DNA of 64,000 nt from Fodinisporobacter ferrooxydans (lineage in GTDB: Bacteria; Bacillota; Bacilli; Tumebacillales; MYW30-H2): the NCBI RefSeq assembly GCF_022818495.1, contig NZ_CP089291.1, forward strand, positions 4,605,501 to 4,669,500, written 5' to 3'. Shown here one piece after another: positions 1 to 64,000 of the stretch. Below the pieces are notes generated by a model that was not told the origin of the DNA, searched no databases, and saw only the letters and a list, made by a program, of their open reading frames with translations. A program made the position numbers and the translations under genes. The first letter of the stretch is position 1; each line of letters opens with the position of its first letter.

Positions 1-173
1 CCGGATTGCTTTTATCCGGAATCACCGTTGTCGTTTGTCCGAAATTGGTAACCGCGTGGGATCTGTACCGAAACCGAAAAGTTCAAGCCCAAGTCCAACT
101 GACAGACGTTCCAGAACCGCATCCGGCTGTGCAAACTGCAAAAGTCGACCCTTATAACAGCCTAAATGTATAA
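1..173 (+). CDS. C-terminal end of a membrane-anchored protein (partial, cut by window edge)
   Basis: An open frame (codons starting at base 3) runs from the left edge to a TAA at 171-173, giving 56 residues without a start. It opens with a hydrophobic stretch (GLLLSGITVVVCPKLV) and continues into a charged tail rich in Q, V and P that ends in NSLNV. This looks like a last membrane helix plus a short cytoplasmic tail. The other two forward frames stop early. I do not recognise the family, and the ferredoxin downstream has its own promoter-like sequence, so the two need not be co-transcribed. Confidence 0.5.
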   Translation, partial: GLLLSGITVVVCPKLVTAWDLYRNRKVQAQVQLTDVPEPHPAVQTAKVDPYNSLNV

Positions 174-241
174 TTTTGTAACACTTTTGACATAAAATTA
201 AAAAAATCTATAAATTATGCGACACAATAAAAAATTGCAAG

Positions 242-271
242 TTGAAAAGGTGAGACTTTATATTATATGAT
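242..271 (+). promoter_or_regulatory. Likely sigma-A promoter of the ferredoxin gene
   Basis: A TTGAAA at 242-247 and a TATGAT at 266-271 are separated by 18 bases in AT-rich DNA, about 40 bases ahead of the ferredoxin start. The match to -35/-10 consensus is fair; this is inference from spacing and sequence only. Confidence 0.45.
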
Positions 272-308
272 AGTTGCGTAGTAACTATTTTTCGAAGGAG
301 GAATTGTT

Positions 309-545
309 GTGGCATTTGTCATTACTTCACCATGTATTGGCGAAAAAGCAGCCGACTGTGTTGAAACATGCCCAGTAGACGCAATTCATGAAGGTGAAGA
401 GCAATATTTCATCGATCCTGATACATGCATCGATTGCGGTGCTTGCGAAGCGGTTTGCCCAGTTTCTGCTATTTTCCAAGAAGATTTTGTACCGGAAGAA
501 GAAAAAGATTTTATCGCTAAAAACCGCGACTTCTTCAATAAGTAA
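309..545 (+). CDS. Seven-iron ferredoxin, [3Fe-4S][4Fe-4S]
   Basis: This 78-residue protein is a small soluble electron carrier. Cysteines fall in the pattern C9-x7-C17-x3-C21-P and C40-x2-C43-x2-C46-x3-C50-P. In the seven-iron family the first group lacks one Cys and, with the last Cys, holds a 3Fe-4S cluster; the others hold a 4Fe-4S cluster. The sequence closely resembles the ferredoxins known from thermophilic Bacillus relatives, including the acidic tail ending in a KNRDFF-type motif. The start is GTG at 309, preceded by GAAGGAGG. It is monocistronic: its own promoter lies upstream and a rho-independent hairpin follows at 620-648. The redox partner is not visible here. Confidence 0.95.
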   Translation: MAFVITSPCIGEKAADCVETCPVDAIHEGEEQYFIDPDTCIDCGACEAVCPVSAIFQEDFVPEEEKDFIAKNRDFFNK

Positions 546-619
546 TCAAAATCTGGAATTCTAATTCATATGCCTACATAAACGTAGGACAGGTACTCCC
601 CGTTCCTGTAAAAACAATG

Positions 620-648
620 AGCTACGATAATGAATCGTAGCTTTTTTA
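620..648 (+). terminator. Rho-independent terminator after the ferredoxin gene
   Basis: A perfect 9-bp stem (AGCTACGAT / ATCGTAGCT) with a five-base loop is followed directly by a run of T. Confidence 0.9.
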
Positions 649-690
649 TTGTATGAAAATCCACGGCTTTTTTCATACTATAAGTGCTGC

Positions 691-713
691 TACTTTTTGA
701 ACATCCTCTATAA
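691..713. repeat. Solo right end of the 160-bp interspersed repeat
   Basis: The 23 bases here recur exactly at 851-873, where they form the right end of a full repeat copy. This fragment abuts the left end of that copy, suggesting a truncated neighbour copy or a tandem arrangement. Confidence 0.75.
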
Positions 714-873
714 GTGCGTGTTCAAAAAGTGGTCAAGTAAGACACAAGGAGTGTGAAGCCGAAGCACGAAAAGGCGGCGGAGTGTACGTTTTTGGTACAT
801 GAGTAAGACTTTTTGGGATTCGGCAAAGCAATCCGCCGTGGAGTTTTGACTACTTTTTGAACATCCTCTATAA
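714..873. repeat. 160-bp interspersed repeat, copy 1 (MITE-like)
   Basis: This stretch matches 44285-44444 over its whole 160 bases with about seven mismatches by eye and no gaps. Its ends are inverted: GTTCAAAAAGTGGTCAA on the left pairs with TTGACTACTTTTTGAAC on the right. No open frame spans it. Internal segments could pair in an interleaved way: 758-763 with 819-824, and 775-781 with 832-838. Inverted ends and absence of a transposase fit a non-autonomous mobile element. A structured RNA is an alternative. The TATA-type bases at both borders could be a target duplication, but this is not certain. Confidence 0.8.
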
Positions 874-914
874 AGGAATGTGGAAAAGCCCGATTACTGG
901 GGGAGTGAATACCT

Positions 915-1109
915 GTGGATCAAGAAGCAATGCGCAAACATATCCAAGAATATGTCCTGCAATCCTATCGCCAGGGAACATCGTTTGCAACAGCCTTTGA
1001 TATCGCTGCTACACTAAATGTCCCGGTAACCCTTGTCGATCAGGCGTTACATGGGTTTCGATTGCCGGATGGCACAATGGCGCCTTATGACTCCGCTACA
1101 GAATTCTAA
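915..1109 (+). CDS. Small hypothetical protein, 64 aa
   Basis: I do not recognise this 64-residue protein. It starts at GTG 915 with a GGGGGAG ribosome site about nine bases upstream. The central part (residues 20-50) alternates helical segments with a short turn and could be a helix-turn-helix-like fold, but no diagnostic residues are present. There is no signal peptide, membrane segment or cysteine. It lies between the 160-bp repeat and a weak terminator-like hairpin at 1160-1184, so it appears to be a single-gene unit. Confidence 0.5.
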   Translation: MDQEAMRKHIQEYVLQSYRQGTSFATAFDIAATLNVPVTLVDQALHGFRLPDGTMAPYDSATEF

Positions 1110-1159
1110 CGAATGCAATTTTAGTGTCTCTCCTTTTCAAACCGAATACAAGCGCTGCG

Positions 1160-1184
1160 GGAGGCCATGCTTGCGGTCTCCTTT
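1160..1184 (+). terminator. Possible weak terminator after the 64-aa gene
   Basis: A 7-bp stem (GGAGGCC / GGTCTCC, one G-T pair) with an eight-base loop is followed by only a short T-rich stretch. Confidence 0.35.
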
Positions 1185-1356
1185 ATTCGCCTTTACAAGC
1201 TCCTGCTTTACACATCATCCTTCAAAATAATAAAACATCAGGATTTGACCGATTTTGTGCAACACAATAGTAGACGATCATAACACATGTATACTACAAT
1301 GTCATAAGTCGAAGGATGAAACCGATATTATGTGAGGAAGTTAGGAGATCTGCGAA

Positions 1357-2004
1357 ATGAATGATTTGGGTGTTACGTTAAAATATACGATTCGGCTTTT
1401 GCTCCACCCTATACTGACAGTGGAACAAATCATCAGGGAACGAAATTCCCGTGCATCTTACTATGCAGTTTGGCTGGCGCTGCTTGCCATGATCATCAAC
1501 AGCGTGTTGCTGTTTCAATCGGCAGCAGGACCTTTTCACAGGATTGGTTTATCCGGTTCCACAATTGCGATTCTGCGTTTTGTCATTGTGTTTTTTACTG
1601 TACCAATCTCATTCTTTGTCGGGAGATTTTTCTTTCTGGCATTTACCAAGGGTGGTCTCCGTGTTCTAAAACGCAAAACCTATCCCAAAGACCCGACGGA
1701 ACGCATGGAAAAAAGCAATCTATTGAAGCTTGTATACCCGTATTATTACGTGCCGATCGCCATCGAAATGTTGCTTTTATTGGTTAACTACCCTGGCTCT
1801 GGTGCTTATCAAGCAACTTTGAATGTTCTGTTCGGTCTATATTCGTTACTTATACAAATTGTATCCATTAAGCGAATCTATCATGTCTCGGGTATCGTTG
1901 CATTTTTTGCGCCGGCCATTGTTGTCCTGCTCGCTTGCGTCATCCTTTTCCTGATCTGGTTGGGAACGACCGGATCGATCCACATTTTATCGAATTTCAC
2001 ATAA
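1357..2004 (+). CDS. YIP1-like polytopic membrane protein
   Basis: This 215-residue protein has about five hydrophobic segments, roughly residues 35-55, 66-95, 130-145, 155-170 and 180-205, separated by short basic loops. An amphipathic N-terminus with an HP motif near residue 17 precedes the first helix. That architecture resembles the YIP1/Yip1-domain membrane proteins common in Bacilli, which have no established biochemical role. The start is ATG 1357 after GTTAGGAG. A bidirectional hairpin at 2052-2086 separates it from the convergent uppP gene. The family assignment rests on overall pattern only. Confidence 0.55.
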   Translation: MNDLGVTLKYTIRLLLHPILTVEQIIRERNSRASYYAVWLALLAMIINSVLLFQSAAGPFHRIGLSGSTIAILRFVIVFFTVPISFFVGRFFFLAFTKGGLRVLKRKTYPKDPTERMEKSNLLKLVYPYYYVPIAIEMLLLLVNYPGSGAYQATLNVLFGLYSLLIQIVSIKRIYHVSGIVAFFAPAIVVLLACVILFLIWLGTTGSIHILSNFT

Positions 2005-2051
2005 GGAATCCATCGAAACGAAGTTAGCATCAGAAAACGATGGACATAAGA

Positions 2052-2086
2052 AAACAGCCCTGTTTCATAAGAGTACAGGGCTGTTT
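2052..2086. terminator. Bidirectional terminator between the YIP1-like gene and uppP
   Basis: A perfect 12-bp stem (AAACAGCCCTGT / ACAGGGCTGTTT) with A-rich and T-rich flanks lies between two convergent genes and can serve both strands. Confidence 0.85.
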
Positions 2087-2151
2087 GTCTGCTGCTTCTA
2101 TATGACTCACACAGCGTTTTGAGCCGATAGCGAACCGATTCCAGTTTCACT

Positions 2152-2988
2152 TTACAGAGAACTAAAAAGAAAAATCCCGATTCCCACAATAAAGCAATAG
2201 TAAGCAAAAGGCTTCATCGCTTGCACTTCATGCTGTTTAAACCACTTCATCAAAAAAGCTGTACTTAAATATGCTGCAATCCCGGCCAAAACACCGCCAA
2301 GAATTGCACTTGACAACAATCCGTGGCTGCCGTGAAAAAGCTTTGGGACTTCTTTCAACGCAGCAGCGCCGATCAGGGGTGTCGCCAGCAAAAACGTAAA
2401 GCGGGCAGCCGCATCGTAACTCAAACCGTTCATGAGCGCTCCAACGATTGTGACGCCAGAGCGAGAGAATCCGGGAATGAGTGCCAATGCCTGGCACATG
2501 CCAACCAATACGGCGCGGCCATATGATAATTGATGCAATTCCAAACCATGACCGGAATATCTTGCCCGTTTTCTTCTCCTGCGCAATGAGTCTCCATAAA
2601 GCAAAACAAAGGCGTTGACAATCAAGAAAAATGCAGCAACTTTACCGGACGAAAAAAGACCTGCCAACTTCTTCTCGAGCAGAAGCCCCAACAGACCAGC
2701 CGGTATGGTGCCGACAATCACCAGGAAAAACGTCTTGCGATCCTCTTGGCGATCCGGGCGGAATGGAGATTGAAAGAAATGAATCCAATCTTTTAAAAAG
2801 TACAAAAACAAAGCAGTAGCCGTTCCCAAATGCAGCATGACAACAAACGGAAGAAAGTTCGGATCCTTCAGGATATCTTTCCAATGGAATAATGTAGGGA
2901 CAAAAATTCCATGTGCTACGCTGCTCACCGGGAACAATTCCGTGATACCTTGTACGATTGCGAAAACGATCACTTGCAAAAATGACAT
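2152..2988 (-). CDS. uppP: Undecaprenyl-diphosphatase (BacA/UppP family)
   Basis: This integral membrane enzyme removes a phosphate from undecaprenyl diphosphate, recycling the lipid carrier for peptidoglycan and other wall polymers. At 278 residues it has the usual family length. The first signature (QGITELFPVSSVAH, residues 14-27) holds the catalytic Glu and the SxxxH-type residues. The second signature (PGFSRSG, around residue 170) holds the conserved Arg and Ser. It differs slightly from the common QGxTEFLPISSSGH. The start is ATG 2988, with a GAGAGGAA-type site upstream. A PAP2-type enzyme at 31300-31896 may share the same activity. Confidence 0.92.
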   Translation of the reverse strand: MSFLQVIVFAIVQGITELFPVSSVAHGIFVPTLFHWKDILKDPNFLPFVVMLHLGTATALFLYFLKDWIHFFQSPFRPDRQEDRKTFFLVIVGTIPAGLLGLLLEKKLAGLFSSGKVAAFFLIVNAFVLLYGDSLRRRRKRARYSGHGLELHQLSYGRAVLVGMCQALALIPGFSRSGVTIVGALMNGLSYDAAARFTFLLATPLIGAAALKEVPKLFHGSHGLLSSAILGGVLAGIAAYLSTAFLMKWFKQHEVQAMKPFAYYCFIVGIGIFLFSSL

Positions 2989-3091
2989 TGAAACGTTCCT
3001 CTCTCTTTCCTATGATCTTTTTCTATCAATCAGTAGTTTATCACAGAATTGTTAAGATTATATCAATATTCTTGCAGTATTTTGAGACAAC

Positions 3092-6000
3092 CTACATATT
3101 TCTGCGGTATTGTCCGCCTACTTCATATAATGCATGAGTGATTTGCCCCAGACTCGCGTACTGAACTGTTTCCATCAGCGCTGCAAAAACATTCCCGCCC
3201 TGTTTTGCCGTTTCTTGCAAACGTGCCAACGCCATCGGCGCTTGTTCCCGATAACGATTGTGAAACTCTGCAAGGGAACGAATCTGCTGTTCTTTTTCTT
3301 CCTTTGTTGCCCGCGCCAATTGGATTTCCTTTTGTTGCTGAAAGCTTTCTTCCGGATTGATAAACATATTTACGCCAATGATCGGCAATTCTCCGGAATG
3401 CTTTTGCAATTCATAATACATCGATTCATCCTGTATTTTTCCTCTCTGATATTGGGTTTCCATGGCTCCCAACACGCCGCCGCGGTCATTTAATCGCATA
3501 AACTCTTCCAAAACGGCTGCTTCGACCAAATCTGTCAATTCTTCGACGATGAATGAACCTTGCAATGCGTTTTCATTTTTTGCGAGACCAAACTCTTTGG
3601 TAATAATCATCTGAATCGCCATCGCACGGCGAACCGACTCTTCTGTCGGCGTCGTGATCGCTTCATCATATGCATTTGTATGAAGGGAATTGCAGTTGTC
3701 ATAAATGGCTAAAAGCGCTTGCAATGTCGTTCGGATATCGTTGAACTGTATTTCTTGCGCATGCAAGGAACGTCCCGATGTCTGAATATGATATTTCAGT
3801 TTTTGGCTGCGTTCATTGCCGCCATACCGATGTTTAATGACGATCGCCCAAATTCTTCTCGCCACTCGCCCAAGCACGGTGTATTCAGGATCCATCCCGT
3901 TGCTGAAGAAAAAGGATAAATTCGGGGCAAAATCGTCGATCTGCATGCCCCGGCTCAGGTAATATTCCACGTACGTAAATGCATTGGCCAGTGTAAAAGC
4001 AAGTTGTGAAATCGGATTGGCCCCCGCTTCGGCAATATGATAGCCGCTGATACTGACAGAGTAATAATTTCGCACGTTATGTTCAACAAAATACTCTTGG
4101 ATATCTCCCATCATCCGCAGTGCGAAATCGGTGGAGAATATGCAGGTGTTTTGTCCCTGATCCTCTTTTAAAATATCTGCTTGCACCGTTCCGCGAACCA
4201 TCTGCAATGTACGCGCCTGAATCCGCTTTTGTTCTTCTTCCGTCGGATAGCGTCCTTCATTTTCCGAAAACCGTTCGACCTGTTGATCAATCGCCGTATT
4301 CATGAACATGGCAAGCAGAATCGGTGCAGGTCCATTAATTGTCATGGAAACGCTTGTAGATGGGTGACACAGATCAAAACCGGCATACAGCTTTTTCATG
4401 TCATCCAATGTACAAATACTGACACCGCTTTCTCCAACTTTTCCGTAAATATCCGGGCGCTTGGAAGGATTTTCGCCATAGAGTGTCACGCTGTCAAATG
4501 CGGTGCTTAACCGTTTCGCAGAATCGTTTTGGGATAAAAAATGAAAGCGGCGATTCGTGCGCTCCGGCGTCCCTTCCCCTGCGAATTGGCGCTTTGGGTC
4601 TTCTTCCGCCCGTTTCAAAGGAAATACGCCTGCTGTATAGGGAAATTCCCCAGGTACGTTTTCCAACAGGCTCCACCTAACAATTTCTCCAAAATCTTTG
4701 TATTTGGGCAGACATACTTTAGGAATTCTCGTACCCGATAATGACACCGTATACAAATCGGTGCGAATCTCTTTGTCCCGAACCTTAGTCACCAATTGAT
4801 CTTGTTGATACCGAAAGGATTTCTGCTCCCATCCTTCGATGATCCCAATCACATCGCTGTTCAATTGCTCTTTGACAGAACCGATCGCTTGTTCCATGAC
4901 TTCTTGGATATTTGCACGATCACCATCCATGCTTTCAAATGTTTGCAAATAGGCGAAACTGCCCTGTAACTGAAACAGTTTTCTGGCAAGCTCACTTTGC
5001 TTTTCTGCAAATTTGCGATGTTGTCGGGCCGTATCTACAATTTGAGCCAGATAGTGTACTCGTTCGGGAGCCAAAATTCCTCTTTTTTGAACCGGCTCTG
5101 TATTTGCTTCTACATGACACTCCCAATGCCGCTTCATTTTTCGATTGATCGTGTCGATCAAAGCCCGGTACAAAACATTTGTTCCAGGATCGTGAAATTG
5201 ACTGGCGATCGTTCCATAAATGGGCAGGTGTTCATCCGCCACATGAAAACAATTGTGATTGCGCTTGTATTGCTTCCGCACTTCCCGCAACGCATCCGCC
5301 GAACCTTTGCGATCAAACTTATTGATCACGATCAGATCCGCATAATCCAGCATATCGATCTTTTCAAGCTGAGAAGGTGCGCCAAACTCGCTTGTCATCA
5401 CATACATACTGACATCGCTGATGTTTACGATCTCCGCATCTCCTTGACCAATCCCTGACGTTTCGACAATGATCAAATCAAAACCGGCATGTTTTACCAC
5501 GGCAATCGCATCTTGAATGGCTGCGCTCAACTCCGTTTTTGAACCGCGAGTCCCCAGACTGCGCATATACACACGCGGGTTATGAATCGAATTCATGCGG
5601 ATCCGGTCTCCCAATAACGCCCCCCCGGTGCGCTGCTTTGTCGGATCGATCGAAAGGATCGCAATCGATTTTTCTTTTTGGTCATACAAAAAACGGCGTA
5701 TGATTTCATCGGTCAGCGAAGATTTTCCGGCTCCTCCTGTTCCTGTAACGCCCACAACGACTCCCTGACCGGACTTGCCGAGCGGTAATGTTGCCATATC
5801 ATCCGATTTATTTTCCATATATGTAATACATTGCGCAATCGTTTTGTTATGACCCACCTGCAATGTATCGAATCGGGTATCCTGGATTCCAGTGACTGTT
5901 GGAAAGTCACAACGTTCGATGATGTCATTAATCATTCCTTGCAACCCCAGTTCACGACCGTCATCCGGCGAATAGACGCGGGCAATCCCATACTCCTCCA

Positions 6001-6337
6001 GTTCTTTTATTTCTCGCGGGACGATCACTCCGCCGCCGCCGCCAAAAATTAAAATATGTCCACAATCTCGTTCCTGCAACAAGTCGTACATATATTTGAA
6101 ATATTCCATATGACCACCCTGGTAGGAACTGACGGCAATCCCTTGAACATCTTCCTGAATTGCTACACTTACCACTTCTTCTGCAGACCGATTATGACCC
6201 AGGTGGATCACTTCCGCTCCGGACGCTTGCAGCATCCGGCGCATAATATTTATGGAAGCGTCATGACCATCAAATAGGCTGGAAGCAGTAACGATTCGAA
6301 TTTTATTTTTCGGGAAATATACGGTATTGGATGGCAT
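3092..6337 (-). CDS. icmF: Fused isobutyryl-CoA mutase IcmF (B12-dependent, with built-in G-protein chaperone)
   Basis: IcmF interconverts isobutyryl-CoA and n-butyryl-CoA using adenosylcobalamin. This single 1081-residue chain has the family order. The N-terminal B12-binding domain (about 1-150) carries the DGHD cobalamin-ligand motif at residues 23-26 and a GGGGG turn near 99-103. A MeaI-type GTPase domain follows, with P-loop GTGGAGKSS near 199-207 and NKFD as the guanine-specificity motif. The C-terminal half is the substrate-binding mutase barrel. The GTPase loads and protects the cofactor in known homologues. The gene is monocistronic. An imperfect palindrome at 6364-6384 resembles one ahead of fadN. 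No B12 riboswitch was recognised upstream. Confidence 0.96.
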
Positions 6338-6363
6338 CCTAATTTTTCCTCCTTCTATTGCAA

Positions 6364-6384
6364 TTCAACCAAACGTTAGTTTTG
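6364..6384. promoter_or_regulatory. Possible operator upstream of icmF
   Basis: The sequence AACCAAACGTTAGTTT (6367-6382) is an imperfect 16-base palindrome about 30 bases ahead of the icmF start. Its left half, TTCAACCAAAC, recurs at 25726-25736 upstream of fadN. A shared TetR-type acyl-CoA-responsive repressor is a reasonable but untested reading. Confidence 0.4.
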
Positions 6385-6541
6385 TTTTATCCATACCTGT
6401 CTCTTCCATTTTACATCCATATAACTTAATAGTAGGGCTGATTGATGCGCGAGTCAAGTGAACGCGATTCAGCAAGCTGCCGGCGCGTAACGGCATCCTG
6501 GCATTCTATGCGACCGATATTCTGGTACGATCCACCACACA

Positions 6542-6596
6542 GAAAAAAAGCCCGACACCTGTGATATGCTACCGCATGCACATGGTATTAGGCTTT
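6542..6596 (-). terminator. Terminator after the malic enzyme gene
   Basis: Read on the minus strand, AAAGCC...GGTAT and a later GGTGTCGGGCTTT can form an interrupted stem, followed by a run of seven T. It lies just after the malic enzyme stop. Confidence 0.65.
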
Positions 6597-6601
6597 CTCA
6601 A

Positions 6602-7837
6602 TTATCCTTTGATTGTTGCCAACAGTTTTATTTTTTGTTTTACAGATTCCGGATCGATCTGAACCCTGGCGACTCCACTCTCCATGGCTGCTTTTGCAAC
6701 TGCAAACGCAACATTCGGAGCCACGCGGGGATCAAATGGATGTGGAATGACATAATCCTCGTGGAGTTCTTCTTCCGGAATCAGATCTGCAATGGCAGAT
6801 ACTGCCGCCAACTTCATCGCTTCATTGATATCTGTCGCATGAACATCCAAAGCCCCGCGAAAAATTCCCGGAAAAGCCAGAACGTTATTCACTTGATTCG
6901 GAAAATCGGATCGACCTGTAGCAATCACTCGAACTCCTGCCTGTTTTGCAAGGTCCGGCATGACTTCAGGATTGGGATTCGCCAATGCGAACAAAATCGG
7001 ATCCCGGTTCATTTTTTGAATCATGGATTCCTCAATCAATCCGGCGGCAGAAACCCCGATAAATACATCCGCACCAACCATCGCTTCCGCCAATGTTCCC
7101 CGAATCCGTTCAGGATTCGTATAGCTGGCAACTTCTTCTTTAATGCGATTCATTCCTTCTGTTCTGCCTTCATACAAAATGCCTTTTGTATCACACAGAA
7201 GAATCGTCTTGGTTCCCATGGAATGAAGGATTTTGGTAATGGCGACACCTGCCGCGCCTGCCCCATTTACAACGACCCGAATGTCTGCGAAAGATTTCTT
7301 TACGACTTTCAGTGCGTTTAATAATCCGGCTGCCACAACAATGGCAGTTCCATGCTGATCATCATGAAACACCGGAATCTGGCAGGAGCTTTTCAGACGT
7401 TCTTCAATTTCAAAGCATTGAGGAGCTGCGATGTCTTCCAGATTAATGCCGCCAAAGGTCGGTTCCATCAACTTCACTGCATTCACGATTTGATCGCTAT
7501 CCGTAGTATTCAGGCAGATGGGAAATGCGTCCACACCGGCAAATGATTTGAAAAGCACCGCTTTCCCTTCCATCACCGGAAGAGCAGCAGCCGGCCCGAT
7601 GTTCCCAAGGCCAAGTACAGCAGTACCGTTCGTAACAACCGCAACACAATTTCCTTTCATGGTATATTCATAAACGGTATGTTCAGCACGGGCGATCTCC
7701 ATGCATGGTTCTGCAACACCGGGTGAATATGCCAGGCTTAAATCCCTTGCGTTTTGCAAAGGAACTTTTGCCTGAACCGCCAGCTTCCCTCTGTTTTTTT
7801 GGTGCAATTGAATGGCTTCCTGCCTTTGATCGGACAT
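6602..7837 (-). CDS. NAD(P)-dependent malic enzyme (malate to pyruvate, short bacterial type)
   Basis: This cytosolic enzyme oxidatively decarboxylates malate to pyruvate. The 411-residue protein has the short bacterial form without a phosphotransacetylase extension. The N-terminal part carries the [12 protein letters not shown] motif with the catalytic Tyr, followed by [18 protein letters not shown]. The metal-binding region has GGINLEDI and the HDDQHGTA motif. The Rossmann part has the GAGAAGVA dinucleotide loop, and NPNPE and NQVNN occur later. An upstream in-frame start at 7888 is possible, but AAGGAG sits nine bases before the ATG at 7837 and homologues begin near there. It is followed by its own terminator. 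Coenzyme preference cannot be read from the sequence. Confidence 0.93.
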
Positions 7838-7979
7838 CCGTATACACTCCTTCGATTCATACATCACATGATGATCCATTCCATCCATTTACACTTGTAA
7901 AATTAGAGAAAACTGTGCAAAATCCTTTTTTCCGTGTCGATAATTTTTAAAGTTTCCAGGAATCCTCGCCGCATTCCCT

Positions 7980-8969
7980 CTAGCGGTTTCCAAGCTCTTT
8001 CATTAATTGATCAAACTGTTCCAGTGTCAGGGATTGGGGTCCATCCGACATAGCTTTCGCCGGATTTGGATGTACTTCAAGAATCAGTCCGTCTGCACCT
8101 GCTGCAATGGATGCTTTGCTCATGGCCGGAACATATCTGGCAACGCCTGTTCCGTGGCTGGGATCTGCAATGACCGGCAAATGGCTCAAATGCTTGATCA
8201 CCGGAATGGCATTCAGATCCATCGTATTCCGCGTGTATTTTTCAAATGTGCGAATTCCTCGTTCACACAGCATCACATTTGGATTTCCTTCGCTCAAGAT
8301 ATATTCGGCAGACATCAACCATTCTTCAATCGTTGCCGCAATTCCCCGTTTTAACATGACCGGTTTTCCAGTCTTGCCTACTTCCTTGAGCAGATGGAAA
8401 TTTTGCATATTGCGCGCACCAATTTGCAAAATATCCGCATATTCAGCAACCATCGGCAAGTTTACAGGATCCATAACTTCTGTTACAATCGCCAACCCTG
8501 TTTCTTTCCTCGCTTCGGCCAACAATTTTAATCCTTCCTCTTTCAATCCCTGAAAGGAATATGGGGAACTGCGAGGTTTAAATGCTCCTCCGCGCAAACA
8601 AGTGGCACCTGCCGCTTTTACCGCATGAGCCGTTTGCAAAATCTGCTCTCTGCTTTCGACCGCACATGGACCTGCCATAATGACAGGAGTGCCCGCTCCG
8701 ATTCTGACGTTTCCGACTTCGATGATTGTAGGTTCAGGATGGAATTCCCTGCTTGCCATTTTAAATGGATGTGTCACATGAACAATTTTTTCCACGCCAT
8801 CAAAGCTTTCCAGAGGTATATCTGTCAGCACCGATTTATTTCCAATGATTCCTACGATTGTACGTTCCGTACCTTCGGAAATGTGGACTCGCAATTGAAG
8901 TGCTTCAATTGTATCTACAATTTTCTGAATTTCTTCTGCTCTCGCTGTTTTCTGCATAACGATAACCAT
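7980..8969 (-). CDS. aroF: 3-deoxy-7-phosphoheptulonate (DAHP) synthase, type I-beta with N-terminal regulatory domain
   Basis: This enzyme condenses phosphoenolpyruvate with erythrose 4-phosphate, the first step of the shikimate pathway. The 329-residue chain has an N-terminal ferredoxin-like domain (about 1-70) joined to a KDO8P-synthase-like barrel. Signature segments are [46 protein letters not shown] and DPSHGTG. The layout matches the Thermotoga-type enzyme, whose small domain mediates feedback by aromatic amino acids. The ATG at 8969 follows GGAGGAAGAG; the longer open frame extends into the leader and is not coding. A T-box leader at 9002-9205 controls it, so transcription likely rises when the cognate tRNA is uncharged. 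Confidence 0.95.
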
Positions 8970-9001
8970 TTTCTCTTCCTCCTGCCATCTTTTCAAAGTA
9001 C

Positions 9002-9205
9002 AAAAAAACCCCATCCCTATAGGGACGAGGTTTGCTCGCGGTACCACCCTAGTTAGCATGCAATACATGCTCACTCAGTTCTTCATAATGGTGAAATCCA
9101 TATAAACTCCGGAAGTGTATTTCACATCTCAAGTGTTGACTGACTTGCACCTGCCGTCAGTTCTCTGTACAACCATCTCAAGAGTTACTTGATTCCTTCA
9201 ACGTT
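9002..9205 (-). promoter_or_regulatory. T-box riboswitch, probably tyrosine-specific, for DAHP synthase
   Basis: On the minus strand the leader contains the hallmark T-box sequence AGGGTGGTACCGCG (9050-9037), which forms the antiterminator. A terminator hairpin follows (CCTCGTCCC / GGGATGGGG, 9033-9002) and ends in seven T. Upstream are an AGTA motif and a distal Stem I segment (CAGAGAACTGACGG). In the expected specifier position, GAAATACACTTCC places a TAC codon at 9119-9117 followed by A, which reads as Tyr. ATA (Ile) in the adjacent register is the alternative but makes less sense for an aromatic-pathway gene. Confidence 0.9.
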
Positions 9206-9355
9206 TATTCAATATATGAAATTATTTGAATTCTACATCATGATGAAAGTATAGTCAATAACCCTTTTCATTCTCTTTTCGTTCTCATCAAGAAAACTTG
9301 TTGTCACTTCATCAAACGATTTGAAAAACAAGCGTTCCAAAGATTGTTTCCCATT

Positions 9356-9402
9356 GCAAGCAAAGGATGCATCTTCTGAAAAAAGATGCATCCTTTGCTT
9401 GC
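9356..9402. other. Perfect 20-bp inverted repeat after the CAP-domain gene
   Basis: The 20 bases 9356-9375 are exactly complementary to 9383-9402, with a seven-base loop. It starts 18 bases beyond the stop of the CAP-domain gene (minus strand). No T-tract follows on either strand, so it is not a classical terminator. It may stabilise the mRNA 3' end or stop transcription in another way. Confidence 0.75.
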
Positions 9403-9420
9403 GATCTATGCGTCTTAGCG

Positions 9421-10332
9421 TTATGGTTTGATAAACTCCTGTACCCAATCCGTACCGTATTGTCCGCCTGTAACATATCCGACGCCGATTTCCGTAAATT
9501 TTGGGTTCAGGATATTTGCCCGGTGTCCACTGCTGTTCATCCAGTCATTCATGACTTCTTGCGCGCTTGTTTGCCCTGCCGCAATGTTTTCTCCTGCATA
9601 GGAATACGAAATGCCAAACTGCTTCATCATATCAAAAGGAGAACCATATGTCGGCGACTGATGATCAAAATACTGATTGTCGCGCATATCTTTTGCCTTA
9701 TCATATGCCATTTGTGTTAAATTCATATTCAAAGCCAATGGCGCCAAACCATTTTTTGCCCGCTGCTGGTTGACGAGATTCACGACTTGTTGCACCTCGG
9801 GCGATACAGACGCAGATGCATTCGATGTCTGCACCGTTTGCTCTGATGCAGCACCAGATTGTGCGGATTTTACCAATAATGCTTGACCAGGGTATAACGC
9901 ATCTGTTTGCAAATGATTGGTTGCCTTCAAGAAAGCGGTGGATTCATGATTCGTCTGTCCGATCGACCAAAGAGAATCACCAGGTGCAACCACATATTCC
10001 TCATACCCTTTTTGCAGCAACGCTTGTTTCGTCTTCGGACCAACGACTCCATCTGCTGCAAGACCCATATTGTTTTGGAACGATTCCACAGCTTGCTTTG
10101 TAATCGGCCCAAAAAAGTTGGTTGCTGACAGTGCTTGCGGGAACGTTCCGTAATCCTGCAATGCCAATTGCAGCACATGGACAGCTTGTCCTGTACTTCC
10201 ATATTGTAAATTCGTATTTCCAAAGGAATTGGCAGCTGCAAATGCAGACTGACTGCCTTGAACTTCTGCCAGCAGTGAAAATCCCAATACAATCATACCA
10301 GAAAATGCAAACAATCGATTCATTCGTTTCAA
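9421..10332 (-). CDS. Secreted wall protein: peptidoglycan-binding + LysM + CAP (SCP/YkwD) domain
   Basis: The protein has a signal peptide ending in SAFA, then a PG_binding_1 repeat (YGSTGQAVHVLQLAL ... GVVGPKTKQAL). A LysM domain follows (YVVAPGDSLWSIGQ), then an S/A/T-rich linker and a C-terminal CAP domain. The CAP domain has VNQQRAKNGL, the HRANIL motif and GYVTGGQYG, as in YkwD-like proteins, which are secreted, often spore- or wall-associated, and of unproven activity. The first in-frame ATG (10356) lies upstream of the GGGAGG site, so I prefer the TTG at 10332, eight bases after GGGAGG. It stands alone between yqgQ and a large hairpin. Confidence 0.88.
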   Translation of the reverse strand: MKRMNRLFAFSGMIVLGFSLLAEVQGSQSAFAAANSFGNTNLQYGSTGQAVHVLQLALQDYGTFPQALSATNFFGPITKQAVESFQNNMGLAADGVVGPKTKQALLQKGYEEYVVAPGDSLWSIGQTNHESTAFLKATNHLQTDALYPGQALLVKSAQSGAASEQTVQTSNASASVSPEVQQVVNLVNQQRAKNGLAPLALNMNLTQMAYDKAKDMRDNQYFDHQSPTYGSPFDMMKQFGISYSYAGENIAAGQTSAQEVMNDWMNSSGHRANILNPKFTEIGVGYVTGGQYGTDWVQEFIKP

Positions 10333-10495
10333 ATCAGAAACCTCCCTATTTTTCATTTGGATGTCGAGATTTTGTTATCGAATACCATGTTTCATAGCGC
10401 CGAGGTCCCTTACACTGTACTAGAAAAAATCCTTCCTGTCAGTGAAAATTGCTTACATTTACCTATGTAAATCTTGTATTGGAAGATCGATCGTC

Positions 10496-10699
10496 TTATA
10501 TCGTTTCATTTTCGCTGCGTTTTAAAGCACCCATTTCGCTTTTCAAAATGGTTTTCATAGTCAAGTATTCTTCTTTTTCAATCAGCTTTTCTTCATACAA
10601 ATCATCCAGTTCCAATTCCATCAAAACAAGATCATCCCATTTGTTCCCTGTATAAACCACAATTTGAAACCGACGCAATAATTCTTTTACTCGCAGCAT
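10496..10699 (-). CDS. yqgQ: YqgQ family protein (DUF910)
   Basis: This 67-residue protein matches the YqgQ family of Bacilli. It has the order RRFQIVVYTGNKWDDLVLM, then ELDDLYEEKLIEKEEY, then a C-terminal helix. The fold in known members is a small three-helix bundle resembling nucleic-acid binding proteins; its function is unproven. In Bacillus the gene usually sits next to glucokinase; here it is isolated between the CAP-domain gene and the liv operon. The start ATG at 10699 follows an AGGTGATCG-type site. Confidence 0.82.
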   Translation of the reverse strand: MLRVKELLRRFQIVVYTGNKWDDLVLMELELDDLYEEKLIEKEEYLTMKTILKSEMGALKRSENETI

Positions 10700-10803
10700 G
10701 CGATCACCTGTATTTTCTTTTCATTTTATCACACCGGCTACAGCTGTTGCCTTTCTATGTACAACTCTTTCAAGTGTTAAAATGATAGATAGGGTTAGTA
10801 TGC

Positions 10804-10835
10804 AAAAAAACAATGTATCTTTGATGATACATTGT
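10804..10835 (-). terminator. Terminator of the liv operon
   Basis: A perfect 10-bp stem (ACAATGTATC / GATACATTGT) is followed on the minus strand by seven T, just after the livF stop. Confidence 0.88.
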
Positions 10836-10850
10836 CTTTAGCTTTGCCTG

Positions 10851-11555
10851 TTATCCACCTAGATACGCTTTCTGCACTTCTTCACTATCTGCCAGTTCCG
10901 ATGCGGAACCGCTTAAAACGATTTGCCCCGTCTCAATGACGTACGCACGGTGTGCAATGGACAACGCCATATGGGCATTTTGCTCAACCAATAAAACAGT
11001 TGTACCTGTTTTATTGATCTCCTGAACGATATTGAAAATTTCTTTTACCAAGAGCGGTGCAAGACCCATCGACGGTTCGTCAAGCAACAGCAATTTCGGA
11101 CGCGCCATGAGTGCTCGACCCATTGCCAACATCTGCTGTTCACCGCCGGACAGTGTCCCTGCCTGTTGGTTTTTCCGTTCCAGCAAGCGGCCAAAGCGCT
11201 TGTACACATCGTCAAGGTCGTCTTTGATTCCCTGCCGATCCTTGCGAAGGTATGCTCCCAGCATAAGGTTTTCTTCGACAGTCATGTTCGCAAATACACG
11301 GCGACCTTCAGGACAGTGACTTAATCCTGCTTTCACAATGGACTGTGCTGCTTTTCCGCCAATCGATTGATTTTCAAATACAATTTTTCCGCCAGACGGC
11401 TTTAATAATCCGGAGACGGTTTTCAATAACGTGGATTTCCCGGCACCGTTCGCTCCGATCAATGTTACAATTTCGCCCTGCTCTACATGGAGGCTGATTC
11501 CTTTCAAGGCATGAATCGCGCCATAATGCACGTTTAGATTTTCAACCGTTAGCAT
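10851..11555 (-). CDS. livF: Branched-chain amino acid ABC transporter, ATPase LivF
   Basis: LivF is one of two ATPases that power uptake of leucine, isoleucine and valine. The 234-residue protein has Walker A GANGAGKST, the ABC signature LSGGEQQMLAMGRAL and Walker B LLLLDEPSMGLA, followed by the switch His in LLVEQNAH. It is the last gene of livJ-H-M-G-F, three bases after livG. The operon terminator at 10804-10835 follows. Such systems can also carry related amides or urea, so the substrate is assigned by family similarity. Confidence 0.93.
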   Translation of the reverse strand: MLTVENLNVHYGAIHALKGISLHVEQGEIVTLIGANGAGKSTLLKTVSGLLKPSGGKIVFENQSIGGKAAQSIVKAGLSHCPEGRRVFANMTVEENLMLGAYLRKDRQGIKDDLDDVYKRFGRLLERKNQQAGTLSGGEQQMLAMGRALMARPKLLLLDEPSMGLAPLLVKEIFNIVQEINKTGTTVLLVEQNAHMALSIAHRAYVIETGQIVLSGSASELADSEEVQKAYLGG

Positions 11556-11558
11556 TGC

Positions 11559-12350
11559 TCACACCTCCTGCCCCAGATATGCTTCAATGACCCGAGGATT
11601 CTTCTTGATTTCATCAGGTGTGCCATCTGCAATCAGTTTCCCTTGATCCAACACGTAAATTCTTTCACAGATCCCCATAACGAGTGACATATCATGTTCA
11701 ATCAACAAAATGGAAAGTTTAAATTCATCCCGAATCCAATAAATCAGTTTCATCAGGTCTTGTGTTTCTTGCGGATTCATCCCTGCAGCCGGTTCGTCAA
11801 GCAACAAAAGTTTAGGTCCTGCTGCCAATGCGCGGGCAATTTCCAATCTTCGCTGCTCCCCATATGGCAAGTTTTTGGCAATTTCATCTTTTTTATGATC
11901 GAGATTAAAAATTTTCAAAAACGAGACGGCCTTCTCTGTCATCTCCTGCTCATTCCTGAAATGAGACGGGAGACGGAAAAAAGAGCTCCAGATCGTGTGT
12001 TTTGCATGGCGATGATAGGCAATTTTCACATTGTCCAACACGGACAAATCATTAAACAAGCGGATATTCTGGAATGTGCGAGCCATTCCCCTGCTTGTAA
12101 TTTGATAGGGTTTTAAGCCGCGCGTATCTTTTCCGTCGAATGTAATGCTTCCGCTTGACGGTTCATATACGGCAGTCAAAAGGTTGAAAAATGTCGTCTT
12201 GCCTGCACCGTTCGGGCCGATTAATCCGATCAATTCCCCATGATCAATATGTATGGATACATCACTGACCGCCCGTATTCCGCCAAATACTCGTCCCACC
12301 TGCGTCACATCGAGAAGGGCTGTTCCGTTTTGATTATGCTGCAGTTCCAT
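11559..12350 (-). CDS. livG: Branched-chain amino acid ABC transporter, ATPase LivG
   Basis: The 263-residue ATPase carries Walker A GPNGAGKTT, the LivG-typical variant signature LPYGEQRRLEIARAL, and Walker B LLLLDEPAAGM. A C-terminal extension after LLIEHDMSLVMGI ends in VIEAYLGQEV, as usual for LivG. It pairs with LivF on the cytoplasmic face of the LivHM channel. It overlaps the end of livM by 17 bases, indicating translational coupling. Confidence 0.93.
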   Translation of the reverse strand: MELQHNQNGTALLDVTQVGRVFGGIRAVSDVSIHIDHGELIGLIGPNGAGKTTFFNLLTAVYEPSSGSITFDGKDTRGLKPYQITSRGMARTFQNIRLFNDLSVLDNVKIAYHRHAKHTIWSSFFRLPSHFRNEQEMTEKAVSFLKIFNLDHKKDEIAKNLPYGEQRRLEIARALAAGPKLLLLDEPAAGMNPQETQDLMKLIYWIRDEFKLSILLIEHDMSLVMGICERIYVLDQGKLIADGTPDEIKKNPRVIEAYLGQEV

Positions 12351-13290
12351 GGCTCTTCCCTCGCTTTGTCAGTTTTAAAGATCGGAACGAAAATTCTTTG
12401 GTACCCATCAAACCTTGCGGACGGAAGATCATCGTCAAGATTAATATCAGAGAATATACAATCATGCGAATTTCCGGATAGTCCGCCAAATACGTAAACA
12501 ACAATGTCAACAGAATCGCTCCCAAAATCGAGCCTGACGTGCTGCCAAGCCCGCCCAGCACTACTATGACAAGAATTTCAAAAGATTTCATGAAATTAAA
12601 GTTGGTCGGCTGAATGATGTAGAAATAATGAGCGCTCAATCCTCCCGCCAAACCTGCAAAAAATGAGCCTATGACAAACGCCATTACCTTATACTTTGTC
12701 GTATTGATCCCCATTGCTTCCGCTGCAATTTCATTTTCCCGCACGGAAATACATGCACGGCCATGGCGTGAATTCACAAAGTTATTAATAAAAATCACAG
12801 TAATTAAAGACGAGAAAAACGCCCACGCCCAAGTTGTATCTTGTGGAATTCCACTCATCCCGCTGGCGCCGCCAACATAAGGGGTGTTCAAGAAAATGAT
12901 GCGAATGATTTCACCAAATCCAAGTGTGGCAATTGCCAAGTAGTCTCCTTTTAGCCGCAGACTCGGGACACCGACCAGCAAACCTGCAATTGCTGCAACG
13001 ATCGCACCGATCAACAAACCTACACCGAATGGCAAATTCAATTTTAATGTTGCGATCGTCGACAAATAGGCGCCAATCGACATAAAACCGGCATGTCCAA
13101 TAGAAAATTGGCCGGTAAAACCATTGATCAGATTTAAGCTCGTAGCCAGAATAATATTGATACAAATGAGCATCAACGTAGATTGAGAATAGTTGTCAAT
13201 GACACCAGAATCGATGAGTATTTCGCCGATCGCATAAATCACAATCGCGACCAGCGTCCATAGCCAAAAGGAACGATTACGGAATTTCAT
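12334..13290 (-). CDS. livM: Branched-chain amino acid ABC transporter, permease LivM
   Basis: LivM is one of the two membrane subunits. The 318-residue chain has about eight to ten hydrophobic segments and family motifs including NLINGFTGQFSIGHAGFM, LRLKGDYLAIATLGFGEI and SRHGRACISVRENEIAAEAMG. The last is the cytoplasmic loop that contacts the ATPase. The C-terminus (IFRPQGLMGTKEF) is typical. It lies eight bases after livH and overlaps livG, so the four structural genes form one transcription unit. Confidence 0.93.
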   Translation of the reverse strand: MKFRNRSFWLWTLVAIVIYAIGEILIDSGVIDNYSQSTLMLICINIILATSLNLINGFTGQFSIGHAGFMSIGAYLSTIATLKLNLPFGVGLLIGAIVAAIAGLLVGVPSLRLKGDYLAIATLGFGEIIRIIFLNTPYVGGASGMSGIPQDTTWAWAFFSSLITVIFINNFVNSRHGRACISVRENEIAAEAMGINTTKYKVMAFVIGSFFAGLAGGLSAHYFYIIQPTNFNFMKSFEILVIVVLGGLGSTSGSILGAILLTLLFTYLADYPEIRMIVYSLILILTMIFRPQGLMGTKEFSFRSLKLTKRGKSHGTAA

Positions 13291-13298
13291 GATCCCAC

Positions 13299-14183
13299 CT
13301 ACACTTTCTCCCGGATATTCTTACCGAACAGTCCGGACGGCTTGAAGATGAGGATTAAAATCAAGATTAAAAATGCCACGCCATCCCGCCAGAGGGAATA
13401 ACCGGCAGAACTTACGGCTGTCTCGATGACGCCTAGCGCCAAACCGCCAACCAACGCGCCTGGAATGATCCCGATACCGCCTAAAACAGCAGCGATAAAC
13501 GCCTTTAAACCTGGCAAGATTCCCATCAGAGGGTCGACGGAGCTGTACAGCATGCCATAGATCACTCCGCCTGCAGCAGCCAATGCAGAACCGATTGCAA
13601 ATGTGATGGAAATCGTCGTATCTACGTTAATCCCCATCAAACGAGCGGCTTCCATATCGAAGGATACAGCGCGCATCGCCCGTCCAGCTTTTGTTTTATG
13701 TACGATATATTGCAAAATGACCATAAGCACAATTGTCACCGTAAAGACGATAATCTGCAAATTATCGATCGTGACATTGCCGAATAAATGAAACGTTTCT
13801 CTTTTAAATAAATTAGGAAATCCTTTCGGCTGTGCACCGACTGCCAATATCCCGCCATTTTCCAACAGGAACGAGACACCGATTGCTGTTATTAAAGCAG
13901 CGATCCTGGATGTATTCCGCAAAGGACGATACGCAAAACGTTCGATCACGACACCAAGCAATGCGGAAACGGCCATTGATAGCAAAAGGGCCGGAATAAA
14001 TCCCCATTTCAGTCCGGCAGCAGCAAAAAATCCCGTATACGCCCCAACCATAAATACGTCGCCATGAGCAAAGTTAATCAATTTGATAATTCCGTAAACC
14101 ATCGTATACCCCAATGCAATCAAAGCGTAAACGCTGCCTACAGAAATGCCGATAATTAATTGTTGAACGATATAATCTAACAT
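13299..14183 (-). CDS. livH: Branched-chain amino acid ABC transporter, permease LivH
   Basis: The second permease subunit is 294 residues with about eight membrane helices. It has the LivH motifs YALIALGYTMVYGIIKLINF near the N-terminus, a RNTSRIAALITAIGVSF-like loop, and the coupling-helix segment GRAMRAVSFDMEAARLMGIN. I chose the ATG at 14183 because LivH proteins start with a short segment before the first helix. The longer open frame to 14246 adds a basic, unrelated leader. GAGAGGTG lies 11 bases upstream. It follows livJ after an intercistronic hairpin at 14285-14306. Confidence 0.92.
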   Translation of the reverse strand: MLDYIVQQLIIGISVGSVYALIALGYTMVYGIIKLINFAHGDVFMVGAYTGFFAAAGLKWGFIPALLLSMAVSALLGVVIERFAYRPLRNTSRIAALITAIGVSFLLENGGILAVGAQPKGFPNLFKRETFHLFGNVTIDNLQIIVFTVTIVLMVILQYIVHKTKAGRAMRAVSFDMEAARLMGINVDTTISITFAIGSALAAAGGVIYGMLYSSVDPLMGILPGLKAFIAAVLGGIGIIPGALVGGLALGVIETAVSSAGYSLWRDGVAFLILILILIFKPSGLFGKNIREKV

Positions 14184-14284
14184 CCGAAAACGGCACCTCT
14201 CTCTTTTTTTTTCTGTGAAAAATGATAGTTGCACAATGTCGATCATTATATAGAATATTCGAACGATTCGAGCCGGATAAGAGA

Positions 14285-14306
14285 ATAGGGGGGTATCCCC
14301 CCCTAT
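14285..14306 (-). promoter_or_regulatory. Intercistronic GC hairpin between livJ and livH
   Basis: A 9-bp stem (ATAGGGGGG / CCCCCCTAT) with a four-base loop sits just after the livJ stop. It has no T-tract. By analogy with other ABC operons it may protect the livJ transcript or reduce readthrough, giving more binding protein than transporter; this is inference. Confidence 0.6.
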
Positions 14307-14315
14307 ATAGGATCA

Positions 14316-15506
14316 TTACGGATTGATCTTTGTCTTAAATACTTGCTTGCCATCTTTATATTCAAGAATGACAGCAGATTTTACAGGGTCATGGTTTTTG
14401 TCAAAGGTGATTTTTCCTGTTACTGTCTGGAAGTCTTTCGTCGCTGCAAGGGCATCTCTTACTTTCGTATGATCTGTGCTGCCCGCCTGCTTGAATGCAT
14501 TGGCAAGAAGGTTCGTCGCATCATAGCCGAGAACAGCCATCGCATCCGGTGCAGTGTTATATTTTGCTTTAAAAGCTTTTACGAATTTTTGTACGTTGGG
14601 ATCTGTATCATCAGCCGCATAGTGGTTGCTGATGTAGGTGTTGTTCAAGTTTTTGGCGCCGGCGATCTTGACCAATTCCGGCGAATCCCAGCCGTCTCCG
14701 CCTTCAAACGGAACTTTGATTCCAATTTCACGGCCTTGTTTGACAATCTTGCCGACATCTCCATAGTAGCCTGGCACGTACACAACATCCGGATTTTCCG
14801 CTTTAATGCGTGTCAAAACCGCTTTAAAGTCTGGATCGCCTGCCTGATAGTTTTCGACTGACAGGATTTTGCCGCCATCTTTTTTGAAGCTTTGTTCGAA
14901 GTATTGCGCCAAACCTTTGGAATAGTCACTGGAATTGTCCACCATCACTGCAGCGGTTTTTGCGTGCAGATTTTTATTTGAGAAGTTGGCCATGACAGTT
15001 CCCTGGAACGGATCGATAAAGCAAGCGCGGAATACCCAGTCATTCACTTTTTTGGTATCAGGATTGACCGTTACTTTCGGGTTGGTGGCCGAAGAACTGA
15101 TCAATGGAATTTTTGCTTGTTGCACGACAGGAACAATTGCCAGCGTATCTGTACTGATCGTAGCACCGATCAACGCATCTACCTTGTCCTGATCGATTAA
15201 TTTTTGCGCGGCACGAGTCGCTTCATCTGCTTTGGAAGCGTTGTCGGCCACCTTGATATCGATGGTTTTGCCATTGATTCCGCCATTTTTGTTGATTTCA
15301 TCAACAGCCAGCTTGACACCGTTCAAGGCAGAGTTGCCGAAGGATGCTTCTGCACCTGTCAATTCGAAGTCGACGCCAATTTTGATTGTTTTGGCGTCGG
15401 ATGAAGCGCTTTTGCTGCCACCGCTGCTGGCACTGCTGCCGCAGCCTGCGAGTGTACCCATTGCCAAAAGTGCAACAGATGCTGTTGCCAATACTTTCTT
15501 TTTCAT
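14316..15506 (-). CDS. livJ: Branched-chain amino acid ABC transporter, substrate-binding lipoprotein
   Basis: This 396-residue extracellular binding protein starts with a lipoprotein signal ending in LAGCG; Cys22 would be lipid-modified. A Ser/Gly-rich linker follows, then a two-lobed periplasmic-binding fold of the LivJ/LivK type. Family segments are IKIGVDFELTGAEASFGNSA, GINGKTIDIKVADN, IGATISTDTLAIVP and PDVVYVPGYYGDVG. It is the first gene of the liv operon, and the roughly 330-base AT-rich leader upstream must hold the promoter. Ligand identity is not provable from sequence. Confidence 0.93.
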   Translation of the reverse strand: MKKKVLATASVALLAMGTLAGCGSSASSGGSKSASSDAKTIKIGVDFELTGAEASFGNSALNGVKLAVDEINKNGGINGKTIDIKVADNASKADEATRAAQKLIDQDKVDALIGATISTDTLAIVPVVQQAKIPLISSSATNPKVTVNPDTKKVNDWVFRACFIDPFQGTVMANFSNKNLHAKTAAVMVDNSSDYSKGLAQYFEQSFKKDGGKILSVENYQAGDPDFKAVLTRIKAENPDVVYVPGYYGDVGKIVKQGREIGIKVPFEGGDGWDSPELVKIAGAKNLNNTYISNHYAADDTDPNVQKFVKAFKAKYNTAPDAMAVLGYDATNLLANAFKQAGSTDHTKVRDALAATKDFQTVTGKITFDKNHDPVKSAVILEYKDGKQVFKTKINP

Positions 15507-15837
15507 ACTTTAACCCCCTGACGACTGTTCGTTACTTTGATGAAACACGTTAGCAAATTATGAGACAAAAATAAAAATTATAACCTCCTACTTCAATGAT
15601 TTTAAAATATTCTTTAATATTTAATAACTCTATTTTAATTTAATTGTCTGAAAAATCAATTACCAAGTATGATAGATTTAAGAAAATTATCCTTTTCTTT
15701 CTTCTTCAATCATTCGATTGCTATGGATTTCTTACCTATATAAGATTTTAGATGAAGAAGAAGATTTTTCTTGTGGATCGATTAAAATTTAAGTATCATC
15801 TTTCCAGTTTCCTTTCTCTTTCACACCTTTTCTAAAA
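15507..15837. other. AT-rich gene-free region upstream of livJ
   Basis: About 330 bases separate the livJ start from the toxin-antitoxin terminator. The stretch is very AT-rich and carries livJ's ribosome site (CAGGGGG). I see no convincing riboswitch, T-box or CodY-type site and no plausible gene. Confidence 0.5.
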
Positions 15838-15866
15838 CGAAAAAATTCCTTCTCATGTAGAGAAGG
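15838..15866 (-). terminator. Terminator of the toxin-antitoxin operon
   Basis: A 6-bp stem (CCTTCT / AGAAGG) with a seven-base loop is followed on the minus strand by AATTTTTT. It lies about 40 bases after the antitoxin stop. Confidence 0.7.
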
Positions 15867-15907
15867 AGGTGTGTGAAATTCATGATTTTTTGTTCCAAAG
15901 TCTTCTA

Positions 15908-16894
15908 TCAAATACTCATTTCTTTAGCATATAAATAGGGAATAAATTGATAATGCGGTGTCTTTTGCCACGCTGACTCTTCATGTGAAAAATCACTGAT
16001 TTGCTGGGAATTAAACTCCTTAAATTTCTTTTGAACAGTCTCTAAAATAAACAATTCTTCAGGATCGAATGTTTTAGGGTTGAATTCATCAACAGGCACA
16101 GCAAACTGACCAAAAGCATCAATTTCCCATTCGACACTTGAAACATTTTCGAACAGGGTATCATACTTTTCCGGTACAGGCCCAAAATTGTGACAAATAT
16201 ATCTTGATCCACTGATCGATTTTTGGAACTTGTTATAGCAATAGAAATCAGAATAGAACATTAGTTTGTTAAGTTTTGTTTTATAAGGCTTTTCTTTATC
16301 CGCAAAAAACAAAACCATTTGCGAAAATTTTTCAAACGAAAACTTTTTAAAACCCGTATATTCATTTGGCGGATTTGTAAAAATTGATCGAATTTGATTA
16401 ATAATCAATGTTTCTCCATTACTTTTTGAACAAAACCCTTGTAAAGTCGCTTTCAGTTGGTTTGCTACCGCTTCATCCACTTTATCCTTATTTTGTTCCA
16501 AAAAATCGAGCATTTTTTCTGGGTCAGCACTCGCTTTAACCGTTTGGTTTTGTGCAGATGTTGGTAAAGAACCGTTTTCATATCGTGTAATCGTTATTTC
16601 TCCAAAACCAAGTAACTTCGAAAAATCTTTCTGTCCTAGATTATATTTTTTTCGTATGGAAATAATTTCTTCAGGAGTTATGATACCTTTTTTGTCACGA
16701 TATATTTCAAATGCTCTTTCTTGGTTTTCTTGATCATAAATGGGATGAAATAATTCTGATGAACATTTCGAGCAAAACGCAATTTTCCCATGAATAGGAA
16801 TGGATAAATCCTTTGCCTTATACTCAAAATCAACCTCCTCTACATAATAATCCACTGATTCATCACACGTATGACAAAATAATTTTTCACTCAT
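15908..16894 (-). CDS. MqsA-like antitoxin: zinc ribbon + HTH + Panacea/SocA (DUF4065) domain
   Basis: This 328-residue protein has three parts. Residues 1-50 hold a zinc ribbon with CHTC and CSKC pairs, as in MqsA/YgiT antitoxins. Residues about 70-110 form an Xre-type helix-turn-helix (IISIRKKYNLGQKDFSKLLG ... ITRYENG). The C-terminal half (about 185-325) matches the Panacea (SocA/DUF4065) domain: KTKLNKLMFYSDFYCY, then an HNFGPVP motif. Panacea is a known promiscuous antitoxin domain. The gene lies 16 bases after the toxin gene, with a GGAGGG site. It likely neutralises the toxin by binding and represses the operon through its HTH. Confidence 0.82.
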   Translation of the reverse strand: MSEKLFCHTCDESVDYYVEEVDFEYKAKDLSIPIHGKIAFCSKCSSELFHPIYDQENQERAFEIYRDKKGIITPEEIISIRKKYNLGQKDFSKLLGFGEITITRYENGSLPTSAQNQTVKASADPEKMLDFLEQNKDKVDEAVANQLKATLQGFCSKSNGETLIINQIRSIFTNPPNEYTGFKKFSFEKFSQMVLFFADKEKPYKTKLNKLMFYSDFYCYNKFQKSISGSRYICHNFGPVPEKYDTLFENVSSVEWEIDAFGQFAVPVDEFNPKTFDPEELFILETVQKKFKEFNSQQISDFSHEESAWQKTPHYQFIPYLYAKEMSI

Positions 16895-16910
16895 ACGGTG
16901 TCCCTCCCGA

Positions 16911-17282
16911 TCAAAATTCGTTCGTTGTTTTTAACTTGCCCTTATATGGATAGACAATAGGGCGCTCCGCGAAATGAAATGACATAAATAACAAATCATT
17001 CCGTGTTTTTCGAATGGTTAATTTTATATAAATGTCCGCCGGGACTTCCTCAATCCCAAACTCCCACACTTGTTGGTTTGGTTTTGCATGATCCGGCGAC
17101 GGACCCCTGTAATAGTTTTCAAACGTCAAAAGATCCAGCATGGCAAACGCATCTTTGATGCTTATTCCAAGTTCACCAAGCAAGTACTTTTCCTGGGGAC
17201 CTTTGATAAAATCGAGCTTATTTTTCGCTTTATATTCCCTTGCGAATGACAGAAATTGATTTATTTCTTCGATACTTGCCAA
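16911..17282 (-). CDS. MqsR-like toxin (type II toxin-antitoxin)
   Basis: This small basic protein (123 residues from the preferred start) resembles MqsR-type RelE-fold ribonuclease toxins. It has an N-terminal helix, the central DAFAMLDLLTFENYYRGPSPD segment with GP-D, WEFGIEEVPADIYIKLTIRK, and a final strand LLFMSFHFAERPIVYPY. MqsR relatives cleave mRNA and are paired with MqsA-type antitoxins, which is what follows. TTG at 17282 is favoured by AAAGGGG eight bases upstream; another TTG at 17303 would add seven residues. The toxin-first gene order is that of mqsRA. A TATACT -10 box lies just upstream. Confidence 0.75.
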   Translation of the reverse strand: MASIEEINQFLSFAREYKAKNKLDFIKGPQEKYLLGELGISIKDAFAMLDLLTFENYYRGPSPDHAKPNQQVWEFGIEEVPADIYIKLTIRKTRNDLLFMSFHFAERPIVYPYKGKLKTTNEF

Positions 17283-17354
17283 AAGGAGATCCCCTTTCCG
17301 CAAAACATTCCTTACACATATAGTATAAGAGTTGAATAGAAAGGAGTCTACAAT

Positions 17355-17376
17355 AAAATTATCAATTGATAACTTT
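17355..17376. promoter_or_regulatory. Palindrome upstream of the toxin-antitoxin operon, possible operator
   Basis: TTATCAATTGATAA (17359-17372) is a perfect 14-base palindrome, extendable to 22 bases with one mismatch pair. It lies about 75-90 bases ahead of the toxin start. Autoregulation by the HTH-containing antitoxin would be typical, but this site differs from the E. coli MqsA operator. Confidence 0.45.
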
Positions 17377-17407
17377 ATTTCTTTCCGTATTTATTATTCT
17401 TATACAC

Positions 17408-17437
17408 AAAAAGCCGCGATTTTTTCGCGACCTTTTT
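17408..17437 (-). terminator. Probable terminator after aroA
   Basis: CGCGA / TCGCG forms a short interrupted stem with a T-rich loop and is bordered by A and T tracts on both sides, so it may work on either strand. Confidence 0.5.
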
Positions 17438-17524
17438 TGAATGATTCTGTTTGCTTGACGTAATTGGAACCGTTTCAACGACACTACCATAATCACAATG
17501 GAGGGAAATGTATATTCCTTCAGC

Positions 17525-18820
17525 TTAATACAACGTTTCCAATACCTCATAATACGTTGGGAATGTCTTTCTCACACACATCGGATCCCGCAAGACGAGA
17601 CCATCCGCACACAATCCCAATATGGCAAACGACATGGCCATGCGATGATCGTCGTATGTGTCAATTTCGACGTTTGGACGTATAGGCGCAGGTTCAATCC
17701 GCAACGCATCGGGATACTCGTGTACGGTTTGTCCAAGTTTCCCCAATTCGGTCGCCAATGCTTTGATTCGATCCGTCTCTTGCAAACGAATATGACCGAT
17801 ATTGCGAATCGTCACAGGCGTGGAAGCAAAAGGAGCAATCGCTGCCAATGTTTGCGTCATGTCAGACATTTCATTCAGGTCGATATCGATGCCTTGCAAT
17901 TTGCCGTCCTGCGGCCCTGTCACCGTTACGGAATCATTCGTAAGAGATACCTGGCAACCCATTCGTTCCAGAACATACGCGAATCCGGCATCTCCTTGCA
18001 GCGAGTTCTTGCCTAAATTCTCAATGGTGATCGTCCCGCCTGTGATGGCCGCTGCTGCCAGGAAATAGGACGCATTGGATGCATCCGGTTCGATTGCATA
18101 CGTACGAGCTTGATAGCGCTGACCCGCTCGGATGAAGAATGCTTGATCGTCCCGGTTTTCCACTTCCACACCGAACGCTTTCATCATTTCAATCGTCATA
18201 TGCACATAGGGTTTTGCAATCAATTCGCCATCGATTTCAATGGTGACATCCGAACTCGCATAGGGTGCCACCAATAGAAGTCCTGACAAGTATTGACTGC
18301 TTTTGTTTCCTTTTACCCGCGTTTTGCCGCCTGGCAACTTCCCGCCGCGGATCCGGACAGGCGGGCAACCCGTCTGCAGCTCATCTTCAATCGAGACGCC
18401 AAGCATGCGCAGCGCATCGATTAAATCCTGGATCGGCCGTTCCCTCATTCTCGGAATACCGTCAACCCGATAAACGCCATCCCCAATCGCCAGACAGGCG
18501 GTCAAAAACCGTGCGGCTGTGCCTGCATTGCCAACGAAGAGATCGACAACTTCATCGCCATTTCCAGAAATATAGCCGTTTTGCCCCTGAATCCGGACTT
18601 CTTTGTTTGGTTCATCCACATTCATTTGGAATCCCAGCGTCTTTAAACAGTTTATAAAATGACGGCTGTCATCGCTAAACAGCACATGCGAAAGCCTGCA
18701 TTCCCCATCCGCCAATGCCGCAATCGGCAGCGCCCGATTCGTTATGCTTTTCGAGCCTGGAACTTGTACAATTCCTTTCACCGGATAGGAAATCGGTTTT
18801 ACTTTGTAAATATCACTCAA
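17525..18820 (-). CDS. aroA: 3-phosphoshikimate 1-carboxyvinyltransferase (EPSP synthase)
   Basis: AroA transfers the enolpyruvyl group of PEP to shikimate 3-phosphate. At 431 residues it has normal length. Motifs are PGSKSITNRALPIAAL at the N-terminus, LFVGNAGTAARFLTA, the RPIQDLIDALRMLGV segment, and TYDDHRMAMSFA near the C-terminus with the catalytic Asp/His region. The GNAGTA motif has Ala rather than Thr before MR/AR-type residues, as in many class II enzymes; glyphosate response cannot be read with confidence. The start is TTG at 18820 behind GAAGGAGAG. It is monocistronic, away from other aro genes. Confidence 0.94.
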   Translation of the reverse strand: MSDIYKVKPISYPVKGIVQVPGSKSITNRALPIAALADGECRLSHVLFSDDSRHFINCLKTLGFQMNVDEPNKEVRIQGQNGYISGNGDEVVDLFVGNAGTAARFLTACLAIGDGVYRVDGIPRMRERPIQDLIDALRMLGVSIEDELQTGCPPVRIRGGKLPGGKTRVKGNKSSQYLSGLLLVAPYASSDVTIEIDGELIAKPYVHMTIEMMKAFGVEVENRDDQAFFIRAGQRYQARTYAIEPDASNASYFLAAAAITGGTITIENLGKNSLQGDAGFAYVLERMGCQVSLTNDSVTVTGPQDGKLQGIDIDLNEMSDMTQTLAAIAPFASTPVTIRNIGHIRLQETDRIKALATELGKLGQTVHEYPDALRIEPAPIRPNVEIDTYDDHRMAMSFAILGLCADGLVLRDPMCVRKTFPTYYEVLETLY

Positions 18821-18910
18821 CTGCGTCTCTCTCCTTCGCTCAGATCGATTCCATTTCTCTTTGTTTTTTCTATCTTACACGAATCCCTGCCATATACAAC
18901 AGTCTTTTTT

Positions 18911-18929
18911 CAACTTTTTGAACACACAC
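18911..18929 (-). repeat. Solo terminus of the interspersed repeat, diverged
   Basis: Read on the minus strand, GTGTGTGTTCAAAAAGTTG differs at two positions from the left end of the 160-bp repeat (GTGCGTGTTCAAAAAGTGG). No second end was found nearby. Confidence 0.45.
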
Positions 18930-19095
18930 CGATAACTGAATTTTGAATGATCATAATCTTTGAAAAACATTTGAAAATAGCAAAAACATTCCAATCATAT
19001 CACACTCTCATGTAAAAAATTTTTTCATTGAGAGTTTAAATAGAGTTGCTGGTGGACAATCTGTTACTAAACACAAAGGAAATGGAGAGATTGAT

Positions 19096-19974
19096 GTGAA
19101 GAAACAATTTCATTTTATGAGTCTAATATTCGCATTTGTGATTAGTAGCATATTGACAACAAGTCTATTACCTGCAACAGTGTTTGCAAGAGATTTGCCG
19201 GATCCGATTCTATTTTCTTCCATTGGAAATTCCGGTACTTCATTAAAACCGGCGGATACGTTTGAAACACCTTTATATAGTTCATTATTTCAGCCGCTGC
19301 CGCAAGCAATCAATCAAACAACGATTGAAGGTAGCGGCAATCCTGAACAAGATGCTTCACGATCCTTTGGATTTGTAAATACATCGAGACAATTCAGCAA
19401 ATATATTGTTCAACCCGGAGACACATTAAATCAAATTGCCAATGTTTTCAAGATAGGGCTTCAGGAATTAATCCAAGCCAACCATTTGAAAAACCCAGGG
19501 ATGCTGCTTATAGGTCAAGCGTTAAAAATTCCCGTTACCGTTGCAAATGAAGGATCCATAACGAGTCTTGCACCGATGGGCATGGGCCAAGACATTTCTC
19601 TCATGGGTGCCAAAACGATTATTACCACACTGACTGCCTATACTTCCGGCTATGAATCTACCGGGAAAAATCCGGGAGACCCCGGCTATGGCATCACATC
19701 TACAGGTACACATGCTACACAAGGCCGTACCATTGCTGTCGATCCACATATCATTCCATATGGCTCAAAAGTGTATATTCCGGGTGTCGGCATTCGGATT
19801 GCGGAAGATACTGGAGGGGCCATTCGCGGCGGTCGGATTGATGTTTATTTCAATGATGTCAATACAGCTTTGCGATTTGGCGTAAAGCGGAATATACCTG
19901 TGTATATCTTGCCAAATCAAAAGAATTTTGCCTATTCAAACAGCAGCTCTACCGATTCAAATTCCCATGCATAA
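19096..19974 (+). CDS. Secreted LysM + 3D-domain protein (wall hydrolase-like)
   Basis: The 292-residue protein starts with a signal peptide (cleavage near VFARDLP). A disordered stretch leads to one LysM domain (YIVQPGDTLNQIANVFKI ... LLIGQALKIP, about residues 102-147). The C-terminal 3D domain (about 180-285) is named for its conserved Asp residues and shows TSGYESTGK, TATQGRTIAVDPHIIPYGS and IDVYFNDVNTALRFG. This layout matches YocH-like and Rpf-like stationary-phase muralytic enzymes of Bacilli; activity here is inferred. The GTG start follows GGAGAG. A long structured segment lies downstream at 20019-20134. Confidence 0.88.
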   Translation: MKKQFHFMSLIFAFVISSILTTSLLPATVFARDLPDPILFSSIGNSGTSLKPADTFETPLYSSLFQPLPQAINQTTIEGSGNPEQDASRSFGFVNTSRQFSKYIVQPGDTLNQIANVFKIGLQELIQANHLKNPGMLLIGQALKIPVTVANEGSITSLAPMGMGQDISLMGAKTIITTLTAYTSGYESTGKNPGDPGYGITSTGTHATQGRTIAVDPHIIPYGSKVYIPGVGIRIAEDTGGAIRGGRIDVYFNDVNTALRFGVKRNIPVYILPNQKNFAYSNSSSTDSNSHA

Positions 19975-20018
19975 TGCAAGATTCATATTATCTTAAGAAA
20001 CAGTTCTGTTGTTTGAAT

Positions 20019-20134
20019 TTGGGACTCCTTTGAACGAATCATCCATTTGGCGGAAAGTCTCGCCGCATCGGGCCATTTTGGCGGTAGGCGGTGAGGCTTG
20101 CATTCTGTATGATCCGCAGGCAGAGGAGTCCCAA
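20019..20134 (+). other. Long nested hairpin, possible 3' structured RNA or MITE-like element
   Basis: Three nested stems can form. 20019-20032 pairs with 20121-20134 (14 bp, one wobble). 20035-20042 pairs with 20109-20116 (7 of 8). 20056-20066 pairs with 20088-20098 (11 bp with two G-U). The wobbles are compatible with pairing on the plus strand. It lies just after the 3D-domain gene, between it and the convergent fadE. It could be a 3' UTR structure, a terminator, or a small palindromic mobile element. Confidence 0.55.
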
Positions 20135-20180
20135 TCTGCCATCTATTGCATTCCACCAGTCTGTTCCTATTCATAGTTTG

Positions 20181-20263
20181 ATTTCATTCCATACTATATT
20201 ATTTCATTCCATACCGTTTATATCATAGTTCGATTTGTACCATACTCCTATTTCATTCCATAC
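20181..20263. repeat. Short direct repeats (ATTTCATTCCATAC)
   Basis: The 14-mer occurs exactly at 20181-20194, 20201-20214 and 20250-20263, with a degenerate copy at 20233-20245. The first two are 20 bases apart. They lie in the fadE 3' flank. Function unknown. Confidence 0.6.
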
Positions 20264-20278
20264 ACATGCATACGTTTG

Positions 20279-22060
20279 TCAGCATACGTATTTTTGAGCC
20301 AAAATGACCGCATTGGCCACTTTTCGTTTTAATGCAACCGTATGGATCGGAGTATAACGTGTCAGTTTTTTCAAAATCGCCAATTGTGCGCGCAAATTGT
20401 CACCTTCCGCCACTGCAGCCAATATCGTCTTTGCGAGCGTATCGATTCGCTCTATCATCGACTGGGCGAAAATTTGTACCATGATCACTTGCAGTTCCGC
20501 TTTTGCCGGATGTCTGCCATGCAGCTTTTGTGCCCGCAGCAGCGCAGACTCCAATGCGTAAATTTGTATCATCATATCTGCCAGATTGGACAAAAGTTCT
20601 TGTTCCTGCTCAAGTTTCGGACCGAATGTTTGTATGGCAAGACCGCCTGTAAACAAGACAACTTTTTTCGCCATGGATAGCATGTGCCTTTCCTGTTCCA
20701 ACAGCCGATCGCCCTCAAAAGGCGGCATCATGCCCATAAGTTCCGCCTGCAACGCTTTTGCCGCGCCGTGTAAATCAAGTTCCCCCTTCATTGCCTTTTT
20801 CAACAGCGTCCCTGGAATCAAAAGGCGGTTGATTTCATTCGTACCTTCGAAAATACGGTTGATGCGGGAGTCGCGATACATGCGTTCGATGGCATACTCC
20901 TGAATAAATCCATATCCGCCGTGGATTTGAACGCCTTCATCGACGACAAAATCAAGAGCTTCCGATCCGAATACTTTATTAATGGAACATTCGATGGCAT
21001 ACTCTGCAATTCCTTTCGCCACATCTGCCCCTGCTGCAAGTCCTTTCTCTGCCAAGCTATTCAGCATTGTTTCGATTTCCCCTGTCGTCCGATACACCAT
21101 GCTTTCCGCCAAAAATGTTTGAATATTCATTTCGGCCAATTTTTGCTGAATCAGCGGAAAGGAAGCGATAGGACGGCCAAACTGTTTGCGTTCATTGGCA
21201 TAGGAAGCTGAGGCTTCCAGCGCTGCTTTTGCTGCGCCGACAGCGCCCGCCGCCAATTTATAACGGCCGATATTCAAAATATTAAATGCGATGACATGCC
21301 CCTTGCCGATTTCGCCTAGTACGTTTTCCACAGGCACATGGACGTCTTCCAGGATCAATGGACGGGTCGAGGACGATTTTATGCCCATTTTCTTTTCTTC
21401 CGGTCCGGTCGAAACACCTTTGAACGTGCGTTCCACGATAAACGCAGTAAATTTCTCGCCGTCGATTTTCGCATACACGATAAAAATATCCGCAAATCCG
21501 GCATTTGTGATGAATTGTTTGGATCCGTTCAAGACATAGTGCGTTTTGTCCGCGCTTAAAACCGCCGTCGTGCGCGCGCCCAGGGCATCCGATCCGGAAC
21601 CCGGCTCCGTCAGGGCATATGCGGAAATCCATGCACCGGAAGCTAATTTCGGCAAATATTTTTGCTTCTGCCCTTCGTTGCCGAAGATGACGATCGGCAG
21701 GCTGCCGATGCCGACGTGTGCTCCGTGACTGAGAGCAAACGCGCCGCCGCGGGTAATGTATTCCGAAATTAATGTGCTGCTGATTTTATCCATGCCCAAT
21801 CCTTCATATTCTTCCGGAACGTCTGCCGCCAATAAACCCAGTTCGCCCGCTTGCCGCAGCAATCGAACGGTCAACTCCCAGTCCTGATGTTCCAGCCGGT
21901 CGATGTGCGGCGCCACTTCTCCGTGAATAAAGTCGGATGTGGTTTTTGCGATCATTTTATGCTCATCCGTAAAGTCTTCCGGCGTGAATACGTCAGAAGG
22001 TTCGACCGTTTCCAACAAGAACGCGCCGCCTTTTGGAATCCTGCGTGTTTGTTCTGTCAT
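20279..22060 (-). CDS. fadE: Acyl-CoA dehydrogenase FadE
   Basis: FadE performs the first, FAD-dependent step of fatty acid beta-oxidation, forming trans-2-enoyl-CoA. At 593 residues it belongs to the long form found in Bacilli, with a C-terminal extension beyond the approximately 380-residue core. Core motifs are ALTEPGSGSDA, GSKQFITNAGFADIFIV, the RKQFGRPIASFPLIQQKLAEM segment, and VQIHGGYGFIQEYAIERMYRD with the region of the catalytic Glu (EGTNEINR). It is the third gene of fadN-fadA-fadE, 22 bases after fadA, with GGGAGG as ribosome site. Confidence 0.94.
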   Translation of the reverse strand: MTEQTRRIPKGGAFLLETVEPSDVFTPEDFTDEHKMIAKTTSDFIHGEVAPHIDRLEHQDWELTVRLLRQAGELGLLAADVPEEYEGLGMDKISSTLISEYITRGGAFALSHGAHVGIGSLPIVIFGNEGQKQKYLPKLASGAWISAYALTEPGSGSDALGARTTAVLSADKTHYVLNGSKQFITNAGFADIFIVYAKIDGEKFTAFIVERTFKGVSTGPEEKKMGIKSSSTRPLILEDVHVPVENVLGEIGKGHVIAFNILNIGRYKLAAGAVGAAKAALEASASYANERKQFGRPIASFPLIQQKLAEMNIQTFLAESMVYRTTGEIETMLNSLAEKGLAAGADVAKGIAEYAIECSINKVFGSEALDFVVDEGVQIHGGYGFIQEYAIERMYRDSRINRIFEGTNEINRLLIPGTLLKKAMKGELDLHGAAKALQAELMGMMPPFEGDRLLEQERHMLSMAKKVVLFTGGLAIQTFGPKLEQEQELLSNLADMMIQIYALESALLRAQKLHGRHPAKAELQVIMVQIFAQSMIERIDTLAKTILAAVAEGDNLRAQLAILKKLTRYTPIHTVALKRKVANAVILAQKYVC

Positions 22061-22082
22061 GCTTCATGCCTCCCAGCATTCA

Positions 22083-23231
22083 TTAATCAACCATTCGCTC
22101 AAATACGCCGGCAGCACCCATACCGCCGCCGATGCACATCGATACAACCCCGTAGCGGGCATTCCGCCGTTCCATTTCATACAGCAAGGATACGGTCAAT
22201 TTGCTTCCCGTACAGCCAAGAGGGTGACCCATGGCAATCGCTCCGCCATTGACATTCACTTTCTCCAGGTCGAGGCCCAAATAGCGGACGACATGGACCG
22301 CTTGCGCCGCAAACGCTTCATTGATCTCAAACAGATCTACGTCTTCTTTTTGAATTCCCGCTTTCGCCAATGCTTTTGGAATCGCCGCCACCGGGCCGAT
22401 CCCCATAATGTCCGGATCGACGCCGGCGACGATAAAGCTGCGAAACGTGCCAAGAGGACGAACGCCCAGCCGCTCTGCTTTTGTTTTTGACAGCAAAAGC
22501 ACGCCGGCAGCCCCATCACTTGTCTGTGAGGAATTTCCTGCCGTCACGCTGCCGTTTGCACGAAATGCTGGTTTCAGACCTGCCAGCACTTCCAGCGTCG
22601 TCGCCGGACGAATCCCTTCATCCCGCCGGAAGCTGGAGCCGTCCGGCAGTGGAACAGGCACGATCTCCCCGTCAAATTTTCCGGACTCTAAGGCTCGCTG
22701 TGCCAATCGGTGGCTGCGGACAGCAAACCGATCTTGATCTTCCCGGGAAATTCCGAATCGCTCTGCCACGCGCTCTGCCGTGTGTCCCATCGCCATGTAC
22801 ACATCCGGCAATTGATCGACCAATGTCGGATTGGGCGCTTTGTTGTATCCTCCCATGGGCAACAGGCTCATCGATTCCAGGCCGCCTGCAATGACCACAT
22901 CCGCAAATCCGCACATGATTTTCTCGGCCGCTATGGCGATCGATTGCAGTCCTGAGGAACAAAATCGGTTCACCGTAAAACCTGGCACAGTCGTTGGCAG
23001 CCCTGCTCGCAGCGCCACGATTCTGCCGACGTTCATCCCTTGCACAGCTTCCGGCGTGGCGCATCCCATGATGACATCCTCAATCTCCTCCTTGGCGACT
23101 GCCGGTACGCGCCGCAACAATTCCTCCACGACAAGTGCAGCCATGTCATCCGGACGGACTTGCCTGAGACTGCCTTTGGGCGCTTTCCCCACAGGTGTTC
23201 GTACAGCTGCCGCAATCACTGCTTCCTGCAT
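22083..23231 (-). CDS. fadA: Acetyl-CoA C-acyltransferase (3-ketoacyl-CoA thiolase) FadA
   Basis: This thiolase cleaves 3-ketoacyl-CoA with CoA, the last step of beta-oxidation. The 382-residue protein carries the active-site Cys in VNRFCSSGLQSIAIAAEKI, the C-terminal GGGMGAAGVFE region and the NVNGGAIAMGHPLGCTGSK motif holding His and Cys. Family homologues act as tetramers or dimers in the cytosol together with the multifunctional FadB/FadN protein, encoded just upstream. GAGGAGGG precedes the ATG at 23231. It is 16 bases after fadN. Confidence 0.95.
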   Translation of the reverse strand: MQEAVIAAAVRTPVGKAPKGSLRQVRPDDMAALVVEELLRRVPAVAKEEIEDVIMGCATPEAVQGMNVGRIVALRAGLPTTVPGFTVNRFCSSGLQSIAIAAEKIMCGFADVVIAGGLESMSLLPMGGYNKAPNPTLVDQLPDVYMAMGHTAERVAERFGISREDQDRFAVRSHRLAQRALESGKFDGEIVPVPLPDGSSFRRDEGIRPATTLEVLAGLKPAFRANGSVTAGNSSQTSDGAAGVLLLSKTKAERLGVRPLGTFRSFIVAGVDPDIMGIGPVAAIPKALAKAGIQKEDVDLFEINEAFAAQAVHVVRYLGLDLEKVNVNGGAIAMGHPLGCTGSKLTVSLLYEMERRNARYGVVSMCIGGGMGAAGVFERMVD

Positions 23232-23247
23232 TCCAATCCCTCCTCTT

Positions 23248-25599
23248 CTAGTTCCGCAATGGTTTGCCTGTCGTCAACATATGCTGCATCCGCTGCTGCG
23301 TCTTGGCTTCCCCGCATAAACTCAAAAACGCTTCCCGCTCGAGATCCAACAAATATTGCTCCGATACCCGCGTACCCTTCGCCACATCCCCGCCTGTCAG
23401 CACATGAATGAGTTTGTTTGCGATGGCTTGATCGTGGCTGCTGATGTACCTGCCTTCTTTCATCGCCATGACGCCGACTTTTAAAACCGCCGCGCCTTCC
23501 CGCCCGACGACCGGCATGCTGCGCGGCACCGGAGCCCGGTATCCTTGTGCAAGCATGTGCAGCACTTCCCGCTTTGCGTCAGCAAGCAGCAGATCCCGCG
23601 ACAGGGAAATCCGGTCCGTCGCCCGCATAAACCCCAATTTGCGCAATTCTTTGGCGCTGCTGCCGACTTTGGCTGTACCGATGAGTTCAAATACATGATT
23701 GATGAAAGGCTGCAGATCAAGTTCGATCCCCGGCATAATCTTCTCCAAATGGCGAATCAACAGCTCCTTATTGCCGCCGCCGCCAGGGATCAGACCTACG
23801 CCTACTTCGACAAGCCCCATATACGTTTCCGCAGTTGCCAAAATGGTGTCGCAAGCCATCGCCAATTCCGCCCCGCCGCCTAACGTCAAACCAAAAGGAG
23901 CGGCAACCACCGGCTTGGAAAAATATTTCAGCCCCATGCAAGCATCCTGGAATTGCTTGACCATCCAGTTGACATCATCCCAATTGTCATCCTGAATCTC
24001 CATCAAAAGCAGCAGCAAATTGGCGCCGACGCAGAAATTGGCCGCCGTCCGCGCACCGATCACCAAACCGTCAAAACGGTCAGCACCCTCTGCACAGGCA
24101 TACCGCAGCATGGATACAACGTCCGGACCGATCGCCTGCTTGAGGGAATGCACATCCAGCAATGCGACACCGTCGCCGATATCGTAGAGGGTGGCGCCGC
24201 TGTTTTGTTTGATCACACCGATGCCCTTGCTGCTTTTGCCTATATAAAAATTGTCAATCGATTCTATTTTGTCGCTATAAAAGGAAGACTTCCCTTCTTC
24301 CAAAAGCTGCAGCACCCAACCGGGAACGGCATCCCCTTCCGCCAGCATGCGTTTCACCGTTTTTTCCAATCCGAGGACATCCCATAATTCGAATGGTCCC
24401 AACTCCCAATTGAATCCCCATTTCATCCCTTGATCGATGCTTTCCAGATCGTCCGCGATGGTAAACGCATGTTCGGCGCTGTATAGCAGCACTTGTTTGC
24501 ATAGTTGCCATACAAATTGGCTTGCCGCATCTTGACCGGAAAGCAGCGTCCGGATTTTTGCCTTTACGTCAGGCGCCTGTTTGGCTGCTTCCAAGGAAGA
24601 GGATTTGACTTTCTTTCTTTGTACATATTCCATCGTGTCCGGATGTAATGTGAGAATTTCCTTTTTCCCGTTCCCATTCGTTTTTTTATAAAATCCCTGC
24701 CCGCTTTTATCGCCGATCCATCCCCGCTGCAACATTTCCTGCATATATGCAGGGATTGCAAATGCTTGTCGTTCCCACTCATTCTGCACAGAATTGCGAA
24801 CGTTGTTTGCCACATGAACAAACGTATCCAGACCCACAATATCAAGCGTGCGAAATGTGGCGCTCTTTGGCCTTCCCAAGACAGGGCCTGTCAACTCATC
24901 CACTTCGTCAAACGATAAGCCGAACCGCTTCATTTCCGCGGCAGCCACCATCAGACCGTATGTACCGATTCGATTGGCGATAAAATTCGGGGTATCCTTC
25001 GCCACAACGACACCTTTGCCCAAACATTTTCGGGCGAACGCTTTCATTGCTGTAATCAGTTCCGGTCGGGTATCGGGTCCTGGAATGATTTCCAATAGTT
25101 TCATATAACGGGGTGGATTAAAAAAGTGAGTGCCCATGAACGACCGGCGGAATTCCAACGAGCGCTTTGCAACCATTTGGGCGATGGAAATCCCGGAAGT
25201 GTTGGAACTTACGATCATCCCCGGCCGCCAAATCCGCTCGATTTTTTCATAAAGCGCCTGTTTTGCTTCCAGATTTTCTACGATCACTTCGATGATCCAA
25301 TCGACATTTTCCAACTTTTGCATGTCGTCTTCCAGATTGCCGATTTCAATCAAGTCCAAATCCTCCGCATCATACAATTGGGGAGGTTTGGTTTTGGAAA
25401 GCCGTTCTTTCCCCATCCGAGCAAGACGATTGCGCACGGCGCGGTCTTGCAAAGTCAGACCTTTCATCTGCTCTTCTTGCGTCAGAGCGGATGGAACGAT
25501 ATCCAACATCAATGTAGGAATTCCCACATTTGCAAGATGTGCCGCGATTCCCGCACCCATGACTCCGGATCCAATGATCCCAACGCGATTGATTTGCAT
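23248..25599 (-). CDS. fadN: 3-hydroxyacyl-CoA dehydrogenase / enoyl-CoA hydratase FadN
   Basis: This 783-residue bifunctional enzyme does the middle two steps of beta-oxidation. The N-terminal NAD-binding part has VGIIGSGVMGAGIAAHLAN, and the helical dehydrogenase domain has FMGTHFFNPPRYMKLLEII and the GDKSGQGFYKK motif. The crotonase-like part occupies about residues 480-700, with AAPFGLTLGGGAELAMACD and GLIPGGGGNKELL. Domain order (dehydrogenase first) is that of Bacillus FadN. The longest frame begins at 25773, but AAGGAAGGG sits before the ATG at 25599, where homologues start. It heads the fadNAE operon. A palindrome at 25726-25745 may regulate it. Confidence 0.95.
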   Translation of the reverse strand: MQINRVGIIGSGVMGAGIAAHLANVGIPTLMLDIVPSALTQEEQMKGLTLQDRAVRNRLARMGKERLSKTKPPQLYDAEDLDLIEIGNLEDDMQKLENVDWIIEVIVENLEAKQALYEKIERIWRPGMIVSSNTSGISIAQMVAKRSLEFRRSFMGTHFFNPPRYMKLLEIIPGPDTRPELITAMKAFARKCLGKGVVVAKDTPNFIANRIGTYGLMVAAAEMKRFGLSFDEVDELTGPVLGRPKSATFRTLDIVGLDTFVHVANNVRNSVQNEWERQAFAIPAYMQEMLQRGWIGDKSGQGFYKKTNGNGKKEILTLHPDTMEYVQRKKVKSSSLEAAKQAPDVKAKIRTLLSGQDAASQFVWQLCKQVLLYSAEHAFTIADDLESIDQGMKWGFNWELGPFELWDVLGLEKTVKRMLAEGDAVPGWVLQLLEEGKSSFYSDKIESIDNFYIGKSSKGIGVIKQNSGATLYDIGDGVALLDVHSLKQAIGPDVVSMLRYACAEGADRFDGLVIGARTAANFCVGANLLLLLMEIQDDNWDDVNWMVKQFQDACMGLKYFSKPVVAAPFGLTLGGGAELAMACDTILATAETYMGLVEVGVGLIPGGGGNKELLIRHLEKIMPGIELDLQPFINHVFELIGTAKVGSSAKELRKLGFMRATDRISLSRDLLLADAKREVLHMLAQGYRAPVPRSMPVVGREGAAVLKVGVMAMKEGRYISSHDQAIANKLIHVLTGGDVAKGTRVSEQYLLDLEREAFLSLCGEAKTQQRMQHMLTTGKPLRN

Positions 25600-25725
25600 C
25601 CGTACCCTTCCTTTCAACGATACGATCGGTTCTGTCAATGTATATACAAAAACAGGGGAACAATTGACAGATTGTTTTAAAAACATTGGCAAAAACATTG
25701 ACAAATTGCCGTCATCCAAATAAAA

Positions 25726-25745
25726 TTCAACCAAACAGTTGGTAG
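25726..25745. promoter_or_regulatory. Possible operator upstream of fadN
   Basis: ACCAAACAGTTGGT (25730-25743) is an inverted repeat with perfect ACCAA/TTGGT arms and a four-base centre, located about 130 bases before the fadN start in a 343-base gap shared with the divergent HIT gene. It resembles the site upstream of icmF. It does not match the Bacillus subtilis FadR consensus. Confidence 0.45.
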
Positions 25746-25942
25746 ATATTTGTGTTTTTATTGTATCAAACACGACTCTTCTTGTATATCCCTTTTCCGA
25801 AGTTCCATTTGAAAACTATGCGTTTCACCATTTTTGACGCTTTCCCTTTCGGTTTCGTTTTCCTTTTCGGTTTGCAATCGGAAATTTTCCGGAATTTCCT
25901 GGGATATGCTATACTACTAGCAAAAACGTGGAGTGATTGAAA

Positions 25943-26281
25943 GTGGATTGTATATTTTGCAAAATCATAGCGAATGAAATCCCATCGAAAAAAGTGTATG
26001 AAGATGATCTTGTCGTCGCATTTCATGATATCCAGCCGGTAGCTCCTGTCCATGTACTGGTCATTCCAAAGAAACATATCCCTTCCGTGCTTGACTTGCG
26101 GGAAGAAGACACACCGTACCTGGCAGCGATCCATTCCGCCATTCAAACAATCGCGAATCAATTGGGATTGTCGGAAGAGGGATTTCGCGTGATCACGAAC
26201 ACCGGAAAGCATGGACAGCAAACGGTATTCCATTTGCATTACCATGTCATCGGCGGCAGGCAGTTGAATTGGACAATGTAA
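25943..26281 (+). CDS. hit: HIT-family nucleotide hydrolase/transferase (Hint-like)
   Basis: The 112-residue protein is a histidine-triad protein of the Hint branch: CIFCKIIANEIPSKKVYEDD at the N-terminus with a CxxC, VLVIPKKHIPSVLDL in the middle, and the triad HLHYHVIGG near the C-terminus. Such proteins hydrolyse adenosine phosphoramidates. Their cellular role in bacteria is unclear. GTG at 25943 is preferred because GGAG lies nine bases upstream and family members begin with a DCIFCKI segment; a TTG six bases earlier is too close to the ribosome site. A TATACT at about 25909 may be its -10 box. Confidence 0.9.
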   Translation: MDCIFCKIIANEIPSKKVYEDDLVVAFHDIQPVAPVHVLVIPKKHIPSVLDLREEDTPYLAAIHSAIQTIANQLGLSEEGFRVITNTGKHGQQTVFHLHYHVIGGRQLNWTM

Positions 26282-26366
26282 TCATTCATTTTGAAACAAT
26301 TTATAAATATTTCCACTCATAAAAACGCATACTGGGAACAAGTGTATGTAATGGAGTGTGAACCTT

Positions 26367-27131
26367 TTGCTTCAGAATTCTTCTGTACGACATTCAAGGG
26401 CGCACCTGTCTGAATTTGGTGCGACCCTTCTTCATTTGAGAAATCCTTGGATTGTTGCCTTTTGGTCTTTTGCATTTCCTGGTTGCGGAAATCTTATGCA
26501 AGGAAGACTCGCGAAAGGGCTGGTCCTCATCATTTGGGAACTGGTCGTGAATACAAATGCCAAAATCAATCTTGGCATTATGTATACGCTAATTGGAGAA
26601 TTCGACAAGGCAAAACAAGTGATTAACACCAGATGGCTGCTTCTTTATGTCCCTTTGTATGTCTATGCGATGTGGGACAGTTATCGCGGTTCAGTAAATA
26701 TGAACAAGCTTTACATCCTGGCGGATAGAGAAGACGCGCCCATCAAGCCGGTCGCAATGAAAACACTGGACATAAATTTTATAGATAAGCGAAGCCCCTG
26801 GTTTTCTACAGCACTTTCACTGTTATCCCCAGGACTCGGGCATCTTTACGTTCACAAGGTCATTACAGGGCTTTTCTTTATAGCGTGGACAATCTTGGTA
26901 ATATATTTGTCGCATACTTTGCAAGCCGTACATGATACGTTTACGGGAGATTTCAGTCAGGCGAAATCCATTGTGGATATGCAGTGGCTGATGTACCTTC
27001 CATCGATTTATGGTTTTGTGCTCCACGATGCATACATATCCGCTGTCGAATATAACAAACTGCTTGAAAAAGTACAGTCGAGATTCTTGCGGGATCATTA
27101 TCAACGTTCCGATTTCAAAATGCCATTGTGA
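26367..27131 (+). CDS. Polytopic membrane protein with duplicated PGLG motif, paralogue 1
   Basis: I cannot name this 254-residue protein. It has about six hydrophobic segments in two similar halves. Each half begins with a helix containing a PG-G-L signature (FPGCGNLMQGRLAKGL and SPGLGHLYVHKVITGL), reminiscent of TM2-type small membrane domains. Between the halves is a conserved hydrophilic loop (MNKLYILADREDAPIKP). TTG at 26367 is preferred: GGAG lies ten bases upstream, and the position aligns exactly with the ATG of the paralogue that follows ten bases downstream. No signal peptide or catalytic motif is visible. Confidence 0.75.
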   Translation: MLQNSSVRHSRAHLSEFGATLLHLRNPWIVAFWSFAFPGCGNLMQGRLAKGLVLIIWELVVNTNAKINLGIMYTLIGEFDKAKQVINTRWLLLYVPLYVYAMWDSYRGSVNMNKLYILADREDAPIKPVAMKTLDINFIDKRSPWFSTALSLLSPGLGHLYVHKVITGLFFIAWTILVIYLSHTLQAVHDTFTGDFSQAKSIVDMQWLMYLPSIYGFVLHDAYISAVEYNKLLEKVQSRFLRDHYQRSDFKMPL

Positions 27132-27141
27132 GGTGTTCATT

Positions 27142-27936
27142 ATGGAGCAAAATGCGTTTGCACGATATCCAAGGGCATATCTCTCCGAATTCACCACAAA
27201 TCAACTCCACTTAAAAAACCCTTACATCATCGCGTTTTGGTCCCTTCTCACCCCAGGGTTGGGTAATTTACTGCAAGATCGCAAACTCAAAGGGCTGATC
27301 CTAATCCTATGGGGAATTGTTGTCAATACTGGCGCCAAAATTAATCTTGCCGTCGTGCATTCCTTAACCGGTCATTTCCATTTAGCCAAAAATGTCATCG
27401 ACACCAGATGGCTTCTCCTTTACTTGGCAGTATATGTTTATTCAGCGTGGGACGCCTATCGCGGAACGGTTGACATGAATAAATTGTATATCTTGGCTGA
27501 CCGGGAAGACGCGCCTGTTAAATCGTTTGTCATCAAAGCTTTGGATATGAATTTTTTAGATAAGCGCAATCCGTGGCTTGCGGCAGCGTGGTCTTCCTTG
27601 ATGCCGGGACTCGGTAATTTGTATTTGCATAAAATCATCACAGGGCTGTTCTTTGTCGCCTGGACAATCACCGTCATGTATTTTTCACATGGTTTGCAAG
27701 CGATACATTTTACGATGATCGGCGATTTCAATCACGCAAAATCCATTGTGGATGCGCAATGGCTGCTTTATATCCCTGCGATTTACAGGTTTCAAATTTA
27801 TGATTGTTATGTCTCCGCTGTGGAGTTCAACAAATTGTTTGAAAAAGAGCAGTCAAAATGGTTACGTGATCATTATCAAAAAATTGGGTTTCAAATGCCG
27901 ATAGTTTCAAATGCCGATATAGATATAAATGTATGA
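27142..27936 (+). CDS. Polytopic membrane protein with duplicated PGLG motif, paralogue 2
   Basis: This 264-residue protein is a tandem duplicate of its upstream neighbour and is similar over nearly its full length. It shares both PGLG helices (TPGLGNLLQDRKLKGL, MPGLGNLYLHKIITGL), the NKLYILADREDAPV loop and the C-terminal LRDHYQ segment. It adds a short C-terminal tail. The ATG at 27142 lies ten bases after the previous stop, with GAGGTG as ribosome site; the longer frame to 27010 overlaps paralogue 1 and is not credible. Function unknown; co-transcription with both neighbours is likely. Confidence 0.75.
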   Translation: MEQNAFARYPRAYLSEFTTNQLHLKNPYIIAFWSLLTPGLGNLLQDRKLKGLILILWGIVVNTGAKINLAVVHSLTGHFHLAKNVIDTRWLLLYLAVYVYSAWDAYRGTVDMNKLYILADREDAPVKSFVIKALDMNFLDKRNPWLAAAWSSLMPGLGNLYLHKIITGLFFVAWTITVMYFSHGLQAIHFTMIGDFNHAKSIVDAQWLLYIPAIYRFQIYDCYVSAVEFNKLFEKEQSKWLRDHYQKIGFQMPIVSNADIDINV

Positions 27937-27954
27937 AAGCTAAGGAGTGACGGC

Positions 27955-28425
27955 ATGTATATCATTGCATCATTTGAGCAATCCGTTTTTTTGGAACTCG
28001 CCATCTCGTCTCTCGAGCAAGGGGGCATTCAAAAAAATCAAATTCTTGCTGTCCCGCTTGATAAAAGAACGGAGGAGAGAAAGCTGTTCGATACAATCCA
28101 TCAGGCTGACGGATTTAGCCTGTTTGATGTAGCTGCAGTTCTGGGTACATGCGGAATGCTTTTAGGAGCCATATACGGAATGGTTTTAAAATGGGGACCG
28201 ATTCTGTGGGGACTCATCGGATTAGCTGCCGGTCTCCTTTTAGGTTTTCTATTGAAACTTGTGTTCGTGAAAAAACAGAACAACAAGATGACAAAACAAA
28301 GCATTGCAACAGAAGTGTTTCTTCTGATCCATTGCGCCAATGATCAAAGAAAACTTGTGGAAGGCATCCTTTGGGACAACATGGCGATTGGCGTCGCTAA
28401 ATTGAAAACCGAAGGTTTTCAATAA
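27955..28425 (+). CDS. Small two-helix membrane protein, third gene of the duplicated membrane cluster
   Basis: This 156-residue protein has a soluble N-terminal domain (about 1-55) starting with MYIIASFEQSVFLELAISSL. Two adjacent Gly-rich membrane helices follow at about 60-80 and 84-105, and then a basic soluble tail. The N-terminal part looks like a small ferredoxin-like fold that might sense or bind something, but I recognise no family. AAGGAG precedes the ATG by seven bases, 18 bases after paralogue 2, so the three genes form an operon ended by the hairpin at 28438-28480. Confidence 0.7.
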   Translation: MYIIASFEQSVFLELAISSLEQGGIQKNQILAVPLDKRTEERKLFDTIHQADGFSLFDVAAVLGTCGMLLGAIYGMVLKWGPILWGLIGLAAGLLLGFLLKLVFVKKQNNKMTKQSIATEVFLLIHCANDQRKLVEGILWDNMAIGVAKLKTEGFQ

Positions 28426-28437
28426 AAATATGATAAA

Positions 28438-28480
28438 AAACGAGACTCCGCCAAACTTTACAGCGAAGCCTCGTTTTTTT
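28438..28480. terminator. Bidirectional terminator between the membrane cluster and trpB
   Basis: An imperfect 12-bp stem (AACGAGACTCCG / CGAAGCCTCGTT) is followed on the plus strand by a run of 12 or more T, and by A/T-rich bases on the other side. Confidence 0.8.
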
Positions 28481-28484
28481 TTTT

Positions 28485-29678
28485 TTACGTCCTTTGTATC
28501 AGTTCATAGACTTGAGCAACGTCTTTATCGCCGCGTCCGGATAAATTTACGATGATAATCTGATCTTTCGACATATTTGGCGCCGTCTTCATGGCATATG
28601 CGACTGCATGTGAACTTTCAAGCGCAGGGATAATGCCTTCCGTCTTGGACAAATCCAAAAAAGCCTGCAGTGCTTCTTGATCGGTTATCGCTGCATACTC
28701 TGCCCGGCCGATCGCTTTGTAATAGCTGTGTTCGGGGCCAACGCCCGGATAGTCCAGTCCGGCAGCGATCGAATGGCAATTTTCTGCATCATCCATTACG
28801 TAGCACTTAAAACCGTGAATGATATCTGGTTTGCCTACATTTAACGGCGCTGCGTGGTGTCCGGTTTCCAATCCTTCTCCGGCTGGTTCCACGCCTACAA
28901 TTTTGACCGAAGAATCATCGACAAATGGATAAAACAATCCGATTGCATTGGAACCGCCACCAACCGCCGCAGTAATCAAGTCAGGAAGACGGCCTTCCTT
29001 TTCGAGGATTTGTTTTCTGGCTTCACGTCCGATGATCGATTGAAAATGACGGACCATCAAGGGATACGGATGTGGTCCAACCGCAGAACCAAGCAAATAA
29101 AACGTATCCTTGTAATTTTGGGCAAAATCCATCAATGCTTCATCAACCGCTTCTTTTAGCGTACGGTTGCCGGATTTTGCCGCTACAACAGTAGCACCGA
29201 GCATTTCCATGCGGAATACGTTCAGTTCTTGCCGTTTCGTATCGACTTCACCCATGTAGATTGTACAGGGAATACCAAATAATGCACAAACGGTCGCTGT
29301 AGCAACACCATGCTGACCTGCGCCTGTTTCCGCAATAATGCGTTTTGCGCCTATGCGCTTCGCGAGCAATACCTGCCCGATCGTGTTGTTGATTTTATGT
29401 GCACCTGTATGGTTTAAATCTTCACGTTTTAAGTAAATCTTTGCGCCACCCAACTTGGCAGTTAATCGTTCGGCAAAATACAACGGATTGGGACGTCCTA
29501 TATATTCATGCATGTAATAGTCCAGTTCCCGCTCAAAGTCCGGATCGTCCTTGTAGCGAAGAAATGCTTCTTCCACTTGATCCAATGCTTTTTGTAAGGG
29601 TTCCGGCACGAAACTTCCGCCAAATGTCAATTCACCTTCACCGAAAACGCCTTTTTCCGATACTTTTACAATACTCAT
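28485..29678 (-). CDS. trpB: Tryptophan synthase beta chain
   Basis: TrpB joins indole and serine to make tryptophan, using PLP. The 397-residue sequence is of the TrpB1 type, with [15 protein letters not shown] containing the PLP-binding Lys, [15 protein letters not shown], the GGGSNAIG phosphate-binding loop, and NLSGRGDKD at the C-terminus. The start is ATG at 29678 behind GGAGGAAA. No trpA, trpC or trpF is adjacent, and the 125-base upstream gap shows no T-box, TRAP-type repeats or leader peptide that I can identify. It may rely on a trpA elsewhere or act as an indole-salvage enzyme. Confidence 0.95.
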
Positions 29679-29804
29679 CGTGTTTCCTCCTCTGCTCGCC
29701 TCAGCTATCTAAACTCGTAAAACATCCAATAGGATGCTATATCCAGTATAAAGGAGTCATAATGAAAAGACTAGCACAAAAACTGTTTCATACACAAAAA
29801 CTGA

Positions 29805-30692
29805 CTATTCCAGCCCTGCATCTTCCGCAGCAATCCTTGTCAAAGCGGACCAATCCTGATTTTCGCGGCCTTTCGCTACTGAGGAAAGCAAGCGGTCATG
29901 CAACAGACTAGCCAATGGCATCGGTGTTTTCGTGGCGTTCGCTTCCTCTAAGACCAGATTGCAATCTTTGAGGCCAAGCGCCAACTGAAAACCCGCAGGT
30001 TCAAAGATCTTCTTGGCAATCATCTGGCCGTACCCCTGATATATGGTGCAATTAAACAAGGTGGACGCATATATTTCCGCAGCCAGCTTCCGGTCGACGC
30101 CATTCTTCTCTGCCAGGTTAAAAGATTCGGCCATGGCCTCCATTGCCGCCATAATCATAAAATTGCCGCCTAGCTTAATGACATTGGCATTGCCAGGTTC
30201 TTCACCGATATCGAAGACTCGTTGGCCAAGTGCCTCTTGTAACGGCCTGACCCGCTCCTTTGCCTCTTTGGGGCCTGATGACAGCACAAACAGCTTCTGA
30301 GCCGCTGCCGCCTCCGGACGGCCAAACACGGGGGACGCAATATATTGGCAGCCTTGCTGCTGATGATACGCTGCAAGTTTGCGCGACGTCTCCGGCGCAA
30401 TGGTGCTCATGGATAGATGAATGCCGCCAGGCCCCAGTTTTTCACCAAATCCGTCAACTCCATATACCACATCTTCCAGCGCCTGATCATTCGCCACCAT
30501 GGTGATGACAATGCCGCCAGCAGTTGCTGCATCCGACGGACGATTCACCTGCTGTGCGCCTGCAGCCACGGCATCTTTTGCTTTATTTGGCGTTCGATTG
30601 TAGACTTTCACCGCAAAACCTGCTTTCAGCAAGTTTCGTACCATTGGCTGCCCCATGTTGCCAAGTCCAATAAAACCGATTGTTTCATTCAT
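29805..30692 (-). CDS. NAD(P)-dependent beta-hydroxyacid dehydrogenase (3-hydroxyisobutyrate dehydrogenase family)
   Basis: This 295-residue protein has the family's N-terminal Rossmann fold with GFIGLGNMGQPM and the NRTPNKA segment that follows the second strand. The all-helical C-terminal domain contains the catalytic Lys in NVIKLGGNFMI. Family members oxidise 3-hydroxyisobutyrate, tartronate semialdehyde-type acids or reduce glyoxylate; the substrate here is open. I placed the start at ATG 30692, eight or so bases after GAGGAGG; the longer frame adds an unrelated N-terminus. A link to valine catabolism and IcmF would be attractive but is unproven. Confidence 0.85.
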   Translation of the reverse strand: MNETIGFIGLGNMGQPMVRNLLKAGFAVKVYNRTPNKAKDAVAAGAQQVNRPSDAATAGGIVITMVANDQALEDVVYGVDGFGEKLGPGGIHLSMSTIAPETSRKLAAYHQQQGCQYIASPVFGRPEAAAAQKLFVLSSGPKEAKERVRPLQEALGQRVFDIGEEPGNANVIKLGGNFMIMAAMEAMAESFNLAEKNGVDRKLAAEIYASTLFNCTIYQGYGQMIAKKIFEPAGFQLALGLKDCNLVLEEANATKTPMPLASLLHDRLLSSVAKGRENQDWSALTRIAAEDAGLE

Positions 30693-30819
30693 GCTGCTTC
30701 CTCCTCTGGATAGCGCCTGTTGGCCATGCCCACCCCCGGCGCACTGATGCATAGTATGAAAAAACTTGCACAAATTAAGTATATCCATCTTTTCTTTGAG
30801 AGGTTTGAAACGATTTCTT

Positions 30820-31254
30820 ATGACTAACCACAAAAAAACGAAAAAAGTATTGAAAAAACAACTGACTCCAAGCCAGCGTTTCGGTTCCCTGTTGATGCCG
30901 CTTGCCGCCTGTCTTGCAATTGCAGGGCTCATTTATACGGTTTGGACATTCCAATCGGCACATGCGGCGAAACCGCGCGCGATCAAATATTCGATCTCGA
31001 TTACCGATATCGGATTTCGCCCTTCCACCATGCAGGGAGAAACAGGCGTACCTATTAAAATCCATGTAAAAAATCTGGGCACAAAAGAACACAATTTTGT
31101 CTTGCCCGGTTACTTTATCTTTTCTCCCAATTTGCATGCAGGAGAGTCGACAGATATCGAATTCACTCCTGACAAAAAAGGCATATTCCCTTTTTATTCG
31201 GATACTCCAGGCAACCCGGAACCGGGATTGCAAGGAAGATTGACGGTTCGGTAG
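30820..31254 (+). CDS. Membrane-anchored cupredoxin-fold protein lacking most copper ligands
   Basis: From the ATG at 30820 the protein has 144 residues: a basic N-terminus, a signal anchor (about residues 25-47), and an extracytoplasmic cupredoxin domain. The domain has the usual landmarks: GVPIKIHVKNLGTKEHNFVLP with the first His ligand, an AGESTDIEFTPDKKG segment, and a C-terminal hairpin. In that hairpin the expected Cys, His and Met ligands are replaced (PFYSDTPGNPEPGLQG), so type-1 copper binding looks unlikely. A TTG at 30766 in the same frame has no ribosome site; the ATG site is also weak, so the start is uncertain. Confidence 0.72.
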   Translation: MTNHKKTKKVLKKQLTPSQRFGSLLMPLAACLAIAGLIYTVWTFQSAHAAKPRAIKYSISITDIGFRPSTMQGETGVPIKIHVKNLGTKEHNFVLPGYFIFSPNLHAGESTDIEFTPDKKGIFPFYSDTPGNPEPGLQGRLTVR

Positions 31255-31299
31255 CAAATTGCAGTCCGTCTAATGGACACGGCCCGAACATTTACCGGA

Positions 31300-31896
31300 T
31301 TATCCGGGTGCGAATGATCCCAGTGCCAAAAACGTCAATCGACCGGCGAAACTCCCTATCATGCAGCCGAGTATGGCCCCGGCCAACACATCGCTAAAAA
31401 AGTGCAGGCGGACATGCAGACGGGAATATGCCAATACAATGGCCCAAACGCCATATACTATGCCATAAACGGGATGAAACTGGATCAGTGCCGTCGCCAA
31501 GGCAAATCCTCCTGCTGCATGATTGCTGGGAAAGGACTCTTCCGGGCGGTGAGCAATCAGGGGAGTTTTTCGAAACTGCAGAAACGGACGATCCCTTGGC
31601 AACAAACGGCTGATCCAGCCACTCATCAATCGCGACAGGAAACCGGCAGCGAGACATGCCGGAACCGCAAGCGCAGAAACAAACTGATGGTTCCATACGT
31701 CCAAAATGCCGATTCCAAGAATGACTGCGACCATGACAATCGGAGATGTCCGCGCAACGAGGATCATAAAACGATCCGTTCGGGTAACATGCTTGTATGT
31801 GTTGCTTTTTTCCGCTGTCATTTTTTCAAATATCCGCTTGTCCCACGCTGCAATCCGCCGAATGACATTCAATGTCCTCAAGAACTCCTTTGCCAT
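31300..31896 (-). CDS. PAP2-family phosphatase (undecaprenyl-diphosphatase-like)
   Basis: This 198-residue integral membrane phosphatase has the three PAP2 motifs: LLPRDRPF (motif 1, Lys replaced by Arg in a KxxxxxxRP-like pattern), SFPSNHAAG (motif 2) and SRLHVRLHFFSDV (motif 3 with the catalytic His). BcrC-type members dephosphorylate undecaprenyl diphosphate; others act on lipid phosphates. It begins inside the 3' end of the phospholipase-D-like gene with a 19-base overlap and lacks a strong ribosome site of its own, so translation is probably coupled. It is the last gene of a three-gene operon. Confidence 0.87.
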   Translation of the reverse strand: MAKEFLRTLNVIRRIAAWDKRIFEKMTAEKSNTYKHVTRTDRFMILVARTSPIVMVAVILGIGILDVWNHQFVSALAVPACLAAGFLSRLMSGWISRLLPRDRPFLQFRKTPLIAHRPEESFPSNHAAGGFALATALIQFHPVYGIVYGVWAIVLAYSRLHVRLHFFSDVLAGAILGCMIGSFAGRLTFLALGSFAPG

Positions 31897-32912
31897 TCCA
31901 TATCCAGACTTTTTTGAATGGATTGTCCAAATTGGGGAATCCGGCGCAGAATGATATCCCCTTCATGATTCACCTGAAACCCTTGATGCGTGAAATTTGC
32001 ACTGCCGACATAAACCACTTCTCCATCGTCGATGGAGGCGATTTTCGCGTGCAGGATCTCTTTCCCCTCATGCTTGTAAAACTTCACCTGAATTCCCGCT
32101 TGTGCAAGCTTTCGTCCACTGTATTTGTTCTGCTTTTCCCGCGGTTCCAGCAGGACGCGGATGTTTACACCGCGCTGGTGTGCGAGGATCAACTGACGGA
32201 TGAACGCCGCATCGGACAGGTCGAAACATTCCAGATCAATCGACCGTTTCGCCCCTTGGATCGCTTGAATCATGGAAGGTTCAATTTGCCGGTCCACCAG
32301 AAATTGGGTCGATCGCGGCTCCGGCTCTTGTTGTCCTGCACTCACTTTCCAATCTCTGAAAAAAAGCCGTTCAAAATCGGAGTTTGCATGTTGAATCCGG
32401 ACAGAGGCATCAAAATTATCCCAACTATGCGGGCCAAAATTCATTCCTCCCATCAATTCATCAAACATCTGCGGCTTCCCTTGCTCATCTGTAATTAAAG
32501 ATTTGATATGAGAAATCCCGCCTTTCACACGATATAGATGGTAAGGAATGTGTTCCTTTTGCAAAAACGGGATGGCTGTCTGCAATGTGTGTTTTTCCGT
32601 AGCATCCAAAATCAATCGCACATCGACACCGCGCCGGTGGGCATCCGCCAACGCTTGCAGGATATCCATATCCCCTAGCTCATACATGGATAAATAGCAC
32701 GCTTTGCGGCTCTCTTTGATCATATGCAGCGCCGTTTCCTTAATATTTTGCCGCCAGACAAGCGATTTGTCGCCCACTGTCACTGTAGCCGGCGTATACG
32801 GATTCGCGGAAACAGCGGTCGACCCGTATGTTTTTTCCAACGTACAGCCCGTCAACGCCAATACACAACTGCTCGCAATGCCGCATAGCAACATTGAGGT
32901 ACTTTTCCTCAA
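31878..32912 (-). CDS. Phospholipase D-like lipoprotein with two HKD motifs
   Basis: This 344-residue protein starts with a lipoprotein signal ending LALTGCT. It then has two PLDc halves. The first contains HIKSLITDE, then GGMNFG; the second contains HAKIASIDD, then VGSANFT. Each holds the HxKxxxxD catalytic set. Known relatives are phosphatidylserine/cardiolipin synthases, phospholipases D and nucleases; the surface location suggests a lipid or nucleic-acid substrate outside the cell. TTG at 32912 overlaps the TGA of the ferritin-like gene (TTGA) and GGAGGAG lies before it. Its neighbours suggest a membrane lipid or stress role, which is inference. Confidence 0.85.
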   Translation of the reverse strand: MRKSTSMLLCGIASSCVLALTGCTLEKTYGSTAVSANPYTPATVTVGDKSLVWRQNIKETALHMIKESRKACYLSMYELGDMDILQALADAHRRGVDVRLILDATEKHTLQTAIPFLQKEHIPYHLYRVKGGISHIKSLITDEQGKPQMFDELMGGMNFGPHSWDNFDASVRIQHANSDFERLFFRDWKVSAGQQEPEPRSTQFLVDRQIEPSMIQAIQGAKRSIDLECFDLSDAAFIRQLILAHQRGVNIRVLLEPREKQNKYSGRKLAQAGIQVKFYKHEGKEILHAKIASIDDGEVVYVGSANFTHQGFQVNHEGDIILRRIPQFGQSIQKSLDMEWQRSS

Positions 32913-33394
32913 ACGTTCTTCTCCTCCTGATCCCGCAATTGATCTACATGTCGATTTAACTCACGCACTCTCCGCGCCGATTGGGCAATCATCCGCTCCA
33001 ATGCTTCCTCCGCACTTGCTCCTGCCTGCAGCGTTGCAAAGGAAACGGTCTGCGCAAGCGTCTTGAGCTCTTTTATCTGCTTCTCTTCTTCATCCCGCAC
33101 CCGCACCACATAGTCCGCATCTTGATGATTGCGCAACTGATCGAAGACAAGCATTCCCGTCACTGCAGTCTGGGACATCAGGGAGAGATCCGTGTCTGCT
33201 GCTTCAAAGCTCCATATGTGTTTCCAACTGTCGATCCATTGCTTGTGTTCCGTTTGGAATGAAATGAGTCGTTGCCGTACCTTTGTATCTTTTACTTTTT
33301 CAATTATTTTTTCATACGTATAAATCGCCATATTTTCCGCTTTTATCACAAATTGAACCAGATCTTCCAACGACCGGATTTCTTCATGCTGCAC
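32909..33394 (-). CDS. Ferritin-like four-helix protein, 161 aa
   Basis: The sequence is almost entirely helical, with long charged amphipathic helices and no membrane segment, consistent with a ferritin-like/DUF2383-type bundle. The first helix has an AENMAIYTYEKI segment, and the second starts TEHKQWIDSW with an ExH pair. A later helix carries EEEKQIKELK. A full set of di-iron ligands (two ExxH motifs) is not evident, so metal binding is uncertain. GTG at 33394 is favoured by AAGGAG eight bases upstream; another GTG nine bases earlier is too close. It heads the operon with the PLD and PAP2 genes. Confidence 0.65.
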   Translation of the reverse strand: MQHEEIRSLEDLVQFVIKAENMAIYTYEKIIEKVKDTKVRQRLISFQTEHKQWIDSWKHIWSFEAADTDLSLMSQTAVTGMLVFDQLRNHQDADYVVRVRDEEEKQIKELKTLAQTVSFATLQAGASAEEALERMIAQSARRVRELNRHVDQLRDQEEKNV

Positions 33395-33683
33395 TTCTCT
33401 CACTCCTTATGTACTCATATTTTGGCAATCTTATCCTTCCTCCTTCCCGCCTAATCCATACATGTTTCAAAATTTGCAGGACATCACACGACAACACTCG
33501 CAACAACCGTTTTGCAAACGATCAAAGAGCAAAAAAGCCTAAGGCTATCGAATACGATGAATGCGACGAAATGAAGGAATTGACGCGAACCGAAATACGA
33601 AGTGAGGATGATTACCGGCTTATAGATCGTAAGCACACGGCAATCATCAGATTCAATGTTTGTCTGGTGAGTACATGGCAGGA

Positions 33684-34604
33684 TTATACAGTGGTCTTGC
33701 TGTGGTCGACTTGTTGTGGCTGCGACTTCATCAATTCTCGCAAATAATCCAGCAGATCATCTTTCATATCGGTTCGGTACAGAGCCATCCCGATCATCGC
33801 CTTCAAATATCCCAACTTATCACCGATGTCATGACGCTCCCCATTCACAATTTTCGCGTACATATCATGATCATGGCACAAAATCCGTAAAGCGTCGGTC
33901 AATTGAATTTCGCCGCCATTTCCTGGATCTGTCCTTTCGAGAATTGAAAAAATCTCCGGTTGAATCACATATCTTCCCACAATCGCGTATTGGGTTGGCG
34001 CTTCCGAAACAGCCGGTTTTTCCACAAGATCATCCAGCTTCCACACGCCGTCTTTCCACTCGTGCCCAGAGACGATTCCATACTTTGACACATCGCGCAA
34101 CGGCACTTGTTGCACACCGATAACCGTTTGTTGTGTTTCTTCATATACCTGAATCAATTGCTTTAGTGCAGGCTTGCTCTCATTCCATATAATATCGTCC
34201 CCAAGCAAGACGGCAAAGGGCTCATTGCCGACAAACGAACGGGCACAGTAAATGGCATGTCCAAGACCCCTGGGTTCCTTTTGCCGGATAAAATGAATAT
34301 CCACCAAATTCGAGATATCTTGCACTTCCCGCAATGTCTCCCATTTTTGTCTTTCACTCAAGAACAATTCCAATTCAATCGAGCGGTCAAAATGATCCTC
34401 GATCGCCCGTTTGTTGCGGCCTGTAACGATCAATATATCTTCGATCCCCGACGCAATCGCTTCTTCCACTATATATTGTATCGACGGTTTATCAATAATC
34501 GGCAACATTTCCTTGGGCTGTGCCTTCGTAGCAGGTAAAAATCGCGTACCCAAGCCGGCTGCAGGAATGATCGCTTTCCGAATTTTTTGCTTAGTCATAT
34601 GCAC
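33684..34604 (-). CDS. galU: UTP-glucose-1-phosphate uridylyltransferase
   Basis: GalU makes UDP-glucose, a precursor for wall teichoic acids, glycolipids and capsules. The 306-residue protein has the nucleotide-binding motif AGLGTRFLPATKAQPKEMLP near the N-terminus, with the catalytic Lys in LP-x-x-DKPSIQY. Downstream are LGDDI and the VEKP and GEIQLTDAL motifs characteristic of the family. The start at GTG 34604 follows GGAG by seven bases; an ATG two codons later is possible. It stands alone, away from the polysaccharide cluster at the right end of the window, which it may supply. Confidence 0.95.
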   Translation of the reverse strand: MHMTKQKIRKAIIPAAGLGTRFLPATKAQPKEMLPIIDKPSIQYIVEEAIASGIEDILIVTGRNKRAIEDHFDRSIELELFLSERQKWETLREVQDISNLVDIHFIRQKEPRGLGHAIYCARSFVGNEPFAVLLGDDIIWNESKPALKQLIQVYEETQQTVIGVQQVPLRDVSKYGIVSGHEWKDGVWKLDDLVEKPAVSEAPTQYAIVGRYVIQPEIFSILERTDPGNGGEIQLTDALRILCHDHDMYAKIVNGERHDIGDKLGYLKAMIGMALYRTDMKDDLLDYLRELMKSQPQQVDHSKTTV

Positions 34605-34818
34605 TTGTTCACTCCTATATCTCAGCTTCTATTCCTATACTACCATGTTTTTTTATACCAACCAATGGACGTTTTGTAAATGTTCGGTTCTCAATCGGGA
34701 GTTTCGACAAAAGTAGTCGAGTTACGTCAAAGGATATGACAAGCCCAAAAAAGAAATGAACACATATTGCTGAACAGGGGGGTAACCAAAAGTACTCATA
34801 GAAAGGTGCGGGAACAAA

Positions 34819-35781
34819 TTGCAACTCATGAAGGTTCCATTCCAGACTACTTTTTCTCATGTGCCAAATTGGTTAAAATGGATCGCTGTGGTCCTTTGTT
34901 TTCTGATCCCTGTGTGGATCCTGTTAAAGCCATACACGCTATCGGCCAATCAGATTCGGCAAAACTATTTCGCTGCATTGAAAAAAAAGGACTATCAGCA
35001 AGCATATGAATACCTGGATCAACAGCAACAGGCTGGCGTTATCTCATTTGACGCATTTAAACAATGGTTGACTGCATTCCCGGAAGAAGGAAAACAAATC
35101 GAAATTCACAAAGCGCCGTTATTTGGAAGCAGTATTTATATTTGGCGTGTTGTCTTGCCAAGCAAGCGGATTTCCATTCAATTGCCATTTGCCAATGCGG
35201 ATATCGCAGTTGATGGCATCACGCACCATACAGTTTCTTCAGAAATTAGCCTGCCGGTTTTTATCGGAAAGCATACCGTCTCAATGTCCGCGAAAGGGAT
35301 TTCTTTGGCACGGCAAACGATTGACGTAACATCCGCTCCCCAACTGCAAAGCGTAACGCTGAATGCAGCCGCACCGCCCGAGTTGGTACAATCCATTCGA
35401 ATGTTTCTCATCCAATATAACCAAACATGGTGTCGTGCTGTAAATATTCAATCACCGGAAGGAATATTGGCATTTCTTACGGGAAAACAATCTCCCGAAT
35501 ACAAATTTTTAAATGATTATATCCGGACATTAAAAACTGAAAACTGGATTCGTGATCTGGAGACATTCCAGTCGCTGCAAATGATCAATAGCAGTATCAA
35601 AGATGACCAACACATCCTCGTATCTACAAAGGAAACCTATCACCATGATTTAACCGTGATCAAAAATCATGAAAATTGGCGTCAAGGTGATAAAAAATCC
35701 TATGATTCAACCGTTTATTGGACATATAACATCAAATTATTGGATGCACACAAATTTCAAATTGAATCTTTGCAGCGGTAA
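34819..35781 (+). CDS. TcaA/YvbJ-like membrane-anchored protein
   Basis: This 320-residue protein has one N-terminal membrane helix (about residues 21-40), then an extracytoplasmic part. Residues about 45-100 look like the first TcaA-type domain (NYFAALKKKDYQQAYEYLD). A central beta-rich portion resembles the PEGA/TcaA second domain, and residues about 190-320 resemble an NTF2-like C-terminal domain, ending in YDSTVYWTYNIKLLDAHKFQI. TcaA proteins affect wall stress and teicoplanin response in staphylococci; here the zinc ribbon that often precedes the helix is absent. The TTG start has AAAGGTG ten bases upstream. Confidence 0.6.
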   Translation: MQLMKVPFQTTFSHVPNWLKWIAVVLCFLIPVWILLKPYTLSANQIRQNYFAALKKKDYQQAYEYLDQQQQAGVISFDAFKQWLTAFPEEGKQIEIHKAPLFGSSIYIWRVVLPSKRISIQLPFANADIAVDGITHHTVSSEISLPVFIGKHTVSMSAKGISLARQTIDVTSAPQLQSVTLNAAAPPELVQSIRMFLIQYNQTWCRAVNIQSPEGILAFLTGKQSPEYKFLNDYIRTLKTENWIRDLETFQSLQMINSSIKDDQHILVSTKETYHHDLTVIKNHENWRQGDKKSYDSTVYWTYNIKLLDAHKFQIESLQR

Positions 35782-35889
35782 ATGAAAAACGCATCCCAAT
35801 TCCAAACAGATTCTCATATGTGCATACTGACAAGCATATGCTCAAACATGCAGAGTGCAATACCAAATGCCTGTATGGGGGAATCTGCT

Positions 35890-36219
35890 TTGGATCGATT
35901 TGTCGGTACACTGATTTTGGATTGTTTTGTCGCGCTTGGACTGGTTTTGGGCGGGTCTCTCGTCGGCGGAATCGGGGCGGTTCTGACACATCGTCCGCCG
36001 ATGGCAACCATGTTGCAATTGGCGGATCAATTAAAAATCTGGGCGATGGTAAGCGCCCTTGGCGGAACAATGGACACGATAAAAGTGTTTGAGACAGGCG
36101 TATTGGAAGGTCAAATATCCTTGATCATCAAACAATTGGGCTATTTGCTCGCAGCTTTTATCGGCTGCCAGATCGGCTATTTTCTCGTTCAGGCCTTGAC
36201 CGGCGGACCGAAACCATGA
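35890..36219 (+). CDS. ytrH: Sporulation membrane protein YtrH
   Basis: YtrH is a mother-cell membrane protein needed for efficient sporulation. The core sequence (LGGSLVGGIGAVLTHRPPM ... LKIWAMVSALGGTMDTIKVF ... GCQIGYFLVQAL) is diagnostic. The open frame extends back to 35782. However, TTG at 35890 lies seven bases after GGGGGA and gives a protein beginning MDRFVGTLILDCFVALG, as in homologues. It overlaps ytrI by four bases (ATGA), so the two are translationally coupled. A mother-cell sigma-E promoter is expected from the Bacillus pair but I did not identify one. Confidence 0.9.
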   Translation: MDRFVGTLILDCFVALGLVLGGSLVGGIGAVLTHRPPMATMLQLADQLKIWAMVSALGGTMDTIKVFETGVLEGQISLIIKQLGYLLAAFIGCQIGYFLVQALTGGPKP

Positions 36220-36683
36220 AGAATCCCGTTCAGTTGCTTGCAACCTTTTGCATTGGAGCCATTTGCGGCGGCTCCATCCTATTGGCAATCGCCAGCCATG
36301 ATATGGATATGCTGTACTACCAGCTTGCCCAAATACGTTTGCAATACCAGGAGCTTCTGCACGAAAACGCACAATTAAAACTCGATCTGAAAAAACAGGC
36401 GGACGAACGGAATCATCGCATACGAAAACTTGACATTCACATCCAGACAACGGATGATGCCATCCATTTAAAGCTGCAACAGTATATCCAAAAATATATC
36501 CAAAATTTATGTAAATTTCTCATTGGCAGGCCTTTGCAAGATTTTGAACCACAGCCTGATCTGGTCCAACATCTGCTGAACGGACGAGCCGTTCTGATTG
36601 ACGATAAAACGTATATTGTGCGTGTCGACGCTGTTGTCATAACGGAGACACTGCACGTTTGGCTGCATTTGGACACAAAGTAA
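36216..36683 (+). CDS. ytrI: Sporulation membrane protein YtrI
   Basis: The 155-residue partner of YtrH has one N-terminal membrane helix (about residues 7-27), a charged coiled-coil (about 35-75, LQYQELLHENAQLKLDLKKQ), and a C-terminal alpha/beta domain. Together with ytrH it is required for normal spore formation in Bacillus; the molecular role is unknown. The ATG overlaps the ytrH stop, and ribosome-site-like GGCGGA lies within the ytrH end. This pair is the strongest evidence in the window that the organism sporulates. Confidence 0.87.
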   Translation: MKNPVQLLATFCIGAICGGSILLAIASHDMDMLYYQLAQIRLQYQELLHENAQLKLDLKKQADERNHRIRKLDIHIQTTDDAIHLKLQQYIQKYIQNLCKFLIGRPLQDFEPQPDLVQHLLNGRAVLIDDKTYIVRVDAVVITETLHVWLHLDTK

Positions 36684-36732
36684 ATATCGCAGACGCAAAC
36701 GCCTATCCGCTGCCCATTCGCTTATGAACATC

Positions 36733-37137
36733 TCAACTGAAAAACTCGACGATTTTGCCTATGACTTCGAGACTCGGATCATCTTCGAAGCGCAATTGGC
36801 ATTGGTCGAGAAAAGCTTGAAATGCCTCTTCATCAAAGGGCAGTTCTATCGATGTGGACAAATCTTCCGCACTGATCAACCGCACATGTGATACCTCTTC
36901 CAGGAAGCTGTCCCACATCACGGGAGGAAGCAAAACATCAAACCCCCTGCCGCTTTTTCGAATACCGATGACAAGATAATACTCTTGCCCAAAACGTGCC
37001 GCAGCAAACCGCAAAGATACCGGTTCCCCTTCTGCCAATCCCTTTTGCAATCCCAGAAGCAACTGTTTCCCCGTTTCCAATTGTATTGCTACATCGCCTT
37101 GTTCTGTTCGTTTTGCTGCACGAACCGGAATATGCAT
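36733..37137 (-). CDS. Hypothetical soluble protein, 134 aa
   Basis: I do not recognise this protein. It has no signal peptide, membrane segment or cysteine. Residues about 1-70 look like beta strands (VRAAKRTEQGDVAIQLETG ... VSLRFAAARFGQEYYLVIGI), followed by acidic helices ending in IVEFFS. ATG at 37137 is preferred over 37167 because GGGAGC lies immediately upstream. It is transcribed convergently to ytrI and divergently from the gene at 37283. Confidence 0.55.
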   Translation of the reverse strand: MHIPVRAAKRTEQGDVAIQLETGKQLLLGLQKGLAEGEPVSLRFAAARFGQEYYLVIGIRKSGRGFDVLLPPVMWDSFLEEVSHVRLISAEDLSTSIELPFDEEAFQAFLDQCQLRFEDDPSLEVIGKIVEFFS

Positions 37138-37282
37138 AGAAAGCTCCCTTTCTTCCCCCATCGCCAATGGATAGGAATTTGTGCTATGGTAGTAACAGAT
37201 TCCGTGCGAATCATTATGAACGTTATTGTAAAGATTTTAGACGAATTTTTCAAACAGAGTTGAGAAAGGAAGACGATTTATC

Positions 37283-38017
37283 ATGTCAAACCGTCACCGC
37301 ACTTCAAAACTGACGACCAAACATTCAATTATTGGCGATTATCGAAGCATCCTGTTGGACATCGCCCGGCTGGATGAAGTGGACTCCATTATCACAGGCG
37401 TCATTTCCCATAACAAAACACACAACACAGGTTTAACGTTTCAATATATGACCGATACGGGAATCAAACTGTTGGCGAAGACCACCCAATCGGTTCAGGA
37501 AATCTTCATTGTGACAAAACACCGGGAATCTTTGGTTGACTTGCTGCGCGGCTATGGGCTGATAGACAGGGAGCAAAAACCGGAAGCGCCGGATGAGCAA
37601 CAAACGGCCCAAGCTTCGTCGAAGTATGGGAAGGGAAAAAAAGCTGCGCAATCGCCAAATGTGCAAACAGGCCCCTTTCATGCCGGCAGACATGCCAATA
37701 TTTCGAAAAAAGAAATGCAGCAGCACAGTGAAAGCACGCCCCTTTCGTTCCGCGATCATTTAAATCCCGAGCTGCTGGAGAAATTGTCTGCTGCGAAAGA
37801 GGAACTGTTGAAACAACATCCGCCAGCGGAAACAAAACAGACGTCCGATAAACGGATGGGGACAAAAGGCAAACGTGCAAATTCCCAATCGAACCAACGG
37901 GATACGGATGACGATCAAGACATCAGTATGGAAGAACTTTTCAATCCCAAAAATGATGCGGAGTCGTTCGCAGACCTTTTCAAGTCGAGTAAAATGGACT
38001 GGCGGAAATTCAAGTGA
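37283..38017 (+). CDS. Hypothetical protein with N-terminal DUF2103-like region and disordered C-terminal tail
   Basis: Residues 10-97 of this 244-residue protein form a compact domain (KHSIIGDYRSILLDIARLDEVDSI ... LVDLLRGYGLID), loosely resembling the DUF2103 family of small putative metal-binding proteins. The remaining 140 residues are highly charged and Q/K/S-rich, probably disordered, and end with an FADLFKSSKMDWRKFK motif that could bind a partner. The ATG follows GAAAGGAAG. Function unknown. A strong hairpin without a T-tract follows at 38058-38097. Confidence 0.6.
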   Translation: MSNRHRTSKLTTKHSIIGDYRSILLDIARLDEVDSIITGVISHNKTHNTGLTFQYMTDTGIKLLAKTTQSVQEIFIVTKHRESLVDLLRGYGLIDREQKPEAPDEQQTAQASSKYGKGKKAAQSPNVQTGPFHAGRHANISKKEMQQHSESTPLSFRDHLNPELLEKLSAAKEELLKQHPPAETKQTSDKRMGTKGKRANSQSNQRDTDDDQDISMEELFNPKNDAESFADLFKSSKMDWRKFK

Positions 38018-38057
38018 AGTGAATACGTGTATCGCGGTTCCCTCAATCTTTTAAGCG

Positions 38058-38097
38058 GCCGTCTCACTGGAATAGAGCTATTCTGCAGTGGGACGAC
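38058..38097. other. Strong hairpin without T-tract between convergent genes
   Basis: 38058-38075 (GGCCGTCTCACTGGAATA) pairs with 38080-38097 through a long stem with two wobble or mismatch positions and one bulge. It lies between the 37283 gene and the convergent ddl, and neither side has a clear T run. It may be a factor-dependent or structure-only transcript end. Confidence 0.6.
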
Positions 38098-38143
38098 CAT
38101 GCGTTTGCATGTTGCCAAAGTACCCGGTTGTCAGTCAAAGTTC

Positions 38144-39253
38144 TCAAACGTTGACGGAGTCTCCTTTAGAAACTTGAAACTCTGTTACATTCCGTTGCTT
38201 GTCGGCAAACCGTTCCAAAGCAAGCGAGATCAAGCGGCCGACCAACTCGATATAAGGAACTCCTGTCGCTTCCCATAATTTCGGATACATACTGTAGATC
38301 GTAAATCCAGGCATCGTATTGATCTCATTGATCAAGATTCGATTTGTCTCCTTTTCGATAAAGAAATCGACACGCGCCAATCCGGAACCGTCAATCGCCT
38401 GAAACGCCTGGATGGCCAGCATTTGAAGCTGCTTTGATTGGTCTTCCGGAAGATTTGCAGGAATCATTAGTTCAGAACTGCCGCTCATATACTTCGCTTC
38501 ATAATCATAGAATTCACTGGATGGCACGATTTCCCCAGGGACAGACGCTAGCGGGCTGTCATTGCCGAGAACCGCAACTTCAACTTCACGAACGTTCAGT
38601 CCCTCCTCGACGATCAGCTTCCTGTCATACTGTGCTGCCGTCTCCAGCGCCTGCTTCAATTGTTCGCGGTTTTTTGCTTTCGAGATCCCTACGCTCGATC
38701 CTAAATTAGCTGGTTTCACAAAACAGGGAAAGCCGATTTCCCGTTCGATGCTGCTGATAACTGCATTTTCGTCAGACTCGAATTCCTGGCGCATTACGGA
38801 ACAATACGCGCATTGCGGCAATCCGGCTACACCGAAAATCCGCTTCATAAACAGTTTATCCATGCCAACTGCAGATGCCAGGACGCCTGCTCCGACATAC
38901 GGAATATTTAACATTTCCAGCATCCCTTGAATCGTCCCGTCTTCACCGAATGAACCATGCAAAACGGGAAAGACTACATCCACCAGCGATTGCAGTTGAG
39001 CCAAACTCATGGCACAATCGCCCCAATTGCTTGCCTGATACGAATTTGCCAAATAGTCGGGTACGGACGTTTGCAAAGCCGCAAATGCTTGCAAGCCAAA
39101 TACCCACTCACCCGTTTTGGAAATGCCTATTGGCAAAATTTCATAGCGTGACGGATCTAATGCTTGCATCAAGGATTTGGCTGATTGAATCGACACCTCA
39201 TGCTCGCCAGAACGTCCACCAAACAGAACACCGATACGCAGTCGCTGTTTCAT
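38144..39253 (-). CDS. ddl: D-alanine--D-alanine ligase
   Basis: Ddl makes the D-Ala-D-Ala dipeptide for peptidoglycan. The 369-residue ATP-grasp enzyme has an N-terminal GGRSGEHEVSIQSAKS motif, the PVLHGSFGEDGTIQGMLEML segment, FVKPANLGSSVGISKAKN with the ATP-binding Lys, and the metal-binding LINEINTMPGFT near the C-terminus. The omega-loop reads EFYDYEAKY, with the Tyr typical of D-Ala rather than D-lactate ligases, so vancomycin-resistance-type specificity is not suggested. ATG at 39253 follows GGAGAGGAG. It follows the opp genes on the same strand. Confidence 0.95.
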   Translation of the reverse strand: MKQRLRIGVLFGGRSGEHEVSIQSAKSLMQALDPSRYEILPIGISKTGEWVFGLQAFAALQTSVPDYLANSYQASNWGDCAMSLAQLQSLVDVVFPVLHGSFGEDGTIQGMLEMLNIPYVGAGVLASAVGMDKLFMKRIFGVAGLPQCAYCSVMRQEFESDENAVISSIEREIGFPCFVKPANLGSSVGISKAKNREQLKQALETAAQYDRKLIVEEGLNVREVEVAVLGNDSPLASVPGEIVPSSEFYDYEAKYMSGSSELMIPANLPEDQSKQLQMLAIQAFQAIDGSGLARVDFFIEKETNRILINEINTMPGFTIYSMYPKLWEATGVPYIELVGRLISLALERFADKQRNVTEFQVSKGDSVNV

Positions 39254-39358
39254 GCTCTCAATCTCCTCTCCACTTACAACATTGTCATCTTATCATATTC
39301 TATAGGCTTCTGCCCCTCCACAAAATTAGAAAAATCTGCATAGAAAAAAAGCGGCCTC

Positions 39359-41050
39359 CTATTTGGACAGCCACCAATTTTGTACATCCTGAAAGATCCC
39401 CACTGTCGGGTATTGTTCGACACCGTGCAGCCGTTTGTTCCACACAAAAATGTCGCGTTCCCCGTATAACGGCAGCCATGGAAGCTCATCATTCATGAAT
39501 TTGCTCCATTTCCACATCGTTTTTTTGCGATAGTCCTGATTGAATGCCTGGCCGCTGACAGCATCTGCAACCAGTTGTTCCTCTTTTGGACTATCGAGAT
39601 GAGAATAGTTATACATCGCATCTTTGGACCAAAAACCGGTTTGATCCGGATCGATTTGACCGCCCCATCCCATCAGCCACATGCCATTGTCCCTGTCATG
39701 CTGAACATCGGCGGCGAAGGCGGAAAAATCTTTCGGAGCCAGCAATTTCACATTCAGTCCAATCTGCTGCAATTCTTTTGCAATGATCGGCGCAGTTTTT
39801 TCCCGGACTTTGTTTCCCAACGGATACGCCAATGTCAATTGGAAGGGATTTCCCTGTGGATCTGTTCGAAATCCGTCCGCTCCTGCTTTATAACCCGCAT
39901 CATCTAAAAGTTTCTTTGCCTTGTCGATGTTAAAATTATAGGCATGGACTTGATCTGCAGGCGGATTCGCCCAACTGGTTGCATAGATCGGCGCATTTAA
40001 TACGTCGCCATGCCCTTTCAAAAGTCCTGTAATGATTCCTTTGCGGTTGATTGCATATGCGATGGCATGGCGAACATTTTTATCTTTCAGAATCGGATTG
40101 TTTAATTTAAATCCCAAATACTGAAAATATGTGCTCGGAAACTCAAAATATGTCACATTGGAAAAACTCTTGTAAATATCGGCATCTTGCGGATTGACGG
40201 TCGAGACTTCATCAAGCGCGCCGTTTTTTACTTGTCCCGCTGCTACATCGGAGTTGACAACCCGCCAGACAATTTTGTCAATGTGCGGTTTTCCGCCGTA
40301 ATAATCCGGATTTCTGACATATGTGCAGGATTCGCCTGGTTTGATGCCGGTAATTTTGAAGGGTCCGTCACCAATCAGCATCTTGGGATCTTGCATTTTT
40401 ATTTTGTATTGATCTGGCGGAACATTTGCCCAAATATGTTTGGGAAGAACTTGTGTCATTCCTAAAATCGCCAATGCAGCAGCATACGGTTTTTTCAATG
40501 TTACAGACAATGTGTGCGGATCGATCACATGAATGCCGGACATCGTTTGCGCTCGCCCTTTGCTTGCCTGGTCAAATCCTTCGATATAAGAAACATTTCC
40601 TTGATATGGGCCTTGAATCACATCGTTATACGCTTTTGACGCCATCCAGTTCCAGGTCCAAGCCAAGTCGTCCGCTGTAACCGGTTGTCCGTCAGTCCAT
40701 TTGGCATTGGGATTGAGATGCCATGTGATCGTTTTCTTGTCATCTGAAATAACCCATTTTTCTGCCAAAAGGGGTTTGTATGCAAGATCTTTGTCGTACT
40801 CGAGCAATGTGTCGTACGTAAACATGGCAACCCACTGATCGTACTCATTATCCCATACTTGCGGCAAATATTTTCCCGCCGGCGCACTCGACATCGATAA
40901 CGTCAACGTTCCTCCATCTACCGGTTTGCCGGTATCTTGTGCAATTGGATTTGATGCGTTGCTGCCGGTTGCACCGCCGCAACCGACGATGGATGTCAGG
41001 GTCAGCGACGCCAGCGCTGTTGCAGCAACAACTTTCCCCCACGTTTTCAA
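39359..41050 (-). CDS. oppA: Peptide ABC transporter substrate-binding lipoprotein (OppA/DppA-like)
   Basis: This 563-residue SBP_bac_5 family lipoprotein has a signal ending in SIVGCG; the Cys would be lipidated. The body has the family features: an N-terminal WVISDDKKTITWHLNPNAKW segment, IHVIDPHTLSVTLKKPYAA, and later YFQYLGFKLNNPILKDKNVR ahead of AINRKGI. It captures oligopeptides outside the cell and passes them to OppB/OppC. TTG at 41050 follows AAGGGGG by eight bases. It is the last gene of oppF-B-C-A. The gap ahead of it (41051-41192) contains a solo repeat end. Confidence 0.92.
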   Translation of the reverse strand: MKTWGKVVAATALASLTLTSIVGCGGATGSNASNPIAQDTGKPVDGGTLTLSMSSAPAGKYLPQVWDNEYDQWVAMFTYDTLLEYDKDLAYKPLLAEKWVISDDKKTITWHLNPNAKWTDGQPVTADDLAWTWNWMASKAYNDVIQGPYQGNVSYIEGFDQASKGRAQTMSGIHVIDPHTLSVTLKKPYAAALAILGMTQVLPKHIWANVPPDQYKIKMQDPKMLIGDGPFKITGIKPGESCTYVRNPDYYGGKPHIDKIVWRVVNSDVAAGQVKNGALDEVSTVNPQDADIYKSFSNVTYFEFPSTYFQYLGFKLNNPILKDKNVRHAIAYAINRKGIITGLLKGHGDVLNAPIYATSWANPPADQVHAYNFNIDKAKKLLDDAGYKAGADGFRTDPQGNPFQLTLAYPLGNKVREKTAPIIAKELQQIGLNVKLLAPKDFSAFAADVQHDRDNGMWLMGWGGQIDPDQTGFWSKDAMYNYSHLDSPKEEQLVADAVSGQAFNQDYRKKTMWKWSKFMNDELPWLPLYGERDIFVWNKRLHGVEQYPTVGIFQDVQNWWLSK

Positions 41051-41115
41051 TCGGATAACCCCCTTGCGTTCGCGTATGTATTTTCAGGCTTTTTTAAAGC
41101 GGAACATCTATGAGA

Positions 41116-41133
41116 TGCGTGTTCAAAAAGTGG
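41116..41133 (+). repeat. Solo terminus of the interspersed repeat between oppA and oppC
   Basis: TGCGTGTTCAAAAAGTGG matches the left end of the 160-bp element exactly. A preceding GAACATCTATGAGA resembles its right end. The internal part is missing, so this looks like an excision or deletion footprint. Confidence 0.65.
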
Positions 41134-41192
41134 TTTATGAAAAAAACAGCGGCAAATGGCGTTTGCATGATTCCGTTTCATGATACTCCTGT

Positions 41193-42098
41193 TTAATGAT
41201 CTGCTTTCGGTTCGAATGCATCCCGCAATCCATTCCCGATAAAATGGAAGGATAACACAGTCAGAATAATGGCCGCTCCAGGCGGAATCCACCGCCACGG
41301 CTCGAACTCCATGACTTTTAAAGATTGTGCTGCCGTCAGCATATTTCCCCAGGAAGATTGGGGCTCTTGCACCCCAAATCCGAGGAAGCTAAATGCGGAT
41401 TCCGCAATGACATACGTTGCCATCGACAGCGTTCCTTGAACGATCATGGTGGAAAACGTGTTCGGCAGGATGTGTTTAAAAATGATTTGCAGATCGGAAC
41501 AGCCGATGGCTTTGGCACTCAGCACATACTCCAGCTCCCGCTGCATCATGAATTGTCCGCGGACAATCCTTGCCGTTCCCGCCCACCCAAGCATGGAAAT
41601 CGCGCATATCAAATGCCAAACGGTGACTGTATTCGCCATCGCAACAATCGTCAGCGCAAACAGGAAAAACGGCAATGTTTGAATGATTTCCGTAAAACGC
41701 ATCAACAGATTGTCAATCCGGCCGCCGTAATATCCGGAAATCGCACCAAATGCCACACCGAACGCCAACGTGAGCATAGTCGTGCTGAAACCGACGAGCA
41801 GCGAGGCGCGGCCGCCATATAACAAACGGGCCCATATATCTCTGCCGGAATCATCCGTACCCAAAAGATGTTGGGCAGAAGGCGCTTCCTCCACTTGCAT
41901 CAGATCCGCGTCTGTCGGATCTTGATGGGCAAATAGCGGCGCTCCGATACTCATGACGATCACGATCAGCAAACAGATCAACCCGAACAGCGCAAGTTTG
42001 TTATGCAAAAACCGCCGGATCGCAATCTGAAACGGACTCTTGCGTATTTCCGCCTGTACATCCAATAAAGAACCGGTTCCGGTTGCTTGTGCGCTCAA
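41193..42098 (-). CDS. oppC: Peptide ABC transporter permease (OppC-like)
   Basis: One of two channel subunits, 301 residues, with an N-terminal cytoplasmic tail, a first helix at about 33-55, a long extracytoplasmic section containing HLLGTDDSGRDIWARLLYG, and five further helices. The coupling motif EYVLSAKAIGCSDLQIIFKH near the middle contacts the ATPase. The C-terminal WGNMLTAAQS segment is usual for OppC. TTG at 42098 has GAGGGG eight bases upstream. It lies 15 bases after oppB. Confidence 0.93.
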   Translation of the reverse strand: MSAQATGTGSLLDVQAEIRKSPFQIAIRRFLHNKLALFGLICLLIVIVMSIGAPLFAHQDPTDADLMQVEEAPSAQHLLGTDDSGRDIWARLLYGGRASLLVGFSTTMLTLAFGVAFGAISGYYGGRIDNLLMRFTEIIQTLPFFLFALTIVAMANTVTVWHLICAISMLGWAGTARIVRGQFMMQRELEYVLSAKAIGCSDLQIIFKHILPNTFSTMIVQGTLSMATYVIAESAFSFLGFGVQEPQSSWGNMLTAAQSLKVMEFEPWRWIPPGAAIILTVLSFHFIGNGLRDAFEPKADH

Positions 42099-42113
42099 GT
42101 CTTCAACCCCTCA

Positions 42114-43070
42114 TCAATCATAGCGGATCCGCGGGTCCGCCAGTGCATATAACATGTCGGAAATCAGATTCCCGATCAACACGGCAGCGGCAGCAATTAC
42201 ATTGACCGCCATAATGACCGTATAATCCCGATTTAAAACCGCATGGATGCTCAATTGTCCGATTCCCGGCCATGTAAACACATATTCCGTAATCGGCGCG
42301 CCCGCCAGGAATGTCGTAATATCCAAACCAAATAACGTAATAATTGGAATCATGGCATTGCGCAGGACATGCCGATTCATCACTTCACGTTCTCTTAACC
42401 CTTTCGCCCGGGCTGTCCGAACATAATCCATTCGCATGTGATCCAGCATGCTCGAACGCATATATTGAATATATGGGGCGATCTGAATGACGGCAATCGT
42501 CAACGCCGGAAGGATCATATGCCGCAGAGAATCAAGCGCTCCTCCGTTTCCTGACGGATCGGATGTGCCGAAAGCGGGCAGCCATTGCAGCGTAATCGCG
42601 AACACATAAATCAGGATCAAGCCGATAAAGAAAGACGGCGTTGACAAGGATACGAGTGTAAAGGCGGTTGCCGTATAATCGACATACGTATCTTTGTTTC
42701 TGGCAGCCAAAATCCCCGCGGGAATCCCGATCGCCAGCGTGATCATTTCCGCGGCAATGGCCAGCTTCAAACTGTTGCCGATCGTCTGTTTCAAGAGCAT
42801 TGACACAGGCAGCCCTTTGGACATGGAGTAACCGAAATCGCCATGCAGCATATTTTTCAACCATAGGAAATACTGAACATAGGCAGGACGGTCCAGCCCG
42901 TACACATGCCGCAAATGTTGAATATAATCCGGGTTTTTGGCGGTGCTCGGATTTACCAAGCCTGCGAGAGGATCTCCTTTGGCCAAATGCGATATAGCGA
43001 ACAACAAAATGGAGAGAATCAATACCGTCGGAATCATCGTCAGCACTCGCCGTATCATATACGAATACAA
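42114..43070 (-). CDS. oppB: Peptide ABC transporter permease (OppB-like)
   Basis: The 318-residue partner permease has the OppB pattern: one N-terminal helix, then HLRHVYGLDRPAYVQYFLWL and GDFGYSMSKGLPV in the first outside loop, followed by five helices. The EAA-type coupling loop is YVRTARAKGLREREVMNRHV. The track frame to 43265 overlaps oppF and is not real. TTG at 43070 lies seven bases after GGGGGA and gives MYSYMIRRVLTMIP, the expected N-terminus; the ATG four codons later is too far from that site. Confidence 0.92.
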   Translation of the reverse strand: MYSYMIRRVLTMIPTVLILSILLFAISHLAKGDPLAGLVNPSTAKNPDYIQHLRHVYGLDRPAYVQYFLWLKNMLHGDFGYSMSKGLPVSMLLKQTIGNSLKLAIAAEMITLAIGIPAGILAARNKDTYVDYTATAFTLVSLSTPSFFIGLILIYVFAITLQWLPAFGTSDPSGNGGALDSLRHMILPALTIAVIQIAPYIQYMRSSMLDHMRMDYVRTARAKGLREREVMNRHVLRNAMIPIITLFGLDITTFLAGAPITEYVFTWPGIGQLSIHAVLNRDYTVIMAVNVIAAAAVLIGNLISDMLYALADPRIRYD

Positions 43071-43122
43071 ACAAAGTCCCCCTTTTTCGAAGATGTGAAA
43101 CAAAAGCGAAACAATGCCGCAA

Positions 43123-44091
43123 TCAGGCGTATAAGTGGCAAGCGGCCGATTGCGCTTCATTGATTCGAATAAAATCCGGTCGAACTCGTTTGCAAATCTC
43201 CATCGCTTTCGAACATCTGGGATGAAAAGCACACCCTTGCGGCGGGTCGACCGGACTTGGGACATCTCCCGTCAAAATGATCCGTTCCCGCTTGGCGTTC
43301 GGCTTTGCAACCGGAACTGCCGACAACAACGCTTGCGTATATGGGTGCAAAGGATTGGCGTACAGTCCTTTCTTATCGCCGATCTCCACCAATCGGCCCA
43401 GATACATGACTCCGATCCGGTCGCTGATATGTCGTACAGCGCTTAAATTGTGGGAGATAAATAAATAGGATACATGGTATTCGTTCTGCAAATCTTTTAA
43501 TAGATTTAATACTTGTGACTGAATGGAAACGTCTAATGCCGATACAGCTTCATCCGCGATGATCAACTTTGGATGTAACGCAAGCGCCCTGGCAATCCCA
43601 ACTCTCTGGCGCTGTCCGCCTGAAAATTCATGAGGATACCGCTTCATCGCATTCTGCGGGAGTCCCACGACTTCCAACAATTCCTCCGCTTTTTTCCAAG
43701 CTTCCTTCCCGGATGCTTTTTTATTGACCAACAAAGGTTCGGCAATCAATGATCCGATTCTCATACGGGGATTCAAAGAAGCATATGGATCCTGAAACAC
43801 CATCTGCAAATGTTGCCGCATTTCGCGCATGGCTGACTTTGAAAGGGATGTCAGATCTGTCCCTTCGAATCGAACTCGTCCTGCCGTTGGTTCGAGCAGC
43901 CGCAGAATCAAACGCCCGATCGTCGATTTTCCGCAGCCGGACTCGCCTACAATCCCCAGTGTTTCCCCTCTGCGGATGGAAAAGCTGATATCATCGACTG
44001 CTTTGACATGACCGATTGTACGCCGCATTACACCACATTTAATCGGAAAATATTTTTTCAAGTGCCGCACTTCGAGTAAATGATTCGTCAT
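43123..44091 (-). CDS. oppF: Peptide ABC transporter ATPase (OppF-like)
   Basis: This 322-residue ATPase has Walker A GESGCGKST, the ABC signature FSGGQRQRVGIARAL and Walker B LIIADEAVSALD. The C-terminal oligopeptide-transporter domain has CAFHPRCSKAMEICKRVRP, whose Cys residues bind an iron-sulfur cluster in some relatives. OppF normally works as a heterodimer with OppD, but here oppD survives only as a fragment just upstream (44107-44196). The importer may therefore be non-functional, use an ATPase from elsewhere, or run on an OppF homodimer. Confidence 0.93.
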   Translation of the reverse strand: MTNHLLEVRHLKKYFPIKCGVMRRTIGHVKAVDDISFSIRRGETLGIVGESGCGKSTIGRLILRLLEPTAGRVRFEGTDLTSLSKSAMREMRQHLQMVFQDPYASLNPRMRIGSLIAEPLLVNKKASGKEAWKKAEELLEVVGLPQNAMKRYPHEFSGGQRQRVGIARALALHPKLIIADEAVSALDVSIQSQVLNLLKDLQNEYHVSYLFISHNLSAVRHISDRIGVMYLGRLVEIGDKKGLYANPLHPYTQALLSAVPVAKPNAKRERIILTGDVPSPVDPPQGCAFHPRCSKAMEICKRVRPDFIRINEAQSAACHLYA

Positions 44092-44106
44092 GGTAACACC
44101 TCTTTT

Positions 44107-44196
44107 CTAAACGAGATCGCAACGGACAAAATGCCCGTGAACTACTTCCCGTAATTCCGGCATTTTTTCACGACAACTGTCTTGCACAAGCGTACA
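44107..44196 (-). pseudogene. oppD: Remnant of oppD (last ~29 codons only)
   Basis: In one frame the minus strand reads CTLVQDSCREKMPELREVV, then HGHFVRCDLV and a TAG, ending 15 bases before oppF. This matches the C-terminal tail of OppD/DppD ATPases (C-x6-C-REKMPxLxEV-xGHxVRC). Upstream the similarity fades within about 50 bases, then the 160-bp repeat copy begins at 44285. No ABC core motifs are present. The rest of oppD appears lost, possibly by a deletion with one end at or near the repeat. Confidence 0.7.
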
Positions 44197-44284
44197 ACGA
44201 TCCCAAGAACCGCTTGTCGCTTGTATATAGATGCAGCTGCTGTTCAAATGGATTGAACGGAAATATTTTGAAAATGTAGTATAT

Positions 44285-44444
44285 GTGCGTGTTCAAAAAG
44301 TGGTTAAGTAAGACACAAGGAGTGCGAAGCCGAAGCACGAAAAGGCGACGGAGTGTACATGTTTGGTACATGAGTAAGCCTTTTGGGGATTCGGCAAAGC
44401 AATCCGCCGTGGAGTTTTGACTACTTTTTGAACATCCTCTATAT
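44285..44444. repeat. 160-bp interspersed repeat, copy 2 (MITE-like)
   Basis: Same length and orientation as copy 1 (714-873), with about seven substitutions and no gaps. The left-end bases GTATATG and right-end CTATATG could be remnants of a target duplication. It sits just upstream of the oppD remnant. Part of the same terminal motif recurs, degenerate, at 44524-44545. Confidence 0.8.
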
Positions 44445-44600
44445 GATTTTTATTATAGACATAAAAAATACCGGTACGACATGAATTCATGAAATCTTTT
44501 TAAAATGTAAACATAAACCTTTTAGTGCGTGTTCAGAAAAGTTTGGAGTCTGTTCAGAAATGTATTATCAGTTTGATGGGATTAAGATCAATAAAACCAA

Positions 44601-44629
44601 ATGACCTCGGAATTACTTCCCGAGGTCAT
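44601..44629. terminator. Terminator after the oxidase-like gene, possibly bidirectional
   Basis: A perfect 10-bp stem (ATGACCTCGG / CCGAGGTCAT) with a nine-base loop is followed on the minus strand by TTGGTTTT and on the plus strand by TTCTT. Confidence 0.8.
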
Positions 44630-44677
44630 TTCTTGTCTGAATTTTTTCCTGGTGCTTGCTGCCAATATACGGTTGAT

Positions 44678-46051
44678 TCATACATTGCTATATTGGTCAA
44701 ATCTGCTTATTTGATCATGCGTTTCGAACTTATTTCCAAAAATCCATAACAGCAAAAACACAAAGAACGAAAATGCGGCCAAACAACCGCCGACTGCTAA
44801 AAGAACCCGGGCTACAGATTGCATGGCAGAATCTTTTTCAAGCAAATAAAAACCGCCTGACATAAAAACGGCACCTACTAAAGCAATCCATACCTGAATT
44901 GTGGCGGCACGCATCGAGGTCGGTTCACGCCCCAAAATAATCGGAAAAAATGTATATCCGACACCATAAACGAGAGAAGTGATCCAGCCCAAAAACAAAA
45001 GATGCAGTGCCGGCAACGAAAGTGGATTTAACCCAAAGACCAAACTCACTCCAAGAATCAACGCGAATATCCAACTTCCCCACCAAGCAATCGTGCTTGG
45101 AGCAGGTGTATGTTTGCATGCATGCCTCATTTTCGCTAAATAGAACAACGCAAACCATGTAAAGGATACCCCTATGGTCTGAATCCCGGTTTGCATGATT
45201 AAAGGCGATCCAACCATTCCAAAGGCAGATGCCACAAGTCCAACAAACCATAAAATTTGGCCAATCTGCGCCTGCCATGCTTTTATTACACGAAAACCGG
45301 CATAGCGTGGATACAAATGCAACGAAACCATCAGAACTGTTCCGGCAATCCATCCATAATACGAAAGCAAGACAGACGCGCTCGGCATTGCATAAAAGCC
45401 ATTTGCCTTATCATGCAAAGCCGGCATCAAAGCCCACACAGCAGCTGCCAAAAAACAAAATAACGCAAGCTCCGTCCCTTTTTGTGCCACACGATCCGTT
45501 GCCTTGACAAAATCAGGACGCCCAAAAAAACGTTCAAACATCTGTCCACTCGAAATTTCCGTTCCATGATTCACGAAATTAGCCAAACGCTGTGCGGCAT
45601 CCGTTGCGCGGTCCCTTGCACTCACTTGTTTTTGCTTGCGCCGGGATGCAAACACGGTTGAAAGGATGTTTACCATAAAAAGCAGTGGCGACAATGCCTG
45701 AAATTCTAATCCATATCTTAGCAAGCTCCCGGAAAACATCTGTGCAGCGCCCAGGATCAACACAACGCCCGCTTCTGCCACAATCAATTGCAGCCATCCC
45801 ATCACGGGCCATGGCAATGTCAATCCTGCGATAATTGCTAAAACGGCATATGTCATGCCATAGATTAACATCGATAGCCAGCCAAATGGATTTAACTCAG
45901 CATGAAAGGAACCATATTGGCCCCAAGCGCTTGGTTCCAGCACCATAATGACGCCTAACAATGCCCCAACAGTAAAATTTAAAAAAGCCAAACAAATAAA
46001 CGCTGCCGGCAATTTTCCAATTCGAATCGTTGAGAGAGTCTGTTCATTCAT
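44678..46051 (-). CDS. Polytopic membrane protein resembling heme-copper oxidase subunit I / NnrS
   Basis: This 457-residue protein has about 12 hydrophobic helices. Histidines fall near helix ends in YGSFHAELNPFGW, VSLHLYPRYAG and PALHLLFLGW followed by VYGVGYTFFPIILGRE. The last motif resembles the NnrS and cbb3-subunit-I-like proteins, which bind heme, but the full His ligand set of a true oxidase is not evident. It may be a heme-containing oxidase-like or nitric-oxide-related protein. ATG at 46051 follows GAAGGAA; the 46087 start is less likely. Four 18-bp tandem repeats lie 54 bases upstream, suggesting specific regulation. Confidence 0.55.
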   Translation of the reverse strand: MNEQTLSTIRIGKLPAAFICLAFLNFTVGALLGVIMVLEPSAWGQYGSFHAELNPFGWLSMLIYGMTYAVLAIIAGLTLPWPVMGWLQLIVAEAGVVLILGAAQMFSGSLLRYGLEFQALSPLLFMVNILSTVFASRRKQKQVSARDRATDAAQRLANFVNHGTEISSGQMFERFFGRPDFVKATDRVAQKGTELALFCFLAAAVWALMPALHDKANGFYAMPSASVLLSYYGWIAGTVLMVSLHLYPRYAGFRVIKAWQAQIGQILWFVGLVASAFGMVGSPLIMQTGIQTIGVSFTWFALFYLAKMRHACKHTPAPSTIAWWGSWIFALILGVSLVFGLNPLSLPALHLLFLGWITSLVYGVGYTFFPIILGREPTSMRAATIQVWIALVGAVFMSGGFYLLEKDSAMQSVARVLLAVGGCLAAFSFFVFLLLWIFGNKFETHDQISRFDQYSNV

Positions 46052-46104
46052 ATACAATTTCCTTCCTGATTGATCTCTCCTAAACACCCGTTATTTCAAC
46101 TCTT

Positions 46105-46176
46105 GTTCATTGCATACTCATTGTTTATTGCATACTCATTGTTTATTGCATACTCATTGTTTATTGCATACTCATT
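46105..46176. repeat. Four tandem 18-bp repeats upstream of the oxidase-like gene
   Basis: The unit GTTTATTGCATACTCATT occurs at 46123-46140, 46141-46158 and 46159-46176, and with one change at 46105-46122. The array lies between the start of the 44678-46051 gene and its probable promoter. Either an iterated binding site for a regulator or a replication-slippage array would fit. Confidence 0.85.
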
Positions 46177-46370
46177 ATAAAAAATATGTACGTGAAAAAG
46201 TGTGACACATGTCATAATTTAACTGAAACAAACATTTTTAACTTGACAAATCTGTGAACGGATTGGCAATATTTACATAAACCCCCGCAGCATTTTCAGA
46301 ATTTTCCGTTGATTCACTTCTTGTCTCTGTGGTACTGTAGATTCATAACTTCATGGAGGGAGACAATCAC

Positions 46371-46505
46371 ATGACACATCAAAAAGAAACAAACCAAAAT
46401 CTATCAACCAAGCAAACAGACACTCCCAAGCAATCCGGCCATTCCCAAAGCAAACATCCGAGCATTATTCAGGATATAGTGAATATCTATATATCTCGCG
46501 ATTAA
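46371..46505 (+). CDS. Small 44-aa polar protein
   Basis: The ATG at 46371 follows GGAGGGAG by about eight bases, one of the strongest ribosome sites in the window. The 44 codons end at TAA 46503-46505. The peptide is rich in K, Q, T and S, has no Cys or Trp, and turns hydrophobic at its C-terminus (IIQDIVNIYIS). A stable terminator at 46544-46603 follows, so it is probably transcribed as its own unit. I do not recognise the family; a small spore protein is one possibility. Confidence 0.6.
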   Translation: MTHQKETNQNLSTKQTDTPKQSGHSQSKHPSIIQDIVNIYISRD

Positions 46506-46543
46506 GAGGGGACTTATCCGAATCTATGATCATACTAAAACAA

Positions 46544-46603
46544 AAAAACGCATAAATCCGGCCGCGAGTCTGCAAACTCGATGTGGGGGATTTATGCGTT
46601 TTT
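46544..46603 (+). terminator. Rho-independent terminator after the 44-aa gene
   Basis: A perfect 16-bp stem (AAAAACGCATAAATCC / GGATTTATGCGTTTTT) encloses a second small hairpin (GCGAGT / ACTCG), giving a branched structure ending in a T-rich tract. Confidence 0.88.
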
Positions 46604-46687
46604 ATTTTCGTTCGAGTATCGGGTATTTTATTTATGAACTATCGATTATCATAAAGACAACGACATTCGATTCGAAAGGGTATTTTC

Positions 46688-47608
46688 ATGAAACATATTC
46701 ATACATTTCTGGTATCGACAGAACATCAGGGACTGACCGTAGAAGAATACATCCGGGACGTGTTGCATTACTCCGGTCGAGCCATTCAACGCCTGACTCG
46801 CACAAAATCGATTCGCATGAATGGAAAATCGGTCTATCTGCAAAAAAAATTGGCCGCTCATGATCAAATTACGATCGCCGAGCCTGCGGAAGACACGTAC
46901 GGCGTGGAACCGCAACAAGGAGCCATCGAAATTTTGTATGAAGACACGGATGTGATCGTGATCAATAAACCGCCAAATATGCTCGTACATCCAACAGGGC
47001 AAACAGAACAAGGGACATTGGCCAATTACCTGGCGCATTATTTCCAGACGCGGCAAACCATACACAGGATTCGGCCGCTGCATCGGTTGGACCGGGATAC
47101 TTCCGGATGCATCCTGTTTGCCAAAGATGCCAAAACACAAGCACGTCTGGAACAGCAAATGCACAATGGCGAGCTGAAACGAACATATACTGCGATTGTC
47201 GATGGCTGTCCTACAGCGAAAAAGGGAATGATCGACGCCCGCATCGGTCAGCATCCTGCATTTCCCAACCGTAGAGCCGTTGTTCCGGAAGGAGAGCCGG
47301 CGATTACCCGTTACGAATGGCTGGAAACGGCGAAGGATGCCGCATTGCTCCGAATTTCATTGGAAACCGGCAGAACACATCAAATCCGCGTGCACATGGC
47401 TTACATCGGGCACCCCGTCACCGGTGACCGCATGTACGGAAAACGTTCTGCCTATATCTCCCGCCAAGCATTGCATGCAGCTTGCCTGCGCTGGATTGGC
47501 CACGACGATCAGCCGCTGGAAGTCCGTGCACCTCTGCCGCTGGATATGAAACGTTTGTGGGAACGTAAAAAAGCAGCGTCGGATCCAAGCTCCGATTCGG
47601 CCTTTTAA
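46688..47608 (+). CDS. RluA-family pseudouridine synthase
   Basis: This 306-residue enzyme converts uridine to pseudouridine in rRNA or tRNA. An S4-like domain occupies about residues 1-70 (VEEYIRDVLHYSGRAIQRL). The catalytic domain has the conserved LHRLDRDTSGCILFAKD with the nucleophilic Asp, then ETGRTHQIRVHMAYIGHPV. It resembles the Bacillus YlyB/YhcT-type paralogues, which are hard to tell apart, so I give no symbol. The stop is six bases from the convergent ispH stop. Confidence 0.92.
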   Translation: MKHIHTFLVSTEHQGLTVEEYIRDVLHYSGRAIQRLTRTKSIRMNGKSVYLQKKLAAHDQITIAEPAEDTYGVEPQQGAIEILYEDTDVIVINKPPNMLVHPTGQTEQGTLANYLAHYFQTRQTIHRIRPLHRLDRDTSGCILFAKDAKTQARLEQQMHNGELKRTYTAIVDGCPTAKKGMIDARIGQHPAFPNRRAVVPEGEPAITRYEWLETAKDAALLRISLETGRTHQIRVHMAYIGHPVTGDRMYGKRSAYISRQALHAACLRWIGHDDQPLEVRAPLPLDMKRLWERKKAASDPSSDSAF

Positions 47609-47614
47609 AACTTT

Positions 47615-48556
47615 TTAAACTTTTTTCAGGCCTGGAAGTATTTTTTCAGGCTTTTGAAACCGCGTCGTATCCCATGTTTCCGGTTGATCGATCGAGAACT
47701 GTTCGATATAATCGATCACTTGCTTGGTCAAAGGCGTTGGCGTGGAAGCGCCGGAAGTCACTGCAACTGTTTTGGCATCTTTCAGCCACTGTGGATCGAT
47801 CTCGTGGACATCCGATATTCTATATGCGGGAACTCCCGCTATTTCCTCAGCTACTTGCGCCAGCCGATTGGAGTTATTGCTGCGCGGGTCGCCGACGACA
47901 ATGCAAAGATCGGCTTGTTTGGCTTGCTCGGCAACCGCCTGCTGGCGAATTTGTGTAGCGAGACAGATTTCGTTATGCACTTCCGCTTGCGGGTATTTTT
48001 TCAAAACCGCCTGCATCAACTCAGCCGTGTCCCATTGGCTCATCGTCGTTTGATTTGTAATCACGATCTTTTCTGCCGCAATTCCCAACTGCTCCACATC
48101 GGAAAACGTCTCCACGAGATGAACATGACCCGGAGCGATCCCGACCGCACCTTCCGGCTCCGGATGACCTTTTTTCCCAACGTATACAATTTCATAACCG
48201 GCCGCCACTTTTTCCCGGATCAGATCATGTGTTTTTGTCACATCCGGACATGTCGCATCAATCACCGTCAATCCTTTTTGCAAAGCCTTGGCACGCACCA
48301 GCGGCGATACTCCATGTGCGGTAAATACGACTGTGCCGGAGTCGATTCTGTCAAGCAATGCCAACCGGTCTTTGCCGTCAAGCGTATGAATATCCAAGTC
48401 TTGAAACGCTTGCACCACATGTTGATTGTGTACGATCATTCCCAATATATAAATCGGTCGCGGCAATGACTGATTTTCCGCCACTTGCTGCGCCAAAACC
48501 ATTGCGTCCACCACACCATAACAATAGCCCCTGGGGGAAATTTTAAGCACTTCCAT
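47615..48556 (-). CDS. ispH: 4-hydroxy-3-methylbut-2-enyl diphosphate reductase
   Basis: IspH makes isopentenyl and dimethylallyl diphosphate in the last step of the MEP isoprenoid pathway, using a 4Fe-4S cluster. The 313-residue protein has the three conserved cysteines in GYCYGV (Cys12), DATCPDVT and ICLATQIR. The [22 protein letters not shown] and [10 protein letters not shown] motifs and a Ser-rich SGASTPTP near the C-terminus complete the signature. Two tandem 17-base repeats (AAAATTCTTTCRTATCG) lie 25 to 60 bases ahead of its start. The ATG lies after a purine-rich site. Confidence 0.95.
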
Positions 48557-48802
48557 GTGTATCCTCTTTTCTGTCCTTAAAATTCTTTCATATCGCTAAA
48601 ATTCTTTCGTATCGTTGCAACATCGCAAGATTTTACTTAAAAATTTTGCTCAACTCAGCGGGGCAGGCTTTTGACATTTCCGCTGCCGCCAGATGAGTTC
48701 ACTGGTTTGATTGTATCGAACTCATCTTGAAATGAAAAGCATGAATATCTACAATGGTTGTACATAATATCGATTGTTTTTATTGGGAGGTCTTTCTTTT
48801 TC

Positions 48803-50269
48803 ATGCTTCCAAAGGAATATTTGTCTTTCATGCAACAATTTTTGCTTCCAGCGGAATTTGAGGAATTTATACGAACGTTCGCAGAAAATCGAACATATGG
48901 ATTGCGGCTAAATCCGCAAAAAATCGCTTCCGGACAAGCGCTGCCCTTTTCATTGGAGCCAATTCCCTGGTGCACAGCCGGTTATTATTATCAAGAAAGT
49001 GAACACCCCGGACGGCACCCGTATCATGATGCAGGTCTCTACTATATTCAAGAGCCAAGCGCCATGGCTGTTGCTGAATCATTAGGCGTCACCGGTTCTT
49101 CCGTCGTTTTGGATTTATGTGCGGCTCCCGGTGGAAAATCCACACAAATTGCAAGCTTTCTGGGAAAACACGGACTCCTTGTCGCAAATGAAATTCATCC
49201 TGCCCGCGCGCGCATTCTTTCTGAAAATCTGGAGCGCTGGGGTGCAGTACAAGCAGTCGTATTAAATGAAACGCCACAAAAATTAGCCAGGAATTTTTCA
49301 GAATTTTTCACTCATATTCTGGTGGATGCGCCTTGCTCCGGTGAAGGCATGTTTCGCAAAGACCCGGAAGCCATCGAACATTGGTCGTTATCCAATGTCA
49401 ACATGTGCACGGAACGACAAAAAGAGATCCTTGCAGCAGCCGTTCAAATGCTGCGCCCAGATGGGGTTCTTGTCTATTCCACTTGCACATTTAATCCGTA
49501 TGAAAATGAACAGATGATAGAATGGCTGCTTACGACATATCCGGATTTTGAAGTTGAGATCCTTCCGATTGCAACATGGATTTCCGGCGGAAGAACCGAG
49601 TGGACGGAACATAAGTTTCCATCCATTGAAAAATGCGGCCGATTGTGGCCACAGAAGCTCAAAGGCGAGGGCCATTTTGTCGCCCGGCTGCGAAAACTCG
49701 ACACGCAAGCAGATAAACCTATGCGGACAAATACACCTATCAGCCGCCAAAACAAAAAAGCACGGAAACAGGAAGCAAAACTTTCTCTTGCCGCAAGCCA
49801 AAAAAAATTATGGGAAACATTTGTAGAAACATTTGCAAAAGAAGCGAATCTGTTAGAAGAATCTGCCTCTTTCCACTGGATACATCCTTGCGTCAATGAA
49901 GATGCATGTCTGGTCAACTATGGGGAACATTTGTATTTGCAGCATGATCCTTTTCTCCCCCTCGCCGGACTGAAAGTTGTACGGCCGGGCGTTTACTTGG
50001 GACAGATGAAAGCAAATCGCTTTGAACCGGGACATGGGTTGGCAATGGCGATCCACAACCAGGTTATACAGCGCCAACAAATCAAACACGTAAATCTTTC
50101 TTCCGAAAGTTCGGAAATTATTTCGTATTTAAAGGGAGAAAGTGTAACGCTTGCATCTGACAAAGGGTGGACACTTGTAACTGTGGATGGTCACTCCATC
50201 GGGTTTGGCAAGTCGGATGGACGAATCATCAAGAATCATTATCCGAAATCATTGCGTCGGCAATGGTAG
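48803..50269 (+). CDS. rRNA cytosine-C5 methyltransferase (RsmF-like)
   Basis: This 488-residue SAM-dependent enzyme methylates a cytosine in rRNA. The N-terminal region binds RNA. The catalytic part has LDLCAAPGGKSTQIA (motif I), then DAPCSGEGMFRK (motif IV) and YSTCTFNPYENEQ (motif VI) with the two catalytic Cys. A C-terminal PUA-like region (about 350-488) is typical of the RsmF/YebU group. ATG at 48803 lies after GGGAGG at 12 bases; TTG at 48758 has no ribosome site. Confidence 0.92.
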   Translation: MLPKEYLSFMQQFLLPAEFEEFIRTFAENRTYGLRLNPQKIASGQALPFSLEPIPWCTAGYYYQESEHPGRHPYHDAGLYYIQEPSAMAVAESLGVTGSSVVLDLCAAPGGKSTQIASFLGKHGLLVANEIHPARARILSENLERWGAVQAVVLNETPQKLARNFSEFFTHILVDAPCSGEGMFRKDPEAIEHWSLSNVNMCTERQKEILAAAVQMLRPDGVLVYSTCTFNPYENEQMIEWLLTTYPDFEVEILPIATWISGGRTEWTEHKFPSIEKCGRLWPQKLKGEGHFVARLRKLDTQADKPMRTNTPISRQNKKARKQEAKLSLAASQKKLWETFVETFAKEANLLEESASFHWIHPCVNEDACLVNYGEHLYLQHDPFLPLAGLKVVRPGVYLGQMKANRFEPGHGLAMAIHNQVIQRQQIKHVNLSSESSEIISYLKGESVTLASDKGWTLVTVDGHSIGFGKSDGRIIKNHYPKSLRRQW

Positions 50270-50301
50270 GCTTTAAAATTGAACTTGACAGCACACAAAA
50301 A

Positions 50302-50328
50302 AATTCCCAGTTCGAAAAACCGGGAATT
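50302..50328. terminator. Terminator between the methyltransferase and the selenoprotein gene
   Basis: A 7-bp stem (AATTCCC / GGGAATT) is followed on the minus strand by seven T. It can end the minus-strand selenoprotein transcript and perhaps also the plus-strand gene. Confidence 0.75.
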
Positions 50329-50374
50329 CTTACGATGCCATTGATAAGAGGGAGTAGAGGGAGTGCCCTTCTAA

Positions 50375-50629
50375 TTATTCTTTGGGAACGATTTGTTCCA
50401 ACTGTTTTTCCACTTCTCCGGCTTCCGGGAAGCGTTCTGTCTGTTTCTTTGAGAAAACCAGTTGATCTCCGACAGTTACTTCAAAAACTCCCCCCGAAGA
50501 TGGAATCAAGGCAATTTCAGTAATTCGATCTTTATAAAACTTTACAAGTGAATCCGTCAAACTGACGGCTTTTGGCAAGTAGTTTCACATCGTACAAAAT
50601 TCAATCGAAACACGAACCTTTTTTGCCAT
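50375..50629 (-). CDS. SelW-like (Rdx family) selenoprotein with in-frame UGA and CxxU motif
   Basis: Reading through an in-frame TGA at 50585-50587 gives an 84-residue protein that matches the SelW/SelT/SelH thioredoxin-like (Rdx) family over its full length. It has VRVSIEFCTMU, where U is residue 15 and C residue 12, then the IALIPSSGGVFEVTVG core and the SKKQTERFPEAGEVEKQL tail. The ATG at 50629 has GGAGGT seven bases upstream, whereas the apparent start after the TGA (TTG 50578) has none and would remove the redox motif. Family members are small redox proteins with Cys or Sec at this position. The hairpin at 50554-50568 fits a bacterial SECIS. Requires genome-wide selABCD for confirmation. 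Confidence 0.88.
50554..50568 (-). promoter_or_regulatory. Bacterial SECIS-like hairpin for UGA recoding
   Basis: On the minus strand CCGTCA-GTT-TGACGG forms a perfect 6-bp stem with a three-base loop whose first base is G. The stem begins 16 nt after the UGA and the loop about 22 nt after it. This fits known bacterial SECIS features (short stem, G in the loop's first two bases, loop 16-37 nt from UGA). It lies inside the coding region, as is usual in bacteria. Confidence 0.75.
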
Positions 50630-50807
50630 TTTGCATACCTCCGCTTTCCAATATTGCAGGCTTCACTTCCGGGCAGGCTCAAAACAGCCTCGCCCGATGA
50701 ATCATTCCCACCAATACATTAAAATAGAATGTTGCTTTATAATCAAAAGTATACAAAGAAAACTTGGCTTTGCCAAGCGTTTCGGCAAAGTCTTAGTTGC
50801 CCTTATA

Positions 50808-51491
50808 CTATTTGTCCGCTTGTTGTATTTGTTTCGGCATGCGCTTCTTTGGAGCGGTTTGTTTGTGTATGGATTTCAGATACATGCTTGCGATCTTTGC
50901 ATGTCCCAGATTCGTCGGATGAATTGGGTTCCCCCGAAAAAATTTAAAATCTTTTAAATCGCCTCGGCGAAATCCATCGATCAATCGTTTTTCATTCACC
51001 TGAAAGGAGCGATATAAATCCACGACTTTGACACGATGTCGTTTCCCCATCCGGTACACAACATCATTAAATGCTTGTATGCAGGTTTCCGCCAGAATGG
51101 ATTTGGGAAACGGATTGTACAACGTTCCCAAGACGATTTTCATGCGTGGACGTTTGATTTTCTGCAAGAGTGTGTCCAATTCTTTTTGAAAGCTTTGTGC
51201 ATAACCGGTCAGCCGATTTTCATTATGCAGGAGCATGGGAAATGCTCGCAACAGATCGTTTCCTCCAATTAAAATGGTGACATACTTGGTTTCATCCCAC
51301 AAACAACCGGGAACTTTATCAACAGCCTTTTGCAAATGGGAAATCCGCCAGCCTGGTTTTGCCAGTACATACTGATGCAAGAAGGGTTCCGATTTTTTTA
51401 ATGAATCAAAAATAATGTTTGTATAATAGTATTTCTCATTTGTGCAATTGTATCCAAATGTAATGGAATCACCCAATGCGACATAAAGCAT
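50808..51491 (-). CDS. SGNH/GDSL hydrolase (lipase/esterase-like)
   Basis: This 227-residue protein has the GDSL block I (VALGDSITFGYN) with the catalytic Ser near the N-terminus. Block III is LIGGNDLLR and block V is NPIHPTNLGH with the Asp/His pair. No signal peptide is present, so it acts inside the cell, unlike many family members. Substrates are unknown and range from acyl esters to carbohydrate esters. ATG at 51491 has GGGAGTGAGG a few bases upstream; the 51503 start adds four residues. Basic C-terminal tail (KKRMPKQIQ). Confidence 0.88.
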   Translation of the reverse strand: MLYVALGDSITFGYNCTNEKYYYTNIIFDSLKKSEPFLHQYVLAKPGWRISHLQKAVDKVPGCLWDETKYVTILIGGNDLLRAFPMLLHNENRLTGYAQSFQKELDTLLQKIKRPRMKIVLGTLYNPFPKSILAETCIQAFNDVVYRMGKRHRVKVVDLYRSFQVNEKRLIDGFRRGDLKDFKFFRGNPIHPTNLGHAKIASMYLKSIHKQTAPKKRMPKQIQQADK

Positions 51492-51662
51492 GCAATTCCT
51501 CACTCCCTTGGATTGCCGAGTAAGAGGATCGATTCGGATATCTGACAGTCGCCAGACCGTCCCTTGCGTACACAGAAAGGTACCTACATCAATACATGCA
51601 TTTCTGCCGCATTTTGTTACACACCAGGGGATTTGTTGGGGTGTGTGGGTTCCATAAAACGT

Positions 51663-52823
51663 TTATTCCGAAATTTTCTGCAAAAGCTTCACAAGCAACG
51701 CGATTCGCTCCGGAAGCGCAGACAGTCGAATATGTTCATGCAGCGTATGTGCACCATCTCCGACAGCTCCCAGCCCATCTAATGTAGGAATCCCAAGGGC
51801 TGCCGTAAAATTGCCGTCACTGCCTCCGCCAACTCCGATTTCCTCGATTTGCATCCCTAATTCTTGTCCTGCCGTTCGCGCAAGTTCAAATAAGCGTGCC
51901 ACATCATCTGTCCGTTCCAGGGGCGGCCGATTGATTCCACCGCTTACTTCGATTTTTGCACCTGGAATCACAGGGGTCATCTGTCTGACTTCCTCATCGA
52001 TCCGTTGCGCTTCCGCCATCGACACTGCCCGGACATCAATGATCGCTTTTGCAAAATCAGGGACCACATTGGAACGAGTGCCGCCTTCTACAATCCCGAC
52101 GCTTATCGTCGTTCCCTTTTCGTAATCCGTCAGATTCTGCAAGTGAATCATGTGGTGTGCCAGCTCAACGATGGCATTTTTCCCGTTTTGATGATCGAGA
52201 CCGGCATGTGCCGCCTGCCCATATGTACACACTTGATAATTGCCGACTCCTTTGCGGGACGTCTTCACTTTACCGCCTGCTGACGGTTCCAATACAAGTA
52301 CGGCTTCACATGTGCGGGCAATGTCTTCGATGTATCCTCTGGACGTTGCGCTGCCCGTTTCTTCATCTGTTGTAAATACCCCGACGATCTCTGCCTGCAT
52401 CGGAAGCTGCAATGCCTGAATGGCTTTCCATGCATAGATTGCCATGACAATTCCCGTTTTCATATCAAAAATGCCGGGGCCATAGGCATAATCTCCATCT
52501 GTCCGGAATGGCTTTTGAAATGTGCCCTTGGCATGAACAGTATCAAAATGCCCGAGCAAGAGGATCCGTTTGCAAGCCCCCGGCGGTCTTGCATTCTTCG
52601 TATCCGTTTTCCATGTTGCCAACAGATGATCCGCCAGATCCGGATTGGGATTTTTTAAAATATCCACACTTGCCCCCGCCTCGACACAGCGCATGCGGAT
52701 AAAATCGGCTACAGTCTGAAGCGCTGCAACATCTCCGGAAGGCGACTCCAATTCGACAATGGTTTGAATATCTTCGATGATTTGCGTTTTCCATCCGTCT
52801 AAAAGTGTTAACAATTCATTCAT
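51663..52823 (-). CDS. M20-family metallopeptidase (glutamate carboxypeptidase-like)
   Basis: The 386-residue enzyme has the M20 fold: a catalytic domain with ILLLGHFDTVHAKG (first zinc His and Asp), DMKTGIVMAIYAWK and TDEETGSATSRGYIED with the general-base Glu, and LVLEPSAGG. The dimerisation domain includes GQAAHAGLDHQNGKNAI and GGTRSNVVPDFAKAIIDVR. GVGGGSDGNF, near the C-terminus, precedes the last His ligand in DGAHTLHEH. It resembles carboxypeptidase G2-type enzymes; the peptide or folate-like substrate is not determined. AAAAGGAG precedes the ATG at 52823. Confidence 0.92.
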   Translation of the reverse strand: MNELLTLLDGWKTQIIEDIQTIVELESPSGDVAALQTVADFIRMRCVEAGASVDILKNPNPDLADHLLATWKTDTKNARPPGACKRILLLGHFDTVHAKGTFQKPFRTDGDYAYGPGIFDMKTGIVMAIYAWKAIQALQLPMQAEIVGVFTTDEETGSATSRGYIEDIARTCEAVLVLEPSAGGKVKTSRKGVGNYQVCTYGQAAHAGLDHQNGKNAIVELAHHMIHLQNLTDYEKGTTISVGIVEGGTRSNVVPDFAKAIIDVRAVSMAEAQRIDEEVRQMTPVIPGAKIEVSGGINRPPLERTDDVARLFELARTAGQELGMQIEEIGVGGGSDGNFTAALGIPTLDGLGAVGDGAHTLHEHIRLSALPERIALLVKLLQKISE

Positions 52824-52840
52824 TGTTTCCCAACTCCTTT

Positions 52841-53020
52841 TCACCGAATCATAGAGTTTCTGTATTTTCCCTTATCTATTTCTGTTAACGAAAGGAAGTT
52901 CCTGCCGACAAGGGCGGCTAATCGGCATATAAAGAAAAGAACCTTGGGACACTCCGTGACGATCGTCACGGATTCAGGATCCTTCTTCAATCGTTCGAAA
53001 AAATAGTCTCCCTGAACCAT
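52841..53020 (-). CDS. Possible small protein, 59 aa, upstream of the M20 gene
   Basis: This frame begins at ATG 53020 (GDYFFERLKKDPESVT near the start) and ends 17 bases before the M20 peptidase start, with GGGAAGAG about ten bases upstream. The composition is protein-like with basic, aromatic and hydrophobic residues, but I recognise no family. A perfect 20-base palindrome lies inside it (52953-52972), so the region may instead be regulatory. Low confidence. Confidence 0.35.
   Translation of the reverse strand: MVQGDYFFERLKKDPESVTIVTECPKVLFFICRLAALVGRNFLSLTEIDKGKYRNSMIR
52953..52972. promoter_or_regulatory. Perfect 20-bp palindrome with CRP/FNR-like half-sites
   Basis: TCCGTGACGATCGTCACGGA is a perfect palindrome containing GTGA-N6-TCAC, the spacing of CRP/FNR-family operators. 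It lies 130 bases upstream of the M20 gene and 170 bases from the divergent small gene at 53145. Whether a protein binds here is unknown. Confidence 0.5.
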
Positions 53021-53144
53021 ACAATTTTTTCTTCTCTTCCCATACAATACAATTGTATCAAGCACCGACTGTGACTCACTGCTTGCTTCATGATTGCAGA
53101 TCCGATGATTGGAATGACAAATGAATGAATGAAAAAGGACAGGG

Positions 53145-53375
53145 ATGATTATGAAAACCAAAGGAAATCAAGCACGCCAAGACATCCTGGAGAGTTTAAC
53201 GACAGACGAACCATTATTGTTGCAATCCATTCTCGATTCCATTCATTTCTATGAGGACAAATACGGCGGCACGTTCCTGCAAACATTAGGCAAGAAAGAT
53301 TTTTTAACTCGACAAGAACAATTGGACGCTGCAGACTGGTCCTATTTCTTGAGTTTTTTTGATACCGATCAATAA
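53145..53375 (+). CDS. Hypothetical small acidic protein, 76 aa
   Basis: This short acidic protein is mostly helical, with ILESLTTDEPLLLQSILDSI, HFYEDKYGGTFLQTL and a final FLSFFDTDQ. No Cys, signal peptide or membrane segment is seen. I do not recognise it. ATG at 53145 or 53151 are both possible after AGGACAGGG. It is convergent to modB and divergent from the M20 region, so probably monocistronic. Confidence 0.55.
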   Translation: MIMKTKGNQARQDILESLTTDEPLLLQSILDSIHFYEDKYGGTFLQTLGKKDFLTRQEQLDAADWSYFLSFFDTDQ

Positions 53376-53414
53376 AGCGGATGCAAAAGTGATTGCATTT
53401 TTTCATGCATGACA

Positions 53415-54095
53415 TCAGCCAATGGTTGCATTGCTTTTGCGGTTGACAATCAACAAGAAGAGAAATGAGAACACGATCATTGTGCCGACCAAATACCAGG
53501 CCAACGTCATGTTTTCCGTATCGATTGCCAAATAAATGGCAGTTGAAACCGTCTGTGTTTTCCCTGGGATGTTGCCTGCAATCATTAAAGTGGCGCCAAA
53601 TTCCCCCAAAGATCGAACAAAACCCACGATATACGCAGTAAGCATGGTGCGAAACGAGAGAGGCACAATCACATACCGGAACAATTGCCATTCATTCGCG
53701 CCAATGGAACGGGCGGCTGCCACAAGTTCATCGTCGATTGCTGCAAGACCTGTTTTCATCGTCTGATAGACAATGGGAAACGAAACGACAACTGCCGCAA
53801 TCACAGCCGCCCACCATGTAAAGAGGATCGTCTGCTTGAACAAACGTTCGATCCATATGCCAATCCAACCACGTTTCCCCAATACGACAAGCAAAAGAAA
53901 CCCGACTACCGTTGGTGCAAGCACCATCGGCAGCATAAATAAGGTTTCAAGGAATACCTTGCCAGGAAATTTTTTTTGCACCATCCACCATGCGGCGGCA
54001 AAACCAAGGAAAAAAACGATCACACTTGCCGTGATTGAAACTCTTAATGTCAGCAAAACAGGTGCAAGAAAATCCCGCGTCAATATCGTCTGCAT
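53415..54095 (-). CDS. modB: Molybdate ABC transporter permease
   Basis: ModB forms the channel for molybdate uptake. The 226-residue protein has five or six helices, a FLGFAAAWWMVQKKFPGK cytoplasmic loop, MLPMVLAPTVVGFLLL and the coupling segment LVAAARSIGANEWQLFRYVI. FVRSLGEFGATLMIAGNIPG is a strong ModB signature, shared with CysT/W relatives. It lies three bases after modA, with its ribosome site in the modA end. No modC ATPase follows, so another ATPase must be supplied in trans. Confidence 0.93.
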   Translation of the reverse strand: MQTILTRDFLAPVLLTLRVSITASVIVFFLGFAAAWWMVQKKFPGKVFLETLFMLPMVLAPTVVGFLLLVVLGKRGWIGIWIERLFKQTILFTWWAAVIAAVVVSFPIVYQTMKTGLAAIDDELVAAARSIGANEWQLFRYVIVPLSFRTMLTAYIVGFVRSLGEFGATLMIAGNIPGKTQTVSTAIYLAIDTENMTLAWYLVGTMIVFSFLFLLIVNRKSNATIG

Positions 54096-54098
54096 ATA

Positions 54099-54947
54099 CT
54101 ATTTCTCCATGGTAAATCCATATGTTTCGAAAATCTTTTTATTTTCCGGCGTTTGCAAAAATTCATAAAATGACTTGGCCGCTTCTTTTTGTTTGCTGTT
54201 TTTAACGATCCCGACCGGATATGCAATTGGCTTATAACTCTTCGGGTCCACCGCAAACGCGATATGCACTTGCTTGGATGTCATCGCATCTGTTTTATAA
54301 ACGAATCCCGCATCCACATTGCCTGTTTCCACATATGACAACACTTGCCGGACGTCTTTACCAAATACAAATTTCGACTGCAGGTGTTGCCATAACTGAT
54401 CATGAACCAATGCATCCTTTGTATAGCTGCCTGCCGGCACGGTTTGCGGCTGGCCGAGTGCCACTTTTTGTATATCCGGACGCTCCAGGTCAGCAATCGA
54501 ATGAATGGCTGCTCCATTTTTTGCAGGTGTAATGACGACGAGCTGATTGCTGAGCAGGACTTTTTCCTGATTGGCTGAGATCAATTGTTTCTTTTCCAGT
54601 TGATTCATTTCTTTTATTCCTGCTGAAAAAAACAGATCGGCGGGAGCTCCTTGTTCAATTTGCTGTTCCAGATCGCCGGAAGCGCCAAAATTAAAATCAA
54701 TCTTTGTGTTCGGGTGTTCCTTTTCATATTGTTTGCTGATCGCATCCAAACTATCTTTTAAGCTTGCGGCTGCCGATACCACCAGCTCTTGTTGCGGTTG
54801 CGCCGCTTGCCCGGATGCACCTTGATTCCCTTTCGCATCTTGTGACACTTGCTGTTTTTGTGTAGTTGTCTGTCCACAACCGCTCACTGCTTGCAAGCCT
54901 AGCAATGACACTGCTGCAACTGCCAATAAGCTCCTGAATTTTCCCAT
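54099..54947 (-). CDS. modA: Molybdate-binding lipoprotein
   Basis: ModA captures molybdate or tungstate outside the cell. The 282-residue protein has a lipoprotein signal ending VSGCG, then a Gln/Ala-rich linker. The two-lobed domain begins ELVVSAAASLKDSLD with oxyanion-binding Ser residues, and NFGASGDLEQQIEQGAPADLFFSA follows. The ATG at 54947 has GGAGGGG five bases upstream. It is divergent from the regulator gene at 55296 and heads modA-modB. Confidence 0.93.
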   Translation of the reverse strand: MGKFRSLLAVAAVSLLGLQAVSGCGQTTTQKQQVSQDAKGNQGASGQAAQPQQELVVSAAASLKDSLDAISKQYEKEHPNTKIDFNFGASGDLEQQIEQGAPADLFFSAGIKEMNQLEKKQLISANQEKVLLSNQLVVITPAKNGAAIHSIADLERPDIQKVALGQPQTVPAGSYTKDALVHDQLWQHLQSKFVFGKDVRQVLSYVETGNVDAGFVYKTDAMTSKQVHIAFAVDPKSYKPIAYPVGIVKNSKQKEAAKSFYEFLQTPENKKIFETYGFTMEK

Positions 54948-55116
54948 AAAAACCCCTCCATGTATCTGCTGAAAATCAATTGCAAATCGTTGAAACAACT
55001 CTCCTTGTATTGCTCTTTCATACCTTGCGGCAATCTTTCGTACGTTATGTATTTCTTTTCTGTGTACGTGTGCTACTGAATGAATGTGATCCTACCCTTA
55101 TTTGACTCTGTTTATT

Positions 55117-55150
55117 ATAACTAATTATAATAAATGATAACTAATTATAA
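55117..55150. promoter_or_regulatory. Two 14-bp direct repeats in the modA/regulator intergenic region
   Basis: ATAACTAATTATAA occurs exactly at 55117-55130 and 55137-55150, a 20-base period equal to about two helical turns. This is typical of a dimeric or tandem operator. It lies between modA and the divergent excisionase-type regulator, which is the obvious candidate to bind it. Confidence 0.65.
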
Positions 55151-55295
55151 ATAGATAAACAAAGAATGTCCATATTGATCTTTTTGAAGTTTTAGCTATC
55201 GGATAAAATCTTGCGCGGCAATATGGTACACTATGCCTTAAGAACTGCTTGGAGAAAGCGTTTGAATTTGTGCGAATCGACAATGGGGGATTGAG

Positions 55296-56243
55296 ATGCC
55301 GGACCAACATTCCTATACAACTGAAGAAATTGCAAAACTGTTAAAAGTGTCGAAGCTTACCGTATACGATTTGATCAAAAAAGGGGAATTGCCGGCGTAT
55401 CGGGTTGGCAGACAAATGCGAGTCGATGCCGTTGACTTGGATTCGTATAAAGAAAAAACCAAAAAGACCGGTAAAGTGCCATACGTGCATATATCTGAAT
55501 CCTCTGCCGGAACAAATCCCCGGCAGGAAACCCTTTCTCCCCAACAAATCGTTATCACAGGCCAGGATATGAGTCTCGATCTATTCGCCCGCTACTTGGA
55601 AAAAACAAACCGCCACTATCGGCCGTTGCGCTCCTATGCAGGAAGTCTGGACAGCTTGATTGCCATGTACAAAGGTGAAGCTCATATTGTCAGCACTCAC
55701 CTGTTCGATGGGGATACCGGTGAATATAATCTCCCATATATCCGCAAAATCCTTGTCGGTCTCCCGTATATCGTCATCCGTCTGCTGGCCCGCTGGATCG
55801 GATTCTACGTTCCAATCGGAAATCCGAAACACATTCAGGTTTGGGAGGATTTAAAACGTCCGGATATTCAAATTGTCAACCGTGAACGCGGTTCAGGATC
55901 ACGCGTGTTTTTGGACGAACAATTGCGCTTGCATGGCATTTCCCCACAAGAGGTCAGGGGATATTTTCACGAAGAAACCAATCATGTCAGTGTTGCAGGG
56001 AAAGTAGCCGGTGGATTTTGTGATGCAGGCATCGGCATTGAAAAAATAGCTCAGATCGTTGGGGTTGATTTTATTCCACTTATGAAAGAACGTTATGATT
56101 TGGTAATTGTAAAATCTCCGGAAACAAAAGCTATGATTGCAAACGTTCAACAATTGGTAGGTTCTGAAGAATTTCGAAATGAACTGCAGGCCATACGGGG
56201 GTATGATATCGCGGAAACAGGGCAGGTCATTTTTGAAACATGA
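55296..56243 (+). CDS. Excisionase-type HTH regulator with periplasmic-binding-like domain (molybdate-linked)
   Basis: The 315-residue protein begins with an HTH_17/excisionase-type domain (SYTTEEIAKLLKVSKLTVYDLIKKGELPAYRVGRQMRVD, about 6-45). A PBP-like domain (about 90-315, IQIVNRERGSGSRVFLDEQL ... GGFCDAGIGIEKIAQIVG) resembles the LysR-type or molybdate-binding PBP superfamily. Such fusions sit beside mod genes in many Firmicutes and can act as molybdate sensors in place of ModE. GGGGGA precedes the ATG. It is divergent from modAB with repeats between, supporting local control. The ligand is inferred. Confidence 0.78.
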   Translation: MPDQHSYTTEEIAKLLKVSKLTVYDLIKKGELPAYRVGRQMRVDAVDLDSYKEKTKKTGKVPYVHISESSAGTNPRQETLSPQQIVITGQDMSLDLFARYLEKTNRHYRPLRSYAGSLDSLIAMYKGEAHIVSTHLFDGDTGEYNLPYIRKILVGLPYIVIRLLARWIGFYVPIGNPKHIQVWEDLKRPDIQIVNRERGSGSRVFLDEQLRLHGISPQEVRGYFHEETNHVSVAGKVAGGFCDAGIGIEKIAQIVGVDFIPLMKERYDLVIVKSPETKAMIANVQQLVGSEEFRNELQAIRGYDIAETGQVIFET

Positions 56244-56329
56244 GCTTGCCGGCAACTCAACTTTCAGGAAGAAGATGCCGAGCAAACGACGCTCATGATT
56301 TGGTGTATACGTTTTTCATGGTTTTTCCT

Positions 56330-57205
56330 TCACCCGGTCTGTCCCGTCTTCCTTCTCTGCGGCTCCGGCCAATTGACCAAAAAAATGCCGACAAAAATGA
56401 ATATGCCGCCAAACAGCACAGACCAGGCAAGTTTCTCGCCGAGAATGGCCCATCCCGACAAAACCCCGAAAAAAGGCGCCAAGAATAAAAAAGCGCTGGT
56501 CTTTCCAGGATCGCCATGTTGCAAAAGATAAAACCAGATAGCAAACTGGACGATGGATGCCATGATGGCTAACCAGACAATAATGGATACAGATGTGCCG
56601 TTGAGAATGAGCTTCGGAGTTTCAAATGCCAACCCGGCAATAAGCAAAACAACTCCGCCGATCAGCATTTGGTATGCCGTTAATACCCAAACATTGAATG
56701 TTCCGCTCCATTTCTTGATGAGCAATGTGGCAATCGCCCAAGATAATGCACCTGTCAGGCCAAGAATCGTTCCGATGTGCATATGGATATGAAACCCAAG
56801 AGTTATAAAGACACCTGCAAACCCCAGGATGACACCACCCCACTGCACCCATCGGTATCTGGCCCCTCTGAAGATCGTAGCAAGTACGACGACCAAAAGC
56901 GGATTTATAAATGTCAAAATCGATGATTCTCCTGCCGGAATCGTTCGCAGGCTGAGAAAGATACAGCCCATGACGCCAGCCGTTTGAAAGATCCCAATGA
57001 CAGCAATCCGAAACCAATCCGTCAATTGAGACGGTCTGCCCTTCCCCCGCACAGCGATCGCCATGATGAGTCCAGCCAACGTAAATCGTATGCCGACAAG
57101 CAGAAAGGGAGATACATATGCAAGCCCAATCTTCCCGACTGCAAACGATGACCCCATGAGAGCTGTTGTTGTAACGACAAGCGCGCTATATAACCATCGA
57201 TTCAT
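56330..57205 (-). CDS. EamA-family (DMT superfamily) transporter
   Basis: This 291-residue protein has ten hydrophobic helices in two five-helix halves, the EamA layout. Motifs are ALMGSSFAVGKIGLAYVSPF and GIRFTLAGLIMAIAVRGKG at the N-terminus and SAFLFLAPFFGVLSGWAILG in the second half. Family members export amino acids, nucleobases or drug-like compounds; the substrate here is unknown. It overlaps nothing and is convergent to the HTH/PBP regulator. The ribosome site is weak (GGATG). Confidence 0.88.
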   Translation of the reverse strand: MNRWLYSALVVTTTALMGSSFAVGKIGLAYVSPFLLVGIRFTLAGLIMAIAVRGKGRPSQLTDWFRIAVIGIFQTAGVMGCIFLSLRTIPAGESSILTFINPLLVVVLATIFRGARYRWVQWGGVILGFAGVFITLGFHIHMHIGTILGLTGALSWAIATLLIKKWSGTFNVWVLTAYQMLIGGVVLLIAGLAFETPKLILNGTSVSIIVWLAIMASIVQFAIWFYLLQHGDPGKTSAFLFLAPFFGVLSGWAILGEKLAWSVLFGGIFIFVGIFLVNWPEPQRRKTGQTG

Positions 57206-57453
57206 TCTGTATCACATCCATTTATTTACGTACGATAATCGTTTCTACTGATAGTTACTTTACAGAAACAACTTTGTTAAGTAAAGTATAAATTTGTATT
57301 ATTTTTTAAAATGGACAATCTATGGTAAAATGTGAAACGAAATGGGTGTATCAGCCAGACACTTTGCAGACAATTGCCGTTGCCTTTGAAACGCGCAAAC
57401 CAGGCGCATAAAATTACAATTCCTTTGAAAATGCTTATGGAGGCACGAAATTT

Positions 57454-58188
57454 ATGAAACCTTACATTCGAGTCGCATCTTCATTGCTAGTGGCGGGACT
57501 TTTGGGCATTTCCTTTATCACCGGCTGCGGTGCTTCGACCACACCTTCCGGACAAACACCTGCCGGAAATACTGCGAAGACGGATTCCAATTCGTCAAAT
57601 GCTGCGAAAAATCCCAACGCGACCACAGGCCAAAAAACTGCAACCGATCAGCAGCAAAAATCCTGGAGCAAACCGCCCGCGATGACGATTGATGTAAACA
57701 AGACGTACGACGCTGTGATTCAAACAAATCTGGGTTCTTTTACAATTGAGTTGTTGCCAAAAGAAGCTCCTGTTACCGTGAATAATTTTGTGTTCCTGGC
57801 AAACCAACACTTCTATGACAACATTAAATTTCATCGGATTATCAAAAGTTTTATGATTCAGACAGGCGACCCAAAAGGGGATGGAACTGGCGGACCCGGC
57901 TATACGTTTAAGGATGAACTGCCGCCAAAAGAACGATATCAGCCCGGTATTGTAGCAATGGCAAATGCAGGCCCCAACACGAATGGCAGTCAGTTTTTCA
58001 TCTGTACAGGTCCTGATAGCGAAGGCTTGAATCAAACACCGAATTACACCATTTTCGGAAAAGTCATTCAAGGCATGGATGTTGTTCAAAAAATCGCCAG
58101 CGTTCCTGTTGGGCCAAGTCCCACAGGGAAAGTAAGCGCCCCAAAAGTGCCTGTGTATATGAAATCTGTCAAGATTGAAACAAAATAA
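57454..58188 (+). CDS. Surface lipoprotein peptidyl-prolyl isomerase (cyclophilin type)
   Basis: This 244-residue protein has a lipoprotein signal ending FITGCG, then a 50-residue disordered linker rich in N, S, T and Q. A cyclophilin domain (about 85-244) contains FHRIIKSFMIQTGDP with the catalytic Arg/Phe region, MANAGPNTNGSQFFICT, and TIFGKVIQGMDVV. It would speed proline isomerisation in secreted proteins at the membrane surface. ATG 57454 follows ATGGAGG. It is the only gene between two convergent or divergent neighbours. Confidence 0.92.
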   Translation: MKPYIRVASSLLVAGLLGISFITGCGASTTPSGQTPAGNTAKTDSNSSNAAKNPNATTGQKTATDQQQKSWSKPPAMTIDVNKTYDAVIQTNLGSFTIELLPKEAPVTVNNFVFLANQHFYDNIKFHRIIKSFMIQTGDPKGDGTGGPGYTFKDELPPKERYQPGIVAMANAGPNTNGSQFFICTGPDSEGLNQTPNYTIFGKVIQGMDVVQKIASVPVGPSPTGKVSAPKVPVYMKSVKIETK

Positions 58189-58416
58189 TGACAAAATACT
58201 GATATAATCATGTATGGAAAACAGCAGTTGCCCATTCATGAAAAAACAAAACGTTCATGAAAATATAAAAAGTCTTTGAAAATACAAAAAGCTGCAAGAG
58301 GTGGCTGCGCGACCGCATGGATTCGCGAAGCCATTTCAGCAGCATTTTGATGTATCAACCATCCTTAAGCGGTTTACGTATATTCCATCGATTCCCGTTT
58401 CGGTTGATTCCCTTTG

Positions 58417-58620
58417 CTACCAAGCAGTATTTTGTTTCTGCGGCTGTTTCCGTTGATTGCGTTCACTCATTACATTGGGTGCGTCTGCATGTTGAATTTC
58501 AAATTGTCGTTCCTGTATTTTTTGCGGTCCGGCCCCTTCCAATAAACGCCCGCATCTGGAACAACGCTCTTGTGTGCTCCGATTTTCCTCATAACAATCT
58601 GTACATCGTATGGTTTTCAT
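58417..58620 (-). CDS. Small zinc-ribbon protein, 67 aa
   Basis: The first 25 residues have two CxxC knuckles (RCTDCYEENRS and RCSRCGRLL), a zinc-ribbon pattern. The tail is polar and Gln-rich. I do not recognise the family; similar small ribbons occur as DNA- or protein-binding adaptors. AAAAGGGG precedes the ATG. A bidirectional hairpin follows the next operon. Confidence 0.6.
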   Translation of the reverse strand: MKTIRCTDCYEENRSTQERCSRCGRLLEGAGPQKIQERQFEIQHADAPNVMSERNQRKQPQKQNTAW

Positions 58621-58785
58621 GAAATTTCCCCTTTTCTGATATGTAAACAGCCTTCTATATCAAACTACAAAATTACTGCGGCTATGTCAAAGTACATAGG
58701 ACTGTCCCAAAGTCATTTTCCAATTTTTACAGTCTCATTTTATGATGAAATTCAGATGAAACACCTCTTAAGATTAAAAACAACG

Positions 58786-58827
58786 ATCCCGTTCCAATTT
58801 TGATAGCGAAACGGGATGTTTTTTATG
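58786..58827. terminator. Terminator after the amino-sugar operon, possibly bidirectional
   Basis: An 8-bp stem (ATCCCGTT / AACGGGAT) with a 16-base loop has a T run on the plus side and a T-rich run (GTTGTTTTT) on the minus side. Confidence 0.75.
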
Positions 58828-58845
58828 CAGTATATATGGCTCTCA

Positions 58846-59706
58846 TCAAACATATTTGTAAGGATAGCTGCCGCTTCTTTGCAATTTCATCCAAACTTTT
58901 AAATCAGCCAGCATTTCGGTATACGGAGAAACCTGATAGGAAAAATCCTGCCGCGTGTTTACCAAACTTTTATCGGATTGGATGCCGTCAAACGGATGTA
59001 TGAACACATCATCTATCGCAAAAACATCTTTTAAATGATTCAACAAAGCATATTTCGACAGTTTTTCCGGTGCCGCAAGATGCGCCAGTCCGGCAATCGG
59101 GTGATTGAGTGCCCACTCAATCGCCTTGGCCAATTCTAAAGTTGTGACTCCATTCCAAAACACTTGCCGATAGCCCCGAATCTCTCCCGTCTGCTGCATA
59201 AACCAGTGAAAAAGCCCGATTCCGCCTAATTTTAACTCAGGACCAATAATCGATGTCCGAATGGTAAGATTCTGTTGATCGTCAATTTCCCCAAGCCATT
59301 TTGTCTTTGCATACACTGTCGTACCATCAGCAATGTCCTGTTCGGTATAATTCCCCCGGTTTCCTGAAAAAACACAATCTGTGCTTATGTGAATGAGCCG
59401 ATATCCGAGATGTTTTCCATACTGTGCAAGTATATGCGGAAACAAGCCATTCACATAAATAGCCTTCGTCCGGTTTTGTTCGGCGTATTGATTCAGCAGG
59501 CCAACTGCATTAATCACCACAACGGGGCGCAGCATCTTTAGCACACTGATCACACTTACTTCATCCGTTACATCCAATGCTACCAAATGATGTTCGGTTG
59601 ATTGCCCGCGAATCGTACTCCACACCTCATATTCGGTTTGTTGCGCCAAATATTGACGAATGACGTGTCCTGCCATTCCTCCTCCGCCAAAAACAAGGAT
59701 TCTCAA
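58846..59706 (-). CDS. SDR-family sugar-nucleotide reductase (RmlD-like), likely for a UDP-linked L-amino sugar
   Basis: This 286-residue NAD(P)-binding protein has the N-terminal GGGGMAGHV loop, the STDCVFSGNRGNYTE motif and the YAKTK active-site Tyr/Lys, as in dTDP-4-dehydrorhamnose reductases. The two genes before it encode a FnlA/CapE-type 4,6-dehydratase and a WecB/FnlC-type 2-epimerase. So it probably reduces a UDP-4-keto-6-deoxy-HexNAc on the way to UDP-L-RhaNAc, L-QuiNAc or L-FucNAc. It is shorter than CapF and lacks that enzyme's cupin domain. TTG start overlaps the upstream TGA. Confidence 0.82.
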   Translation of the reverse strand: MRILVFGGGGMAGHVIRQYLAQQTEYEVWSTIRGQSTEHHLVALDVTDEVSVISVLKMLRPVVVINAVGLLNQYAEQNRTKAIYVNGLFPHILAQYGKHLGYRLIHISTDCVFSGNRGNYTEQDIADGTTVYAKTKWLGEIDDQQNLTIRTSIIGPELKLGGIGLFHWFMQQTGEIRGYRQVFWNGVTTLELAKAIEWALNHPIAGLAHLAAPEKLSKYALLNHLKDVFAIDDVFIHPFDGIQSDKSLVNTRQDFSYQVSPYTEMLADLKVWMKLQRSGSYPYKYV

Positions 59707-60692
59707 TGTAACACACCGCCCCGTCTCAATAGTTTTTCGATTTCGCTGCCAGACATCAGGTTGGTGTTGGATTCATACGTTTCAAATGAAACTTTCTTCA
59801 AATCCTTATACTTGGCAAAAAGCTCAGGGGCTGAATGGGAGGGCAAGATCACAAAATATTTCTCGTTAAATTGATACGTGTTCGGGGTTTCATACCTGGT
59901 CACAAGGACTTCATGCAGCTTTTCGCCTGGCCGAATGCCAATCTCTCTGATTTGGACAGATTTTGCAGCAAATTGGCCGATCAATATATTGGCCAAATCC
60001 AGAATCCGGCAGGAATTCATCTTCATAACAAATGTTTCTCCGCCCATTGCCGCTTGTGCCGCATGCAATAGAAGGTCAATCGCCTCTGCAATCGTCAGGA
60101 AAAACCGCGTCATTTCCCTGGAAGTTATCGTGACATCTTGCCCCTCCAAAATTTGTTTCTTGAAAAAAGGGACGACACTGCCATTTGTCCCTAGTACATT
60201 TCCGCCTCGAATGCACACAAAACGGGTGAAAGTATTCCAATCGTTTGCCCGAATCACCAATTTTTCCCCGATTGCTTTGGTCATTCCGTAAAAATTGATC
60301 GGGTCGGCAGCTTTGTCTGTCGAAACATCGATCACCTTCTTTACCCCTTGCTGAATGCTGGCCCGAATGATATTTTCCGTACCTGCAATATTTGTCTTAA
60401 TCGCTTCTTGCGGTTGCCATTCACAGATTGGAACATGTTTTAAAGCAGCCAGATGGAAGACGTAATCGACATTTCGGCACGCTTCTTGAACGGCATGAAA
60501 ATCTCGTATATCGCCAATAGTAAACTTCAAAATCCCATCTTCCTGAAATGTTCTCTTCATAGTCACTTGAGAGAATTCGTTGCGGGAGAAAATGCGAATT
60601 TCTTTTGGTTTATATCGAAGCAATTGGCGAGTAAGCTCTTGCCCCCAAGAACCGGTACCGCCAGTGATCAGAATCGTGGAATTTTTAAACAT
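59703..60692 (-). CDS. UDP-N-acetylglucosamine 4,6-dehydratase/epimerase (CapE/FnlA type)
   Basis: The 329-residue SDR enzyme has the dinucleotide loop GGTGSWGQE, RIFSRNEFSQVTMKRTF after the second strand, and VSTDKAADPINFYGMTKAIGEK with the YxxxK catalytic pair. Downstream are IRGGNVLGTNGSVVPFF and RPGEKLHEVLV, typical of CapE/FnlA and PseB-type enzymes. The neighbours make CapE/FnlA the better fit. It overlaps wecB-like 60685 by eight bases and the reductase by three, so translation is coupled. Confidence 0.85.
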   Translation of the reverse strand: MFKNSTILITGGTGSWGQELTRQLLRYKPKEIRIFSRNEFSQVTMKRTFQEDGILKFTIGDIRDFHAVQEACRNVDYVFHLAALKHVPICEWQPQEAIKTNIAGTENIIRASIQQGVKKVIDVSTDKAADPINFYGMTKAIGEKLVIRANDWNTFTRFVCIRGGNVLGTNGSVVPFFKKQILEGQDVTITSREMTRFFLTIAEAIDLLLHAAQAAMGGETFVMKMNSCRILDLANILIGQFAAKSVQIREIGIRPGEKLHEVLVTRYETPNTYQFNEKYFVILPSHSAPELFAKYKDLKKVSFETYESNTNLMSGSEIEKLLRRGGVLH

Positions 60693-61776
60693 GACTGACT
60701 CCTCCCAATATCATATTGACAACCTTTGTCGATACATTCGGGTCTCGATACCCATCCGGACAAGTCCATGAATGTCCCGCATGAATCATTAATTTTACAC
60801 ACTCTGCCATCCGCCGTGCGTCAAGCCCGGAAACAATATTGCTGCCACATATCACCGTCTCCGGTCTTTCCGTGCTTTTTCGTATGGTTACAGCCGGAAT
60901 TCCCAGCAAACAGCTCTCTTCTTGTACTGTTCCGCTATCTGTTACAACACAACGAGCGTATTTTTGCAGATGAATAAAATCGAAAAAACCAAAGGGTTTG
61001 CTCAATATGATGAGAGGATTACGAATCGTTATACCGTATTGCTCCAAGCGTGCTTGCGTGCGCGGATGAACGCTGCAAATCAGCGGCATTTGCTGTTCAG
61101 CGGCGATTGCATGCAGCCCGTCGACAATGGTTCGAAGCCTTGACTCATTGTCTACATTTTCTGCACGGTGAGCGGTTACCAGGATATACTTTCCCCGTTC
61201 CAATTTCATTTTCTGGAGAATATCGCTTTGATCCATTGGCGATTGATAATGCTGCAATACTTCGTAAATAGGATTTCCAGACACCCAGATTCGGTAAGGC
61301 GGAATACCTTCGCGCAACAAATTTTCCTTGCTTCCCGGTGTGTATGGCAAATTAAACGAAGAGATGGAATCAATCATCTTTCGATTGATCTCCTCTGGTA
61401 CAGAAGAATCATAACAGCGGTTCCCTGCTTCCATATGATAGACTGGAATTCCCATTCTCTCACCCAATACGGCGCATAAGGCACTATTGGTATCACCAAG
61501 GACAAGAATCCGCTCCGGCTTTTCCTTTACCAGCAGTTTCTCCACTTCAACGAACATTTGGCCGATTTGTTGGCCAAGCGTGTGGCCAACGTTTTGAATG
61601 CTATAATCAGGTTTGCGAACATCCATTTGCTCAAAAAATACATCATTCAGATATCGATCATAATTTTGCCCTGTATGCACAAGAATGTGCCGGGAACTCA
61701 GACAATCCAATTTCCGAATAATTAGACTCAAGCGAATGATTTCAGGGCGCGTTCCCAGAATCGTCATGACTTTCAT
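60685..61776 (-). CDS. UDP-N-acetylglucosamine 2-epimerase (WecB/CapG/FnlC family)
   Basis: The 363-residue non-hydrolysing epimerase has TILGTRPEIIRLS at the N-terminus, VHTGQNYDRYLNDVFFEQ, VLGDTNSALCAVLGERMG, MEAGNRCYDSSVPEEINRK, and a C-terminal TDSGTVQEESCLLGIP motif for UDP binding. CapG/FnlC members act on UDP-4-reduced 6-deoxy amino sugars as the last step. ATG at 61776 has GGGAGG eight bases upstream; the track start at 61812 is too early. It is the first gene of the three-gene operon. Confidence 0.88.
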   Translation of the reverse strand: MKVMTILGTRPEIIRLSLIIRKLDCLSSRHILVHTGQNYDRYLNDVFFEQMDVRKPDYSIQNVGHTLGQQIGQMFVEVEKLLVKEKPERILVLGDTNSALCAVLGERMGIPVYHMEAGNRCYDSSVPEEINRKMIDSISSFNLPYTPGSKENLLREGIPPYRIWVSGNPIYEVLQHYQSPMDQSDILQKMKLERGKYILVTAHRAENVDNESRLRTIVDGLHAIAAEQQMPLICSVHPRTQARLEQYGITIRNPLIILSKPFGFFDFIHLQKYARCVVTDSGTVQEESCLLGIPAVTIRKSTERPETVICGSNIVSGLDARRMAECVKLMIHAGHSWTCPDGYRDPNVSTKVVNMILGGVSHV

Positions 61777-61929
61777 CTGATAGACCTCCCTATATTTACG
61801 GCAAAAAGCCAATTTTTTCTATCATTAGTCATCAATGTATTCTGGAGTCTTGTAATCAGGAAAGGCGATTTCCTATATTTTGTACAAATAGTTATTTATA
61901 CTAAATTAAAAATACAGGTTAAAAATGCA

Positions 61930-61976
61930 GAAAAAATCTCACGCCTTTCGTCAAAAATCGCGAAAAAGCATGAGAT
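61930..61976 (-). terminator. Terminator after the glycosyltransferase
   Basis: On the minus strand ATCTCATGC pairs with GCGTGAGAT (one G-U), with inner pairing, and is followed by six T. Confidence 0.85.
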
Positions 61977-62019
61977 GAAGTATAGCATGCGTTGTATTGC
62001 CTTATTTTTTTCTCGTTTT

Positions 62020-63051
62020 CTATTTTGAGATTCTGGCATGATAAATATCTTCGATTGCTTGCACAATATTTGTTTCAAAATTTTGCTGTGTAAGCCTGCT
62101 GGCAGAATGCAACCCGCCGCGCACAAGTTTTTGGGCTAACGCTTGGTCTGTTAAAACTTGCATAATTCCTTCTGCGATTGATTCCGGATTTTTCGGCGGC
62201 ACAATATACGCACTATGTCCATGTTCACAAAAATCCAAAATGCCGCCGGAATTTGTCGTTACTACAGGTGTTCCGCAAACCATGGCTTCCAGAGGCGGCA
62301 AACCGAACCCTTCCATCCAGGACGTAGAAACAAACACATCGGCAGAACGATAAAGATCCACCATTTCCTGATCTGTTTTCGGCTGGAACGTTCGATGTGG
62401 AATTCCCGGAAGCGGGAGTATTGTCTCCGTGCAGATCATATGAACGATAAAATCTTCTGGATATATTTTCCTGAAAATTTGCATGCTTTTTACAAAATCT
62501 TCGTATCATTTCAACCGATAACCCAATTTCGGATCCCGGGCAATATAAAGAATCACTTTCTTTTTATTTTCATCGTTTCTTTTCTCCTGTTTTGATCCAG
62601 GGTTGTATAGATCGGGATCCAGTCCTAAATTCACGATTGCCGCACTTCGTTTATGTGTATAGTTGTATAATTGCTCATCAAGCCAATGGGATACAGAGAC
62701 AACCGGTACATCGCGTGTATACGTCCATACTGCATAATCTGCATCCTGCACCCATAGCGGCTCAAATCCTTGACAGAGCCGGACGCATTTTTCGGGCCAA
62801 GCCTCATATGCGGGAGCGAATGTCGTATAAAAATTAGGCAATATGACATCCCCGTCAGGTATATATTCTTTGCTTACTTTAGGAACAGGCACCTTTGTCA
62901 GCTTGCATTGCACGTTGTAATTGACTGGAGACCAGTAGGGAAGAATGATTTCTGTTTCATGCCCTCTCGCATGCAAGGCATTCGCAATTTCAACGAGTAT
63001 TTTACATCCTCCGCCGGTTTCCAGCGATCCCACCGGAATAACAACTTTCAT
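62020..63051 (-). pseudogene. Glycosyltransferase family 4 with an in-frame UGA (likely nonsense mutation)
   Basis: Two open frames in the same reading frame are separated only by TGA at 62506-62508. Joined, they give about 343 residues of a GT4-like enzyme. The N-terminal half has GSLETGGGCKILVEIANAL, and the C-terminal half has RSADVFVSTSWMEGFGLPP, then EAMVCGTPVV, the nucleotide-sugar site. The break falls at a spot where relatives often have Gly (L-K-G-Y-E-D-F), one base from GGA. No SECIS-like hairpin follows. A sequencing error is possible. GGGGAGG precedes the ATG at 63051. Confidence 0.8.
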
Positions 63052-63339
63052 TGTTGCGACCTCCCCAAAACGTATACTGTAACATACTGCCGTGATACGC
63101 AAAGTGTTTTTATACTTGCCTATTAAAAAGAAATTGTATGTTCAAACATACCAAAATACTGATATCTCTTTTCCAATTACAAAATTGTATTGCCTCTATG
63201 TCTTTCGCACAAATTCTAGTAAAATCCACTGGTATCCATAAAATCCAAAGAGCTTGTTACATATTTTAGAAAATGAATCAAAAAAATTTAGCAAGTGGAA
63301 TGGCTAGAGGAAAGAGAGATCCGATAGGAGGTTTACCAT

Positions 63340-64000
63340 TTGAATGCCGTGATCATAACCGGTGGGAAAGGAACGAGATTGGCTCCCTATACAAACGCGC
63401 TGCCAAAAGGGCTCTTGCCGATTGGAAGTCAGCCGATTTTAGAAATCATCGTAAAACAACTTCGAAGCTATGGGTTTGACAGGATTACAATGGCATGCGG
63501 TTATTTGGCGCCATTGATTCAATCCTATTTTATAGATGGAAAAAAATGGGGAGTAGACATTGATTATATCTTGGAAAATAAACCATTGGGAACAGCAGGC
63601 CCGCTAAAAGGATTACAAAACGTAACAGAACCATTTTTGGTCATGAATTGTGACGTGCTGACAACATTAGATTTTAAAAAACTATGGAATTTTCATTGCA
63701 ACAAACACGGTCTTTTAACGATTGCCGCACAGAAAAAAAGCAACATATTGGATTATGGAGTACTTGAAACAGAAGGAGACATTGTAATCGATATTATCGA
63801 AAAACCAAAGGTTGACGCGTATATCAACATGGGAATTTATGTTATGAGTCCGATTGTACTAGATTATATTCCGGAGCAAACGTTTTTCAATATTCCTGAA
63901 TTGATTCGTTGTTTGCTTGACGATCAGAAAAAAATATTGCATTTCTCAAATAATGATTTTTGGCTGGATATCGGCCGCCCAAGTGATTATGTGCGAGCGA
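63340..64000 (+). CDS. Sugar-phosphate nucleotidyltransferase (partial, cut by window edge)
   Basis: An open frame from TTG 63340 runs past the window end. It encodes MNAVIITGGKGTRLAPYTN, then ALPKGLLPIGSQPILE with the catalytic Lys region, ENKPLGTAGPLKGL, VMNCDVLT and NMGIYVMSPIVL. This is a nucleotidyltransferase of the RmlA/ManC-like class, activating a sugar-1-phosphate. AGGAGG lies eight bases upstream. It starts a plus-strand part of the polysaccharide region; the activated sugar cannot be told from this part. Confidence 0.88.
   Translation, partial: MNAVIITGGKGTRLAPYTNALPKGLLPIGSQPILEIIVKQLRSYGFDRITMACGYLAPLIQSYFIDGKKWGVDIDYILENKPLGTAGPLKGLQNVTEPFLVMNCDVLTTLDFKKLWNFHCNKHGLLTIAAQKKSNILDYGVLETEGDIVIDIIEKPKVDAYINMGIYVMSPIVLDYIPEQTFFNIPELIRCLLDDQKKILHFSNNDFWLDIGRPSDYVRA

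Follow-up and report, generated by a model that had tools for sequence, protein, structure and literature searches.

The selW-like gene on the minus strand of the window (the 64,000-nucleotide stretch of Fodinisporobacter ferrooxydans DNA analyzed here, part of a 4.86 Mb single-contig genome) almost certainly codes for a true selenoprotein, a member of the Rdx/SELENOW-like family, in which an in-frame UGA is decoded as selenocysteine (Sec). We infer Sec insertion at this codon from the Sec machinery of the genome, the conservation of the TGA, and a covarying hairpin just downstream of it. The gene (50375–50629) runs from an ATG at 50629 to a TAA ending at 50375 and is led by a GGAGGT ribosome-binding site just 5' of the ATG (50637–50642, minus strand); also 5' of it on this strand is a promoter-like site, TTGGCA-17-TATACT (50748–50776), which is a consensus match only. 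The in-frame TGA occupies 50585–50587 (minus strand) and, when read as U, gives an 84-residue product (MAKKVRVSIEFCTMUNYLPKAV...VPKE) with U15 and Cys12 in a CxxU motif and no other stops, while under the standard code the sole ORF at this locus begins at TTG 50578. The first-pass annotation had described an in-frame TGA that joins the GGAGGT-led ATG to a frame otherwise starting weakly at TTG, and a Rdx/SelW product of 84 residues with CxxU at residues 12 to 15; its coordinates are all right, the TTG start agrees with the ORF read-out, and the product agrees with the translation and with the Rdx profile match given below. The gene is flanked by a GDSL-lipase-like gene on one side and an RsmF-type methyltransferase gene on the other, and is solitary in its own genome, distant from the sel genes.

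Eighteen of 60 related genomes (own genome apart) share the TGA at this codon. So do 53 of the 399 Bacilli genomes sampled, each of the 53 with SelA over the cut-off, and 80 of 80 loci kept from GTDB representative contigs of Bacillota, Neomarinimicrobiota, Chloroflexi, Acidobacteria, and others, the query for this last scan comprising only the residues downstream of U. Within the relatives set (61 genomes), SelA is found in 32 genomes that include all 19 of the TGA type, and the TGA form is absent from each of the 29 SelA-negative genomes; the genomes behind these co-occurrence counts are kin and do not represent independent events. Residues on both flanks of the TGA are conserved among relatives, and the protein is 68% identical to a consensus-like query made from them. 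Stop-free Cys forms are few: genome G014 has one as a second copy, and single ones occur in G289, which has SelA, and in G130, which does not. In the Cys-type homologue L035, the Cys aligns with residue 15, which is where the first-pass annotation had expected it. That annotation also held Sec use to be uncommon in Bacilli; it is better described as patchy than as rare, as a TGA-type gene is present in no fewer than 13% of the genomes sampled and SelA occurs in about half of the relatives set.

These findings bear directly on the reading of the locus as a pseudogene, i.e., a Cys-type SelW gene in which a disabling mutation or a sequencing error has produced the TGA. TGA lies one base away from the Cys codons TGC and TGT, and Cys-type homologues do exist (L035, G130, and G289), but the recurrence of the same codon throughout the Bacilli genomes and all of the named loci, the conservation on both flanks, a frame with no further lesion, and the occurrence of SelA in this genome and in each other TGA-type genome checked are all at odds with decay. 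Relatives that share the TGA are intact, not decayed, and neither of the circumstances that the first-pass annotation had named as telling against a selenoprotein (a genome without sel genes, or decayed relatives with the same TGA) holds. We reject a pseudogene or sequencing error on the basis of TGA conservation and SelA linkage, and give it only a very slim chance.

The selABCD system implied by the first-pass annotation is present in the genome, with selA, selB, selC, and two selD genes all found. SelA scores 598.7 bits, over its cut-off; SelB is likewise over cut-off and derives from an ORF of 638 aa; and tRNA-Sec scores 60.5 bits against an Rfam threshold of 47 and is called by ARAGORN as tRNA-SeC(tca), with anticodon TCA. 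Both SelD genes are over cut-off, one directly behind selA (G000:C1:2685729-2686658) and the other at G000:C1:147069-147986, and each harbors one in-frame TGA at the active-site position (contexts KAGUGCK and GAGUACK). With two TGA-type selD genes and the selW-like gene, the genome therefore has three or more TGA-containing genes that belong to known selenoprotein families. The second selD (≈147 kb) clusters with MBL-fold, DsrE-like, and ArsR-like genes.

Downstream of the UGA, the minus strand carries a SECIS-like hairpin, CCGUCA-GUU-UGACGG (50554–50568), composed of CCGTCA (50568–50563), GTT (50562–50560), and TGACGG (50559–50554). Its stem of six pairs starts 16 nt past the UGA as the first-pass annotation had claimed, and the GUU loop, with G first, starts 22 nt past it, which agrees with bacterial SECIS elements in having a short downstream stem, a G at the loop start, and a loop 16 to 37 nt from the UGA. 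Taken in one sequence alone, the hairpin is weak evidence and only mildly unusual (P about 0.02): among synonymous-codon shuffles, a stem of at least six pairs with at least four G/C positions arises in 2.3% (P 0.023) and any six-pair stem in 12% (P 0.12), and the minimum free energy (MFE) of the core hairpin gives P 0.017, whereas that of the whole 47 nt past the UGA is not unusual relative to shuffles (P 0.27). Hairpin presence as sole proof of Sec was rejected, since synonymous shuffles yield comparable hairpins in 2 to 12% of cases. Rfam models returned no matches to the hairpin region.

In an alignment of 19 relatives, pairing holds in 96.5% of cells, both sides have changed in four of the six pairs, and the covariation score is reached by no shuffle; examples of compensatory change are CCGUCGGUUCGACGG (L023), CCGUGAGUUUCACGG (L033), CCAUCAGUUUGGUGG (L025), and CCGCUCGUGCAGCGG (L019). 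When 94 sequences are lined up by their UGA, with no fitting step, 84% of cells are paired versus a maximum of 76% in 1000 shuffles, and sliding the partner leaves at most 46% paired; the 84% figure is lowered by many Tissierellia, in which the hairpin adopts a neighboring register with the loop at 17 to 18 nt. Judged from these alignments, the hairpin is conserved through compensatory changes in a manner unlike chance and expected of a SECIS element. The Cys-type homologues made no clean negative control, as just three were found and the result was mixed: two of the three show some hairpin near this position, in a different register. Hairpin presence alone therefore does not tell Sec forms apart from Cys forms.

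One could also propose that the UGA is read as Trp, or that near-cognate read-through is the functional event, in either case without selenocysteine. Such a reading is compatible with the sequence alone, but the Sec machinery in this genome is complete, the stop-free homologue has Cys and not Trp at this position, a covarying hairpin sits at SECIS distance, and co-occurrence with SelA is complete among the genomes checked, all of which makes it highly improbable. Under Sec decoding, Sec would be made on tRNA-Sec by SelA, using selenophosphate from SelD, and SelB with Sec-tRNA-Sec would bind the hairpin just past the UGA, which would then be read as Sec; SelB decoding via a SECIS is established (PMC1794560). 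Without Sec decoding, translation would stop at the UGA and give only a 14-residue peptide. The full-length protein would fold in a thioredoxin-like manner, with the Cys12/Sec15 pair probably cycling between selenol/thiol and selenenylsulfide states.

The joined product matches PF10262 (Rdx) over residues 6 to 78 with an E value of 1.1e-22 (80.5 bits versus a cut-off of 22.6), TIGR02174 (CXXU_selWTH) with 69.5 bits (cut-off, 34.2), and NF041051 with 95.3 bits (cut-off, 88). A single Rdx domain spans the TGA, and residues from either side of it belong to that domain. That the short ORF from TTG 50578 is instead the functional product, with the upstream part left untranslated, is scarcely credible: it is the sole standard-code ORF there, but, with neither strand 1 nor the CxxU site, it is missing parts of a domain whose profile covers from residue 6, the residues just 5' of the site are conserved among relatives, and a GGAGGT site stands ahead of ATG 50629.

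A profile of the joined product and its relatives matches solved SelW-related proteins, including 2FA8 (E 6e-21) and mouse SelW (2NPB, E 2e-7), the latter an Rdx family profile match. An AlphaFold2 model of the joined product (pLDDT 86) has SelW-related 2FA8 as its best fold match (TM 0.90), and the joined product is thus predicted to have the SelW-like thioredoxin-like fold. In the model, CxxU is positioned at the end of strand 1, ahead of helix 1, which begins at residue 18. From motif and predicted fold, the product is probably a small thiol-dependent oxidoreductase with a Cys/Sec redox pair. Bacterial SelW-related crystal structures (2FA8, 2OKA, 2OBK, 3DEX, 2P0G, and 2OJL) share the same fold (TM 0.84–0.91) and the same sequence profile, but identity in the fold alignments is just 26 to 39%. 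Mouse selenoprotein W likewise has a thioredoxin-like fold, but the fold similarity is lower (TM 0.64). In eukaryotes, Sec insertion depends on a SECIS in the 3'-UTR and not on a hairpin within the coding region.

The protein is a further member of a known and widespread family, SELENOW-like (PF10262, CxxU, one Sec), with bacterial members on record from 2006 at the latest. The novelty implied by the first-pass annotation finds no support, since SelW-like selenoproteins of bacteria have long been catalogued as a family. Catalogued members (PMC1794560, PMC2398784, PMC9312934, and PMC13188914) have the same domain, a single-Sec CxxU, a small thioredoxin-like fold, a SECIS-like hairpin, and occurrence in Sec-decoding bacteria; the differences are in host lineage and sequence only. 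An early survey listed 10 cases of SelW-like, with Cys homologues scarce or absent among Sec users, and already reported three selenoproteins in Bacillales (PMC1794560); SelW-like and SelD were the most widespread marine selenoproteins (427 sequences; PMC2398784); and SelW-like selenoproteins with CxxU were catalogued subsequently (PMC9312934), the 2026 catalogue giving PF10262 only as CxxU with one Sec (PMC13188914). We found no substrate of bacterial SelW in this bacterial selenoprotein literature (PMC1794560, PMC2398784, PMC9312934, and PMC13188914).

Two variants of SelW were observed alongside the common form. In two species of one genus, a SelW-like gene has TGA in place of each active-site codon (UxxU), with the hairpin intact; the loci are L080:3956-4201 (Ammoniphilus sp. 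YIM 78166) and L133 (G152:C30:811-1053, minus strand), and both genomes also carry a CxxU copy. Between these two UxxU genes, 29 codons differ synonymously and 18 differ in the amino acid encoded, but neither the TGAs nor the hairpin has been lost; the family entry in PMC13188914, in contrast, gives only CxxU with one Sec. Genome G003, which has the ordinary SelW form, also carries a second, diverged TGA-type paralogue, L036 (G003:C305:468-686, minus strand), whose site (CTSUGSFLEKATG) has one extra residue.

Outside the window, 3' of the second TGA-containing selD, the genome encodes a 249-aa MBL-fold (metallo-beta-lactamase-fold) protein (G000:C1:148256-149002; L155:8257-9006, plus strand; L168) with two in-frame TGAs, both candidate Sec codons, at residues 20 and 186 (ASYLFGUGGKG and GAFSGSTUGRELSGK). 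In G041, where SelA is present, a homologue of 62% identity has TGA at each of the two; TGA-free close homologues are found in G015, G033, G052, and G056, all without SelA over the cut-off, and the three read out (L170, L171, and L173) have Cys at both equivalent positions. Past the second TGA, a stem whose loop contains GGUC is retained in the two Sec-type genes. A word search of the 2026 catalogue did not find this two-TGA family, which is not proof of novelty, and the protein is possibly an uncatalogued two-Sec selenoprotein. The MBL-fold protein and UxxU SelW are the less expected leads and may be newer than the SelW-like gene.

Finally, in 13 Bacilli genomes (G091, G103, G192, G232, G255, G300, G322, G330, G339, G344, G348, G353, and G389) selA directly follows a TGA-type selW at a distance of ≈45 to 690 bases, both genes on one strand, an arrangement that suggests an operon; this adjacency is absent from the window's own genome. 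Among the genomes checked, the TGA form of selW never occurs in one without SelA. On these two observations one could propose that Bacilli SelW-like proteins are tied to the selenium pathway, e.g., in handling or sensing reduced selenium, as opposed to acting as general thiol oxidoreductases, a reading that we regard as doubtful.

Standard gene calling would shorten the selW-like gene and remove its active site, an annotation that is corrected here. The gene marks the Fodinisporobacter lineage as Sec-decoding within Bacilli, and this Bacilli host, together with the relatives in which selW lies beside selA, offers a place to test SelW function.
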